Shown here one piece after another: positions 1 through 64,000 of a stretch of DNA of 64,000 nt. The position numbers and the translations under genes are program-made. Source of the stretch: Buchnera aphidicola (Ceratovacuna keduensis). GTDB taxonomy: Bacteria > Pseudomonadota > Gammaproteobacteria > Enterobacterales > Enterobacteriaceae. The notes beneath the pieces are model-generated. The model had not been told where the DNA came from. It saw only the letters and a list, made by a program, of their open reading frames with translations, and ran no database searches. Each line of letters opens with the position of its first letter. Positions within the stretch are counted from its first letter, which is position 1. The stretch spans positions 1 through 64,000 of the forward strand of contig NZ_CP134994.1 in NCBI RefSeq assembly GCF_039372665.1. The letters are read 5' to 3'.

Positions 1-1881
1 ATGATAAAATTAATTAATTTTGATGTTATAGTAGTTGGTGGAGGTCATGCAGGAACAGAAGCTTCTATTGTTTCAGCAAAAAAAAATATGAGAACTTTAT
101 TGTTAACTCAAAATATTAATAAAATTGGTGAATTGTCTTGTAATCCATCTATAGGAGGTATAGGAAAAAGTCATTTAGTTAAAGAAATAGATGCACTAGG
201 TGGTATTATGGCAAGAGTTGCTGATAGATCTTGTATACAATTTAGATATTTGAATACTAATAAAGGATTTGCTGTTAGATCAACCAGAATGCAAGTTGAC
301 AGATATTTTTATAAAAAGTATGTTCATAAATTTTTATTTAATAAAAAAAAATTGTTTATAATAGAATGTGAAGTTTCTAATTTAATTTTAAAAGATAATA
401 AGGTAATAGGAGTAATCACACGTTTTGGAAATAAATTTTATTCTAAATCTGTTATTTTAACTACAGGAACATTTTTAAATGGTAAAATTTATTTGGGTAA
501 AAAGTGTACTGTTGGTGGAAGAACTAATGATTTTTCTTCTATAAGTTTATCTTCAAATTTGAGAAAATTTCCTTTTAGATTTGGAAGATTAAAAACTGGA
601 ACTCCTCCTAGATTAGATTCTAGAACTATAAATTTTAATAAATTAGAAAAACAAAATAGTCATAAAATTAGGTCTAATTTTTCTTTTTTAAATGAAAAAT
701 ATAATAGATTACCTCATATTCCATGTTATATAACATATACTAATGAATTAACTTTTGATATTATAAAAAATAATATTAAAAAAAGTGCTATGTATTCTGG
801 AGTTATAAAAAGTTTAGGACCAAGATATTGCCCATCTATTGAAGATAAAATAATGAGATTTCCTCATAGAAAAAAACATCAAGTTTTTTTGGAACCTGAA
901 GGAATAAACAGTTTTTATATTTATCCTAATGGAATTTCTACAAGTTTTTCTAAAGAAATTCAAAAAAAAATTTTATGTTCTATAAAAGGATTAGAAAATT
1001 CTAAAATATTAAATTTTGGATATGCTGTAGAATATGATTTTTTTGATCCCAGAGATTTAAAAAAAACTTTAGAAAGTATTTATATAGAAGGACTATTTTT
1101 TGCAGGTCAAATAAATGGTACTACAGGATATGAAGAAGCAGCTTCTCAAGGATTGTTAGCTGGAATTAATGCAGCTTTATATAGTTCTAATATTTCAGGT
1201 TGGTATCCAAAAAGAAATGTATCTTATTTAGGAGTTTTAGTAGATGATTTATGTGTAAAAGGAACTAGTGAGCCATATAGAATGTTTACATCTAGATCTG
1301 AGAATCGTCTTTTTTTAAGAGAAGATAATGCAGATATTAGATTAACAAAAATAGGAAGATCTTTAGGCACAATAAGTAATTTTAGATGGAAAAGATATTG
1401 TGAAAAAAAAAAAAATATAAAAGATGAAATCAAAAATTTGAAAAAATATAAATTATTTTTAAATTCTTTAGATGACATAATTTTAAGAAAAAAATTTGGA
1501 ATTTTTTTAAAAAATAGTTTATCTTGTTATAACATTTTAAAAAGGCCTAATTTTGATATTGAAAATTTTAATTTTTTAAAAAATTTTAGTTTTAAATCTA
1601 ATGATTTAGAAGCTATAAAACAGGTAGAAATAATTTCTAAATATGAAGGTTATATAAAAAGGCAAAATAAAGAAATTGAAAAAGTTGGTTTTTATGAAGA
1701 TATTGTTTTACCTGAAAGATTTGATTATTCTAAGATAATAGGTTTATCTAAAGAAGTTATTTTTATTTTAAATAAATATAAACCATATTCTATTGGACAA
1801 GCATCTAGAATACAAGGAATTACTCCTGCAGCAATATCTATATTATTAATTAATATAAAAAAAAAGTTTATAAAATGTTAA
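1..1881 (+). CDS. mnmG: MnmG (GidA), tRNA uridine-34 carboxymethylaminomethyl-modifying enzyme, large subunit
   Basis: With MnmE this FAD enzyme installs the cmnm5 group on wobble U34 of tRNAs that read split codon boxes. The 626-aa product is close to the usual ~629 aa. Visible features are the N-terminal FAD dinucleotide-binding motif VVGGGHAGTEAS (residues ~10-21), the SCNPSIGGIGKSHLVKEIDALGG block (~45-67), the GTPPR motif (~200), and the GQINGTTGYEEAASQG segment (~370). The C-terminal helical part contains KYEGYIKRQ. The frame opens at the first base of the window, so promoter and ribosome-binding site are not visible. Its partner mnmE lies at 14720-16087. In enterobacteria the replication origin lies just upstream of this gene, so oriC would be outside the window. 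Confidence 0.98.
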   Translation: MIKLINFDVIVVGGGHAGTEASIVSAKKNMRTLLLTQNINKIGELSCNPSIGGIGKSHLVKEIDALGGIMARVADRSCIQFRYLNTNKGFAVRSTRMQVDRYFYKKYVHKFLFNKKKLFIIECEVSNLILKDNKVIGVITRFGNKFYSKSVILTTGTFLNGKIYLGKKCTVGGRTNDFSSISLSSNLRKFPFRFGRLKTGTPPRLDSRTINFNKLEKQNSHKIRSNFSFLNEKYNRLPHIPCYITYTNELTFDIIKNNIKKSAMYSGVIKSLGPRYCPSIEDKIMRFPHRKKHQVFLEPEGINSFYIYPNGISTSFSKEIQKKILCSIKGLENSKILNFGYAVEYDFFDPRDLKKTLESIYIEGLFFAGQINGTTGYEEAASQGLLAGINAALYSSNISGWYPKRNVSYLGVLVDDLCVKGTSEPYRMFTSRSENRLFLREDNADIRLTKIGRSLGTISNFRWKRYCEKKKNIKDEIKNLKKYKLFLNSLDDIILRKKFGIFLKNSLSCYNILKRPNFDIENFNFLKNFSFKSNDLEAIKQVEIISKYEGYIKRQNKEIEKVGFYEDIVLPERFDYSKIIGLSKEVIFILNKYKPYSIGQASRIQGITPAAISILLINIKKKFIKC

Positions 1882-1922
1882 TTTTTATGATAGATTTTTT
1901 ATAATGTTTTTATTTTTTTTAA

Positions 1923-3084
<1,162 letters not shown>

Positions 3085-3162
3085 ATTTTTTGTTTTTTAT
3101 AAAATTGTTAATATGTATTTTTATTTTTTTATTTAAAAAAAAATTATTATGGAAAAAAGTAG

Positions 3163-3618
3163 ATGAATATTAATGCAACTATTTTAGGTCAAATTATATC
3201 TTTCTTTTTATTTGTATTTTTTTGTTCTAGATATATATGGCCTAATATAACAAAAGCTATAAGAGATAGAAAAAAAGAAGTTTCTTTATCTTTTAAAATT
3301 GCAAATGATGCAAAATTAGAATCTATTAAGATAAAAAAAGAAGCTATAGAAAAAATAAATTTAGCTAAAAAAACTGCTAAAGATATAATAAAAAATGCAA
3401 AATATGATAGAAATATAATTTTACAGGCTGCTATTTTAAATGCAGAACAGAAAAGAAAAACTATAATATCTGAAGGTAAAAAAAAATTAAATTTAAAAAA
3501 AAATATTGTATTTGAAGATTTAAAAAATGAAACTTGTAATTTATCTATTTTTGTAGCTAAAAAAATATTAAAAGAATATATAAAAAAAAATGATATAGAT
3601 AAAATTTTTGAAAAATAA
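3163..3618 (+). CDS. atpF: F0F1 ATP synthase subunit b (F0 stator)
   Basis: Peripheral-stalk subunit of 151 aa (E. coli 156). It begins MNINATILGQIISFFLFVFF, the typical N-terminal membrane anchor, followed by a cytoplasmic Trp-Pro turn (RYIWPNI) and a long lysine-rich helix expected to form the dimeric stalk coiled coil. The C-terminus (VAKKILKEYIKK) is the delta-binding end. A GGA-type ribosome-binding site (atggaaaaaag) precedes the ATG. The spacer after atpE is 78 bp and no promoter is needed. Confidence 0.96.
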   Translation: MNINATILGQIISFFLFVFFCSRYIWPNITKAIRDRKKEVSLSFKIANDAKLESIKIKKEAIEKINLAKKTAKDIIKNAKYDRNIILQAAILNAEQKRKTIISEGKKKLNLKKNIVFEDLKNETCNLSIFVAKKILKEYIKKNDIDKIFEK

Positions 3619-3662
3619 TTTTTTTTATATTTAATAAAATTTTGGAGAATATTATATAAAGT

Positions 3663-4199
3663 ATGATTGCGAAAACATTATCTAGGCCATATGCAAAGGC
3701 AGCGTTTAATTTTTCTAAAAAAAATTTTGTTATTTATAAATGGTATAATATGTTAAATTTTTGTAGTAAATTATACTGTCATAATAGTATGAAAAGTGTT
3801 ATTAATTGTAATTTTGAAAAAAAAAAATTTGAAAAATTTTTTATGAAAATTTGTAAGTATGACATAGATTTAAATTTTAATAATTTTATAAAAATATTAG
3901 TTGAAGATAATAAATTATATTTGTTAAAAGATATTAAAAATATGTTTTATTATTATTGGAAAATTAGAAATAGAATTATTGATGTTATAATATATTCAAG
4001 TAAAAAATTATCTAAAAAATTTATTAGTAATGTACTTAATATAATTAAAAAAAAATTTTCTAAAAAAATATTTTTGAAGAATATTTTAGATAAATCTATA
4101 ATTTATGGTTTTATAATAAAAATAGATGACAAAATATTTGATAATAGTTTTAATTATCATTTGTATAAATTAAGAAAATATATGTTAAATGTATTTTAG
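3663..4199 (+). CDS. atpH: F0F1 ATP synthase subunit delta (F1 stator cap)
   Basis: Subunit delta (178 aa, E. coli 177) links the top of the alpha3beta3 hexamer to the b-subunit stalk. The conserved N-terminal [10 protein letters not shown] motif is at residues ~8-17. The C-terminal SxKKLS...I..ILKKKF..K pattern and the final I-D-D-K-I-F-D-N-S segment match the family. The rest is strongly lysine/asparagine-biased and diverged. The ribosome-binding site is TTGGAGAA at ~3640, followed by the ATG at 3663. The gene ends 13 bp before the atpA start chosen here. Confidence 0.95.
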
Positions 4200-4212
4200 A
4201 GGTATAATAAAG

Positions 4213-5754
4213 ATGCATTTTAATTCACAAGCTATAAGTAATATTATAGAAAAAAGAATATCTAAATTTAAAATTTTTAGTGAAAGTTATAGTAAAGGAA
4301 AAATAATTTCTGTAGTTGATGGAATTATTAAAATAGTTGGAATATCTGATGTTATGTTAGGAGAAGTATTATTGTTGGAAAATGATAAATTTGCAATTGC
4401 TCTAAATTTAGAAAGAGATTGTGTTGGAGCTGTTGTTTTAGGTGAATATACAAATTTATATGAAGGCATGACAGTAAAATGTACTGGGAAATTTTTAGAA
4501 ATACCAGTTGGAAATGGTTTATTAGGTAGAATATTAAATAGTTTAGGAGAGCCTATAGATGGTAAAGGAAAATTAAATTTTGTTAAGTATTCTCCTATAG
4601 AATCTGAAGCTCCTGATGTTATATCTAGATCTCAAGTTAATGAGCCTATACAAACTGGTTGTAAAGCAATAGATTCTATGATACCTATTGGAAAAGGACA
4701 AAGAGAGCTTATAATAGGAGATAGACAAACTGGTAAGACTACAATAGCTATAGATATTATTATAAATCAAAAGAAAACTGGTGTAAAATGTATATATGTA
4801 TCTATAGGTCAAAAAATGTCTACTATATTAAATATTGTAAAAATTTTAGAAGAAAAAGATGTTTTAGAAAATACTATAATAGTAGTTGCTTCATCTTCTG
4901 ATTCTGCTTCTCTTCAATATTTATCTCCATATTCTGGATGTACTATGGGTGAATTTTTTAGAGATAGAGGTGAAGATGCTTTAATAATATATGACGATTT
5001 ATCTAAACATGCTATTTCATATAGACAAATATCTCTTTTATTAAAAAGACCTCCTGGAAGAGAAGCATTTCCTGGAGATATTTTTTATTTACATGCTAAA
5101 TTATTAGAAAGATCGTCTAAAGTAAATAAAGAATATGTTTTTAACAAAACTGAAGGAATTGTAAAAAATAATACTGGTTCTTTAACTGCTTTTCCAATTG
5201 TAGAAACACAAGAAGGTGATGTTTCTTCTTTTATACCTACAAATATTATTTCTATTACTGATGGTCAAATTTTTTTAGAATCTAATTTATTTAATTCTGG
5301 AATTATTCCAGCAATAAATCCAGGAATTTCTGTTTCTCGTGTTGGAGGGACCGCTCAAACTAATATAATGAAAAAATTTTCTTCTAAGATAAGAACTTCT
5401 TTAGCTCAATATAGAGAATTATCTTCTTTTTCTAAATTTTCTTCTGATTTAGATGATATGACTAAAAATAGTCTTTTACATGGAAGAAAATTAATTGAAC
5501 TTTTTAAACAATCTAAGAATAAGCCTTTAAGCATAGCAGAACAATCTTTATTATTATTTAGTTCAGAAAATGGTTTTTTAAATAATATTCCTTTAAAAAA
5601 AATTAATATATATGAAAAATTATTATTAGAATTTTTTAATAAAAATTTTTTAAGTTTAATAAATGAGATTAATACATGTGGTTTATATAATAGTTTTGTA
5701 AAAAATCAATTTTTTAAAATAATAGAAAGTTTTAATTTAAAAAAATTTTTTTAA
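4213..5754 (+). CDS. atpA: F0F1 ATP synthase subunit alpha (F1)
   Basis: Non-catalytic nucleotide-binding subunit of F1. With the start at 4213 ([16 protein letters not shown], preceded by AGAGG) the protein is 513 aa, exactly the E. coli length. An in-frame ATG at 4189 would overlap atpH and adds residues without family support. The Walker A motif GDRQTGKT is at ~169-176. The Walker B region [12 protein letters not shown] and the arginine-finger segment [11 protein letters not shown] (~370) are intact. Conservation is much higher than in delta or gamma. Confidence 0.98.
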
Positions 5755-5772
5755 AATTTTTAGGAAAATTTT

Positions 5773-6642
5773 ATGTTGTCTATTAAAGAAATAAGAAATA
5801 AAATTTTTAGTACTAAAAGTACTAATAAAATAACTAAAACCATGGAAATGATATCTATATCTAAAATGAAAAAGATAAAAATTAAAATGGATAATAGTTT
5901 TTCATATCAAAAATCTATTTTAAGAGTTGTAAATAATGTAATTTCTAGTTCTTTGTATTCTAATAATTCATATTTAATTAATAAAGATAAAATAGATACT
6001 ATTTGTATAATAGTAGTTTCTACTAATAAAGGTTTATGTGGAAGTTTAAATTCTAATTTATTTAGAAAAATATTAAAAAATATGAATAAATATTCTAATA
6101 AATTTATAAAATTAATTATTATAGGTCAAAAAGGAATAAATTTTTTTAAATCTCATTATAATAATTTTATTATAAAAAATTTTGTACTTTCAGAATTTTC
6201 ATTTTTTGATAGTGTTTTAAAAATTTTAAAATATGTAATATATTTATATGAAAATAAAAAAGTTCAAAAATTTTTTTTAGCTAGTAATGAATCTAAAGGT
6301 TCTAAAAATTTTGTTCCTAAATTTTTTCAATTATTACCTATTTATAATAAATCTAAACATAAAAATATTTATAAAAAATTTTTTTGGAATTATATTTATG
6401 AACCAGATAATGAAATTTTATTGAATATATTGTTTAAAAAATATTTAGAATCTACTATATATTGTAATATTTTAGAAAATTTATATTGCGAACATGTTTC
6501 TAGATTTTTTTCTATGAAACAAGCTTATGATAATAGTGAAAATATAATAAAAAATTTAAGATTATCATATAATAAATGCCGTCAATCTAATGTTACTAAA
6601 GAACTTATAGAAATAGTATCTGGATGTTCAGAAATTTTATAA
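5773..6642 (+). CDS. atpG: F0F1 ATP synthase subunit gamma (F1 central shaft)
   Basis: Central rotor shaft, 289 aa (E. coli 287). The N-terminal helix begins with IKEIRNKIFSTKSTNKITKTMEM, matching the family pattern KIxSxxxTxKITxAMxMV. The Rossmann-like middle holds STNKGLCGSLN. The C-terminal helix has the conserved MKQAYDNSEN and LIEIVSGCSEIL segments, which insert into the alpha3beta3 cavity. The ribosome-binding site is TTAGGAAA, 10 nt before the ATG. Confidence 0.97.
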   Translation: MLSIKEIRNKIFSTKSTNKITKTMEMISISKMKKIKIKMDNSFSYQKSILRVVNNVISSSLYSNNSYLINKDKIDTICIIVVSTNKGLCGSLNSNLFRKILKNMNKYSNKFIKLIIIGQKGINFFKSHYNNFIIKNFVLSEFSFFDSVLKILKYVIYLYENKKVQKFFLASNESKGSKNFVPKFFQLLPIYNKSKHKNIYKKFFWNYIYEPDNEILLNILFKKYLESTIYCNILENLYCEHVSRFFSMKQAYDNSENIIKNLRLSYNKCRQSNVTKELIEIVSGCSEIL

Positions 6643-6677
6643 GTATTATTTTAAAACATTTATAAAGGTTTTAATAA

Positions 6678-8087
<1,410 letters not shown>

Positions 8088-8111
8088 TTTTGACTATTTT
8101 GTGAGATTTTT

Positions 8112-8456
8112 ATGACTTTTTTTCTAAATGTTGTAAGCAAAGAAAAAAAAATGTTTTCTAAAAATGTAATTAAAATTTATATTACAGGTTCAGAAGGTCA
8201 ATTATGTATATATTCTGGTCATTCTCAATTGTTGACTTGCATAAAACCCGGGCCATTATATATATTAGATGAAAAAAAAATAGAAATTTTTTTTTATTTA
8301 TCACAAGGTATTTTAGAAATACAACCTAAATTTGTTACAGTTTTATCTGATGTTGCTATTTCAGCATCTGAAACTAGTATAAAAAGTTTATTAAAAAATA
8401 AAAAAAAATATAAAAAAATTATTAGTTCTAACATTTTTTATAAAAATGAAACTTAA
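8112..8456 (+). CDS. atpC: F0F1 ATP synthase subunit epsilon, C-terminally shortened
   Basis: Rotor foot subunit that joins gamma and the c-ring. The N-terminal beta-sandwich is intact (GSEGQLCIYSGHSQLLTCIKPGPL and GILEIQPKFVTVLSDVA). At 114 aa the protein is ~25 residues shorter than the E. coli 139-aa version, and it ends inside the C-terminal helical hairpin (…IISSNIFYKNET). That hairpin is the inhibitory, regulatory part and is dispensable for coupling, so the enzyme should work. I see no continuation in another frame. It is the last gene of the operon, followed by the terminator at 8580. Confidence 0.94.
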   Translation: MTFFLNVVSKEKKMFSKNVIKIYITGSEGQLCIYSGHSQLLTCIKPGPLYILDEKKIEIFFYLSQGILEIQPKFVTVLSDVAISASETSIKSLLKNKKKYKKIISSNIFYKNET

Positions 8457-8579
8457 TATTTTAATATTTTTATTTTAATAAAAATTAAAATAATTTAAAT
8501 ATTTTCTTTAAAAAAAATAAAAATATTATAAAATATTAAAAATTTTAAATGTTAAAATAAATTTTTTTTATTTTATTAA

Positions 8580-8616
8580 GCGGCGGGGTATTTAAAATTC
8601 CTGCCGCGAAATTTTT
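8580..8616. terminator. GC-rich hairpin terminator between convergent atpC and gyrB
   Basis: GCGGC (8580-8584) pairs with GCCGC (8603-8607), extended inward by G-C and G-U pairs (GGGG with TCCT). The loop is AT-rich, and the T tract at 8612-8617 follows on the + strand. The gyrB stop codon is 15 bp to the right, so the hairpin probably terminates both operons. It is conspicuous because almost no other intergenic sequence here contains a run of G/C. Confidence 0.8.
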
Positions 8617-8621
8617 TGTTT

Positions 8622-11051
<2,430 letters not shown>

Positions 11052-11087
11052 TTATAAACAATTTTATTTTATATTAATTAATATTTT

Positions 11088-12194
11088 CTAAAATATTAAT
11101 GGCATTATCATATAAATATTTGACATATCATTTTTATCTTGTATTTGTATTGTTGAAATATTTTTATTTAATAATAAACATATTGTTTTGCTAATAATAT
11201 TTTGCAATATATTTAAAAAATATTTTATATTTAAATTGAATTTAATAATAATATTATTATTTCTTTTTATTAATATTTTTTCTTTTGCTGTTTCATATTC
11301 TTCATTTTGAGAACTAATTTTCATAATATTTTTTTTTATATAAAATTTTGCTCCATAAAAAGATGTATCTGAAAGAATAAAAATTCTGTTTAGACTTTTT
11401 TTTAAAGTGTATAATTCTATTTCTATTTTTGTTTCTGGTTTTTTTATTATTAAATTTTTATAATTAGGAAAATTTCCATCTATTAATTTTGTAGTAAAAA
11501 TTATTTTTTTTGTATATATTCTCAAATTGTAATTATTTATTAATATATTTATTTTTTCTTCATTTTTATTTAATAATTTTAATAATTCCAATACTCCTGT
11601 TTTAGATATTATAATAGAATTGTTTATTAAATTTTTATTTTTTAAAAATATTGTAGATATTGCCATTTTATATCCATCTGTTGCAACTGATTGTATAAAA
11701 TTTTTTTTTAATATAACAAATAATCCATTTAGATAATATCTAGCATCATTTCTTGCCATACAAAAATATGAATTTTCAATTATTTTTTTTAAATTTTTTT
11801 GTTTAATAACATATTTACAATATTTTTTAAATGAACTAAATTTTGGATATTCCAAAGATGATAATGTAGATAATTTAAATTTAATTTTTTTTATTTTAAC
11901 TATCATAAAATTTTTTTTTAAATATATTAAAATATCTATATTTTTTGAAAAGCTTCTACATATATTAAATAATTTTTTTCCAGATACTGTAATTTCTCCA
12001 GAAGAAAATTCATGTTTTACATATGTTTTTGTTATTAATTCTGTTTCTAAGTTATTAGATGTTAAAAGAATTTTTTTTTTTTTTAATTTTATCAAAATGT
12101 TTTCTAATATTGGATTATTTAAATTTTTTGATAATACTACATTCAATTTTTTTAACATTTTTAACATTTTTTTTTGTTCAATTATAAATTTCAT
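11088..12194 (-). CDS. dnaN: DNA polymerase III sliding clamp (beta subunit)
   Basis: Ring-shaped processivity clamp of 368 aa (E. coli 366). The start MKFIIEQKKMLKMLKKLN matches MKFTVEREHLLKPLQQVS. The conserved SGEITVSGKKLFNICRS, CMARNDARYYLNGLF, SVATDGYKMAIS and GNFPNYKNLI blocks are visible. The C-terminal hydrophobic tail SNIYMIMPLIF forms part of the client-binding groove (MPMRL in E. coli). In relatives dnaA lies directly upstream; here the next gene upstream is rpmH, divergently oriented. Confidence 0.97.
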   Translation of the reverse strand: MKFIIEQKKMLKMLKKLNVVLSKNLNNPILENILIKLKKKKILLTSNNLETELITKTYVKHEFSSGEITVSGKKLFNICRSFSKNIDILIYLKKNFMIVKIKKIKFKLSTLSSLEYPKFSSFKKYCKYVIKQKNLKKIIENSYFCMARNDARYYLNGLFVILKKNFIQSVATDGYKMAISTIFLKNKNLINNSIIISKTGVLELLKLLNKNEEKINILINNYNLRIYTKKIIFTTKLIDGNFPNYKNLIIKKPETKIEIELYTLKKSLNRIFILSDTSFYGAKFYIKKNIMKISSQNEEYETAKEKILIKRNNNIIIKFNLNIKYFLNILQNIISKTICLLLNKNISTIQIQDKNDMSNIYMIMPLIF

Positions 12195-12425
12195 AATATT
12201 TTTTTATATAAAAATTTAAATATATTAATATAATAAATAATATATATTTTTTTAGTATTAATGTAATATTTTAATCATTTTTTAATTAAATTATAATTTT
12301 TTATTTTTTTTTTATAAAATATATTTTTTAACAAAAAATATATTTTTTTTAAATGAAAATTTTTAATATTTTAAAATTGAGTTATAATATTTTAAAAAAT
12401 ATTTATTTTTAGAGTATTTTATTTT
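12195..12425. other. Intergenic region at the usual dnaA position
   Basis: This 231-bp, almost pure A/T stretch separates divergent dnaN (-) and rpmH (+). I see no dnaA remnant in any frame, no clear DnaA box and no RNA gene. It must hold promoters for both directions. A candidate element before rpmH is TTGAGTTATAAT at 12377-12388, in which TATAAT could serve as a -10 box, but no well-spaced -35 is convincing. Confidence 0.6.
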
Positions 12426-12569
12426 ATGAAAAGAACTTATCAGCCATCAATATTGAAAAGAAATAGATCTCATGGTTTTAGACATAGAATGTCTACTAAA
12501 AATGGAAGACATATTTTAAATAGAAGAAGATTAAAATGTAGATCTAAGTTAACTGTTTCTTCGGAATAA
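12426..12569 (+). CDS. rpmH: 50S ribosomal protein L34
   Basis: A 47-aa arginine/lysine-rich protein of the large ribosomal subunit (E. coli 46 aa). It begins [18 protein letters not shown] and continues with the family's [18 protein letters not shown] pattern. Start and stop were read directly: ATG at 12426, TAA at 12567. rnpA starts 10 bp downstream, the conserved rpmH-rnpA pairing. Confidence 0.97.
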
Positions 12570-12579
12570 AATTTATAAA

Positions 12580-12933
12580 ATGAAAAAAAATTTTTTTTTT
12601 AAAAAAAAATATAGATTATTAAAAAATCATCAATTTTATTTTGTTTTTGAAAAACCTCATAAGGTTTTTAATAATAAATTTTTAATTTTTAGTAGGGAAA
12701 ATTTTTATAAATATCCTAGACTTGGAATAAGAATATCTACTAAATTTATAAAATTTTCTTATAAAAGAAATATTATAAAAAGAATAATAAGAGAAAGTTT
12801 TAGAAAAAATATAAAAAAATTATTTTATATGGATTTTATTGTTATGGTAAAAAAAAATATTTCTATATTTAAAAATTTTTATTTATTTAATTCTTTACAA
12901 AATTTATGGGAAAGACATTTTAATTTTTATTGA
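12580..12933 (+). CDS. rnpA: Ribonuclease P protein component
   Basis: Basic protein cofactor that helps RNase P RNA cleave tRNA 5' leaders; 117 aa (E. coli 119). The RNR-like motif is conserved as SYKRNIIKRIIRESFR (~residues 59-74). PRLGIRISTKFIK and the DFIVMVKK strand match the family. The N-terminus is strongly biased to Phe/Lys because of T- and A-runs. The catalytic RNA gene (rnpB) is not in this window. Confidence 0.95.
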   Translation: MKKNFFFKKKYRLLKNHQFYFVFEKPHKVFNNKFLIFSRENFYKYPRLGIRISTKFIKFSYKRNIIKRIIRESFRKNIKKLFYMDFIVMVKKNISIFKNFYLFNSLQNLWERHFNFY

Positions 12934-13079
12934 GTATTATAAATATTTCTTATAATTACATATTATATTAATATTTTTATAATATTTATTAATAGTTTAT
13001 ATAAATATGTCAGAACTATATTTATGTTTTTAAAAATATATAAATATTTTAGAAAAAATATTAAAAAGAGAGAATAAAA

Positions 13080-14666
13080 ATGTATTGGATTAAGAATATA
13101 TTTATATTGGTTTTTTTATTTATATTAGGGTTTTTTGTATATAAATTTAATAATACAAATTTTTTTCATAATTCTTTTTATAAAGAAAAACATAATAATA
13201 TAAATTTAGAAAAAAGTTCTAATACTTTTAATAATAAAGACATAGTTATGGTTAAAACTGATACTTTTAAAATATTAATAGATAAAAGTTCAGGAAATAT
13301 AGTTGAAGCAAATTTGTTGAAATATAAAAAAAATGTTAATAAACCAGATCCACTGTGTTTGTTAAAATCAAAAAATAATTTTTTATATCAAGCTAATAGT
13401 GGAATATTAGGTTTAGAAAAATATAATTTTTATTATGATAATGAATATAATAAAAAAAATATTTTTGAACTTTCTAAAAATGAAAATAATTTATTAATTA
13501 ATATGAAATGGAAGTCTAATGATGGAATATCATATATAAAAACTTTTTCTTTTGAAAGAGGAAAACATTTTGTTAAAATAAAATATAATATAATTAATGA
13601 TTCTAATAAAAATTTAGATATTTCTATGTATGGAAATTTGAACCAAAGCATAAATATTGAAAAAGAAAATAAAAATTATGGTTTTGGTATGAAAACTTTT
13701 AGAGGTGCAGCTTATTCTAATAGTAAAAAAAAATATAGTAAAATTAATTTTGATGATATAGAAAATAAAAATTATATTTCTGATTATTCTAATAAAAATA
13801 AATGGATAGCTATGGTACAACCATATTTTGTGTCTGCTTGGATACCTGACAATTCTTTAAAAAATAAAATGTTTGTTGATAAAATTAATGTTAGAGATGT
13901 TTCTGTAGGTTATATAACTGAAAAATTTAAAATAAATTCTTATCAAAATAAATTTTTTTTTTCTAAATTATGGTTAGGTCCTAAAGTTAAAAAAGAAATG
14001 TTAGAAGTTTCAGATAGTTTATATTTTACAATAGATTATGGATTTTTATGGTTTTTATCTCAACCATTATTTAAATTATTATATTATTTACATAGCTTTT
14101 TAAAAAATTGGGGAATATCTATAATAGCTATAACTTGCATAATAAAATTAATTATGTATCCAATTTCTAAATTTCAATATTATCAAATTGCAAAAATGAA
14201 AGAAATTCAAAGTGAAATAAATATTATAAAAAAAAGACATAAAAATAATAAAAATATGTTAAATAAAGAAATAATAGATTTGTATAAAAAAAATAATATT
14301 AATCCAATAGGAAGCTTTTTACCTTTAATAATACAAATGCCAATATTTCTATCTTTATATTATGTTATTATAGAATCTGTTGAATTAAGACATTCTCCAT
14401 TTATATTATGGATAAATGATTTGTCTGATAAAGATCCTTTTTTTATATTACCTATATTAATGGGAATTACTACATTTTTGTTACAAAATGATTCTAAAAA
14501 TGATGATAATAATGAAAATTTTCAAAAAAAAATAATTAATATTATGCCTGTATTTTTTACTATATTTTTTTTATGGTTCCCTTCTGGATTAGTTTTATAT
14601 TATATAGTTAGTAATATATTAACAATAATACAACAAAAAATAGTTTATAATAAATTTAAAATATAA
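13080..14666 (+). CDS. yidC: Membrane protein insertase YidC
   Basis: Inner-membrane insertase that acts alone or with SecYEG; 528 aa (E. coli 548). The N-terminal membrane segment (WIKNIFILVFLFILGFFVY) is followed by a large periplasmic domain with FRGAAYSNSKKKY. The conserved insertase core begins at DYGFLWFLSQPLFKLLYYLH. It continues with NPIGSFLPLIIQMPIFLSLYYV and FFLWFPSGLVLYYIVSNILT, including the arginine in ELRHSPF; five transmembrane helices are expected. AAGAGAGAAT precedes the start. The 146-bp gap after rnpA, where yidD sits in E. coli, has no gene I can recognise. Confidence 0.97.
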   Translation: MYWIKNIFILVFLFILGFFVYKFNNTNFFHNSFYKEKHNNINLEKSSNTFNNKDIVMVKTDTFKILIDKSSGNIVEANLLKYKKNVNKPDPLCLLKSKNNFLYQANSGILGLEKYNFYYDNEYNKKNIFELSKNENNLLINMKWKSNDGISYIKTFSFERGKHFVKIKYNIINDSNKNLDISMYGNLNQSINIEKENKNYGFGMKTFRGAAYSNSKKKYSKINFDDIENKNYISDYSNKNKWIAMVQPYFVSAWIPDNSLKNKMFVDKINVRDVSVGYITEKFKINSYQNKFFFSKLWLGPKVKKEMLEVSDSLYFTIDYGFLWFLSQPLFKLLYYLHSFLKNWGISIIAITCIIKLIMYPISKFQYYQIAKMKEIQSEINIIKKRHKNNKNMLNKEIIDLYKKNNINPIGSFLPLIIQMPIFLSLYYVIIESVELRHSPFILWINDLSDKDPFFILPILMGITTFLLQNDSKNDDNNENFQKKIINIMPVFFTIFFLWFPSGLVLYYIVSNILTIIQQKIVYNKFKI

Positions 14667-14719
14667 ATATATTTTTTTTTAATAAAAATATATTTTTTTT
14701 TGGAAAAATTTTTAATTAT

Positions 14720-16087
14720 ATGTATATTAAAGACACTATAGTTGCATTAGCTACTCCTTATGGAGTATCAGGAGTTTCTATATTAAGAATTTCTGGAAAA
14801 AAAGTTAAAGAAATATGTAAAAAAATTCTTAAAAAAATTCCTAAATCTAGATATGCAAACTATTTAGATTTTTTTAATATTTTAGATAAAAAAATCATAG
14901 ATAAGGGCATAGCAATAATATATAAAAAACCAAATTCCTTTACTGGTGAAGACATTTTAGAACTTCATTGTCATGGTAGTCCTGTTTTAATTGATATTTT
15001 ATTAAAAAATATTTTATCAATAAGAGATGTTAGAATTGCAAATAATGGAGAATTTTCTCAAAGAGCTTTTTTTAATAATAAAATTGATTTGTTACAAGCT
15101 GAAGGAATAGATGATTTAATAAATTCAAATTCTGAAAAAATGTTACTTTCTTCTTTAAATTCTATTAAGGGAAAATATTCTTCTTATATAAAAAAATTAT
15201 CTAATAATATAATAAAAATAATAACAAATATTGAAATTATTTTAAATTCTGAAGAAGAATATAATGTTTTTATAAATAAGTTATTTTTAAAGAAAATAGA
15301 TAATATAATAAAAAATTTTAAAAATGCAATAAAAAATATAGAAAGAAATATTGTTTTTAAAGAAGGAATAAAAATAGTTATATCAGGAATTCCTAATTCT
15401 GGAAAATCAAGTCTTTTTAATTCTATATTATCTAGTGATAGATCAATAGTTACAGAATTTAGTGGTACTACAAGAGACGTTTTAACAGAAAATTTTTCTT
15501 TTGATGGTATAAATTTAAGTATTTCTGATACAGCTGGAATAAAAAAATCTAATGATAAAATAGAAAAAATTGGAATTTTAAAAGCTTGGAGAGAAATAAA
15601 AAAATCTAATTGTGTATTATTAGTTACTGATTGTAATGATATAAAAAAATTAAAAAAAAATATTTATAATAAAAATATAATAAAATATTTAGAATCAAAT
15701 AATATATATTATATTGTAATTTTTAATAAATGTGATATAAATAATGTTTCTCCTAATATAAAAATTTATAAAAAAATTGCTTATATTAATTTATCTGCTA
15801 AAAAAAATATTGGAATAAATTTATTGTTAAAGTTTATTAAAGAAAAATTATTATTTAAAAATTTTTCTGAAAATATTTTTTTATGTAGAAACAGACATTT
15901 AGATTTGATAAAGAAATCTTTATATAAACTTAAACGTTCAAAAAAAACTTTTATTAAATTTAATAATTTAGAGATTTTGTCTGAAGATTTAATAAAATCT
16001 AAAAAATTTTTAGATTGTATAGTAGGAAAATTTTATACAGATGATTTATTAAAATCTATATTTTCTAATTTTTGTTTTGGAAAATAA
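14720..16087 (+). CDS. mnmE: tRNA modification GTPase MnmE (TrmE/ThdF)
   Basis: GTPase partner of MnmG in U34 modification; 455 aa (E. coli 454). The N-terminal tetrahydrofolate-binding domain has IVALATPYGVSGVSILRISG and FTGEDILELHCHGSP. The inserted G domain carries G1 GIPNSGKSSLF, a GTTRDV switch, G3 DTAGI and G4 NKCD. The C-terminus is FCFGK, retaining the functional cysteine of the usual FCIGK. It follows yidC by 53 bp and was probably co-transcribed with rpmH-rnpA-yidC. Confidence 0.97.
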   Translation: MYIKDTIVALATPYGVSGVSILRISGKKVKEICKKILKKIPKSRYANYLDFFNILDKKIIDKGIAIIYKKPNSFTGEDILELHCHGSPVLIDILLKNILSIRDVRIANNGEFSQRAFFNNKIDLLQAEGIDDLINSNSEKMLLSSLNSIKGKYSSYIKKLSNNIIKIITNIEIILNSEEEYNVFINKLFLKKIDNIIKNFKNAIKNIERNIVFKEGIKIVISGIPNSGKSSLFNSILSSDRSIVTEFSGTTRDVLTENFSFDGINLSISDTAGIKKSNDKIEKIGILKAWREIKKSNCVLLVTDCNDIKKLKKNIYNKNIIKYLESNNIYYIVIFNKCDINNVSPNIKIYKKIAYINLSAKKNIGINLLLKFIKEKLLFKNFSENIFLCRNRHLDLIKKSLYKLKRSKKTFIKFNNLEILSEDLIKSKKFLDCIVGKFYTDDLLKSIFSNFCFGK

Positions 16088-16109
16088 TTTTTATATAATG
16101 AAATTATTA

Positions 16110-16182
16110 TGCCCGAAGGCGGAATCGAACCACCGACACGGGGATTTTCAGTCCACTGCTCTACCGACTGAGCTATTCGGGC
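16110..16182 (-). tRNA. pheU: tRNA-Phe (GAA anticodon)
   Basis: Cloverleaf of 73 nt read on the - strand. The acceptor stem GCCCGAA pairs with TTCGGGC, with discriminator A. The anticodon loop CTGAAAA gives anticodon GAA. The T arm is GGTTCGATTCC. CCA is not encoded. It sits alone between mnmE and groES, as in other Buchnera. Confidence 0.97.
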
Positions 16183-16296
16183 AATTAAAATTTAATTATT
16201 TGCAATAAAATTATAAAAGTCAACTTATTTTTTTATTTTTTAATTTTTTTATATAAAATTCATTAAAAAAATATATTTATAAAATATAAATTTTTA

Positions 16297-16326
16297 CTTG
16301 AAAGTACATGATATAATACATATATA
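16297..16326 (+). promoter_or_regulatory. Candidate groESL promoter (heat-shock-like -35)
   Basis: CTTGAAA at 16297-16303 matches the sigma-32 -35 consensus, and its TTGAAA part matches the sigma-70 -35 consensus. TATATA follows after 17 bp at 16321-16326, a good sigma-70 spacing. No GC-rich sigma-32 -10 (CCCCAT) is present. It lies ~75 bp upstream of groES. Assignment to sigma-32 rather than sigma-70 is not decided by the sequence; rpoH is retained at 22395. Confidence 0.55.
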
Positions 16327-16401
16327 TAATTTTAAGAAATAAAAAAAATGTTTATAATATTTTAAAGATAATATTTTTATTATTAATAAGGTGTTAGTAA
16401 A

Positions 16402-16692
16402 ATGAAAATTCGTCCATTACACGATCGTGTTATAGTTGAAAGAAAAAAAAGAGAATCTAAATCTGCCGGAGGAATAGTATTAACAGGTTCTGCTGCAGGA
16501 AAATCTTCTAGAGGAACAGTAATATCTGTAGGTAAGGGTCGTATTTTAGATAATGGGAAAATAAAACCTTTAGACGTAAAAATAGGTGATATAGTTATTT
16601 TTAATGAAGGTTATGGAGCTAAAACAGAAAAAATTGATGATAAGGAAGTTTTGATTTTAAATGAAAGTGATATACTTGCTATAATAGAATAG
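16402..16692 (+). CDS. groES: Co-chaperonin GroES
   Basis: Heptameric lid of the GroEL folding chamber; 96 aa (E. coli 97). It starts [20 protein letters not shown]. The mobile loop contains [18 protein letters not shown] with the hydrophobic IVL triplet that docks to GroEL. The ribosome-binding site AAGGTG lies ~10 nt upstream. Codons here are visibly less A/T-extreme than in neighbouring genes, as expected for a very highly expressed protein. Confidence 0.99.
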
Positions 16693-16746
16693 AATTATTT
16701 AATAAAAAATTTAAAGATAATTATTTTTTTTTAATAAAATTATTAA

Positions 16747-18408
<1,662 letters not shown>

Positions 18409-18463
18409 TTTTTGTATTTTTGATTTTTTTTATTTCTAAAAATTTATTGTATTTTAACATTTT

Positions 18464-18495
18464 CTTATCCTTAGAAATAATTTTCTAAGGATAAG
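18464..18495 (+). terminator. Perfect 14-bp inverted repeat after groEL
   Basis: CTTATCCTTAGAAA (18464-18477) is perfectly complementary to TTTCTAAGGATAAG (18482-18495), with a 4-nt loop. It lies 55 bp past the groEL stop and before efp. The T-run downstream begins only after ~17 nt, so it could also act as a 3'-end stabiliser of the groESL message. Confidence 0.7.
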
Positions 18496-18544
18496 TTTAT
18501 GTAAAAGTATTTTTTTTAATTTTTCAAAGAGTATATTAAATTTT

Positions 18545-19114
18545 ATGATATTTTGTAATAGTAATAATTTTAAAAATGGTTTAAAAATAGTTTTTAATAA
18601 TATTCCATTTAATATTGAAAATAGTGAATTTGTTAAACCAGGAAAAGGTCAAACTTTTGTTAGAGTTAAAATGAGAAATTTAATAAATAATAAATTAATA
18701 GAAAAAACTTTTAGATCTAATGAAAATTTAAAAGTTGCAGATATAGAAAATATAAAGATTTCTTTTTTATATAGATCTGAAGAAATTTTTTATTTTATAA
18801 ATTTAAAAAATTATAATGAAATTTCAATAGAAAAAAAATTTTTAAAAAATGTTTTAAGTTTTATTGTTCCAGGAAAAAAATATTTTGGTTTAATTTGGAA
18901 TAATAAATTAATATCTGTGGTTCCAAAAAATTTTATTAATTTAAAAGTGATTGGTTTTGATCAATTTTCAAAAAATAAATTAAATTATAAAAATAAATTA
19001 GCTATATTAAAAACTAGATTAAAAGTTATTGTTCCATCATTTATAAAAATTAATGATATAATAAAAATAGATACTAGATCTAGTAAATATATATCTAGAA
19101 AAAATAATAAATAA
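18545..19114 (+). CDS. efp: Elongation factor P
   Basis: tRNA-mimic that relieves ribosome stalling at polyproline; 189 aa (E. coli 188). The loop EFVKPGKGQTFVRVKMRNL carries the lysine (second K in KPGKGQ) that is beta-lysylated in enterobacteria. The C-terminal domain ends IKIDTRSSKYISRK, matching IKVDTRSGEYVSRVK. The middle domain is diverged and Asn/Lys-rich. It is convergent with dnaC. Confidence 0.95.
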   Translation: MIFCNSNNFKNGLKIVFNNIPFNIENSEFVKPGKGQTFVRVKMRNLINNKLIEKTFRSNENLKVADIENIKISFLYRSEEIFYFINLKNYNEISIEKKFLKNVLSFIVPGKKYFGLIWNNKLISVVPKNFINLKVIGFDQFSKNKLNYKNKLAILKTRLKVIVPSFIKINDIIKIDTRSSKYISRKNNK

Positions 19115-19152
19115 AAATAATTATATTTTATTATTTTTTTTAAAAAAAATTG

Positions 19153-19881
19153 TTATATATATTTTCTATAACTATTCCATTCAAAATTTAACCATAGACT
19201 ATTTCCTATTCTCATTCTATCTATTACTCTTTCTCCTAATAACATTTTCATACCATCATGATTTAAATTAGATAACATTCCTGTAGATCTTTTTGATGAA
19301 GATCTTCTATCTACTATCTGATTTATTACGACTTTTTCATATCTAGATTCTGTTTGCATTCCTATTTCATCTATCATCAATAAATCTACAGTACTTAATT
19401 TATTTAATAAATTTTCTTCTGTTAAATTACTCGAACCATTAAATGTTCCTTTCATATTAGACATTAAATCTGCTACTGTTACTATTAATACACTTTTACC
19501 TTTTAATATTAAATAATTTCCTATTGCTGATGCAAGATGATTTTTTCCTGTTCCTGGATTTCCTGAAAAAATAAAGCTAGATACACAATTATTAAAATTT
19601 TTTGCATATTTTTTTGCTGCATTTAATACTCTTTGATGTCCTTTATGTTCTATTTTATAATTTTTAAATGAACATGTTATATATAGTTCTTTTATTCCAG
19701 ATTTTTTAAAAGTTTTTTTTATTTTCATAATTTTATTTTTTTTTAAAATAGATTTTGAAGAAATTATTCCTTGTTCTTGATTCCAAGATAATAAATCTTT
19801 ATCATTTTTAAATTTTGGTTTTATATGTCTTGGAATTATTTTTTTTAATCTTTTTAAAAAATTAATAGTATTGTTTTTCAT
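19153..19881 (-). CDS. dnaC: Replicative helicase loader DnaC
   Basis: AAA+ ATPase that loads the DnaB helicase; 242 aa (E. coli 245). Walker A is FSGNPGTGKNHLASAIGN (~100-117) and Walker B is LLMIDEIGMQTESRYE. The box VII/sensor region RRSSSKRSTGM and LLGERVIDRMR, with the arginine finger, are highly conserved. The start codon overlaps the dnaT stop by one base, so translation is likely coupled. Retention without dnaA in its usual place is notable. Confidence 0.97.
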   Translation of the reverse strand: MKNNTINFLKRLKKIIPRHIKPKFKNDKDLLSWNQEQGIISSKSILKKNKIMKIKKTFKKSGIKELYITCSFKNYKIEHKGHQRVLNAAKKYAKNFNNCVSSFIFSGNPGTGKNHLASAIGNYLILKGKSVLIVTVADLMSNMKGTFNGSSNLTEENLLNKLSTVDLLMIDEIGMQTESRYEKVVINQIVDRRSSSKRSTGMLSNLNHDGMKMLLGERVIDRMRIGNSLWLNFEWNSYRKYI

Positions 19882-20420
19882 TATTTGTCTCTAAAACCAT
19901 CTGGAATAAAATTATTTTTTTTATATATTTTGTTATCATCATAAATATATTTTTTAGGTTTTACAGATCTTGTTATTTTTAAACTGTATGCTAATTTTTG
20001 TTGCCATTGAATATTATGTAAAAATCTTCCTTCTACTTTCCAATAGTCTATAAATGATTTTAGTTCACTTTTAGAAACATTTTTTTTTATTTTTATTCCC
20101 CATATTGCTGCCTTTTTTATAAAATTTTTATCTGGTTTCCAATTGTCATGCATAGAAAATTTTTTTTCAATTTTATTTTTTAAATTAAATTTTTCTATAG
20201 ACATTATTTTATTAAAATTATTTTTACAATTTTTTTTTTGATATTTTTTAATTTTATTAAAAATGTTTGTTACTTTTTTTTTATTAAATATATATGCTAT
20301 AGGATTATTATTTTTTAATATTAATACTATTTTTTTTTTTGATTTTTTTAAAAATTTTAAGGGATTTTGTAAAAATTTTTCTATAGTAATATTTATTGTA
20401 TTTAATTTTTTTATTTTCAT
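19881..20420 (-). CDS. dnaT: Primosomal protein DnaT
   Basis: Primosome component that works with PriA/PriB/DnaC in replication restart; 179 aa, the same length as in E. coli. The recognisable part is the C-terminal half: HDNWKPDKNFIKKAAIWGI, then SELKSFIDYWKVEGRFLHNIQWQQKLA, the DnaT ssDNA-binding domain. The N-terminal half is rich in Lys/Asn and poorly conserved. It is upstream of dnaC, with a one-base overlap. Confidence 0.93.
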   Translation of the reverse strand: MKIKKLNTINITIEKFLQNPLKFLKKSKKKIVLILKNNNPIAYIFNKKKVTNIFNKIKKYQKKNCKNNFNKIMSIEKFNLKNKIEKKFSMHDNWKPDKNFIKKAAIWGIKIKKNVSKSELKSFIDYWKVEGRFLHNIQWQQKLAYSLKITRSVKPKKYIYDDNKIYKKNNFIPDGFRDK

Positions 20421-20495
20421 AAGAATGTTTCTCCTATATTTTTAAATTAAATATAAAAAATTTTTTTACAATTTTTTTATAAAATTTTAATAAAT

Positions 20496-21038
20496 TTATT
20501 TGTTCTTAACTAAATATAATATACCAATAGTTTGTCCTATATTTTTTTTTTTAAAATTTATCCAATTTTTAGGTATTTTTATTTTTTGTTTTATTTGTTT
20601 TTCTAAAAATATAAAAGTATTTTTTTTTGTCCAATTGTTTTTTGTTAAAAAATATATAACATTATCTATTATTTTATTATAAAATGGAGGATCTAAAAAT
20701 ATTATATCATATGGTTTTCCTGGTTTTTTTAACAAATTTAATATATTAGTATTAATTACTTTTATATTTTTAATAGATAAATTTTTTATATTATTTAATA
20801 TATTTTTATATATAAAAAAATTTTTTTCTATAGAAATTACATATTTTGCATTTCTAGATATAGATTCTATGCTTAATATCCCACTTCCTGAAAAACAATC
20901 TAAACATTTTGATTGTTTTATATATTTTGATAACCATTCAAATAATACTTTTCTCATTAAACATGTTGTAGGTCTAATTATATTATTTTTTTTTATATTT
21001 ATTTTTCTAGATTTTAATTTTCCTGATATTATTTTCAT
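20496..21038 (-). CDS. rsmD: 16S rRNA (guanine-966-N2) methyltransferase RsmD
   Basis: SAM-dependent methyltransferase that modifies G966 of 16S rRNA; 180 aa (E. coli 198). It begins MKIISGKLKSRKI, followed by RPTTCLMRKVLFEWLS. The SAM motif is CLDCFSGSGILSIESISR. The catalytic motif is DIIFLDPPFY (DPPF). Its placement next to ftsY, divergently transcribed, is the same as in E. coli (yhhF). Confidence 0.94.
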   Translation of the reverse strand: MKIISGKLKSRKINIKKNNIIRPTTCLMRKVLFEWLSKYIKQSKCLDCFSGSGILSIESISRNAKYVISIEKNFFIYKNILNNIKNLSIKNIKVINTNILNLLKKPGKPYDIIFLDPPFYNKIIDNVIYFLTKNNWTKKNTFIFLEKQIKQKIKIPKNWINFKKKNIGQTIGILYLVKNK

Positions 21039-21171
21039 AAAATTTATGTAAAATATTATTGTTATTGTATTTAATTAATATTTTTTTTATAATAAAAATG
21101 TTATAAATGTATTTTTTATATTATATATAATAAAATTATTTAATTTTATATTATAGAAATGAGAATAAAAT

Positions 21172-22241
21172 ATGTCAAAGAGTAAAAATAATAGTTTTTT
21201 TTCTTGGATATTAGATAAATTTAAAAAAAAAAAAATAAAAAAATAGATATTAAAGATATTAATAATAAAAAAGAAAATAATAATAAAAAAGTTTTTATAA
21301 AAAATAAAGATATTAAAGAAAAAAAATCTAATAATATTTTTAAAATATTAAAAAAAAAATTATATAATACTAGAAAAAATGTAAGTTCAAAAATTAGAAA
21401 AATATTTTTTAAATATAATATAGATAAGAAATTTTTTAAAAAATTAGAAGAAAATTTATTATTATGTGATGTAGGATTTAAAACTTCAAAAAATATAATT
21501 TCTAATTTAATTTATAAAGTTAATAAAAAAAAAATTTTAGATAAAAAAATAATTTTAAATATGTTAGAAAGGGAATTATTAAAAATATTAGAAAGATCAA
21601 AAGATAATAAATTAATAATTAAAAAAAAATATCCTTTTTTAATATTAGTAGTAGGAGTTAATGGAGTAGGAAAAACTACTACTGTAGGAAAATTAGCATG
21701 GAAATATAAAAATGAAGGAAAATCAGTTATGATAGCAGCTGGTGATACTTTTAGAGCTGCAGCTATAGATCAATTAAAAATAATTTCTAAAAAAATATTT
21801 GTTCCTGTAATTTCTCAACATTACAAAGCTGATTCAGCATCAGTAATTTTTGATGCAATACAATCTGCAAAAAAAAAAAAGATAGAAGTATTAATAGCAG
21901 ATACTTCTGGTAGATTACATAATAATAAAAATTTTATATATGAATTAAAAAAAATTGTAAAAGTTACAAAAAAATTGGATATTAATTATCCAGATGAAAT
22001 AATTTTAGTTATAGATTCTTCTAGTGGTCATAATATAATAAAGCAGTTAGAAGTGTTTAATAAAGCTATAAATATTACTGGAACAATTTTTACTAAATTA
22101 GATGGTTCAGCTAAAGGAGGTATGATTTTTAACGTATCAAATGAACTAAATGTTCCTATTAGATACATTTGTACTGGAGAAAAAAAGGAAGATTTACATG
22201 AATTTAAATACAAAAGTTTTGTAAAATCTATATTAGAATAA
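21172..22241 (+). CDS. ftsY: Signal recognition particle receptor FtsY, frameshifted in an A13 run
   Basis: SRP receptor GTPase that delivers ribosomes to the membrane. ATG at 21172 opens MSKSKNNSFFSWILDKF, then the frame stops at TAG 21244, just after a run of 13 A (21223-21235). The other frame, which needs one extra A, runs open to 22241. It encodes the N domain (FFKKLEENLLLCDVG) and the G domain (GVNGVGKTTTVGKLAWK, DTFRAAAIDQL, DTSGRLHNN, TKLDGSAKGG). The restored protein would be 356 aa. An internal ATG at 21561 would give only 226 aa lacking most of the N domain. The gene is essential, so slippage or a sequencing error is likelier than loss. Confidence 0.9.
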
Positions 22242-22257
22242 ATAACTTTTTTATATA

Positions 22258-22300
22258 AACTTTATAAAATTAAAAATTTTTTATATTTATAAAGTTTTTT
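22258..22300 (+). terminator. Terminator after ftsY
   Basis: AACTTTATAAA (22258-22268) pairs with TTTATAAAGTT (22286-22296), and T residues run from 22295 to 22300. It lies 17 bp after the ftsY stop and is the classic intrinsic shape, although the stem is AT-rich. Confidence 0.6.
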
Positions 22301-22394
22301 ATTAAAAAAATAATTAATAATATTTTATTTTTATAGTTTTTATATTTTAAAAGAATTTTTATAAAAATATAATATTTATGATTTAGGTAATAAA

Positions 22395-23252
22395 ATGACA
22401 AAAATTATTGATTCTATTTCCTTTAGTTCTATAGGAAATTTAAGTTCTTATATAAAAACAGTATTTTCTTTTCCTGTAATATCTAAAGATAAAGAAAAAT
22501 ATTTATCAAATTTATTATATTATAATAGAGATTTAAATTCTGCTAAAACATTAATATTATCTAATTTAAGATTTGTAGTACATATTTCAAAAAATTATTT
22601 AGGATATGGTTTATTACAATCAGATTTAATTCAAGAAGGAAATATAGGATTAATGAAAGCAGTGAAAAAATTTAATCCAGAAATTGGTGTTAGACTAATA
22701 TCTTTTGCAGTATATTGGATAAAATCAGAAATACATGAATATGTTTTGAAAAATTGGAGAATAGTAAAAATTGCTACTACAAAATCTCAAAGAAAATTAT
22801 TTTTTAATTTAAGAAAAAACAAAAAAAGATTTGGTTGGTTTAATGAAGATGAAATAAAAACTGTAGCAAAAGAATTAGATGTAACTTCTAATGATGTTAA
22901 AGAAATGGAAAGAAGAATGTCTGCAAAAGATTTAGCATTTAATTTTTCTTCTTTAGAAGATAACAAAAATACAAAATCTAAATTTTTAATGTCATATTTT
23001 AAAGATAACAATTCTAATTTTGCTAGTATTTTTGAAAAAAATGAATTATATAAATATAATGTTATTAAATTGAATAATGCGATATCTAGTTTAGATAATA
23101 GAAGTAGATATATAATTATTTCTAGATGGTTGTACAGAAATAAAAAAAAAACTTTACAAAATTTAGCAGATTATTATGGAATTTCAGCTGAAAGAGTTAG
23201 ACAAATAGAAAAAATTGCTATAAAAAAAATTAGATTAAAAATGACAAGTTAA
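22395..23252 (+). CDS. rpoH: RNA polymerase sigma-32 (heat-shock sigma factor)
   Basis: Alternative sigma factor of 285 aa (E. coli 284). Region 2 shows [34 protein letters not shown] and the -10-recognition helix ISFAVYWIKSEIHEYVLKNW. The RpoH box QRKLFFNLRKNKKR, unique to this family, is intact. Region 4.2 ends TLQNLADYYGISAERVRQIE. The ribosome-binding site AGGTAATAAAATG is good. With rpoD at 42620 it is the second sigma factor in the window. Confidence 0.97.
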   Translation: MTKIIDSISFSSIGNLSSYIKTVFSFPVISKDKEKYLSNLLYYNRDLNSAKTLILSNLRFVVHISKNYLGYGLLQSDLIQEGNIGLMKAVKKFNPEIGVRLISFAVYWIKSEIHEYVLKNWRIVKIATTKSQRKLFFNLRKNKKRFGWFNEDEIKTVAKELDVTSNDVKEMERRMSAKDLAFNFSSLEDNKNTKSKFLMSYFKDNNSNFASIFEKNELYKYNVIKLNNAISSLDNRSRYIIISRWLYRNKKKTLQNLADYYGISAERVRQIEKIAIKKIRLKMTS

Positions 23253-23481
23253 CATTATAAAAATATTTTTTTTATATTTTTTAATAAATTTTTATTTTAT
23301 ATTTTATATTTTGTTAATAAGATTTTATGTAAGATCTATTTGAAAATGTTATAATTATTTTATATTTTTGTTTTTATATTTTTTATAAAATTATTTTGTA
23401 TATTGTAATATTTTTAATGTTATAAATTAAAATTTAAAATTTGTGTAAAATATATTTTATTTATATAAGAGAATTTATTTA

Positions 23482-25737
23482 ATGAACATTTTTAGTCATA
23501 TATTAGGTTTTCCAAGAATAGGTTCTATGAGAGAATTAAAATTTGCTCAAGAAAAATATTGGAATAATGAAATAAAAATAAATGATTTAATTTATATTGG
23601 AAAAAAAATAAGAAAAAAAAATTTAAAAATTCAAAAATCTTCTGGTTTAGATTTTGTTTGTGTTGGAGATTTTTCATGGTATGATCATGTTTTAGGAAAT
23701 AGTATGATGTTAGGTAATATACCTAAAAGGCATATTAATTTATATAAAGATAAAATTGACATAAATACTTTGTTTGGAATTGCTAGAGGTGCATATTATA
23801 ATAAAAATTTTTCTCATGCTTCTGAAATGACAAAGTGGTTTAATACAAATTATCATTATATAGTTCCAGAATTTAGTAAGAATACTTCTTTTAAATTTAT
23901 TTGGAAACAAATATTAGAAGAATTAGATGAAGCTATAAATTTAAAATTTGATAAGATTAAACCTATTTTATTAGGTCCTATAAGTTATTTATGGCTTGGA
24001 AAAATAATAGATAAAAAAAAGTTTAGTAAATTAGAATTATTAGATAAAATTTTGCCAATATATAAAAATATTTTGTTTGAATTAGAGAAAAGAAAAATTA
24101 ATTGGGTTCAAATAGATGAACCTATATTAACTTTAGATATTTCTAAAAGATGGTTGGAATCTTTTATATATTCATATAATTATTTATATAATAAAAACTC
24201 TAAAATTTTATTAACTACATATTTTGGAGATATATCTCATAATATAAATACTATAAAGAATATTCCTGTTCATGGAATTCATATAGATTATATTAATTCA
24301 AAACATAATATTAATGTTATTTTAAAAAATATTTCTAAAGATATGTTAATATCTCTAGGAGTGATAAATGGAAGAAATATATGGAAATCTAATTTAAAAA
24401 AAATATATGAAGATATATATTTTATAAAAAAAACAAAAAGAAAATATTTTTTAAGTACTTCTTGTTCTTTAATTCATGTACCAGTAGATTTATCATTAGA
24501 AAAAAATATTAAAAAATCTTTAATGAAAAAGTTTTCTTTTGCTATACAAAAATGTGAAGAATTATCTTTATTAACAAAATCTTTAAAAGAATCTAATAAA
24601 GAAATTTTAGATAATAATTTTTCAAAAAGTTTAGAAAAAAAATGTTTAGATAAATGTTTTTCTCATATAAAAAAAAATGATTTATATAGAAAAAGTAGTT
24701 ATAAAATTAGAAGGAAAAAACAAAAAGACAGTTTAAAAATTTCTATATTACCAACTACTACTATAGGTTCTTTTCCTCAAACTAAAAAATTAAGAGATAT
24801 TAGATTACAATTTAAAAGTAATAAAATAGATTTAAAGAAATATAATTTAGAAATTAAAAAATATATTAAAAATGTAATAAAAATTCAAGAAAAAATAAAT
24901 TTAGATGTTTTAGTACATGGAGAACCAGAAAGAAATGATATGGTTGAATATTTTGCTCAACATTTAGAAGGATTTGCATTTACAGAATTTGGATGGGTAC
25001 AAAGTTATGGATCAAGATGTGTAAAACCACCTATAATAGTTGATGATATATATAGAAAAAAACCAATAACTTTAAAATGGACAAAATATGCTCAGTCTAA
25101 AACTAATAAATTAGTTAAAGGAATGTTAACTGGACCTGTAACAATATTATTATGGTCATTTTGTAGAGAAGATTTGTCTAAAAGTATTGTATCTAAACAA
25201 ATTGCATTTTCTTTAAGAGAAGAAGTAAAAGATTTAGAAAGTTCAGGAATAAAAATTATTCAAATTGATGAACCAGCTTTTAGAGAAGGTCTTCCATTAA
25301 GAAAAAAATTTGTAAAAGAATATTTATCTTGGTCTATAGAAGCTTTTAAAATAAGTTCATCAGTAGTAAAAGATGAAACTCAAATTCATACTCATATGTG
25401 TTATTCTAATTTTAATAATATAATAGATTCTATTATAAAATTAGATGCAGATGTAATTACTATAGAATCTTCTAGATCACAATTAAAATTATTAAATTGT
25501 TTTAAAAAAATAAAATATCCTAATGGAATAGGTCCTGGTGTATATGATATTCATACTTCTAATGTTCCCAATATTAATGATATAAAAGTTATTATAAAAA
25601 AATATATAAAAATATTTAATATAAAAAATTTATGGATAAATCCAGATTGTGGATTAAAAACAAGAAATTGGAAAGAAGTGAAAAAATCTTTAAAAAATAT
25701 GATAAAAGCTACAAAAGAAATAAGAGATGAAATTTAA
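23482..25737 (+). CDS. metE: Cobalamin-independent methionine synthase
   Basis: Transfers methyl from 5-methyltetrahydrofolate (triglutamate) to homocysteine; 751 aa (E. coli 753). The N-terminal half starts LGFPRIGSMRELKFAQEKYW. The C-terminal catalytic half has TTTIGSFPQTKKLR, QIDEPAFREGLP and the zinc ligands in IHTHMCYSNF (His, Cys) and NPDCGLKTRNW (Cys). The methyl donor would come from MetF (38885). The enzyme completes methionine supply to the host from an imported homocysteine source. The upstream spacer of 229 bp contains no gene. Confidence 0.98.
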   Translation: MNIFSHILGFPRIGSMRELKFAQEKYWNNEIKINDLIYIGKKIRKKNLKIQKSSGLDFVCVGDFSWYDHVLGNSMMLGNIPKRHINLYKDKIDINTLFGIARGAYYNKNFSHASEMTKWFNTNYHYIVPEFSKNTSFKFIWKQILEELDEAINLKFDKIKPILLGPISYLWLGKIIDKKKFSKLELLDKILPIYKNILFELEKRKINWVQIDEPILTLDISKRWLESFIYSYNYLYNKNSKILLTTYFGDISHNINTIKNIPVHGIHIDYINSKHNINVILKNISKDMLISLGVINGRNIWKSNLKKIYEDIYFIKKTKRKYFLSTSCSLIHVPVDLSLEKNIKKSLMKKFSFAIQKCEELSLLTKSLKESNKEILDNNFSKSLEKKCLDKCFSHIKKNDLYRKSSYKIRRKKQKDSLKISILPTTTIGSFPQTKKLRDIRLQFKSNKIDLKKYNLEIKKYIKNVIKIQEKINLDVLVHGEPERNDMVEYFAQHLEGFAFTEFGWVQSYGSRCVKPPIIVDDIYRKKPITLKWTKYAQSKTNKLVKGMLTGPVTILLWSFCREDLSKSIVSKQIAFSLREEVKDLESSGIKIIQIDEPAFREGLPLRKKFVKEYLSWSIEAFKISSSVVKDETQIHTHMCYSNFNNIIDSIIKLDADVITIESSRSQLKLLNCFKKIKYPNGIGPGVYDIHTSNVPNINDIKVIIKKYIKIFNIKNLWINPDCGLKTRNWKEVKKSLKNMIKATKEIRDEI

Positions 25738-25775
25738 ATTTATATTTTTTTTTAAAATGTGGTGTTCATTTTTTC

Positions 25776-25818
25776 ACTATTAAAACTGAAAATTTTAAAA
25801 TATTTCAGTTTTAATAGT
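25776..25818 (+). terminator. 16-bp perfect inverted repeat after metE
   Basis: ACTATTAAAACTGAAA (25776-25791) is exactly complementary to TTTCAGTTTTAATAGT (25803-25818), with an 11-nt loop. T residues follow. It lies ~40 bp past the metE stop and is the longest perfect stem in the window. The 190 bp from here to hupA contains no gene. Confidence 0.7.
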
Positions 25819-26007
25819 TTTCATTATAATTAAATTTATTATTTATAATAAAAATAATATATTTATTTTTATGTTAAAAAATATATTTATAATAATTTTA
25901 TTTTATATTTTTTTTAAAATTTTAAAGATATTATTATAAATTTTATTTAAATAAATTTTTTAATTTTTTTTATTTGTTTTATATAATATTTTTATAAAAA
26001 TATTTTA

Positions 26008-26280
26008 TTATCTTACTGCATTTTTTAATGCTTTTCCTGATACAAATGCTGGAACTTTTGTTGCTGCTATTTTTATTTCTTCTCCTGTTTGAGGATTTCT
26101 TCCTATTCTTTCAGATCTATTGTTTACTTTAAAAGTTCCAAAACCAACTATTTGTACAGTTTTACCTTTTTTTAAAGATTGGGTTATTATTTTTAATGTA
26201 GTTTCTAATGTATTTTTTGTTTGAGATTTAGTTAAAGAAGTTTTTTCTGCAATAGCATTTATTAATTCAGCTTTGTTCAT
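26008..26280 (-). CDS. hupA: DNA-binding protein HU-alpha
   Basis: Histone-like nucleoid protein of 90 aa, the standard HU length. It begins [18 protein letters not shown]. The beta-arm contains [26 protein letters not shown], with the intercalating proline in RNPQTG, and it ends with [15 protein letters not shown]. In a reduced genome this single HU probably serves as the main architectural protein. IHF could be elsewhere. Confidence 0.98.
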
Positions 26281-26595
26281 TAATTTTCCTATATTATGTA
26301 TTTTTTATTTAATTTTTTGTTAAAATTAACTATTATGTTTTTTAAAAAAAAATATAAATTTTATCAATAAAATAAAATTTTTTATTTTTTTAATAATAAT
26401 TTTTATTTTAAACCATTATAAGCATATAAGACAATAATAAAAATATTGCTTTTTTTTTAATATAATTTTAAAATTTTATGTAATATATTTTAATAATATT
26501 CTATTTTAATTTTAAAAATATTGTTTTAATCAACAATTATAATTTAAAATATTTTATATTATATTTAAAAATATTTTTATATAAATATAATAATA
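26281..26595. other. hupA-rpoC intergenic region (315 bp)
   Basis: Extremely A/T-rich spacer between rpoC and hupA, both on the - strand. It must contain the end of the rpoBC transcript and the hupA promoter. On the - strand a TATAAT (complement of 26415-26420) could serve as a -10 for hupA, but no good -35 is 17 bp away. I see no ORF with a recognisable product, no tRNA and no strong hairpin. Confidence 0.5.
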
Positions 26596-29500
26596 TTATA
26601 AATTTGAGTTTAACATTTCAGATAAATTTGCTGATGCTTCTTCGACTGTAGTTATATTTTTTTTATTTTCTTTTATTTTATTTTTTTTATTTTCTACAAT
26701 TTTAGATCTTTTTTTATGATATTCATAACCTGTCCCGGCTGGTATTAATCTTCCTACTATTACGTTTTCTTTTAATCCTCTTAATTCATCTTTTTTTCCT
26801 GATATTGATGATTCTGTTAATACTCTAGTAGTTTCTTGAAAAGATGCAGCTGAAATAAAAGATTCAGTTGCTAAAGAAGCTTTTGTTATTCCTAATAAAT
26901 CTCTATTAAAAGTTGCTATTTTTTTATTTTTTTTCTTTAAAATTTTGTTTTCTATAATTAATTTTGAATATTCTACTTGTTCTTCATGTAAAAATTTTGA
27001 ATTTCCTGGATTTAATATAGTAGCTTTTCTTAACATTTGTCTTATTATAACTTCTATATGCTTATCATTTATTTTTACACCTTGTAATTTATATACTTCT
27101 TGTACTTCATTTATTATATATTTAGTAACAGATATTACTCCTCTTAATCTTAATATATCATGTGGAGATTCTACACCTTCAGAAATTATATCTCCTTTTT
27201 CTACTGTTTCTCCTTCAAATATGTTTAACTGTCTCCATTTTGGTATCATTTCTTCATATATTTTTTCTTTATTTTTAGGAGTTATTATTAATCTTCTTTT
27301 TCCTTTTGTTTCTTTTCCAAATGATATTATTCCACTAATTTCTGCTAATATAGCTAATTCTTTTGATTTTCTAGCTTCAAATAAGTCAGCTACTCTTGGT
27401 AAACCACCAGTAATGTCTTTTGTAACACAAGATTCTTGCGGTATTTTAGCTATTATATCTCCTGATAATATTTTTGAATTATTTTCAAATTGAATTACTG
27501 ATTTTCCTGGCAAAAAGTATTTAGAATTTTTTTTACTATTTGTAATACATATTTTTTTTCCATATTTGTCTATTATTTGTATAGATGGTCTTAAATCTTT
27601 TCCTAAATTTGTTCTTTCAGAAGTTTCTAACACTACTATAGAAGATAAACCTGTAAGTTCATCTGTTTGTCTTATTATACTTTGTCCTTCTATCATTTCT
27701 GAAAATTTTATATATCCATTTGATTCAGATATTATAGGTATAGAATGTGGATCCCATTGAGCTACTATTTCTCCAGGGAATACATTTTTTTTATTATTTT
27801 TTTTTAATATAGATCCATATGGAATTTTATGATTTTCTTTTATTCTTCCATGTTTATCTATTATTCTCAATTCAGAATTTCTAGAAATAATTACTATTTT
27901 TCCATTTTTTTTAGTTATTGTTTTAGCATTGTTTAAATCAATTATACCTGTATTTTTTACTTGTACATTAGATTCAGCGGCAAGTCTAGAAGCTGCTCCA
28001 CCAATATGGAAAGTTCTCATTGTTAATTGTGTTCCTGGTTCTCCTATAGATTGAGCTGCTATTACTCCAATAGCTTCTCCTTTACTAACTAATTTTCCTC
28101 TTGATAAATCTCTTCCATAACATTTTGCACATACGCCAAATTCAGTTTCACATTTTACTACAGTTCTAACCATTATTTCATTTATAGAATATTTTTCTAA
28201 TTTTTTACATAATCTTTCATTTAATAAAGTATTTCTTTTTATTAATATTTTTTTTGTTTCAGGTATTTTTATATCTTTAGAAGTTACTCTTCCTAATACT
28301 TTATCTCTTAGAGGTTCTTTTATTTCTCCATTTTCTACTGTTATAAAAATAAACATTCCTTTATTAGTGTTACAATCGTTTTCAGTTATTACTAAATCTT
28401 GTGCTACATCTACTAATCTTCTAGTTAAATATCCAGAATTTGCAGTTTTAAGAGCTGTATCTGCTAATCCTTTTCTAGCCCCATGTGTTGATATAAAATA
28501 TTGAAGAACATTTAGACCTTCTCTAAAATTTGCTATTATTGGAGTTTCTATTATAGATCCATCTGGTTTTGCCATTAATCCTCTCATTCCTGCTAATTGT
28601 CTAATTTGAGCAGCTGAACCTCTAGCTCCTGAATCCGCCATTATAAAAATACTGTTAAATGAAGTTTGTTTTTCTAAATGTCCTTTTTTATTTAATACTT
28701 TTTCTGTAGAAAGATTTTTCATCATAGCTTTAGATACTTTTTCATTTGCATTAGACCATATATCTATAACTTTGTTATATCTTTCTCCTGCAGTTACTAA
28801 TCCTGAATGAAATTGTTCTTGTATTTCTGATACTTCAGTTTCAGCATCAGATATAATGTCATATTTTTCTTTAGGTATTATCATATCATCTATTCCTACA
28901 GATGATCCAGATTTAGCTGCATAATAAAAACCTGTATACATTATTTGATCTGCAAATATTACAGTTTTTTTTAATCCTAATATTCTATAACATGTATTTA
29001 ACATTTCAGAAATAGATTTTTTTTCTAAAACTTTATTTATTAGAGAAAAAGGTAATCCTTTTGGTACTATATTCCATAGAATTGATCTTCCTATTGTAGT
29101 TTTAACTATTTTTATTTTTTTTTTAAATTTTTTTTTTTTAATTTTTTTATATTCTGTTATTCTAACTTTTACTATTGTATGTAATGACATTATATTTAAA
29201 CGATATAGTCTTTCTGCTTCATTAGCTCCAGTTAATATATTTCCTTCTCCTTTAGAATTGATTTTTTCTCTAGTCATATAGTACAATCCTAATACTACAT
29301 CTTGAGAAGGAACTATTATTGGTTCACCATTTGCTGGTGATAGAACATTTTTTGTAGACATCATTAAAGATAATGCTTCTTTTTGTGCTTTAATGGTTAA
29401 TGGAATATGTACAGCCATTTGATCACCATCAAAATCTGCATTATATGCTGCACAAACTAAAGGATGCAATTGAATTGCTTTTCCTTCTATTAAAATAGGT

Positions 29501-30813
29501 TTAAATGCTTGTATTCCTAGTCTATGTAATGTTGGAGCTCTGTTTAATAATATAGGATGTTTTTTAATAATTTTATCTAATATGTCCCATACAACAGAAT
29601 CTTCTTTTTCTACCATTTTTTTTGCTGATTTTATTGTATTAGCCAATCCTTTAGATTCTAATTTTCCATATATAAATGGTTTAAAAAGTTCTAATGCCAT
29701 TTTTTTAGGTAAACCACATTGACTAAGTTTTAAATATGGACCTACAGTTATTACTGATCTTCCTGAATAGTCTACTCTTTTTCCTAATAAATTTTGTCTA
29801 AATCTTCCTTGTTTTCCTTTTATCATATCGGCTAATGATTTTAATGGTCTTTTGTTTGATCCTATTATAGCTCTTCCTCTTCTTCCATTATCTAAAAGAG
29901 CATCTACAGCTTCTTGAAGCATTCTTTTTTCGTTTCTTACTATTATATCAGGAGCTGATAGTTCTAATAATCTTTTTAATCTATTATTTCTATTTATAAC
30001 TCTCCTATACAAATCGTTTAAATCAGATGTAGCAAATCTACCTCCATCTAATGGTACAAGTGGTCTAAGATCTGGTGGTAAAACTGGGAGAACATTAAAT
30101 ATCATCCATTCTGGTTTATTGTTTGATTGTAAAAATGAATCTATTAATTTTATTCTTTTTGAAATTTTTTTCTTTTTATTATCAGAGTTTACATTTTTAA
30201 ATTTTTTTCTTAATTTTGAAGAATATTTTTTTAAGTTAATATTTTTTAACAAAGTTTGAATTGCTTCTGCTCCCATTTTTGCTATAAAATTTTCTCCAAA
30301 TTCTTCAATTGATTTTATATATTGGTCTTCAGATAATATTTGTTTTTTTTTTAGATTAGTTGATCCAGAATGTATTACTATATATGATTCGAAATATAGT
30401 ACTCTTTCTATATCTTTTAGTGGTATATTTAATAATAAACCTATTCTAGATGGCAAAGATTTTAAAAACCAAATATGTGCTATTGGAGATGCTAATTCTA
30501 TATGTCCCATTCTATCTCTTCTTACTTTACTATTAGTGACTTCTACACCACATTTTTCACATATAACCCCTCTATGTTTTAAACGTTTATATTTACCACA
30601 CAAGCATTCATAATCTTTTACTGGTCCAAAAATTTTAGCGCAAAATAATCCTTCTCTTTCTGGTTTAAAAGTTCTATAATTTATTGTTTCTGGTTTTTTT
30701 ACTTCTCCAAATGACCAAGATCTTATTATATCTGGAGAAGACAATGAAATTTTTATAGAATTAAATTCTACAGTTTTTGTTTTTCCTTTTAAAAATTTTA
30801 GTAAATTTTTCAA
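26596..30813 (-). CDS. rpoC: DNA-directed RNA polymerase subunit beta'
   Basis: Largest RNA polymerase subunit, 1405 aa (E. coli 1407). The N-terminal zinc ribbon is CLCGKYK...VICEKCG. The catalytic motif [12 protein letters not shown] carries the three magnesium-binding aspartates. The bridge helix/trigger loop region has [20 protein letters not shown] and [13 protein letters not shown]. The second zinc site is [13 protein letters not shown]. It is the 3' gene of rpoB-rpoC, with 59 bp between the two. A large ORF on the opposite strand at 26945-27493 is an antisense shadow. Confidence 0.99.
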
Positions 30814-30872
30814 AATATATTCTCTATTAATAAAAAAATATTAATTAATTTTTTTTATAAAATTGGTTTTTT

Positions 30873-33800
30873 TTATTTACTTTCTAATTCAATGTTTATT
30901 CCTAAAGATCTTATTTCTTTTAACAATACGTTGAAAGATTCAGGCATTCCTGGATTCATTTTATAATTTCCATCTACAATATTTTTATATATTTTTGTTC
31001 TACCACTTACATCATCTGATTTTACTGTTAGCATTTCTTGAAGAGTATGAGATGCTCCGTAAGCTTCTAAAGCCCAAACTTCCATTTCTCCAAATCTTTG
31101 ACCTCCAAATTGTGCTTTTCCTCCTAGTGGTTGTTGTGTTATTAAACTATATGATCCTGTAGATCTTGCATGCATTTTATCATCTACTAAATGATTTAAT
31201 TTTAGCATGTACATATATCCTACTGTTACAGATCTTTCAAATTTTTCTCCAGTTTTTCCATCAAATAATGTTATTTGTCCTGATGTAGGGCAATTAGCTA
31301 ATTTTAGCATTTCTTTTATTTCTGTTTCTTTTGCTCCATCAAAAACAGGAGTAGATATTGGAATTCCTTTAGTAAAATTTTTAGCTAAAGTTAGTATTTC
31401 ATTTTCTGAAAATTTTTTTAAATCTATTTTTTGTTGTACATTTTTTCCTAAATCAAATACTTTTTGTATATATTTTCTTATTATATTTACATTTTTGTTT
31501 TTTAACATTTGTTTAATTTTTTTTCCTATTCCTTTAGATGCCATACCAAGATGAGTTTCTAATATTTGTCCTATATTCATTCTAGATGGAACTCCTAATG
31601 GATTTAATACTATATCAACTGGATTTCCAAAATTATCATAAGGCATGTCTTCTACTGGATTTATTTTTGATATGACACCTTTATTTCCGTGTCTTCCAGC
31701 CATTTTATCTCCAACTTGTATATTTCTTTTTGTGGCCAAATATACTTTTACTACTTTTAGAATTCCTGGAGCTAAATCATCTCCTTTTAGTATTTTTTTC
31801 TTTGTTATATATATTTTTTTTTTAAGTTCTTTTTTTAAATTTTTATATTTTTTTAAAAAAAAATTTATTATTTTTTTTTCTTTTTTATTAACATTTTTTC
31901 TAAAAAAAGATTTTTTTGTAATTTTTAATATTTCAGATTTAGAAAATTTTTTTAAAAAATCAATTTTATAAATTTTTTTAAATATATTTTTTTTTAAAAT
32001 TTTAAATTTTTCCAAAAATTTTTTTTTTATTTTTTTTATGTTAATTTCTTCAATTTCTAAAGTTCTCTTATCTTTTTTTACTCCATCTCTAGTAAATATT
32101 TGAACATCTATTACTGTTCCTGTTGTTCCATTTGGAACTCTTAAAGAAGAATCTTTTACGTCTGAAGCTTTTTCTCCAAATATTGCTCTTAATAATTTTT
32201 CTTCTGGAGTTAATTGAGTTTCTCCTTTTGGAGTTACTTTGCCTACTAATATATCATTTTCTTTTACTTCAGCACCTATATATACTATTCCTGATTCGTC
32301 CAATTTAGATAATGCGTTTTCTCCAACATTAGGTATGTCTGAAGTTATTTCTTCTGTTCCTAATTTTGTGTCTCTAGATATACAAGATAATTCTTGTATA
32401 TGTATAGTAGTAAATCTATCTTCTTTTACTACTTTTTCTGATATTAATATTGAATCTTCAAAATTATATCCATTCCACGGCATGAATGCTACTCTTAAAT
32501 TTTGTCCTAAAGCTAATTCTCCTAGATCTGTAGATGTTCCGTCAGCTAATACGTCTCCTTTAACTATTTTTTCATTAATTTTTACACATGGAATTTGATT
32601 TATACATGTATTTTGATTTGATCTAGTATATTTAGTTAGATTATAAATATCTATTCCTAATTTTTTTTTATTATGGTTTTCTTTTGTTTTTATAACTATT
32701 TTAGAAGCATCTACATATTGTACTTTACCACTTCTTTTAGAAATTACTGTCACTCCTGAATCAGAAGCTACATATCTTTCCATACCAGTTCCTATAAGAG
32801 GTTTTTCTGATTTTAATGTAGGAACTGCTTGTCTTTGCATATTAGCTCCCATTAATGCTCTATTTGCATCATCATGCTCTAAAAATGGTATTAAAGAAGC
32901 TCCTACTGATACTATTTGTTGAGTTGATATATCCATATAATTAATTTTATCTTTAGTAAATAGTCCTGATTCTCCTTTATATCTACATGTTATTAGTTCT
33001 TCTGTAAATTTATTTTTTTTGTCTATATTAGTATTAGCTTGAGCTATTATATATTGAGATTCTTCTATTGCGGATAAATAACAAATTTTATTAGTTACTA
33101 TTCCTTTTATAACTTTTCTATATGGTGTTTCTAAAAAACCGTATTTATTTATTTTAGCATATACTGATAAGGAATTTATTAATCCTATATTCGGTCCTTC
33201 TGGTGTTTCTATAGGGCAAACTCTTCCATAGTGAGTAGGATGCACATCTCTTACTTCAAAACCAGCTCTTTCTCTTGTTAAACCACCTACACCTAAAGCA
33301 GATATTCTTCTTTTATGTGTTATTTCCGCTAAAGGATTATTTTGATCCATAAATTGAGATAATTGACTTGATCCAAAAAATTCTTTTATAGACGCAGATA
33401 TTGGTTTAGCATTTACTATGTCTTGAGGCATTAAAGAATCTATATCATTTAAAGAAAGTCTTTCTTTTACTGATCTTTCTACTCTTACAAGACCTATTCT
33501 AAATTGATTTTCTACCATTTCTCCAACTGATCTTATTCTTCTGTTTCCTAAATGATCTATATCATCTATTTGACCATTTCCATTTCTTATATCTATTAAT
33601 TTTTTTATTACATCTATAATATCTTTTTTTTCTAAAATAGTAGGACCTTCTATATAGTTTCTTAATAAGGATCTATTAAGTTTCATTCTTCCTACTATAG
33701 ATAGATCATATCTATCTTCTGAAAAAAATAGATTTTTAAATAAATTTTTTGCTGCTTCTTTAGCTGGAGGTTCTCCAGGTCTCATCATTCTATATATTTC

Positions 33801-34895
33801 TATAAGAGATTGATTTCTACTTTTAGAAGAATCTAATTTTATAGTATTTGATATATATGGTCCTTGATCTAAATCATTTGTAAATATTGTTTCTATTCTA
33901 TTTATTTTAGATTTTATTATTTTTTTTATAATTCTTATAGAAAATTCAGTATTTGCAGATATTATTTTATTATTATTTTTTTTTTCAAAATAATTATTGG
34001 CAGAAATTTTTCCTATTAGGTATTCAATTGGTACTTTAATTTTTTTTACTTTATCTTTTTTTAATTTTTTTATATGTTTTATTGTAATTTTTTTTCCTTT
34101 TTTTATATATATTTTTTTATTATGTAATACATTAAAAAATATGGTTTCTCCTCTTAATCTTTCTGGATATAATTTCATATAAAATTTATTTTTTATAATT
34201 TTAAAAACATCTTTTTTAAAAAATATATTTAATATTTCTTCTTTATTATAATTCATTGCTTTTAAAAATATACTTATTGGTAATTTTCTTCTTCTGTCTA
34301 TTCTTACAAATAAATTATCTTTTTGATCAAATTCAAAATCTAACCATGATCCTCTATATGGTATTATTCTTGCATTATATAATATTTTTCCTGAAGAATG
34401 AGTTTTACCTTTATCACTATCAAAAAATACTCCAGGACTTCTATGTAATTGCGATACTACAACTCTTTCTGTTCCATTAATTATAAAAGTTCCATTTTTA
34501 GTCATTAATGGTATATCTCCCATATATACTTTTTGTTCTTTTATTTTTTTAATTTTTTTTTTTTCTAAAGAATCTTTTTCATATATTATTAATCTTAATT
34601 TTACTTTTAATGGAGATGAATAAGTTAATCCTCTAGTATGACATTCTTTTACATTAAATATATTTTTTCCTAGTTTATAGTTGATATATTCTAATTCTGC
34701 TGTACAATTATAGTTTTTTATTGGAAACACTGATTTAAATGCAGATTCTAATCCATATATGCTTTTTTTATCTTTTTTAATAAATTTTTTAAATGAATTT
34801 ATTTGAACAGATAGAAGATATGGTATTTCTAATACTTTAGGTCTTTTGCTAAAGTTTTTTCTAATTCTTTTTTTTTCAGTATAAGAGCAAACCAT
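30873..34895 (-). CDS. rpoB: DNA-directed RNA polymerase subunit beta
   Basis: Second-largest RNA polymerase subunit, 1340 aa (E. coli 1342). The rifampicin pocket is wild-type-like: [19 protein letters not shown], then [10 protein letters not shown]. The [20 protein letters not shown] block, [24 protein letters not shown] and [19 protein letters not shown] are all conserved. A lysine-rich diverged stretch at roughly residues 945-1035 matches the gamma-proteobacterial insert. It precedes rpoC and follows rplL, as in E. coli. Confidence 0.99.
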
Positions 34896-34973
34896 TATTT
34901 TCCTCTTAATATAATATTTTTTATATTATTTTATATTTTTTATATAAAATATTTTTATTTAGTATGTTTTAAT

Positions 34974-35001
34974 ACTGATGATTTTTATTAAAATCATCAG
35001 T
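34974..35001 (-). promoter_or_regulatory. Hairpin between rplL and rpoB (attenuator or RNA-processing site)
   Basis: On the - strand a 12-bp perfect stem (complement of 34974-34985 and 34990-35001) with a 4-nt loop lies 31 bp after the rplL stop and ~80 bp before the rpoB start. In E. coli this same spacer holds a partial terminator and an RNase III site that set the ratio of L7/L12 to RNA polymerase. No U-tract follows immediately, so a processing or partial-termination role is plausible. Confidence 0.6.
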
Positions 35002-35031
35002 TTTATATTTTATTTTAAGTATTTTATAAAA

Positions 35032-35400
35032 TTATTTTATTTCTACTGTTGCTCCTGATTTTTCTAATATATTTTTTAAATCTTCTGATTCTTTTTTGCT
35101 TATATTTTCTTTTACAATTACTGGAGCTGAATCTACTAAATCTTTAGATTCTTTTAATCCTAAATTAGTTATACTTCTTATTGCTTTTATAACTGATATT
35201 TTATTAGATCCTATTGATTTTAATAATATGTTAAATTCTGTTTTTTCTTTTTCTTTTTTTATTTTTGATGTATTTTCATTTTTGGATATGTCTTCAGAAG
35301 ATATATTAAATTTTTTTTCTAATTTTGAAATAAGATTCATAACATTTTTTACAGACATATTTTCTATTTCTTTAACTATTTTTTTTTTACTTATTGACAT
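35032..35400 (-). CDS. rplL: 50S ribosomal protein L7/L12
   Basis: Stalk protein that recruits translational GTPases; 122 aa (E. coli 121). The N-terminal dimerisation helices ([31 protein letters not shown]) and the hinge are followed by the C-terminal domain [21 protein letters not shown], then [14 protein letters not shown], the factor-binding face. The hinge is unusually charged (Asn/Glu/Lys) rather than Ala-rich. It follows rplJ with an 8-bp gap. Confidence 0.97.
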
Positions 35401-35408
35401 TTTATTTC

Positions 35409-35906
35409 CTAATTTACAATTTTATTTTGTTTTTTATTTTTTATTATATTGATTGTTTTTATTAATCTAATTATGCATATTTCTTTTAAAAAATTTATTA
35501 ATTTAATTATTGATTCTTTATATGTAGGCATAGTAGATAATTCTGATATAGATATTATTTTTCCTTCAAACGATCCAATTATAGCTTTAAAATTAGGATT
35601 TTTTTTTTCAAATTTTTTAAATAATCTTGCAGCACTTCCAGGATGTTTTATAGAATATGCTATTAAAGTGGGACCTTTTATTTTTTTTTTTAAACATTCA
35701 AATTGTGTATTCTTTATAGATATTTTTAATAAAGTATTTTTTATAATTTTTATTATTATATCTTTTTTTGAAGATATTTTTCTTAAATAGTTTATTTCAT
35801 TTGCAGTTATTTTAGAAAAATTAATTATAATTGCTGATTGTGCTTTTTTAATAAAATTAGATATTTTTTCTACTAATTTTTTTTTTTTTTCTATATTTAA
35901 TATCAT
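35409..35906 (-). CDS. rplJ: 50S ribosomal protein L10
   Basis: Base of the L7/L12 stalk; 165 aa (E. coli 165). The N-terminal rRNA-binding globular domain has [23 protein letters not shown] and [16 protein letters not shown], then the GPTLIAYS motif. The C-terminal helix holds the L12 dimer sites. In E. coli L10 controls its own operon through the leader; the 221-bp spacer upstream (35907-36127) could hold such a leader, but I cannot identify it from sequence alone. Confidence 0.95.
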
Positions 35907-36127
35907 ATTTATACTATTTCCTAAGATTTTAAAATATTTTATAAAAATATTTTTAAATTGATTATACTTTTTTTTATATAATATTATTTTTTATTTTTAA
36001 TTACATATATTATTTTATTTTTTATTATTTTTTATTTATATAAAAATATAATATTTTTATTTTTAGGATAATAATTAGATATTAGATTTATTTTTATGAA
36101 AAATTTTGAAAAAAATTATTTTTATAT

Positions 36128-36814
36128 TTATAAATCATAATGATTTATTAATATGGATCCACCCATTGTAGTAGATAAATAAATTTTTTTAAAAAATTCA
36201 CCTTTTATTTTGGAAGGTTTTGCTTTATTTAAAGATTTTATAAGTGCAAAAAAATTTTCTTTTATCTGTTTATTAGTAAAGTTTATTTTTCCTATAGAAG
36301 TATGTATTATTCCATTTTTATCGTTTTTGTATTTTATTTGTCCATTTTTTATTTTTTTTATAGTATCAAATATATTATTTGTTATAGTTCCAAATTTTAT
36401 ATTTGGCATAAGACCTCTAGGACCTAATATATATCCTAATTTTCCTACTATTTTCATAGAGTCAGGAGAAGATATTACTATATCAAAATTTTTTATTTTT
36501 TTTTTAATATTTTTTATATTTTCTTGATAAATGTAATCTGCTTTTGCTTTTTTTGCTAATTCTACATTTTTTCCTTGTGTAAATACTAAAACTCTAATTT
36601 TTTTTCCTAATCCATGAGGAAGAATTACTGTGTTTTTTATATTTTGATCATGTTTTTTTGTATCTATATTTAAATTAATAGAAATATCTAAACTTTCTAT
36701 AAATTTAGTTTTTGGAAATTTTTTTAATGTTTTTATACATTCTTCAATTTTGTATATTTTTTTTTTTTTTATTATATTAAATATTTTTTTCATTCTTTTA
36801 GTATTACTTTTCAT
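36128..36814 (-). CDS. rplA: 50S ribosomal protein L1
   Basis: L1-stalk protein of 228 aa (E. coli 234). Conserved parts are KFIESLDISINLNIDTKKHDQNI, VVLPHGLGKKIRV-like ILPHGLGKKIRVLVF, GYILGPRGLMPN and the C-terminal STTMGGSILIN. In E. coli L1 also represses the rplKA mRNA. It overlaps closely with rplK (4-bp spacer), consistent with coupled translation. Confidence 0.97.
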   Translation of the reverse strand: MKSNTKRMKKIFNIIKKKKIYKIEECIKTLKKFPKTKFIESLDISINLNIDTKKHDQNIKNTVILPHGLGKKIRVLVFTQGKNVELAKKAKADYIYQENIKNIKKKIKNFDIVISSPDSMKIVGKLGYILGPRGLMPNIKFGTITNNIFDTIKKIKNGQIKYKNDKNGIIHTSIGKINFTNKQIKENFFALIKSLNKAKPSKIKGEFFKKIYLSTTMGGSILINHYDL

Positions 36815-36818
36815 TTTT

Positions 36819-37247
36819 TTAGTCTTCTATTATTAAACCTATAGATTTAGCAGTTCCTATTATAGAAAGTGCTATTTTATTTATATTATTACTATTCATA
36901 TCTTTCATTTTTATTTTTGATATTTCTTGTATTTGTTTTTTTGTTACTTTACCTATTTTTTCTATTTTATTTTTTCCAGATCCTTTGTTTATTTTTGCTA
37001 TTTTTTTTAATAATATAGATGCAGGAGGAGTTTTAGTAATAAATTTAAAAGTTTTATCAGAAAAAACAGATATTATTACTGGTATTGGAATTCCTTTTTC
37101 TAAATTTTTAGTTTTTTCATTAAAACTTTTACAAAATTCCATAATATTTATTCCTTTTTGTCCTAAAGCTGGGCCTACCGGTGGACTGGGATTTGCCATA
37201 CCTGACAATACTTGTAATTTTATGTAACTTTGTATTTTTTTTTTCAT
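36819..37247 (-). CDS. rplK: 50S ribosomal protein L11
   Basis: Protein of the GTPase-associated centre, 142 aa, the same length as in E. coli. The N-terminal domain [20 protein letters not shown] carries the conserved prolines targeted by thiopeptides. [19 protein letters not shown] and [13 protein letters not shown] complete the C-terminal rRNA-binding domain. It lies 18 bp downstream of nusG. Confidence 0.98.
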
Positions 37248-37265
37248 AATAATTACCTTGATTTT

Positions 37266-37804
37266 TTATATTTTTTCTATTTGAGAAAAGTTTAATTCTA
37301 CAGGTGTTGATCTTCCAAATATTGATACAGAAACTGTTAATCTATTTTTATCATAATCTACATTTTCTACTATACCATTGAAATCTGAAAATGGACCATG
37401 TTTTATTCTTATTGTTTCACCTGGTTCAAATAATATTTTAGGTCTTGGTTTATTTTCTATTTTTTTAAGTTTTTTTATTATATTATTTACATCTTTTTCT
37501 TTAATAGGTATAGGATTTTCTGGCGAACCTCCTATAAATCCTAATACTTTAGGAACATTTCTTATTATATGCCAATTTTCATCATTCATTACCATATTTA
37601 TTAATATATATCCTGGAAAAAATTTATTTTCACTTTTTTTTTTTTACCATTTTTTATTTCTATTACTTCTTCTGTTGGTATCATTATTTTTCCAAACATT
37701 TCTTGTACGTTATGTATTTTAATATGTTTTTTTATTAAATTTGCTACTTTGTTTTCTAATCCTGAAAAAGATTGAATTACATACCATTTTTTTTTATAAT
37801 TCAT
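37266..37804 (-). CDS. nusG: Transcription elongation/antitermination factor NusG, frameshifted in an A12 run
   Basis: NusG couples RNA polymerase to the ribosome and Rho. The 5' part (37601-37804) encodes [20 protein letters not shown] and then NGKKKK, after which the frame drifts and stops. The break is in 12 A on the - strand (37634-37645). One extra A restores [20 protein letters not shown], which runs into the 3' part with [21 protein letters not shown] and the KOW domain [19 protein letters not shown]. The restored protein is 179 aa (E. coli 181). Both halves are well conserved, which argues for function. Confidence 0.92.
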
Positions 37805-37805
37805 T

Positions 37806-38168
37806 TTATAACCTTATACAAATAATTTTTGATATTATGTAAAATAATATATTATCTATTATCCATAAAATAATTGATATTATAGTAGTTAAAAATATTA
37901 TTATTATAGATATGTAAAATATTTCCTTTTTTTTTGGCCATTCTATTTTTTCTAGTTCTAATTTAGTTTCTTTTATAAATTTTAATATTTCATATTGTTT
38001 TATTACATTTTTTGTTAAAAATATTAATGTAAAAGAAGAAAAAACTAAAAATAGTATTTTACTATTAAAATTTTTGTTTATATAAAAATATAATAATGAT
38101 AAAATTTCTAAAGATAAAAATAATATTATTATAAATATTTTAATTTTTTTATTATTTTTTTTTTTCAT
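37806..38168 (-). CDS. secE: Preprotein translocase subunit SecE
   Basis: Small essential membrane subunit of SecYEG; 120 aa (E. coli 127). Two N-terminal hydrophobic segments are followed by the conserved amphipathic cytoplasmic helix ETKLELEKIEWPKKKEI (KVVWPTRQE in E. coli) and the final transmembrane helix. It is directly upstream of nusG (2-bp gap), the conserved secE-nusG pair. The tRNA cluster lies upstream, and tufB, which separates them in E. coli, is absent. Confidence 0.94.
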   Translation of the reverse strand: MKKKNNKKIKIFIIILFLSLEILSLLYFYINKNFNSKILFLVFSSFTLIFLTKNVIKQYEILKFIKETKLELEKIEWPKKKEIFYISIIIIFLTTIISIILWIIDNILFYIISKIICIRL

Positions 38169-38281
38169 AGTATTTTTAAATTTTATTTATATATTTAACA
38201 ATAAGTAAAAATATATAATATATAAAATATAAATTTGAAAGTTTTTATATTAATAAAAATATTTTATTATTATTATATAAT

Positions 38282-38353
38282 TGCTGATACCCAGATTTGA
38301 ACTGGGATCTCACTCTTACCAAAAGTGTGCTCTTCTTACTAAGCTATATCAGC
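38282..38353 (-). tRNA. thrT: tRNA-Thr (GGT anticodon)
   Basis: 72-nt cloverleaf on the - strand. The acceptor GCTGATA pairs with TATCAGC, with discriminator A. The anticodon loop TTGGTAA gives GGT. The T arm is CAGTTCAAATCTG. It corresponds to thrT of the E. coli thrU-tyrU-glyT-thrT cluster. Confidence 0.96.
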
Positions 38354-38371
38354 TATTAAAAATTATTATAT

Positions 38372-38443
38372 AGCAGGCAGCGGGAATCGAACCCGCATTA
38401 TTAACTTGGAAGGCTAAAGTAATAACCATTATACTATGCCTGC
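38372..38443 (-). tRNA. glyT: tRNA-Gly (TCC anticodon)
   Basis: 72 nt on the - strand. The acceptor GCAGGCA pairs with TGCCTGC, with discriminator T (U), as in E. coli tRNA-Gly. The anticodon loop CTTCCAA gives TCC. The T arm is CGGGTTCGATTCCCG. Confidence 0.96.
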
Positions 38444-38468
38444 TTTTTAAAATATGAAAAAAATATTT

Positions 38469-38550
38469 TGGTGGGAGAAGGATTCGAACCTTCGAAGTCT
38501 TAGACGGCAGATTTACAGTCTGCTCCCTTTAACCACTCGGGAATCCCACC
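38469..38550 (-). tRNA. tyrU: tRNA-Tyr (GTA anticodon)
   Basis: 82-nt class II tRNA on the - strand with a long variable arm (CCGTCTAAGACTTCG region). The acceptor GGTGGGA pairs with TCCCACC, with discriminator A. The anticodon loop CTGTAAA gives GTA. Confidence 0.96.
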
Positions 38551-38592
38551 TTAAAATTTTATTTTAATTAGAAAAAATTTCATAAATTAATA

Positions 38593-38665
38593 TGCCGGCT
38601 ACCGGAATTGAACTGGTGACCTACTGATTACAAATCAGTTGCTCTACCTGCTGAGCTAAGCCGGC
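38593..38665 (-). tRNA. thrU: tRNA-Thr (TGT anticodon)
   Basis: 73 nt on the - strand. The acceptor GCCGGCT pairs with AGCCGGC apart from the loop-proximal junction, with discriminator A. The anticodon loop TTTGTAA gives TGT. It is the first gene of the four-tRNA cluster, which reads Thr-Tyr-Gly-Thr toward secE exactly as in E. coli. Confidence 0.96.
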
Positions 38666-38884
38666 TAATATATTTTTAAAGTAAAAAATATTTATATATA
38701 TCCTAAAATATTATATTTTTTTTTTTATTTAATGTAAAGAAAATAATTATATTATTTGATATATTTTAATATATTAATATATCAATTATTTTTTAATTTA
38801 AAATTTTTTTATAATAATAATTATAATATTTTTTATGTTATTATTTTTAGTAGAACAATTTAATTTTTTTTAATATATGAAATT

Positions 38885-39784
38885 ATGAATAATAATATAG
38901 AAGATATATATGAAAATTATATAAATTTTAAAAATAAAATAAATATTTCTTTTGAAATGTTTCCATACTCTAATAATCTTTCTAAGAAAAAGTTTAATAA
39001 TAGTTTTTTGAAACTTTGTAAAATAAAACCTGATTTTTTTTCTATTACTTGTAGTCAAAATTATGGAGGAAATTATAAAACTTATAATTTAATAAAAAAA
39101 ATTAAAAAAAAAACTAAAACAGAAATTATACCTCATTTTACGTGTTTAGGATATTCTAAAACAGAAATAAAAAATATTGCAATTAATTATTGGAACTTAG
39201 GAATTAGAAAAATATTAGCATTAAGAGGAGATAATTTTTCTAATAAACTAAACAATATTTTTTCAAATGCTTCAGATTTTGTTTATGAATTAAAAAAAAT
39301 AAAAGATTTTAAAATTTTTGTTGCTGCTTATCCTGAAATTCATCCAGAATCTAAAAATAAAAAAGAAGATATATATAATTTAAAGAAAAAGTTTGATAAT
39401 GGAGCTAATAGAGCTATTACACAATTTTTTTTTAATGTAGACAATTATCTTAAATTTAGAGACGAATGTTTTAACTATGGAATTAAAAAAGAAATAATTC
39501 CTGGAATATTACCTATATATGATTTATTTCAATTAAAAAAATTTGCTAGTATGACGAATGTTTATGTTCCTAAATTTATTTATAACATTTTTAATTCTAT
39601 AAAAAATAATTCTAATTCTTATAAAATAATTAGTAGTATAATATTAATGAATATTATTAATAAATTATTTTTAGAAGGAGTTAGATCTTTTCATTTTTAT
39701 ACTTTAAATAGAGCAGATATTGTTTTTTCAATAGGATATTTATTAAAAATTAAAAAAAATAATTTTAGTAGTATTATACAATAA
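38885..39784 (+). CDS. metF: 5,10-methylenetetrahydrofolate reductase
   Basis: FAD enzyme that makes 5-methyl-THF, the methyl donor for MetE (23482); 299 aa (E. coli 296). The TIM-barrel start NISFEMFPYSN contains the catalytic glutamate. CLGYSK, KILALRGDNF, AAYPEIHPES, RAITQFFFNVD and PGILPIYD match family blocks. C-terminal RSFHFYTLNRAD is also conserved. Downstream, argG follows after 94 bp, where argECB would be expected in larger Buchnera genomes. Confidence 0.97.
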   Translation: MNNNIEDIYENYINFKNKINISFEMFPYSNNLSKKKFNNSFLKLCKIKPDFFSITCSQNYGGNYKTYNLIKKIKKKTKTEIIPHFTCLGYSKTEIKNIAINYWNLGIRKILALRGDNFSNKLNNIFSNASDFVYELKKIKDFKIFVAAYPEIHPESKNKKEDIYNLKKKFDNGANRAITQFFFNVDNYLKFRDECFNYGIKKEIIPGILPIYDLFQLKKFASMTNVYVPKFIYNIFNSIKNNSNSYKIISSIILMNIINKLFLEGVRSFHFYTLNRADIVFSIGYLLKIKKNNFSSIIQ

Positions 39785-39877
39785 AAATATATAAATTTTT
39801 TATAAAAAATTAAAAAATTTTAAATATTTTTATATATTATATAAAAAAAATTTTAAATTTTAGGTTAAAAATATATT

Positions 39878-41110
39878 ATGATAAAAAGTAAAAGTATAAA
39901 AAAAGTAGTTTTAGCTTATTCAGGAGGTTTAGATACTTCTGTAATAATACCTTGGATAAAAGAAAATTATAAATCTGAAGTAATAGCTTTTGTTGCAAAT
40001 GTAGGACAATCTAAAAATGATCTTAATGATATAAAAAAAAAAGCTATTATGTTAGGAGCTAGTAAATGTTATGTAGAAGATCTAAGAAAAGAATTTATAA
40101 AAAATTATATATATCCATTGCTTCATTCAGGATCTATATATGAAAATAATTATTTGTTAGGAACAGCTATAGCAAGACCTATAATAGCAAAAAAACAAGT
40201 TGAATTAGCAATTAAAATCAATGCTGATGCATTATGTCATGGATCTACAGGAAAAGGAAATGATCAAATAAGATTTGAAAGTGTTTATGTATCGTTAGCG
40301 CCAAATCTAAAAATAATATCTCCTTGGAGAGAATGGAATTTAAAATCTAGAATTGATTTATTAAAATATTTAAAAAATAAAAAAATAAAAACAAACTATA
40401 ATAAAAAAAAAATTTATAGTAAAGATGAAAATATATTTCATGTTTCTACAGAAGGCGGATTATTAGAAGATGTTTGGAACTCTTCAGAAAAAAAAGATAT
40501 ATGGTCTCTAACTAAAGATCCTTTAGAATCTGAGGAAAAACCTAAATATTTAAAGATAAAAATGTTAAATGGATATATAAAAAGTATCAACAATAAAAAA
40601 TTTTCATTATTAAAGAGTTTTAAAAAATTAAATAAATTAGGATCTATTCATGGCATAGGAAGAATTGATTTTGTTGAAAATAGATTAGTAGGAATAAAGT
40701 CAAGAGGTTGTTATGAGACTCCTGGAGGAACTATAATATCAAAAATAGTTCAATCTATAGATCAATTAGTATTAGATAGAGATTGTATGAGATGGAAAAA
40801 TGTTATAGGTTCAGAATTTTCTTATTTGATATATGATGGAAAATTGTTTACACCTTTTGGAAAAATTTTAAAAAAAAATATAAAATTTTATTCTAAATTT
40901 ATTACAGGAACTGTTTTAATAAGATTATATAAAGGAAATGTAGTTGTTTTAAAGAAAAAATCTATAAAATCTTTATATTCAAAAAAATTTTCTACTTTTA
41001 ATAACAGTAATTTTTCTTATAAACATAGTGATGCGGATGGATTTATAAAGTTGTTTACTATGCCATATTTAGTAAGATCTATAAAAAAAAATATTAAATT
41101 AAAAAAATAA
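39878..41110 (+). CDS. argG: Argininosuccinate synthase
   Basis: Condenses citrulline and aspartate with ATP in arginine synthesis; 410 aa. That fits the shorter argG class found in Buchnera rather than the 447-aa E. coli form. The PP-loop is VLAYSGGLDTS (~residues 11-21). CHGSTGKGNDQIRFE, DLLKYLKNKKI and GIGRIDFVENRLVGIKSRGC are conserved substrate-binding segments. Its product goes to ArgH, encoded 66 bp downstream. Citrulline would need an ornithine source not encoded here. Confidence 0.97.
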   Translation: MIKSKSIKKVVLAYSGGLDTSVIIPWIKENYKSEVIAFVANVGQSKNDLNDIKKKAIMLGASKCYVEDLRKEFIKNYIYPLLHSGSIYENNYLLGTAIARPIIAKKQVELAIKINADALCHGSTGKGNDQIRFESVYVSLAPNLKIISPWREWNLKSRIDLLKYLKNKKIKTNYNKKKIYSKDENIFHVSTEGGLLEDVWNSSEKKDIWSLTKDPLESEEKPKYLKIKMLNGYIKSINNKKFSLLKSFKKLNKLGSIHGIGRIDFVENRLVGIKSRGCYETPGGTIISKIVQSIDQLVLDRDCMRWKNVIGSEFSYLIYDGKLFTPFGKILKKNIKFYSKFITGTVLIRLYKGNVVVLKKKSIKSLYSKKFSTFNNSNFSYKHSDADGFIKLFTMPYLVRSIKKNIKLKK

Positions 41111-41176
41111 TTAATGTTATTTTATTTTAAAATAAAATATTATTTAATGTTATTAATGATTTATATAGGAATTTTT

Positions 41177-42547
41177 ATGTTTTTATGGGGTGGAAGATTT
41201 AGTAAAAAGTCTAATAATAATTTTTTAAATTTTAATAGATCTTTAGACTTTGATTATATTTTAGTTAAACAAGATATAATTTCTTTAATAGCTTGGTCTA
41301 AATTTTTATTATCTTCAAAAATAATTAATAAAATTGAACAAAGTTCTATAGAAAATTGTTTAAATGAAATAAAAAATGATTTAAAAAATAATTTTAGTAT
41401 TATTTTAAGAAGTGATTGTGAAGATATTCATACATGGTTAGAAAAAGAATTAATTTTTAGAATAGGAAAAGTTGCAAAAAAACTTAGAACTGGTAAAAGT
41501 AGAAATGAACAAATTACTACTAGTTTAAAGATGTGGTGTAAAGATTCTGTAAAAAAATTAATTTCATATTTAAAAAAAATGCAATTAAATATATTATATT
41601 TATCAGAAAAATATATAGATGTTGTTATGCCAGGATATACTCATTTGCAGATAGCTCAACCAATACTTTTTTCTCATTTATGTTTATCCTATTATGAAAT
41701 GATTAATAGAGATAAAATTAGATTAAGTAATTTGTTAAAAACCTTTAATTTTTGTCCATTAGGATCTGGAGCAATTTCAGGTATTTCATATAAAATAGAT
41801 AGATATAAAATTGCGAAAGAAATTTTTTTTTCAGATATTACTAAAAACAGTATAGATAGTGTATCTGATAGAGATTATGTAGTAGAATTTTTATCTTGTA
41901 TTTCTATAGGAATGATGCATTTATCAAGAATTTGTGAAGATTTAATTTTTTTTAATACTTCAGAAGCAAATTTTATAGAATTATCTGATATAATTTCTAC
42001 TGGATCTTCATTAATGCCACAAAAAAAAAATCCAGATATTTTAGAACTAATAAGAGGAAAATGTGGAAGAGTATATGGATCTTTAATAAGCATATTAGTT
42101 ATGTTAAAAGGAATTCCTATGTCTTATAATAAAGATATGCAAGAAGATAAAGAATGTTTGTTTGATTCTATAAATACTTGGAAAAATTGTATAAATATGA
42201 TTTCATTAGTTTTTAAAAATATTTCAATAAATTATAATAATTGTTTAAAATCTGTAGAAAACAGTTATGCAAATTCTACAGATTTATTAGATTATTTAGT
42301 TAAAAAAGGAGTAAGTTTTAAAAATTCTCATGAAATTGTTGGTAAAATAGTTTTATATGCTATTAAAAAAAAAAAATATTTAAATCAAATTAATATTTCT
42401 ACATTAAAATCTTTTAGTATTTTTTTTGAAGATGATGTATATGACTACATTTCTATAAACAAGGTTTTAGAAAGAAAAAATTCTATTGGTGGAACTTCTA
42501 AAAATCAAGTTCTAAATAGTATTAAATTAGCAAAAAAAAGAATATAA
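41177..42547 (+). CDS. argH: Argininosuccinate lyase
   Basis: Last step of arginine synthesis, releasing fumarate; 456 aa with the start at 41177 (E. coli 457). That start gives MFLWGGRFSKK, matching MALWGGRFTQ, with TAGGA 8 nt upstream. The in-frame start at 41114 would add a hydrophobic stretch with no family support. Visible motifs are EDIHTWLE, GKSRNEQITTSLKMW and PGYTHLQIAQP. The signature GSSLMPQKKNPDILELIRG carries the catalytic serine loop. It contains an in-frame A12 run at 42365-42376. Confidence 0.97.
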   Translation: MFLWGGRFSKKSNNNFLNFNRSLDFDYILVKQDIISLIAWSKFLLSSKIINKIEQSSIENCLNEIKNDLKNNFSIILRSDCEDIHTWLEKELIFRIGKVAKKLRTGKSRNEQITTSLKMWCKDSVKKLISYLKKMQLNILYLSEKYIDVVMPGYTHLQIAQPILFSHLCLSYYEMINRDKIRLSNLLKTFNFCPLGSGAISGISYKIDRYKIAKEIFFSDITKNSIDSVSDRDYVVEFLSCISIGMMHLSRICEDLIFFNTSEANFIELSDIISTGSSLMPQKKNPDILELIRGKCGRVYGSLISILVMLKGIPMSYNKDMQEDKECLFDSINTWKNCINMISLVFKNISINYNNCLKSVENSYANSTDLLDYLVKKGVSFKNSHEIVGKIVLYAIKKKKYLNQINISTLKSFSIFFEDDVYDYISINKVLERKNSIGGTSKNQVLNSIKLAKKRI

Positions 42548-42553
42548 TTTTTT

Positions 42554-42601
42554 AAAACAAAGCTTCTATTAAATTTTATTATTATTAGAAAGCTTTGTTT
42601 T
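42554..42601. terminator. Bidirectional terminator between convergent argH and rpoD
   Basis: AAAACAAAGCTT (42554-42565) is exactly complementary to AAGCTTTGTTTT (42590-42601). A-rich and T-rich flanks on the two sides give each strand a U-tract. The loop of 24 nt is long. It lies within the 72-bp gap between the two stop codons. Confidence 0.65.
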
Positions 42602-42619
42602 AATAAAAAAAATTATTAT

Positions 42620-44452
42620 TTAATTATCTAAAAAACTTTTTAATATTTCTGATCTACTTGGGTGTCTAAGTTTTCTTAAAGCTTTTGCTTCTATTTGTCT
42701 TATTCTTTCTCTAGTTACATCAAATTGTTTTCCTACTTCTTCTAATGTATGATCTGTATTCATATCAATGCCAAATCTCATTCTTAATACTTTAGCTTCT
42801 CTAGTTGTAAGACCAGATAATACTAAATTTGTTGCATTTTTTAAACTTTCTGAAGTAGCAGATTCTAAAGGTAATTCTAGATTTGTATCTTCTATAAAAT
42901 CTCCTAAATGAGATTCATCATCATCTCCTATTGGTGTTTCCATAGATATAGGTTCTTTAGCTATTTTAAGTACTTTTCTTATTTTATATTCTGGTATTGA
43001 CATTTTTTCTGAAAGTTCTTCTGGAGTTGGTTCTCTTCCTATTTCTTGTAATATTTGTCTTGATATTCTATTTAATTTATTTATTGTTTCTATCATATGA
43101 ACTGGTATTCTAATTGTTCTAGCTTGATCTGCAATGGATCTAGTAATTGCTTGTCTTATCCACCATGTTGCATATGTAGAAAATTTATATCCTCTTCTGT
43201 ATTCAAATTTATCAACAGCTTTCATTAGACCTATGTTTCCTTCTTGTATTAAATCTAAAAATTGTAAACCTCTATTAGTATATTTTTTTGCTATTGATAT
43301 TACTAATCTTAAATTTGCTTCCACCATTTCTTGTTTAGCTTCTCTTGCTTTTTTTTCTCCTAAAAATATTTTTTTACTAATTTTTTTTACTTGATTTATA
43401 GATAAACCAATTTCTTTTTCTACTATTATTAGTTTTTTTATAATTTCATGTATTTCTTTTTTAAATTTTTCTATTTTTTTTGACCATGTTTTATTTTTTT
43501 TAATAGAATTTTTTATTGTTTTAAATCTTATTTTTTTTTTTTTAAATAATTTAAAAAGATTTTTTTTTGGTATTTTACATTTTTTTATACATATATTTAT
43601 TATTATTTTTTCATGAATTAATATTCTTTTAGTTATGTTTTTAATATTGTTAACTAAATTTTTAAATTGTTTTGGAGTTAATTTAAATTGATTAAATATT
43701 TTTGATAATTTTTTTATTGATGAAACATATTTTATATCTTTTGTGTTTTTTATTTTTTTTATTTTTTTATATTGTTTTTTTAATTTATTAAATTTTTTTT
43801 TTGCTAATTCTATATCAATAATATTATCTTCATATTCATCTTCTATATTTTTATTATATTTGTTTTTATTTTTTTTTATAAATTCTGATTCTATTATATT
43901 TATTGAAAGAGGAATTTTTTCATTATTATATTCATATTTTTTTTCTACAAATCCAGTTATTATTTCTGATAATTTTATTTTTTTTAATTTTACTTTTTTA
44001 TATTGATATAAAAAATTTTTAATTGATTTTGGATGTTCAGCTATTGTTGACTGTATTTTACTTATTCCTTTTTCTATTTTTTTTGCTATTTTTATTTCTC
44101 CTTTTCTATCTAATAATTCTATTGTGCCCATTTCTCTCATATACATTCTTACTGGATCTGTTGTTTTACCTAATTCTGAATCAGAATTTGAAATTTCTTG
44201 TACTTGTTCTTCTATAATATTGTCTCTTGAATTTAAATTATTTATTTGATTTAATGTTATATTTTCTAAATTTTGATTTTTATGTATAATTTGTATTCCC
44301 ATTTCATTTATTATTTTTATAATATTATATATTTTATTAGAATTAGATAAATACAATGTAACAAAATTATTTATCTCTTCATAAGTTAAATATCCTTGCT
44401 CTTTTCCATGAGTAATAAGAAGTTTTAATTTATATTTTTTATTTTTCTTCAT
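42620..44452 (-). CDS. rpoD: RNA polymerase sigma-70 (housekeeping sigma factor)
   Basis: Primary sigma factor of 610 aa (E. coli 613). Region 1.1 starts [20 protein letters not shown]. Region 1.2 has [16 protein letters not shown]. The non-conserved insert (about residues 150-370) is very lysine-rich. Region 2.3-2.4 shows [20 protein letters not shown], and region 4.2 has [20 protein letters not shown]. It is the last gene of rpsU-dnaG-rpoD. Confidence 0.99.
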
Positions 44453-44514
44453 GGTATAATTTCCAAAATTATAAAAATATTAATAATTTAGTATACAAAA
44501 TTTTTAAATATTTT

Positions 44515-46256
44515 TTATTTTTTATATTTTTTAAATATTTTTTTATTTATTTTCCATAGTTTTATTTTTTCTTTTTTTGTTAGGCCTTTGTGTCTTTCTT
44601 TATTTATTAAAAAATTTTGTTTAAATTCTAGATCTTTTTTAAATATATTTTTTATTAAATCTAAAAATACATCTTTTATTTTTTTTTTATATATCATATG
44701 ATTCCAAATAGACATTTTTTTTATTATATAATATTTTTTTGAATTTCTAAATAATTCTAAAATTTGTCCAGTATTTATTTTTTTATATTTTTTACATATT
44801 TTTTTTATTTTTAATATTATATTTAATCCTAATATATTTTTATTATATAAATTTTTTATTTTATTAGGAATTATTTTATGTAAATTTGGATTTTGTATTA
44901 GTAATCCTATTAATATTTTTATATTAATATTTTTTTGTTTTTTTTTTTGTGGGATATTTTAAACTTATTTTTTATTTTATTAGGATTTAATTCATTTATT
45001 TCTAATATTCCTAATTTATTTCCTAATATTTTTTTTAAAAAAAATTTTATTATTTTTCCTGGTATTTTTTCTATCATAGAAATAGCTATTCTACTAAATT
45101 TAGTTTTTTTTTCTGGATTAGATAAATCGTTTTTTTTTAGTAACTTTTTAAATAATAATGTTGACATTGGAATAGCATTTTTTATTCTATTTTTAAATTT
45201 TTTTATTCCTTCTTTTTTTATAATACTATCAGGATCTTCTCCTTTTGGTAAAAATATAAATTTTAATATTTTTTCATCATTTATATATGGTAAAGAAATT
45301 TCTAAAGTTTTCCATGAAGCTATTTTACCAGCATTATCTCCATCATAACAATATATTAAAGTATTACAAATATTAAACAATTTTTTTATAATATATATGT
45401 TTATTGAAGTTCCTAAAATAGATATTGCATATTTTATTTTATTTTGAAAAAGTGTTATTACGTCAAAATATCCTTCTACTATTAATAATCTTTTTATTTT
45501 TTTATTATATTTATATACTTCAAATAGTCCATATAAATTTTCTGTTTTTTTAAATATTTTTGTTTCTGGAGAATTTAAATATTTTGGTATTTTGTTTAAA
45601 ATTGTTCTCGCTCCAAATCCATTTATATTTCCTTTCAAATTTTTTATTGGAAACATAATTCTTTCTGTAAATCTATTTTTTATATTATTTTTTTCATTAT
45701 ATAATATTCCTGATTTTATTAAATTATTTATAAATTTTTTATTTTTTTTTATGTAATTTTTTGAAATAATTTTTATATTATTAGAATATCCTATAGAAAA
45801 TATTTTAATACTTTTTTTATTTATTCCTCTTTTTTGTAAATATTTTATTGCAATTTTGTTTTTTTCTTTATATATATTTTTTTGATAAGTTAACGAAATT
45901 TTGTTAAGTACATTATATAAATTTTCTTCTTTAAAATACTTTTTAAAATATATATTTTTTTTTGGTATTTTCATTCCACTAAAAAATGAAAGTTCTTTAA
46001 TGCTTTCTATAAAATTTATTTTTTCATAATTTATTAAAAAATCTATTGCATTTCCATGTACATGACATCCAAAACAATAATAAAATTGTTTTTCAAAACT
46101 TATTGAAAAAGATGGAGTCTTTTCATTATGAAAAGGACATATTGAATAGTAATTTTTTCCTTTTTTTATTATATTTATTTTAGAACTTATTAATTCTACA
46201 ATATTAGTATTTATTAAAAGTTCGTTAATAAAACTTTTTGGTATTTTATATAACAT
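44515..46256 (-). CDS. dnaG: DNA primase DnaG, frameshifted in an A11 run
   Basis: Primase that lays RNA primers at the fork. The first 445 codons (44919-46256) hold the zinc-binding domain (CPFHNEKTPSFSIS, CFGCHVHGNAIDFL) and the TOPRIM core (LLIVEGYFDVI, YCYDGDNAGKIA). The frame stops after a run of 11 A on the - strand (44938-44948). One extra A continues into KILIGLLIQNPNLHKI, TGQILELFRNS, KKMSIWNHM and ERHKGLTKKEKIKLWKINKK, the DnaB-binding C-terminal domain. The restored length is 580 aa against 581 in E. coli. This conservation after the break argues the gene works. Confidence 0.92.
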
Positions 46257-46277
46257 TTTTATTAATTTATTGTTAAT

Positions 46278-46302
46278 AGCCGGTCTTTTTTTAAGAACGG
46301 CT
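46278..46302 (-). terminator. Hairpin between rpsU and dnaG
   Basis: On the - strand AGCCGTTCT (complement of 46294-46302) pairs with AGACCGGCT (complement of 46278-46286), with one G-U pair. It is the only G/C-rich segment of the 67-bp spacer. E. coli has an internal terminator (T1) at exactly this place that lowers primase synthesis relative to S21. Confidence 0.65.
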
Positions 46303-46323
46303 TTGTTTTAATGTTTATTTTGT

Positions 46324-46539
46324 TTAATACATTCTTATTCGTCTTAAATTTTCTCTATTTATTTTTTTTTTTAATCTTTTTATTGCCGATGCTTTTGCTC
46401 TTTTTTTTATTGTTGTAGGTTTTTCATAAAATTCTCTTCTTCTCATTTCTGATAATATACCAGCTTTTTCACATGCTCTTTTAAATCTTCTTAAAGCTAT
46501 GTCAAAAGGTTCATTTTCTCTAATTTTAATTATTGGCAT
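46324..46539 (-). CDS. rpsU: 30S ribosomal protein S21
   Basis: Basic 71-aa protein (same length as in E. coli) needed for initiation on natural mRNAs. It begins [20 protein letters not shown] and continues [21 protein letters not shown]. The C-terminus is Lys/Arg-rich ([10 protein letters not shown]). It is the first gene of the rpsU-dnaG-rpoD operon. Confidence 0.98.
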
Positions 46540-46682
46540 AAATTTTCTTTTTATTATATATTTTAAAATAAAAATTTAAAAATTATTTGTAAATTAATAT
46601 TATTAAGTATATATTATAAAATATATATTTTATATTTTTTTTAAATAAAATATTTTATATTATTTTAATTATTTTTTTAAAT

Positions 46683-47714
46683 ATGAAAATATTAGGAATA
46701 GAAACTTCTTGTGATGATACAAGCATTGCTCTTTATGATGATAAAATTGGATTAATTTTTTGTTTTACCATAAGTCAATCTAATATACATTCTAAATATG
46801 GTGGGGTTGTACCAGAAATTGCTGCTAGATTACATTTAAAAAATATTTTTATTTTATTAAATAAATTAATTAAAAATAAAAAAATTTCTAAAAAAAATGT
46901 TAATGCTATTTCTTGTACAATAGGACCTGGATTATCTGGTTCTCTTTTAGTAGGGACTTCTGTTGCAAATTCTTTATCATATTTATGGAAAGTACCTATA
47001 ATATTTGTTAATCATATGGAATCTCATTTATTTTCTTATATGTTAAACAAGAAATATTTTGATGTCCCAAAATTTCCTATATTATCTTTATTAGTTTCTG
47101 GTGGACATACTCAAATTGTATTGGCTAGATCTTTAGGAAAATATGAAATATTAGGTGATTGTTTAGACGATCCAGCGGGAGAAGTAATAGATAAAATTGC
47201 TAATATGTTAGGTATAAAATATCCTGGAGGAAGAAAATTATCTGAATTAGCTAAATTTGGAAAATCTAATATTTTTAATTTTCCTAAACCAATGTTATAT
47301 AGTAATAATTTTAATTTTAGTTTTTCAGGTCTTAAAACTCATGTTAGTAGAATTATATTAAATAATAATTATATTATAGATGATATGTTTAAATTTAATA
47401 TAGCTAAAGAATTAGAAAAAACTATTGTAGAAATATTAGTAAAAAAAAGTTTTAATGCATTAAAATTTACAAAATTAAAAACATTAGTAGTATCAGGTGG
47501 AGTTAGTGCTAATAATACTTTAAGAAAAAATATAAGAAATATGTCTAAAAAAATTAAAAATTGTTTTGTACACTTTACAAATAATAAATTTTGTACTGAC
47601 AATGCAGCCATGGTAGCATATTTAGGAATGCTTTATTTTAAAAATGGTATGTATTCTTCTCCAAAAATATTTTTTTTTCCAAAGTTGTCTATTTCAAATA
47701 ATATTTATTTCTAA
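46683..47714 (+). CDS. tsaD: tRNA threonylcarbamoyltransferase TsaD (Gcp/YgjD)
   Basis: Catalytic subunit for t6A37 on ANN-decoding tRNAs; 343 aa (E. coli 337). It starts MKILGIETSCDDTSIALYD. The metal-binding histidines are in NHMESHLFSYM. ASKH-fold motifs GPGLSGSLLVGTSVA, LVSGGHTQIV, DDPAGEVIDKIANMLG and VSGGVSANNTLR are present. It is divergent from rpsU, as in E. coli. Its partners TsaB, TsaC and TsaE are not in the window. Confidence 0.97.
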   Translation: MKILGIETSCDDTSIALYDDKIGLIFCFTISQSNIHSKYGGVVPEIAARLHLKNIFILLNKLIKNKKISKKNVNAISCTIGPGLSGSLLVGTSVANSLSYLWKVPIIFVNHMESHLFSYMLNKKYFDVPKFPILSLLVSGGHTQIVLARSLGKYEILGDCLDDPAGEVIDKIANMLGIKYPGGRKLSELAKFGKSNIFNFPKPMLYSNNFNFSFSGLKTHVSRIILNNNYIIDDMFKFNIAKELEKTIVEILVKKSFNALKFTKLKTLVVSGGVSANNTLRKNIRNMSKKIKNCFVHFTNNKFCTDNAAMVAYLGMLYFKNGMYSSPKIFFFPKLSISNNIYF

Positions 47715-47841
47715 TATTTTAATTTTTCATTTATATATTATTTATATAAAATATTTTATAAAAAAAATATTATTTTATTTTAATATAAAACATTTTTAAA
47801 ATTTAAAATTATTTACATAAAATATTTTTTTTGAGAAAATT

Positions 47842-49107
47842 ATGAAAATATATTTAGTAGGAGGAGCTATAAGAAATAAAATTTTAGGATTACCTGTTAA
47901 AGATAGAGATTGGGTTGTTGTTGGGTCTAATACTAAATTTTTTATAAAGAACAAATATAAACAAGTTGGAAAAAAGTTTCCAGTATTTTTACATCCACAT
48001 ACTCATGAAGAGTATGCTTTAGCTAGAACTGAAAAAAAAAATGGTTTTGGATACAAAGGATTTAAAGTTAATTATTCTTCTGATATTACTTTAAAAGAAG
48101 ATTTATATAGAAGAGATATTACTATTAATGCTATAGCTAAAGATAAAAATGGAAAATATTTTGATCCATTTAATGGATTAAAAGATATTAAAAAATGTAT
48201 ATTAAAACATATATCTAGTTCTTTTTCTGACGATCCTTTAAGAGTTTTTAGAGTAGCTAGATTTGCTGCATTATTATTTCATTTAGGTTTTAGTATATAT
48301 AAAGATACATTATGTTTAATGTCTAGTGATTATATTAAAAATGAAATAAAATATTTAGAAAAAGAAAGAATTTGGCAAGAAACAGAAAAAGCATTTAGAA
48401 CTAAAAATCCAAATATATATTTTAAAGTTCTTTTTAAATGTAATTTAATAGAAATAATTTTTCCTGAAATATATTGTTTACTTAATTTGAACAAAAAACT
48501 ATATTTTTTAAATAAAAAATATTTTTTTAGACAAAACATTTTTAAAAGTCTTTCATATATTTCTAAATTTACAAATAAAGTTGACATAAAAATTTCATTT
48601 TTCATTCAAATGTTTTTTTTAAATATTTATTTTTGTATTCCTAACAATAGTAAATTTTTATTTTTTGATTTTTTTTTAAAATATATTAATAATTTTTTTG
48701 TTAGAATAAATGTTCCAAACAAAATAAAAAATTTATCTATAATATTTGTTAAAAATATAAATTTTTTAATAAATATACATAATAAATCTTCGAAAGAAAT
48801 AGTGCTTTTATTTAAAAAAATTAATGCTTGGAGAAATCCAGACATAGTTGAAAAATTATCTATTTTAATAGATTTTTATATTGACTTTTTAAACATTTTT
48901 TATAAAAATTTTTTTAATAATGATATTTCTTCCGGAAAATATTTAAAAAATGTTTTTAAAATTTCTAGATCTATTTCTTTTAAATCTATAAATAAAAATA
49001 TTAAAAATGGTATAGAAATACAAAAAAAAATTAATAAATTAAAAGAATTAGCTATAGATAATTGGAGATATTTTTTAAATAAAAAAATATATAAAAATAA
49101 ATTATAA
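47842..49107 (+). CDS. cca: CCA-adding tRNA nucleotidyltransferase
   Basis: Adds the 3' CCA to tRNAs, which matters here because none of the seven tRNA genes in the window encodes CCA. It has 421 aa (E. coli 412). The nucleotidyltransferase start YLVGGAIRNKILGLPVKDRDWVVVG contains the catalytic aspartates. ARTEKKNGFGYKGF, LKEDLYRRDITINAIA and DDPLRVFRVARFAA follow. The C-terminal half is diverged and Phe/Asn/Lys-rich, and the HD domain region is not clearly recognisable. Confidence 0.96.
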   Translation: MKIYLVGGAIRNKILGLPVKDRDWVVVGSNTKFFIKNKYKQVGKKFPVFLHPHTHEEYALARTEKKNGFGYKGFKVNYSSDITLKEDLYRRDITINAIAKDKNGKYFDPFNGLKDIKKCILKHISSSFSDDPLRVFRVARFAALLFHLGFSIYKDTLCLMSSDYIKNEIKYLEKERIWQETEKAFRTKNPNIYFKVLFKCNLIEIIFPEIYCLLNLNKKLYFLNKKYFFRQNIFKSLSYISKFTNKVDIKISFFIQMFFLNIYFCIPNNSKFLFFDFFLKYINNFFVRINVPNKIKNLSIIFVKNINFLINIHNKSSKEIVLLFKKINAWRNPDIVEKLSILIDFYIDFLNIFYKNFFNNDISSGKYLKNVFKISRSISFKSINKNIKNGIEIQKKINKLKELAIDNWRYFLNKKIYKNKL

Positions 49108-49229
49108 TATATTTTTTATTATAATATTTTTAATATTATTTTTATATATTTTAAAATATTTTTTTTAATTTATATTAAATTATATTTAATGAAATATTTT
49201 TTTATTTTTTTTTATATTTTTTATTATTC

Positions 49230-49255
49230 AAAACGGCACTTTTAGTGCCGTTTTT
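49230..49255. terminator. Bidirectional terminator between convergent cca and crr
   Basis: AAAACGGCAC pairs with GTGCCGTTTT around a TTTTA loop. The core stem ACGGCAC/GTGCCGT is at 49233-49239 and 49245-49251, with T5 at 49251-49255. It is a textbook intrinsic terminator, with A and T flanks that make it work in both directions. It abuts the crr stop codon. Confidence 0.85.
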
Positions 49256-49759
49256 CTAATTTTCGACAATCATTATTATAGTTTTTCCTGAAGTAATTTT
49301 TCCTGACATTTTTTTTATTTTTTTTATTTTTTCCATATTTGATATAACAACTGGAGTAATAACAGATTTTGCGTTTTTTTTTAACATTGGCAAATCAAAA
49401 GTTATAATTAAATCTCCTATTTTTACATTTTGATTTTCATTAGCAAATTTTTCAAATCCTTTTCCTTTTAGTTTTATAGTATCTATTCCAAAATGTACAA
49501 ATAATTCTATTCCTTCGTCAGATTTTATTGAAAAAGCATGTAAAGTATTAAATATTTTACTTATTTTTCCATTTACTGGGGAAACAATACTATTACCTGT
49601 AGGTTGTATTGCGATACCATCTCCAACAATTTTGTCTGAAAAAACTATGTCTGGTACTTTTTCAATATCAATTATTTCTCCAGATAGTGGAGCAAAAATT
49701 TCTATTTCTTTATTTTCACAATTTTTTTTATTTCCAAAAATATTAGAAAAAATACCCAT
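49256..49759 (-). CDS. crr: PTS glucose-specific enzyme IIA
   Basis: Phosphocarrier between HPr and the glucose permease; 167 aa (E. coli 169). Active histidines are in [10 protein letters not shown] (His75 position) and [12 protein letters not shown] (His90 position). [15 protein letters not shown] and [11 protein letters not shown] are family signatures. It is the third gene of ptsH-ptsI-crr. No adenylate cyclase partner is seen here, so a regulatory role is doubtful. Confidence 0.97.
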
Positions 49760-49824
49760 TAGTTTCTCCTAAAATGTTTATTTTAATATATATTTTAAAT
49801 TTTTTTTTAATAATTTAAAATATT

Positions 49825-51462
49825 TTATTTTTTTTCTTTAAAATAACTTTCTCTAATTATTTTTTTAATATTAGGTATTTCTGGAGAATTAACACTAAAT
49901 TCGTCTATACCAATTTTAACTAAAAGTTTTGTAGCTAAAGGATTACTAGCTAATTCACCACATATTCCTGTCCATTTTCCATTTTTGTGAGATGCTTTTA
50001 CAACTATTTTTATTAATTTTATTACAGATGGATGCATTTGATTATATAAATGAGAAACTAAATCATTTCCTCTATCAACGGCTAATGTATATTGAGTTAA
50101 ATCATTACTTCCTATACTAAAGAAATCTACTTCTTTAGATAAATCATTGGATATTAAAGCTGCAGCAGGAGTTTCTATCATTATTCCTATTTTTATATTT
50201 TTATTAAAAGGAATATTATCTTTTTTTAATTTTTTTTTAACTTTTTCTATTTCTTTTTTTAAAAAATATATTTCTTTTAATGATATTATCATAGGAAACA
50301 TTATTTTTAATTTTCCAAAATTAGATGCTCTTAATATTGCTCTTAATTGTGTTCTAATTATATTTATTTTTTTATAATATATTCTTATAGCTCTATATCC
50401 TAAAAATGGATTTTCTTCTTTAGGTAAATTTAAATATTTACAGTTTTTATCACCTCCTATATCTAATGTTCTTATTATTACTTCTTTATTTTTCATCTTC
50501 TCTACAATTTTTTTATAAATAATAAATTGTTCTTCTTCTGTAGGAAGTTTATTTTTACTCATATATAAAAATTCTGTTCTATAAAGTCCTATAGATTGTG
50601 CACCATTTTTTTTTGCTATATTAATGTCATTTATTTTATTTATATTAGCTCCTATTTTTATTTCTTTTCCATCTAAAGTAGTAGCTTTTAAGTTTTTAAA
50701 AATTTCTAATTTTTTTTTGTTTTTTAAAAATTTTTTATTTATTTTTTTTTTTGATATTATTGTTTTTTTTTCAGGATTTATATGAATTTCATTATTTATA
50801 CTATCTAATATTATAAAATCTTTATTTTTTACTTTTTTTGTAATATTTTTTACTCCAACTATTGCTGGTATTCCAAGAGATTTTGCTATTATAGAAGTAT
50901 GAGATGTTTCTCCTCCTAACTCTGTAATAAAACCTAATATGTTTTTTTTATTTATTTGAGAAGTTTCAGAAGGTGTTAAATCTTTACATATTAAAATTAC
51001 TTTTTTATTTATTTTACTTAAATTTTTTATATTAATATTTAAAATATTGTTTATTATTCTTTTTCCTATGTCTTTTATATCAATTATTCTATTTTTCAAA
51101 TATTTGTTTTTTATTTTCTTCATTTCTTTTATTTGTTTTTTAATTACTTTTTTTGTAGAAATTTCTGCTGTATTTCTTTTATTTATCAAATTTATTATAT
51201 CTTTTGATAATTCATCATCCTTTAATATCATTATGTGTCCTTCAAAAATTTCTGATTTACTTTTTCCTAATTTTTTTTCTGTATATTTTTTAATTTTTTT
51301 TATTTGATTAATTGATTTTTTTATAGATTTTAGAAATTTTTTTATTTCTAAATTTATTTTTTTTTTTGAAATTTTTTCTTTTTTAATTTTTTTATTTTCT
51401 AAATTTATTAATAGCGATTTTCCTAATGCTATTCCTTTTGAAACTATAATTCCTGAAATCAT
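49825..51462 (-). CDS. ptsI: PTS enzyme I (PEP-protein phosphotransferase)
   Basis: Transfers phosphate from PEP to HPr; 545 aa against 575 in E. coli, somewhat shortened. The phospho-histidine is in GGETSHTSIIAKSLGIPAIVG (~residue 190). The PEP-binding barrel shows LYRTEFLYM, RTLDIGGDK, NPFLGYRAIR, SIGSNDLTQYTLAVDRGND and the catalytic cysteine in GICGELASNP. The N-terminal HPr-binding helices are Lys/Ile-rich. Confidence 0.97.
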   Translation of the reverse strand: MISGIIVSKGIALGKSLLINLENKKIKKEKISKKKINLEIKKFLKSIKKSINQIKKIKKYTEKKLGKSKSEIFEGHIMILKDDELSKDIINLINKRNTAEISTKKVIKKQIKEMKKIKNKYLKNRIIDIKDIGKRIINNILNINIKNLSKINKKVILICKDLTPSETSQINKKNILGFITELGGETSHTSIIAKSLGIPAIVGVKNITKKVKNKDFIILDSINNEIHINPEKKTIISKKKINKKFLKNKKKLEIFKNLKATTLDGKEIKIGANINKINDINIAKKNGAQSIGLYRTEFLYMSKNKLPTEEEQFIIYKKIVEKMKNKEVIIRTLDIGGDKNCKYLNLPKEENPFLGYRAIRIYYKKINIIRTQLRAILRASNFGKLKIMFPMIISLKEIYFLKKEIEKVKKKLKKDNIPFNKNIKIGIMIETPAAALISNDLSKEVDFFSIGSNDLTQYTLAVDRGNDLVSHLYNQMHPSVIKLIKIVVKASHKNGKWTGICGELASNPLATKLLVKIGIDEFSVNSPEIPNIKKIIRESYFKEKK

Positions 51463-51510
51463 AATTTTCCCTTAAAATTTAAATTGTATTATATATTTTT
51501 TTTAATTTTT

Positions 51511-51768
51511 TTATTTTAAGTTTGATATAAATTTTTTTAAATGATATATTGCCTTTTCTTCATCTTTTCCTTCTGCTGTTATTTTTATTTTTTTTCCATA
51601 TGATAGTTCTAATGTTTGTATTTTAAATAAACTTTTTGCATTAACAGTATTTTTTCCTAATGTTATTTTTATATTAGAAACAAATTTTTTTGCTTCTTTT
51701 ACAAATAATGAAGCTGGTCTTATATGAAGTCCATTTTTTAATTTAATTTTTATTTCTTTTGTTAACAT
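51511..51768 (-). CDS. ptsH: PTS phosphocarrier protein HPr
   Basis: Central phosphocarrier of the PTS. I choose the inner ATG at 51768, giving 85 aa as in E. coli (MLTKEIKIKLKNGLHIRPAS); an ATG four codons upstream at 51780 is also possible. The active His15 is in GLHIRPAS. The Ser46 region is NAKSLFKIQTL. It is the first gene of ptsH-ptsI-crr. The 48-bp spacer to ptsI contains no obvious terminator. Confidence 0.96.
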   Translation of the reverse strand: MLTKEIKIKLKNGLHIRPASLFVKEAKKFVSNIKITLGKNTVNAKSLFKIQTLELSYGKKIKITAEGKDEEKAIYHLKKFISNLK

Positions 51769-52004
51769 TTTTTTTCTCATTAATTTTAAAAATATTTTTA
51801 TAATTTTATTTATTATATTTTTATAGAAAACAAATATTTTAATTTTAAAATAACATGATTTTAAATAAAAATGTAAGCCTTTAAAAATTTATATAAATAT
51901 TTTTATATATTTTAATAACTAAAAAAATTAAAAATGTTTATTTTAAATAATATATATATAATTAAGTTTTTAAACTATTTATAAAATTAAAAATTTATAA
52001 AATT

Positions 52005-53759
52005 ATGAAATATATTGAAAATATAATTAAGAATTTAAGAAAAAAAATAAAATTATATGAATATTTTTATAACGTGTTAAATGTTTCTTTAGTTTCTGAT
52101 TATGAATATGATATTTTATTAAAAAAATTATTAAAATTAGAAAAAAAATTTTCAGAATATGATTCTGATATTTCTCCTACGAAACAAATAGGAAATAATT
52201 TTTCTGAAGAATTTAAGTTGCGAAATCATATATTGCCTATGCTTTCATTAGAAAGTGTTTATAAAATAAGTAATTTTTATAATTTTTATAATTTTATCAA
52301 AAAAAAAATTAATAACGATAATTTAAAATTTTGTTGCGAACTTAAAATTGATGGTGTTGCTCTTAATGTATTATATAAAGATAAATTATTAGTACATGCT
52401 CTTACTAGAGGAAATGGATATTCAGGAGAAAACGTAACTAGTAATATAAGTGTAATAAAAAATTTACCTAAAAAATTATTAGGAAAAAATGTTCCAAAAG
52501 TTCTAGAGGTTAGAGGTGAAGTTTTTATATTAAAATCTGATTTTTTAAATTTAAACAAAAATTTACATAATAATTTTAAGAAATCTTTTTCAAATACTAG
52601 AAATATTGTTTCTGGTATTTTAAGAAGAAAAAAAAAATCTTATATATTTAATGAAAAACTATTTTTTATTGTATATGGTGTTGGTTTTGTACATCCAAAC
52701 AATTATTTTAAAAGTCATTATTTTATGTTAAATAAATTGAGATCTTTTGGATTTAATATAAGTAAATATAATAATTTTTGTAAAAAAAAATGTAATGTTA
52801 TTAGTTTTTTTAAAAGAAGTTTATTAATGAAAAACAAAATTGATTTTGATATAGATGGTATAGTTATAAAATTAGATTCAATAAATTTACAAAAAAAAAT
52901 TGGATATACTAATAAATTTCCTAAGTGGGCTATAGCAATTAAATTTAATACAAAAAATATATTAACAAAAATATTAAATATAAATTTTAAAGTAGGAAGG
53001 ACTGGAATAATAACTCCTGTAGCTAAATTGTTTCCTATAAATTTTTCTGGAGTTATAGTAAAAAATGTATCTTTATATAATAAAGATAATATAAAAAAAT
53101 TAAAAATAAATATAGGATCTTATGTATTAGTAAAAAGATCAGGAAATGTAATACCTAAAATTGTTAAAGTGATTTACAACAAAAATTGTAAAAATTTAAA
53201 AAAAATATTTTTTCCTAAAATATGTCCTTGTTGTAAATCTAATTTAGTTTTAAATAAAAACAAAAAATTGTATGTATGTATGAATGGTGTATTTTGCAAT
53301 TCTCAAAAGAAAAAATTAATATTACATTTTTTTTCTAAAAATGGATTTAATGTTATAGGAATTGGCCCAAAAACTATTGAGATGTTAATTAATAAAAAAA
53401 TGATAAATACTCCATTAGATATGTTTAAATTAAGTAAAAAAAAATTATTTAGTATAAAACATTTTAAAAAAAAAACTTTTGTAAATATTTTTAATAAATT
53501 AAAAAAAATTAAAAACATATATTTTTATAATTTTTTATATGCATTAGGAATTCCAGAAATAGGAATATCTGTATCTAAAAACATTTCTAAAAAATTTAAT
53601 TCTATAGAAGAATTTTTATGTTGTATAAGAAATAATAATTTTAATAAGATAGTAAATATAGGAATAGTAATATCTAAAAATATATATAATTTTTTTATTA
53701 TTAATAATAATGTAAAATATGTTTTAGAACTTTCTAAAACAATAAAAATTATTTTTTAA
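52005..53759 (+). CDS. ligA: NAD-dependent DNA ligase, BRCT domain missing
   Basis: Seals Okazaki fragments and nicks; 584 aa against 671 in E. coli. The adenylation domain has the catalytic lysine in ELKIDGVALN, plus TRGNGYSGENVT, LEVRGEVF and DIDGIVIKLDS. The OB fold has KVGRTGIITPVA. The Cys4 zinc finger is CPCC...C...C (~405-430), and helix-hairpin-helix motifs follow. The protein ends (ELSKTIKIIF) where the C-terminal BRCT domain would begin. tRNA-Lys starts 24 bp later, so there is no room for a shifted remnant. Nick-sealing residues are intact. Confidence 0.96.
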   Translation: MKYIENIIKNLRKKIKLYEYFYNVLNVSLVSDYEYDILLKKLLKLEKKFSEYDSDISPTKQIGNNFSEEFKLRNHILPMLSLESVYKISNFYNFYNFIKKKINNDNLKFCCELKIDGVALNVLYKDKLLVHALTRGNGYSGENVTSNISVIKNLPKKLLGKNVPKVLEVRGEVFILKSDFLNLNKNLHNNFKKSFSNTRNIVSGILRRKKKSYIFNEKLFFIVYGVGFVHPNNYFKSHYFMLNKLRSFGFNISKYNNFCKKKCNVISFFKRSLLMKNKIDFDIDGIVIKLDSINLQKKIGYTNKFPKWAIAIKFNTKNILTKILNINFKVGRTGIITPVAKLFPINFSGVIVKNVSLYNKDNIKKLKINIGSYVLVKRSGNVIPKIVKVIYNKNCKNLKKIFFPKICPCCKSNLVLNKNKKLYVCMNGVFCNSQKKKLILHFFSKNGFNVIGIGPKTIEMLINKKMINTPLDMFKLSKKKLFSIKHFKKKTFVNIFNKLKKIKNIYFYNFLYALGIPEIGISVSKNISKKFNSIEEFLCCIRNNNFNKIVNIGIVISKNIYNFFIINNNVKYVLELSKTIKIIF

Positions 53760-53783
53760 ATTTTTTATTTAAATATTTTTTTT

Positions 53784-53856
53784 TGGGCTGTGCAGGATTT
53801 GAACCTGCGACCAATTGATTAAAAGTCAACTGCTCTACCAACTGAGCTAACAACCC
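53784..53856 (-). tRNA. lysV: tRNA-Lys (TTT anticodon)
   Basis: 73 nt on the - strand. The acceptor GGGTTGT pairs with ACAGCCC (one T-G pair), with discriminator A. The anticodon loop CTTTTAA gives TTT. The T arm is GCAGGTTCAAATCCTGC. It pairs with tRNA-Val next to gltX, as in the E. coli valU-lysV cluster. Confidence 0.96.
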
Positions 53857-53890
53857 ATATATTTAAAAAATAAAAAATAATAATAAATTT

Positions 53891-53963
53891 TAGGTGATGT
53901 CGGGTTTGAACCGACGACTTCCTCCGTGTAAAGGAGGTACTCTACCAACTGAGTTAATCACCT
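53891..53963 (-). tRNA. valT: tRNA-Val (TAC anticodon)
   Basis: 73 nt on the - strand. The acceptor AGGTGAT pairs with ATCACCT, with discriminator A. The anticodon loop TTTACAC gives TAC. The first pair is A1-U72 where E. coli tRNA-Val has G1-C72. The D arm is AACTCAGTTGGTAGAGT. Confidence 0.95.
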
Positions 53964-54090
53964 ATTAAAACAAATAATAACTTAGTTAGTATAATATTTT
54001 TAATATTAACTAGTCAATATTTTTGTTTATGTTTTTAAACTTTTTATTTAAAAAAAATAATTTATAAAATATATATTTAAGAAAAATATT

Positions 54091-55506
54091 ATGAAAATAA
54101 AAACTAGATTTGCTCCTAGCCCAACAGGAAATTTACATTTTGGTAATGTTAGAACAGCTTTGTTTTCTTGGTTATTTGCAAAAAAAAATAAAGGAAAATT
54201 TATTTTGAGAATAGAAGATACTGATGTTCTTAGAAATAATTTAAAATCAGTAAAAAATATTTTAGAAGTAATGAATTGGTTAGGATTAAATTGGGATGAA
54301 AAAATATATTTTCAAAGCAAAAGATTTAATTTTTATAAAAAAATAATAAATTTAATGTTAGAAAAAAAAATTGCATATAAATGTTATTGTTCTGAAGATA
54401 TTTTAAAAAATAAAAGATTTTATCAAATTTTAAAAAAAAAAAAACCTAAATATGATGGAACATGCAGAAATTTAGAAAATAACATTTTTTTTAATAAAAA
54501 ATCTTTTGTAATAAGATTTAAAAATCCTAAATCAGGATATGTAGAATTTCATGATAAAATAAGAGGTATAATAAAATTTAATAATAGTGAATTAGATGAT
54601 TTTATTATTCAAAGAAGAGATGGAAGTCCTACTTACAATTTTTGTGTTGTTGCAGATGATTTAGATATGAAAATAACTCATGTTATTAGAGGTGAAGATC
54701 ATATAAGTAACACTCCTAAACAAATAAATATATTTTGTTCTTTAAATGCTAATGTTCCTATATATGCACATTTGCCTATAATTTTAGATAAAAATAAAAA
54801 TAAAATTTCTAAAAAAAATAGTAATATTAATATTATGAAATATTTTAGGGAAGGATTTTTGCCAGAAGCAATATTAAATTATTTAGTAAGATTAGGATGG
54901 TCTCATGGAAATAAAGAAATATTTAGTATATCTGAAATGAAAAATTTTTTTTCTTTAAATAAAATAAGTAAGTCTTCTAGTATATTTAATATTAAAAGAT
55001 TATTATATTTAAATAAATATTATATAAATAATATAATTGATATTAAAAAAATAATTTTATTATTAAAATATTATTTTAAAAAAGAAAATATAAATATTAA
55101 AAATGGTCCTAATATTGAAAAAGTTTTTAATATTTTTAAATATAGATGCTCTTCATTAAGAGAAATAGTTATTTCTTCTAATTATTTATATGATAAATTT
55201 TTAAATTTAAAAAATATTCTTTTAATAAATTTTTCTAATAAATATATTTTAATAATATTTAAAGTTTCTTATTATAATTTTAAAGATATAGATTTATGGA
55301 ATTCTTCAAAAATATGGAAAAAAATTGTTTTTATGTCAGATAAAAACAATTTTGATTTAAAAAATGTAATTGATATATTAAGAGTAACTTTTACTGGAAA
55401 ATTTAATACTCCTAGTATTAGCAAAATTATTTATTTAATTGGTAAAAAAAGAATTTTATATAATTTAAAAAAATGTATTTTGTTTTTAAAGAGTTCTTTT
55501 ATATAA
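54091..55506 (+). CDS. gltX: Glutamate-tRNA ligase
   Basis: Charges tRNA-Glu; 471 aa, the same length as in E. coli. The class I HIGH-like motif is FAPSPTGNLHFGNVRTALFS. LRIEDTD follows at ~residue 41. GEDHISNTPKQ and the KMSKS-like NKISKKNSN close the active site, where the canonical KxSKR has become KISKK. AILNYLVRLGWSHGN is conserved. The C-terminal anticodon-binding region is diverged and Lys/Asn-rich. The context after tRNA-Val/Lys is as in E. coli. Confidence 0.97.
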   Translation: MKIKTRFAPSPTGNLHFGNVRTALFSWLFAKKNKGKFILRIEDTDVLRNNLKSVKNILEVMNWLGLNWDEKIYFQSKRFNFYKKIINLMLEKKIAYKCYCSEDILKNKRFYQILKKKKPKYDGTCRNLENNIFFNKKSFVIRFKNPKSGYVEFHDKIRGIIKFNNSELDDFIIQRRDGSPTYNFCVVADDLDMKITHVIRGEDHISNTPKQINIFCSLNANVPIYAHLPIILDKNKNKISKKNSNINIMKYFREGFLPEAILNYLVRLGWSHGNKEIFSISEMKNFFSLNKISKSSSIFNIKRLLYLNKYYINNIIDIKKIILLLKYYFKKENINIKNGPNIEKVFNIFKYRCSSLREIVISSNYLYDKFLNLKNILLINFSNKYILIIFKVSYYNFKDIDLWNSSKIWKKIVFMSDKNNFDLKNVIDILRVTFTGKFNTPSISKIIYLIGKKRILYNLKKCILFLKSSFI

Positions 55507-55543
55507 TATTTAATAATATTTTTTATTTTATAAATTTTTTATT

Positions 55544-55584
55544 AATATTACATGAAATTTATTACTTAATTTTCATGTAATATT
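55544..55584. terminator. Bidirectional terminator between convergent gltX and fliE
   Basis: AATATTACATGAAA (55544-55557) is exactly complementary to TTTCATGTAATATT (55571-55584), with a 13-nt loop. A T-run follows on the + strand, and an A/T flank lies on the other side. It fills most of the 97-bp gap between the two stop codons. Confidence 0.7.
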
Positions 55585-55603
55585 ATTTTTTATATTTTTA
55601 TTT

Positions 55604-55912
55604 TTATATTTGCATATTCATAATTTCTTGATATGCAGACATTATTTTATTTTTTACTCTTAAAGCAATTTCTAGATATAATGAAGATTTTTCTAAATCT
55701 AACATTACATCACTAACAGATTTTTTTTGTGTTTTATTATTTTTAAATAATTTTTCTATTTTATAATTTTCTATTTCTTTAAATTTATTTATTTTTTCAA
55801 TTTTAGAATTAAAAAATTTATAAAAATTATTTTTAGGTTTATTTTTTTTGATGTTTATTTTATTACTTAATTCATTAAATTTTGTTATAATATTATGCTT
55901 ATTTATAATCAT
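55604..55912 (-). CDS. fliE: Flagellar hook-basal body protein FliE
   Basis: Small rod-base protein that joins the MS ring and export gate to the rod; 102 aa (E. coli 104). The C-terminal half is the recognisable part: SVSDVMLDLEKSSLYLEIAL, then RVKNKIMSAYQEIMNMQI (NKLVAAYQEVMSMQV in E. coli). The N-terminal half is Asn/Lys-rich. It is divergent from fliF with a 108-bp shared upstream region, as in E. coli. Confidence 0.95.
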   Translation of the reverse strand: MIINKHNIITKFNELSNKINIKKNKPKNNFYKFFNSKIEKINKFKEIENYKIEKLFKNNKTQKKSVSDVMLDLEKSSLYLEIALRVKNKIMSAYQEIMNMQI

Positions 55913-56020
55913 ATTTTTTTAAATATTTAATTAAATTAAATTTAATTTTCATTATATTATATTTTATTTTAAAATATTTTAATAGATATATCTTATTTTT
56001 TATAACATGAGAAAATTTTT

Positions 56021-57964
56021 ATGAATGAAAAATTATCGTTTGAAAAAAAAATAGAAAAAAATAATTTTTTTAAAATTTTTTTTAATATTATAAAAAAAAA
56101 TATTATTGTGTTTTTAATTTTAGTATCATTATTTTTAACATCAGTATTTTCTATTTTTTTTTTATATAGATCAAATAATTATTGTACATTATATAATAAT
56201 TTATCTAATGAAGATAAAAATTCGATTATTTTAGAATTGTCTAGTATGAATATTCCTTATAAAATTTATAGTTCTGACAATAAAATTAAAATACCTAGAA
56301 ATTTAATTTATCAAGTTAGAATGAATTTATCTGAAAAGGGAATTCCTAAAGAAAATATAAATGGTTTTGAAATATTAGATAAAGAGAAATTTGGAGAAAG
56401 TCAATTTCATGAAAGAATAAATTATCAAAGAGCATTAGAAGGAGAATTATCAAAAACTATAATGAAAATAGATTCTATAAAAAATGCTTCTGTTCATTTA
56501 GTAATTAATTCTAAATCAATTTTTATAAATAATGATATAGATTCTTCTGCATCAATTTTGTTAACATTAAAGTTTGGAAAATATTTAGATTCAAATAAAA
56601 TAGATGCAATTTTACATTTAGTATCTACAAGTGTATCTGGTTTAAAATATAAAAATATAACTATAGTAGATCAATATGGAAATTTTTTGAATAAATTATC
56701 AGATATAGATATATATGGAAATAGTAAATTAATTTATATAAATGATATAGAGCAAAAATATAAAAAAAAAATTGAAGAAATTTTAATTCCATTATTTGGT
56801 ATAAATAATATACATGCTCAGGTAACAGCACAAGTAGATTTTGATAAAAAAGAAAAAGTAGAAGAGCATTATAAACCTAATTCAAATATTTTTGATAAAT
56901 CTATTAGATCTAATCAAAGTGTTTATAGTAAAGAATTTCATAGTGAAAATAAAAATGTTAATATAAAAGAAAATTATTTAAAAAAAAAAGATGACAAAGA
57001 TATAAAAAATAATTTAAATTCTAATATGTCTAAACAAGATATTAATTCTAAAAAAAATATAATTAATGATAAAGATAATAAAAATTTTTTGAACAATGGT
57101 GATTATGTTTCTAATTATGATAATACTACTAATTATGAATTAGATCATAACATTATAAATACTAAAATGAATGTAGGAAACTTAAAAAAAATTTCAGTAG
57201 GTATTGTAATAAATTATATAAAAGATTCTAACGGGAAATTTATACCATTAAATATAAATGATATTGAAAAAATAAAATGTTTAGTAAAAAATTCAATAGG
57301 ATTTTCTGAAGAAAGAGGTGATACGGTAGATTTAGTAAATTCATTATTTTTTCACAATCCTGAAATAAAAAAAGAAAAAAATATACTTGTAGAAAAAAAT
57401 TATTCAGACATTTTTTTTGACAATTTTTTATTTATTTTATTAACTATTATATTATTTATATTTTTTTATGAATTTTTATTAAAAAAAATATTTTTTTATA
57501 TATTTCGAAGAAATAAAAACAATAATAAAAATATAAAAATAAATAATAAAGATGTAAATAATAAAGATGTAAATAATAAAGATGTAAATAATAAAGATGT
57601 AAATAATAAAGATGTAAATAATAAAGATGTAAATAATAAAGATGTAAATAATAAAGATGTAAATGATAAAGATGTAAATAATAAAGATGTAAATAATAAA
57701 GATGTAAATGATAAAGATGTAAATGATAAAGATGTAAATAATAAAGATGTAAATGATAAAGATGTAAATAATAAAGATGTAAATGATAAAGATGTAAATG
57801 ATAAAAAATATATAAATAAAAAAATTGTTAAAGAAAAATCTAAAGAAAAAACATTTTCTAATGCATTAGTAGTTACTAAACAAAATAAAGAAAATAAAAA
57901 TATTTTTGAAAGAAAATCTTTATTTATAGCAAAAATTATTCGAAATTGGATAAATAAAAAATGA
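56021..57964 (+). CDS. fliF: Flagellar MS-ring protein FliF with a repeat-expanded tail
   Basis: FliF builds the MS ring of the basal body. At 647 aa it is much longer than the 552 aa of E. coli. Transmembrane segments lie at ~25-50 and ~466-488. The periplasmic ring-building motifs include GFEILDKEKFGESQFHERINYQRALEGEL and ASVHLVI. The cytoplasmic tail carries about 18 VN(N/D)KD pentapeptides (~508-596). These separate the second membrane helix from the FliG-binding terminus (residues ~612-647, ending IAKIIRNWINKK). The stop overlaps the fliG start (ATGA at 57961). The extra length is almost wholly the repeat. Confidence 0.95.
   Translation: MNEKLSFEKKIEKNNFFKIFFNIIKKNIIVFLILVSLFLTSVFSIFFLYRSNNYCTLYNNLSNEDKNSIILELSSMNIPYKIYSSDNKIKIPRNLIYQVRMNLSEKGIPKENINGFEILDKEKFGESQFHERINYQRALEGELSKTIMKIDSIKNASVHLVINSKSIFINNDIDSSASILLTLKFGKYLDSNKIDAILHLVSTSVSGLKYKNITIVDQYGNFLNKLSDIDIYGNSKLIYINDIEQKYKKKIEEILIPLFGINNIHAQVTAQVDFDKKEKVEEHYKPNSNIFDKSIRSNQSVYSKEFHSENKNVNIKENYLKKKDDKDIKNNLNSNMSKQDINSKKNIINDKDNKNFLNNGDYVSNYDNTTNYELDHNIINTKMNVGNLKKISVGIVINYIKDSNGKFIPLNINDIEKIKCLVKNSIGFSEERGDTVDLVNSLFFHNPEIKKEKNILVEKNYSDIFFDNFLFILLTIILFIFFYEFLLKKIFFYIFRRNKNNNKNIKINNKDVNNKDVNNKDVNNKDVNNKDVNNKDVNNKDVNNKDVNDKDVNNKDVNNKDVNDKDVNDKDVNNKDVNDKDVNNKDVNDKDVNDKKYINKKIVKEKSKEKTFSNALVVTKQNKENKNIFERKSLFIAKIIRNWINKK
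57541..57805 (+). repeat. 15-bp minisatellite inside fliF
   Basis: Seventeen full and one partial copies of a 15-bp unit (aaataataaagatgt) run in frame and encode VNNKD or VNDKD. Units differ only at one base, aat versus gat. Reading by unit, N/D is N at 1-8, then D N N D D N D N D D. The first eight units are identical. It is a non-interspersed coding repeat, not a CRISPR: it has no spacers. Confidence 0.97.
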
Positions 57965-58434
57965 ATAATAGTATTGATGGTTATACAAAAAGTGCATGTT
58001 TATTATTTTTTTTAGGAATAAAAAAAAGTATAAAAATATTAAAGTATTTTAATGTAGATGAGAAAAGAAAAATAATATTAAAATTGTCGGATACTTCTAT
58101 ATTATCTAAAAAAAATATAGACATATCTATAAAATCTTATAAAGAATATTATAAAAATTTATTTTTTAATAAAAAAAAATATTTTAATAGTTATTTAAAA
58201 TCTATAGTTAATAAATCTTTTAATAAAGAAGATAGTTTATTTTTAATTGATAGTATTAATAATAAATCAACTTTTTTGAAAAATGTAAAAAAAGCAAATT
58301 CAATTAATGCTAAAAATTGTTATCTAATTTTTAAAAAAGAACATCCTCAGATAATTTCTGTGTTTTTAAAATATTTAAATAAAAAAAAATCTTTTAAGAT
58401 ATTATCTTTTTTTGAAAAAAAGTGTAGTAAATAA
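57961..58434 (+). pseudogene. fliG: Truncated fliG copy (FliG N-terminal and partial middle domain)
   Basis: Duplicate 5' part of fliG: residues 1-155 are identical to the intact copy at 58819, then Ser-Lys and a stop created by the duplication joint. It keeps the FliF-binding N-terminal domain (NNSIDGYTKSACLLFFLGIK) and the EHPQ motif (KKEHPQIISVF) of the middle domain. It lacks the C-terminal torque/FliM-binding part. It has the normal fliF-coupled ATG, so a 157-aa fragment could be made; I regard it as a by-product rather than a working FliG. Confidence 0.88.
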
Positions 58435-58822
58435 TAAAGATGTAAATAATAAAGATGTAAATAATAAAGATGTAAATAATAAAGATGTAAATAATAAAGA
58501 TGTAAATAATAAAGATGTAAATGATAAAGATGTAAATAATAAAGATGTAAATAATAAAGATGTAAATGATAAAGATGTAAATGATAAAGATGTAAATAAT
58601 AAAGATGTAAATGATAAAGATGTAAATAATAAAGATGTAAATGATAAAGATGTAAATGATAAAAAATATATAAATAAAAAAATTGTTAAAGAAAAATCTA
58701 AAGAAAAAACATTTTCTAATGCATTAGTAGTTACTAAACAAAATAAAGAAAATAAAAATATTTTTGAAAGAAAATCTTTATTTATAGCAAAAATTATTCG
58801 AAATTGGATAAATAAAAAATGA
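58412..58822 (+). pseudogene. fliF: Detached duplicate of the FliF C-terminal tail
   Basis: Open frame created by the duplication. Possible TTG start at 58412 (inside the end of the truncated fliG), then ~16 VN(N/D)KD units (58429-58663) and the FliF tail with the FliG-binding end, overlapping the start of intact fliG as the native fliF end does. It has no transmembrane segment and no ring domain. Whether it is translated is unknown; no clear ribosome-binding site precedes the TTG, but re-initiation after the truncated fliG stop at 58434 is possible. Confidence 0.75.
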
Positions 58823-59817
58823 ATAATAGTATTGATGGTTATACAAAAAGTGCATGTTTATTATTTTTTTTAGGAATAAAAAAAAGTATAAAAATATTAA
58901 AGTATTTTAATGTAGATGAGAAAAGAAAAATAATATTAAAATTGTCGGATACTTCTATATTATCTAAAAAAAATATAGACATATCTATAAAATCTTATAA
59001 AGAATATTATAAAAATTTATTTTTTAATAAAAAAAAATATTTTAATAGTTATTTAAAATCTATAGTTAATAAATCTTTTAATAAAGAAGATAGTTTATTT
59101 TTAATTGATAGTATTAATAATAAATCAACTTTTTTGAAAAATGTAAAAAAAGCAAATTCAATTAATGCTAAAAATTGTTATCTAATTTTTAAAAAAGAAC
59201 ATCCTCAGATAATTTCTGTGTTTTTAAAATATTTAAATAAAAAAAAATCTTTTAAGATATTATCTTTTTTTGAAAAAAAGTGTAGATATGAAATTATTAA
59301 AAGAATGTTTGAAACTAGCAAACTTAGTGAATTTTCTAAGAATGAATTTTTTAAAATAATTAATTTTTTATTTAAAAAAAAAAAAATATTAGAAAAAAAT
59401 AATTTAGACAAAGCAATTAACATTTTTAATTTATTTTCTAAAAAAGAAAAAATTTTTATATTAAAAAATTGTTTTAAAAATAATTATAATGTTAGAAAAA
59501 AAATTATTTGTGAAATGTTTTCTTTTAAAGATATATTTAAAATGAGTGATTGTCATATATATATTTTATTAAAATATGTTAATAAAAAAATTTTATATAT
59601 TTCTATAGAAAATTTAGAAGAAAAATTTAAAAATAAAATTTTAGCAAACATGTCTAAAAAACAATTATATTATTTTTTTAAAATGATAAAAAATAGTAAT
59701 TTTAAAATTTCTTATGAAGAAATAAAAAGTAGTAGAAAAGATATTTTAAAAATTGTAAAAATTTTATTAGAAAAAAATATATTAATGTTAGAAGATATAG
59801 AGAAAATTTATGTATAA
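58819..59817 (+). CDS. fliG: Flagellar motor switch protein FliG (intact copy)
   Basis: C-ring component that joins FliF to FliM; 332 aa (E. coli 331). The N-terminal domain binds FliF, the middle domain carries EHPQ (~residue 125), and the C-terminal domain begins around ILEKNNLDKAINI. Charged residues of the torque helix (SRKDILKIVKILLEK) are present, although Buchnera has no flagellar filament. An in-frame run of 13 A lies at 59374-59386. The 3' end overlaps fliH by 8 bp. Confidence 0.95.
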   Translation: MNNSIDGYTKSACLLFFLGIKKSIKILKYFNVDEKRKIILKLSDTSILSKKNIDISIKSYKEYYKNLFFNKKKYFNSYLKSIVNKSFNKEDSLFLIDSINNKSTFLKNVKKANSINAKNCYLIFKKEHPQIISVFLKYLNKKKSFKILSFFEKKCRYEIIKRMFETSKLSEFSKNEFFKIINFLFKKKKILEKNNLDKAINIFNLFSKKEKIFILKNCFKNNYNVRKKIICEMFSFKDIFKMSDCHIYILLKYVNKKILYISIENLEEKFKNKILANMSKKQLYYFFKMIKNSNFKISYEEIKSSRKDILKIVKILLEKNILMLEDIEKIYV

Positions 59818-60442
59818 ATCATTTTATATAAAAAAGTGGAAACCAAATTCTTTTTCTAAAAATGATAATAATATTTTAAAAAAAAATAATAGTAATTTTA
59901 ATAATAAAAAAATTATAGAAAATAAAAAATTATTAGAAGAAGAAATTTATAATAAAGGATTTTTAGAAGGAAAAAAAATAGGACATAGAATAGAATTAAA
60001 AAAAAATAATTTTTATAGAAAAAAAAAAAAAATAGAAATAAAAAAAATAAAAAATTTATTTTTAAGTTTGCAAAAATCTATTAAGTCTATAGACTCTTAT
60101 GTATCTATTAAAATCGTAAAGATATTTTTTAATATTATTAAAGATAATAATAAAATTTTTAATAACAATGGAACTAGAAAATTAATAAAAAATGTTAAAA
60201 AATATTTATGTAAAGAATGCATTTTTTTAAATAATTTAACTTTTAAAATAAATCCAAAAGATTCAAAAATATTTAAAAAAGAAATTGTAAACTTTTTAAA
60301 TTTTAAAAATTGGGTTTTAGTAAAAGATAATAATATTTCTAAAGGAGAATGTGAAATTGTTTCTCCTGAAATTAATGTTAATTTTACTAATGTAGACAAC
60401 TGGAATAGTTTATATAGAATTTTTTTGTTAGAGAAAAATTAA
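59810..60442 (+). CDS. fliH: Flagellar export ATPase regulator FliH
   Basis: Peripheral stator-like partner of FliI; 210 aa (E. coli ~228). It begins KSFYIKKWKPNSF, with the N-terminal tryptophan used for docking. The central long helix is extremely lysine-rich and includes GFLEGKKIGHRIE. The C-terminal domain has NFKNWVLVKDNNISKGECEI (E. coli ...D..l.pGgcri). An in-frame A14 run is at 60019-60032. It overlaps fliG at its start and touches fliI at its end. Confidence 0.92.
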   Translation: MYKSFYIKKWKPNSFSKNDNNILKKNNSNFNNKKIIENKKLLEEEIYNKGFLEGKKIGHRIELKKNNFYRKKKKIEIKKIKNLFLSLQKSIKSIDSYVSIKIVKIFFNIIKDNNKIFNNNGTRKLIKNVKKYLCKECIFLNNLTFKINPKDSKIFKKEIVNFLNFKNWVLVKDNNISKGECEIVSPEINVNFTNVDNWNSLYRIFLLEKN

Positions 60443-61803
60443 TGAATCAAAATTTAAAAAATTGGTTAAAAAATATAAATTTATTATATAATAAAATGCA
60501 TAAATTTCCAATAGCTACAAAATATGGATATGTAATAAGTTTTGTTGGTTTACTTATAGAAGTTTCTGGTATAAGTTTATCTGTTGGAGAAATTTGTATT
60601 ATAGAAGTAATTTATAATAAAAAAAAATTTTTTGTTGAAGCTGAAGTAACTGGATTTAAAAATAGAAATATTTTTGTTATGTTGTTTGAAGATTCTAAAG
60701 GAATATCTCCAGGTTTAAGAGTTTTTCAAAAAATTGATAAAAATGGTAATAATATAGGAAAGATGCTTCCTGTAGGAAAAAAATTGTTAGGAAGAGTTGT
60801 GGATAGTTATGGAAATTCTATAGATAATTTAAAAAATTTAAATTGTAATAATTTTATATCTACTTCTTACAAAAAAATTAATCCTTTAAAAAAAAAACCT
60901 ATAAATCAAATATTAGATACTGGAATAAGAGCAATAAATTCTTCTCTTACTATAGGTAGAGGTCAAAGAATAGGATTATTTGCTAGTTCTGGTGTTGGAA
61001 AAAGTGTTTTATTAAGTATGATATCAAAAAATTCTAAATCAGATGTGTTTGTGATAGGTTTAATAGGAGAAAGGAGCAGAGAAATATTAGAATTTGTAGA
61101 AAATATAAAAAGTGCAAATAATTTTTCAAAATCTGTAGTTATAGTTGCTCCCGCTAACAATTCTCCATTATTAAAAGTACAAGGAGCTTTATATGCAATA
61201 AGCGTAGCTGAATATTTTAGAAAAAAAGGTAATCATGTACTTTTTATATTAGATTCTTTAACACGATATGCTATGGCTGAAAGAGAAATATCTATTTCTA
61301 TGGGAGAAATTCCTGTTATGAGAGGATATCCTACTTCAATTTTTTCTAAATTACCATTTTTTATAGAAAGATCAGGTAATAATGAAAATGATAATTGTTC
61401 TATAACTGGATTATATACTGTTCTAATAGAAAACAATAAAAATTTAGATCCTATTTCTGATTTAGCTAAATCTATTTTAGATGGACATATAATGCTTTCT
61501 AAAAGTTATTCTAATTCTGGTCATTATCCAGCTATTAATATGGAAACTTCTATAAGTAGAGTTATGTCAAATTTAGTAGGAAAAGATCATTATAATAAAG
61601 CTATTTATTTAAAAAAATTAATATCTATATATAGAAAAAATAAAGATTTAATAAGTTTAGGAGCTTATGTAAAAGGAAATGATAAAGTTTTGGATACTGC
61701 AATAAAATTATGGCCTAAAATAGAAAAATTTTTAAAACAAGATAAAGACATTATATGTAATTTTAATGAATCTTATAAAAAATTAAATGAATTAATAAAA
61801 TAA
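60442..61803 (+). CDS. fliI: Flagellum-specific export ATPase FliI
   Basis: Hexameric ATPase that energises flagellar type III export; 453 aa (E. coli 457). The Walker A is GLFASSGVGKSVLL. FVIGLIGERSREILEF carries the catalytic glutamate. Walker B is HVLFILDSLTRYAMAERE, followed by GEIPVMRGYPTSIFSKLP and DGHIMLSKSYSNSGHYPAIN. It is homologous to the F1 beta subunit at 6681. The start overlaps the fliH stop (taatg). Confidence 0.98.
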   Translation: MNQNLKNWLKNINLLYNKMHKFPIATKYGYVISFVGLLIEVSGISLSVGEICIIEVIYNKKKFFVEAEVTGFKNRNIFVMLFEDSKGISPGLRVFQKIDKNGNNIGKMLPVGKKLLGRVVDSYGNSIDNLKNLNCNNFISTSYKKINPLKKKPINQILDTGIRAINSSLTIGRGQRIGLFASSGVGKSVLLSMISKNSKSDVFVIGLIGERSREILEFVENIKSANNFSKSVVIVAPANNSPLLKVQGALYAISVAEYFRKKGNHVLFILDSLTRYAMAEREISISMGEIPVMRGYPTSIFSKLPFFIERSGNNENDNCSITGLYTVLIENNKNLDPISDLAKSILDGHIMLSKSYSNSGHYPAINMETSISRVMSNLVGKDHYNKAIYLKKLISIYRKNKDLISLGAYVKGNDKVLDTAIKLWPKIEKFLKQDKDIICNFNESYKKLNELIK

Positions 61804-61819
61804 TATTTTGGAATTTTTT

Positions 61820-62281
61820 ATGAATAATAGAGTTAAGTTAATTAAATTATTAATTTCTTTAGAAAAAATAAAAATGAAAAAAGTTTATAAAAATTTTTTA
61901 AATTTATTAAATTATAAAAAAAATAATGAATTAAATTTAAAATTATTAAAAAGATATAAAAAAATATATTTAAAAAAAAATAATGAAAAGATTTTTATAG
62001 GAATAAATTCTGTAGAAATAAAAAATTTTAATAATTTTTTAAATATTCTTAGCAATCAAATATTTCAAAAAGAAAAAAATATTTTTGAAATTAATATTAA
62101 AAAAAAAATGTTTTTAAAAAATATTTTAAAAAATAAAAGAAAAATAAATATATTAAAATTTTTTAAATTATATTTAATAAATAAAGAATATAATAAAGAT
62201 ATTTGTATAATTGATTTTAATAATGAAGAGTTAATGCAAACTTTTTTTTTAATAAATAAAAATCTAATATTTTATTATTAA
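61820..62281 (+). CDS. fliJ: Flagellar export chaperone FliJ
   Basis: Small coiled-coil protein related to the F1 gamma shaft; expected 153 aa (E. coli 147). I use the ATG at 61820 with GGA 8-10 nt upstream; the TTG at 61808 is in frame but less likely. The sequence is almost wholly Lys/Asn/Leu-rich helix and poorly conserved. The assignment rests mainly on position between fliI and fliM and on size and helical character. Confidence 0.8.
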   Translation: MNNRVKLIKLLISLEKIKMKKVYKNFLNLLNYKKNNELNLKLLKRYKKIYLKKNNEKIFIGINSVEIKNFNNFLNILSNQIFQKEKNIFEINIKKKMFLKNILKNKRKINILKFFKLYLINKEYNKDICIIDFNNEELMQTFFLINKNLIFYY

Positions 62282-62329
62282 TTTTTTATTTTTATAGTTT
62301 TATAATTTTTTATTATATAAGGAAATTTT

Positions 62330-63712
62330 ATGAATAAATATTTTGGTAATTTTATACATGTTAATAAAGTTTTAGAAAAGTTTGATAATTTTTCATGTAA
62401 TAAAAAAAAAAATATAAAAAACTTTGTTAATAACGATTTTAATTTTTTTAATATTTTATATGCTAATTTAAATAATATATATTTAAAAGAAAAGTTTTTA
62501 TTAGAAATTTTATTTAAAAATTTTTCTAAAATTTTAGAAAAAAAATTATCTAATATGTTACATTATAAAATTAAAATATATGTTGAAGATATAAAAATAC
62601 AAACATATAAAAAGTATTTTAAAAATATTAGTTCTTTGATAAGTTTAAATTGTTTTAAAATATCTTCTATAAAAGATTTTGGTTTTTTTATATATTCTAA
62701 CAATTTCGTATTATATATATTAGAACTTTTTTTTGGAGGTAAAACTAATTTTTTAAATAAAAAGATGTTTTATAATGTTTCTTATAGTCAAAATTTTATT
62801 AGTAATAATATAAAAAATATATTAATTAATAGTTTATCAAAAATTTTAAAAAAAAAATTAAATTTAGATATATTTTCATATAAATTTGAAAAAATTTTTT
62901 CTATACATAATGAAAATTTTTTTTCTTTAAAAAATTTTTCAGCAATAATATTTTTTAAAGTTTTTACTAAAAATAAAGATTATAATACTTTTAATATATG
63001 TTTGCCACTTAGTTTTATAAAATATATAAATAAAATTATTATTAAAAAATCTAACAAAATATGTGATAATAATAATTTAAAAAAAAATTTTTATATGTTG
63101 AATGATATAAAATTCATAATGTCTGTTTTTTTACAAAATTTTTTTATTAGTTTATCGAAATTATATAAATTAAAATATAATTATATTATTGAGATAAACA
63201 ATCCAAATGATGTTTATGTTTTTGTAGGAAAAAAATTATTTTTCTTAGGAAAAAATATAGCTTTTAAAAATAATAATTCTATTGTAATAAAAAAAATGAC
63301 ATATTTAAAATATATAAATTCAGGTGATAAAATGAACAATGAACTAGAAAAATTTAAAAAATATTTTTCAGAAAATGAACAAAAATTATATAAAAAAGAA
63401 AATGATAATAAAGTATTTTCAGATAATTCTTATAAAGAAAATTTAGAAAAAGATATTTTTAATGAAAAAATAAATTGTATAGGAGATATAAAAATTAAAA
63501 TTTCTGTTAGATTAGGAAGTACAAATATAAAAACAAAAAAATTATTATCTATAAGAAATGGATCAATAATACAATTGAATCAATTAGCAGGAGAACCTTT
63601 AGATATATTAGCAAATGGTTGTTTAATAGCAAAAGGTGAAATAGTAGTTATAAAAAATAAATATGGAATAAGAATTGTAAATATAATAAACAATATTAAT
63701 AATTTAAAATAA
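62330..63712 (+). CDS. fliM: Fused FliM-FliN motor switch protein
   Basis: C-ring protein of 460 aa. Residues 1-334 equal a complete FliM (E. coli 334): the middle domain has LLEILFKNFSKILEKKLSNML and FFGGKTNF, and the SpoA domain is degenerate (YIIEINNPNDVYVFVGKKLF). Residue 335 is the methionine of a complete FliN of 126 aa: the SpoA domain has KISVRLGSTNIKTKKLLSI, then GSIIQLNQLAGEPLDILANG. In relatives these are two genes. Here the frame passes through without a stop, although TGATAA is present one frame away at 63325-63330. fliK is missing upstream. Separate FliN can still arise from the internal start. Confidence 0.9.
   Translation: MNKYFGNFIHVNKVLEKFDNFSCNKKKNIKNFVNNDFNFFNILYANLNNIYLKEKFLLEILFKNFSKILEKKLSNMLHYKIKIYVEDIKIQTYKKYFKNISSLISLNCFKISSIKDFGFFIYSNNFVLYILELFFGGKTNFLNKKMFYNVSYSQNFISNNIKNILINSLSKILKKKLNLDIFSYKFEKIFSIHNENFFSLKNFSAIIFFKVFTKNKDYNTFNICLPLSFIKYINKIIIKKSNKICDNNNLKKNFYMLNDIKFIMSVFLQNFFISLSKLYKLKYNYIIEINNPNDVYVFVGKKLFFLGKNIAFKNNNSIVIKKMTYLKYINSGDKMNNELEKFKKYFSENEQKLYKKENDNKVFSDNSYKENLEKDIFNEKINCIGDIKIKISVRLGSTNIKTKKLLSIRNGSIIQLNQLAGEPLDILANGCLIAKGEIVVIKNKYGIRIVNIINNINNLK
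63323..63334 (+). promoter_or_regulatory. fliN: Internal ribosome-binding site and ATG for FliN
   Basis: AGGTGATAAAATG contains a Shine-Dalgarno-like AGGTGA followed by the ATG at 63332, with ideal spacing. TGATAA in another frame marks the probable ancestral fliM stop. Translation from here would give free FliN (63332-63712, 126 aa). Confidence 0.7.
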
Positions 63713-63819
63713 TTTTTTAATTATATTTTTATTTTTTATAATAATAATATTTTTTTTAATATTATAATTATTAAAATATATTAAAATTTTTTAAATAACT
63801 AAATATTTTGGAAATTATA

Positions 63820-64000
63820 ATGAAATATAGTAAAATTTTATTATTTTTGTTTTCATTACTTTCTACTTCTGTATATACAATGAATTTAGATTCAATAAAT
63901 AATTTATTTTTTAATAAAGGAAGTGATCTTTCTATTCCTTTAGATATTTTAATAATAATGAGTTCTTTAAGTTTTTTACCTGCTATAATTCTTTTAATGA
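63820..64000 (+). CDS. fliP: Flagellar type III export gate protein FliP (5' part, cut by window end)
   Basis: The first 60 codons are visible: MKYSKILLFLFSLLSTSVYT is a cleavable signal peptide, as in E. coli FliP. Then the conserved PLDILIIMSSLSFLPAIILLM matches LPVQTLVFITSLTFIPAILLMM. TTTTGGAAA precedes the ATG. The rest lies beyond the window. The 107-bp spacer after fliN has no other gene. Confidence 0.9.
   Translation, partial: MKYSKILLFLFSLLSTSVYTMNLDSINNLFFNKGSDLSIPLDILIIMSSLSFLPAIILLM

Follow-up and report, generated by a model that had tools for sequence, protein, structure and literature searches.

Assembly errors at tandem repeats have been reviewed in general terms (PMC6868369), and tandem copies are also known from insect endosymbionts themselves. 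In Blochmannia, which has lost recA, a single gene, tolA, carries arrays that vary among species (five of six) in unit length and sequence (PMC4389277). Within the Buchnera clade considered here, a plasmid of the symbiont of C. japonica carries direct tandem copies (PMC9672956). The locus described below lies in the Buchnera chromosome of Ceratovacuna keduensis 05 (CP134994; 413,541 bp, 18.4% GC), where a segment reaching from the end of fliF into fliG is printed twice in a row.

Direct comparison of the two segments in the 64-kb window (the whole stretch of DNA that was analyzed) showed identical 858-mers, with 0/858 differences, arrays included. The perfect 858-bp direct tandem duplication claimed in the original prediction is therefore present in the printed sequence, and an identity of this length is far beyond chance. 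No other exact repeat in the chromosome is as long. Among the five relatives compared (Buchnera of P. panicola 07, C. japonica, Astegopteryx bambusae 02, Chaitoregma tattakana 04, and Ceratoglyphina bambusae 01), the longest exact repeats fall within arrays of short units, with the exception of one relative, where the longest is a homopolymer run. The exact match extends to 859 nt at an offset of 858 (57569-58427 = 58427-59285), which means that the joint has one base (G) of microhomology, as had been predicted, and that the unit is 858 bp. Also in agreement with the prediction, the joint is flanked on one side by a 15-bp array and on the other by fliG near codon 155, the gene names fliF and fliG are supported by the open reading frames (ORFs) and Pfam, and Buchnera as the organism agrees with the source record. 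Two points need refinement. First, the two arrays are not equally long, having 17.7 units in copy 1 compared to 15.8 in copy 2; copy 2 begins 29 to 30 nt into the array. Second, the unit is indeed a multiple of three (286 codons), but the joint is out of the fliG frame. Of the three frames checked, only the fliF frame is open through the array unit, and fliG′ consequently stops two codons after the joint. One copy each of fliF and fliG is intact, and the surplus consists of a fliG that is cut short and the orphaned tail of a fliF (Table 1). An Rfam scan of the window found seven tRNAs and no other match.

Table 1. Features at the doubled fliF-fliG segment (window coordinates) and FliF arrays of four Buchnera chromosomes.
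Feature	Position	Strand	Repeat unit and copies	Basis
Intact fliF, 647 aa; 15-bp array within the 3′ portion	56021..57964	+		ORF; Pfam YscJ_FliF, YscJ_FliF_C
15-bp tandem array, first copy (NNKDV / NDKDV)	57540..57805	+	17.7 units	Tandem Repeats Finder
858-bp unit, first copy	57570..58427	+		Exact match
Truncated fliG′, 157 aa, FliG_N and half of FliG_M, ending two codons past the joint	57961..58434	+		ORF; Pfam; frame across joint
Joint, fliG running straight into the array, 1 nt microhomology	58427..58428	.		Exact match
858-bp unit, second copy, same as first	58428..59285	+		Exact match
15-bp tandem array, second copy	58427..58663	+	15.8 units	Tandem Repeats Finder
Orphan fliF tail without FliF N-terminal domains; longest ORF from TTG at 58412	58428..58822	+		ORF; Pfam
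Intact fliG, 332 aa	58819..59817	+		ORF; Pfam FliG_N, FliG_M, FliG_C
C. keduensis array	FliF linker		15 bp x 17.7	
P. panicola 07 array	FliF linker		30 bp x 17	
C. japonica array	FliF linker		33 bp x 6.2	
A. bambusae 02 array	FliF linker		27 bp x 4.4	

The genome was assembled from 2x150 Illumina reads using MEGAHIT, NOVOPlasty (insert 250, K-mer 33/30/27), Geneious, and Pilon; the DNA came from pools of five to twenty aphids, the libraries were PCR amplified, and the authors circularized the chromosomes and ran Pilon (PMC11193766). The accessible text of that paper does not state the MEGAHIT k values and makes no mention of long reads for the C. keduensis genome. Since 2x150 reads cannot span 858 bp, the source data do not settle whether one or two copies exist. 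The third contig of this Buchnera genome (2,262 bases) is all N.

The most likely explanation, with a probability of about 0.7, is that the 858-bp duplication is an untrimmed contig overlap and not real biology. A contig of the circular chromosome would have started inside the fliF 15-bp array, gone full circle, passed through that array a second time, and stopped in fliG. The contig would then carry the same 858 bp at both ends, and circularization would have placed these ends side by side without merging them; we infer that the contig ends lay at fliF-fliG and stayed untrimmed. This explanation is favored by the exact identity of the copies together with the position of the boundary in an array that is ambiguous for assembly at k=79 and k=99, the short reads, the absence of the duplication in five relatives, and an anomaly in a sister assembly. 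With regard to the ambiguous array, the chromosome with a single copy had 11 branching nodes at k=79 and 9 at k=99, all within two arrays, namely, the fliF 15-bp array and, close to the end of the record, an array of 56-bp units. These two arrays total 736 bases, or 0.18% of the chromosome, and the second copy begins within one of them. At k=27-59, the fliF array is one of the ambiguous places, and at k=119 and k=141, the array as printed shows no branching, so a break at this array would be obligatory only if the true array exceeded the printed length. Copy 2 opens with 95 to 96 nt of pure array, and a branch start at k=99 would carry 98 to 99 nt; this comparison was post hoc, with several k values tried, and was given no weight. 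With regard to the relatives, a second fliG was found in 0/5, each having one fliG match, which sets aside inheritance of the duplication from an ancestor.

The sister assembly in question is that of P. panicola 06 from the same study, in which the FliF protein (only the protein was compared) ends off-register after six array units and lacks the last 40 residues. The FliF of P. panicola 07 is full length and keeps the 40 C-terminal residues that are absent in 06. The break in P. panicola 06 could be either a misassembly or a real truncation. The P. panicola 07 array itself is 505 bp long and matches itself exactly over 461 nt when shifted by 30, which exceeds what 2x150 reads settle and makes the printed array lengths in this data set (PMC11193766) doubtful. 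Positions 234880-234975 of the A. bambusae 02 chromosome are 96 consecutive A, a stretch that is also hard to settle with such reads. The Buchnera record of Sitobion miscanthi (671,355 bp), which comes from another group, has two tmRNAs and exceeds the other 89 rows of a published table (PMC11193766, Table 1, row 29); it may contain an untrimmed overlap.

Some points argue against the untrimmed overlap. First, a perfect 858-bp end overlap is easily detected, and the authors both circularized the chromosome and ran Pilon. Second, a joint sharing only 1 nt is not the product of a jump from repeat to repeat in the assembly graph and requires either blunt joining or a real joint. Third, no comparable duplication was found in the four other chromosomes from the same study (P. 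panicola 07, A. bambusae 02, C. tattakana 04, and C. bambusae 01), which means that the pipeline does not often make such seams.

Next in order is a real, very recent tandem duplication, in which fliG sequence would have become illegitimately joined at a break or stall within the fliF array. We consider this unlikely, though well short of negligible; that slippage produced a real duplication, as in the original prediction, is not established, given the 2x150 reads, the array at the boundary, which is ambiguous at k=79 and k=99, and the array broken in a sister assembly. Because fliF and fliG both stay intact, such an event may be near neutral. Neither RecA over the cut-off nor MutS_V was found in any of the six genomes of the genus (0/6 for each; controls, 14/14 and 11/14), with two weak RecA matches below the cut-off in C. 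keduensis and C. tattakana. This makes array slippage and illegitimate joining plausible and rapid removal of the extra copy by RecA-dependent homologous recombination implausible. Furthermore, the fliF array is variable, being one 9-aa unit apart between A. bambusae 02 and 03 (both short-read assemblies), and tandem gene duplications have been reported in some Buchnera lineages (PMC11188193). Set against this is the age that a real duplication would have to have. The 0/858 differences give a 95% upper bound of 0.35%, compared to an 18.7% raw third-position difference in fliG codons 1 to 155 between C. keduensis and its nearest relative, P. panicola 07, so the event would be younger than about 2% of the C. 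keduensis-P. panicola split. Neither mark of age, i.e., differences between the copies or presence in relatives, is seen, but a very recent event would show none either. In addition, the duplication is absent from all five relatives, and a graph assembler given such reads would normally collapse a real 858-bp duplication to one copy. If real, it adds a truncated FliG N-domain and parts the intact fliG from the translated fliF end. An extension of this reading, which we regard as quite unlikely, is that the linker array of fliF acts as a hot spot of rearrangement in Buchnera without RecA and MutS, turning over its own units and also seeding larger tandem duplications and the off-register truncation of P. 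panicola 06, with polymorphism among aphid colonies. In that case, the truncated FliG N-domain could compete with FliG for FliF in a nonrotating basal body.

Near-homology-free joints are common among duplicated, excised, and chimeric molecules, and the pooled DNA and PCR-amplified libraries would suit a duplication or excised circle present in some symbionts, or a library PCR chimera, that was assembled as if fixed; however, an assembler usually drops a minority path at high coverage, which makes this very improbable. Two functional readings were rejected: a gene fusion across the joint, because the fliG frame hits stops in the array at once, and a second working FliF, because the second tail has no FliF domains in Pfam. 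A search with the truncated FliG as query matched the window's own protein alone among 166 candidates, in a size range (0.55 to 1.75 times the query) that leaves out full-length FliG. Scans of genome contigs with a FliI query confirmed 0 loci.

Beneath the doubled segment, the fliF array itself looks real. A tandem array was found at the same place in FliF in 4/6 Buchnera species, in frame and with the ORFs open, with units of 15, 30, 33, and 27 bp (Table 1), and none was found in C. tattakana or C. bambusae. By eye, it follows the last hydrophobic stretch of FliF and precedes the conserved C-terminal end, which binds FliG. First, among arrays with a period of at least 9 and at least 3 copies, the FliF array ranks as the strongest or second strongest in the chromosome in all four carriers, the rival being a 55- to 58-bp array near the record end. 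Second, the protein units share, as judged by eye, a core like NK[DN][VI][DN], and they may derive from one ancestral motif that was rehomogenized separately in each case. Third, among the 120 FliF proteins listed of 1518 matches, 4 have such a repeat, all from this clade; FliF trees place C. keduensis with P. panicola (96/93) and then C. japonica (80/99). Finally, the C. japonica chromosome rests on Nanopore reads, with Illumina reads used for polishing (PMC9672956), which means that in this species the array did not arise from short-read assembly. The fliF array thus appears to be a fast-changing in-frame minisatellite in the FliF linker of this Buchnera clade, and it probably grows and shrinks by replication slippage in cells where neither RecA nor MutS was found. 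Flagellin and motor genes have been lost in Buchnera lineages (PMC8109811), a loss that would fit a FliF linker free to vary in length.

The array near the record end was seen in 5/6 genomes, the exception being C. bambusae, with perfect or nearly perfect 55- to 58-bp units in 4.8 to 9.4 copies. In C. keduensis, it occupies positions 412922-413391 and stops 150 nt short of the record end, and the copy in C. japonica is in the Nanopore assembly. The minimum of the cumulative GC skew is at the record start, and this array may therefore lie at the replication origin. The GTPase beside the 56-bp array was considered as MnmE and this was rejected, since by eye the protein starts like Der.

The two leading explanations have different consequences. 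If the copies stem from an untrimmed overlap, CP134994 is 858 bp too long and contains a spurious truncated fliG, and the fliF arrays of the published data set should be checked with long reads before being interpreted as gene damage. If the duplication is real, a fresh structural mutation has been caught in a genome known for stability. Whichever holds for the 858-bp unit, this flagellar export gene has a coding minisatellite that could serve to measure turnover between aphid colonies in the absence of RecA and MutS. Our literature search found no report of the 858-bp duplication or of fliF arrays.

Compared with the described systems, the locus shows likenesses at two levels. The plasmid of the C. 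japonica symbiont resembles it in having direct tandem copies, but there whole units are seen in Nanopore reads, whereas in C. keduensis the unit is a partial, two-gene chromosomal segment printed without long reads (PMC9672956). As in the assembly errors described at tandem repeats, a repeat exceeding the read length lies at the edge of the doubtful structure; however, that work stresses collapse (PMC6868369), whereas the C. keduensis stretch is present twice, as it would be after an untrimmed end overlap. The tolA arrays of Blochmannia belong to another gene and genus and have units of 81 to 102 bp, compared to 15 to 33 bp in Buchnera fliF (PMC4389277). They bear on the fliF array and not on the 858-bp unit, and for that array they are the nearest parallel that we have seen.
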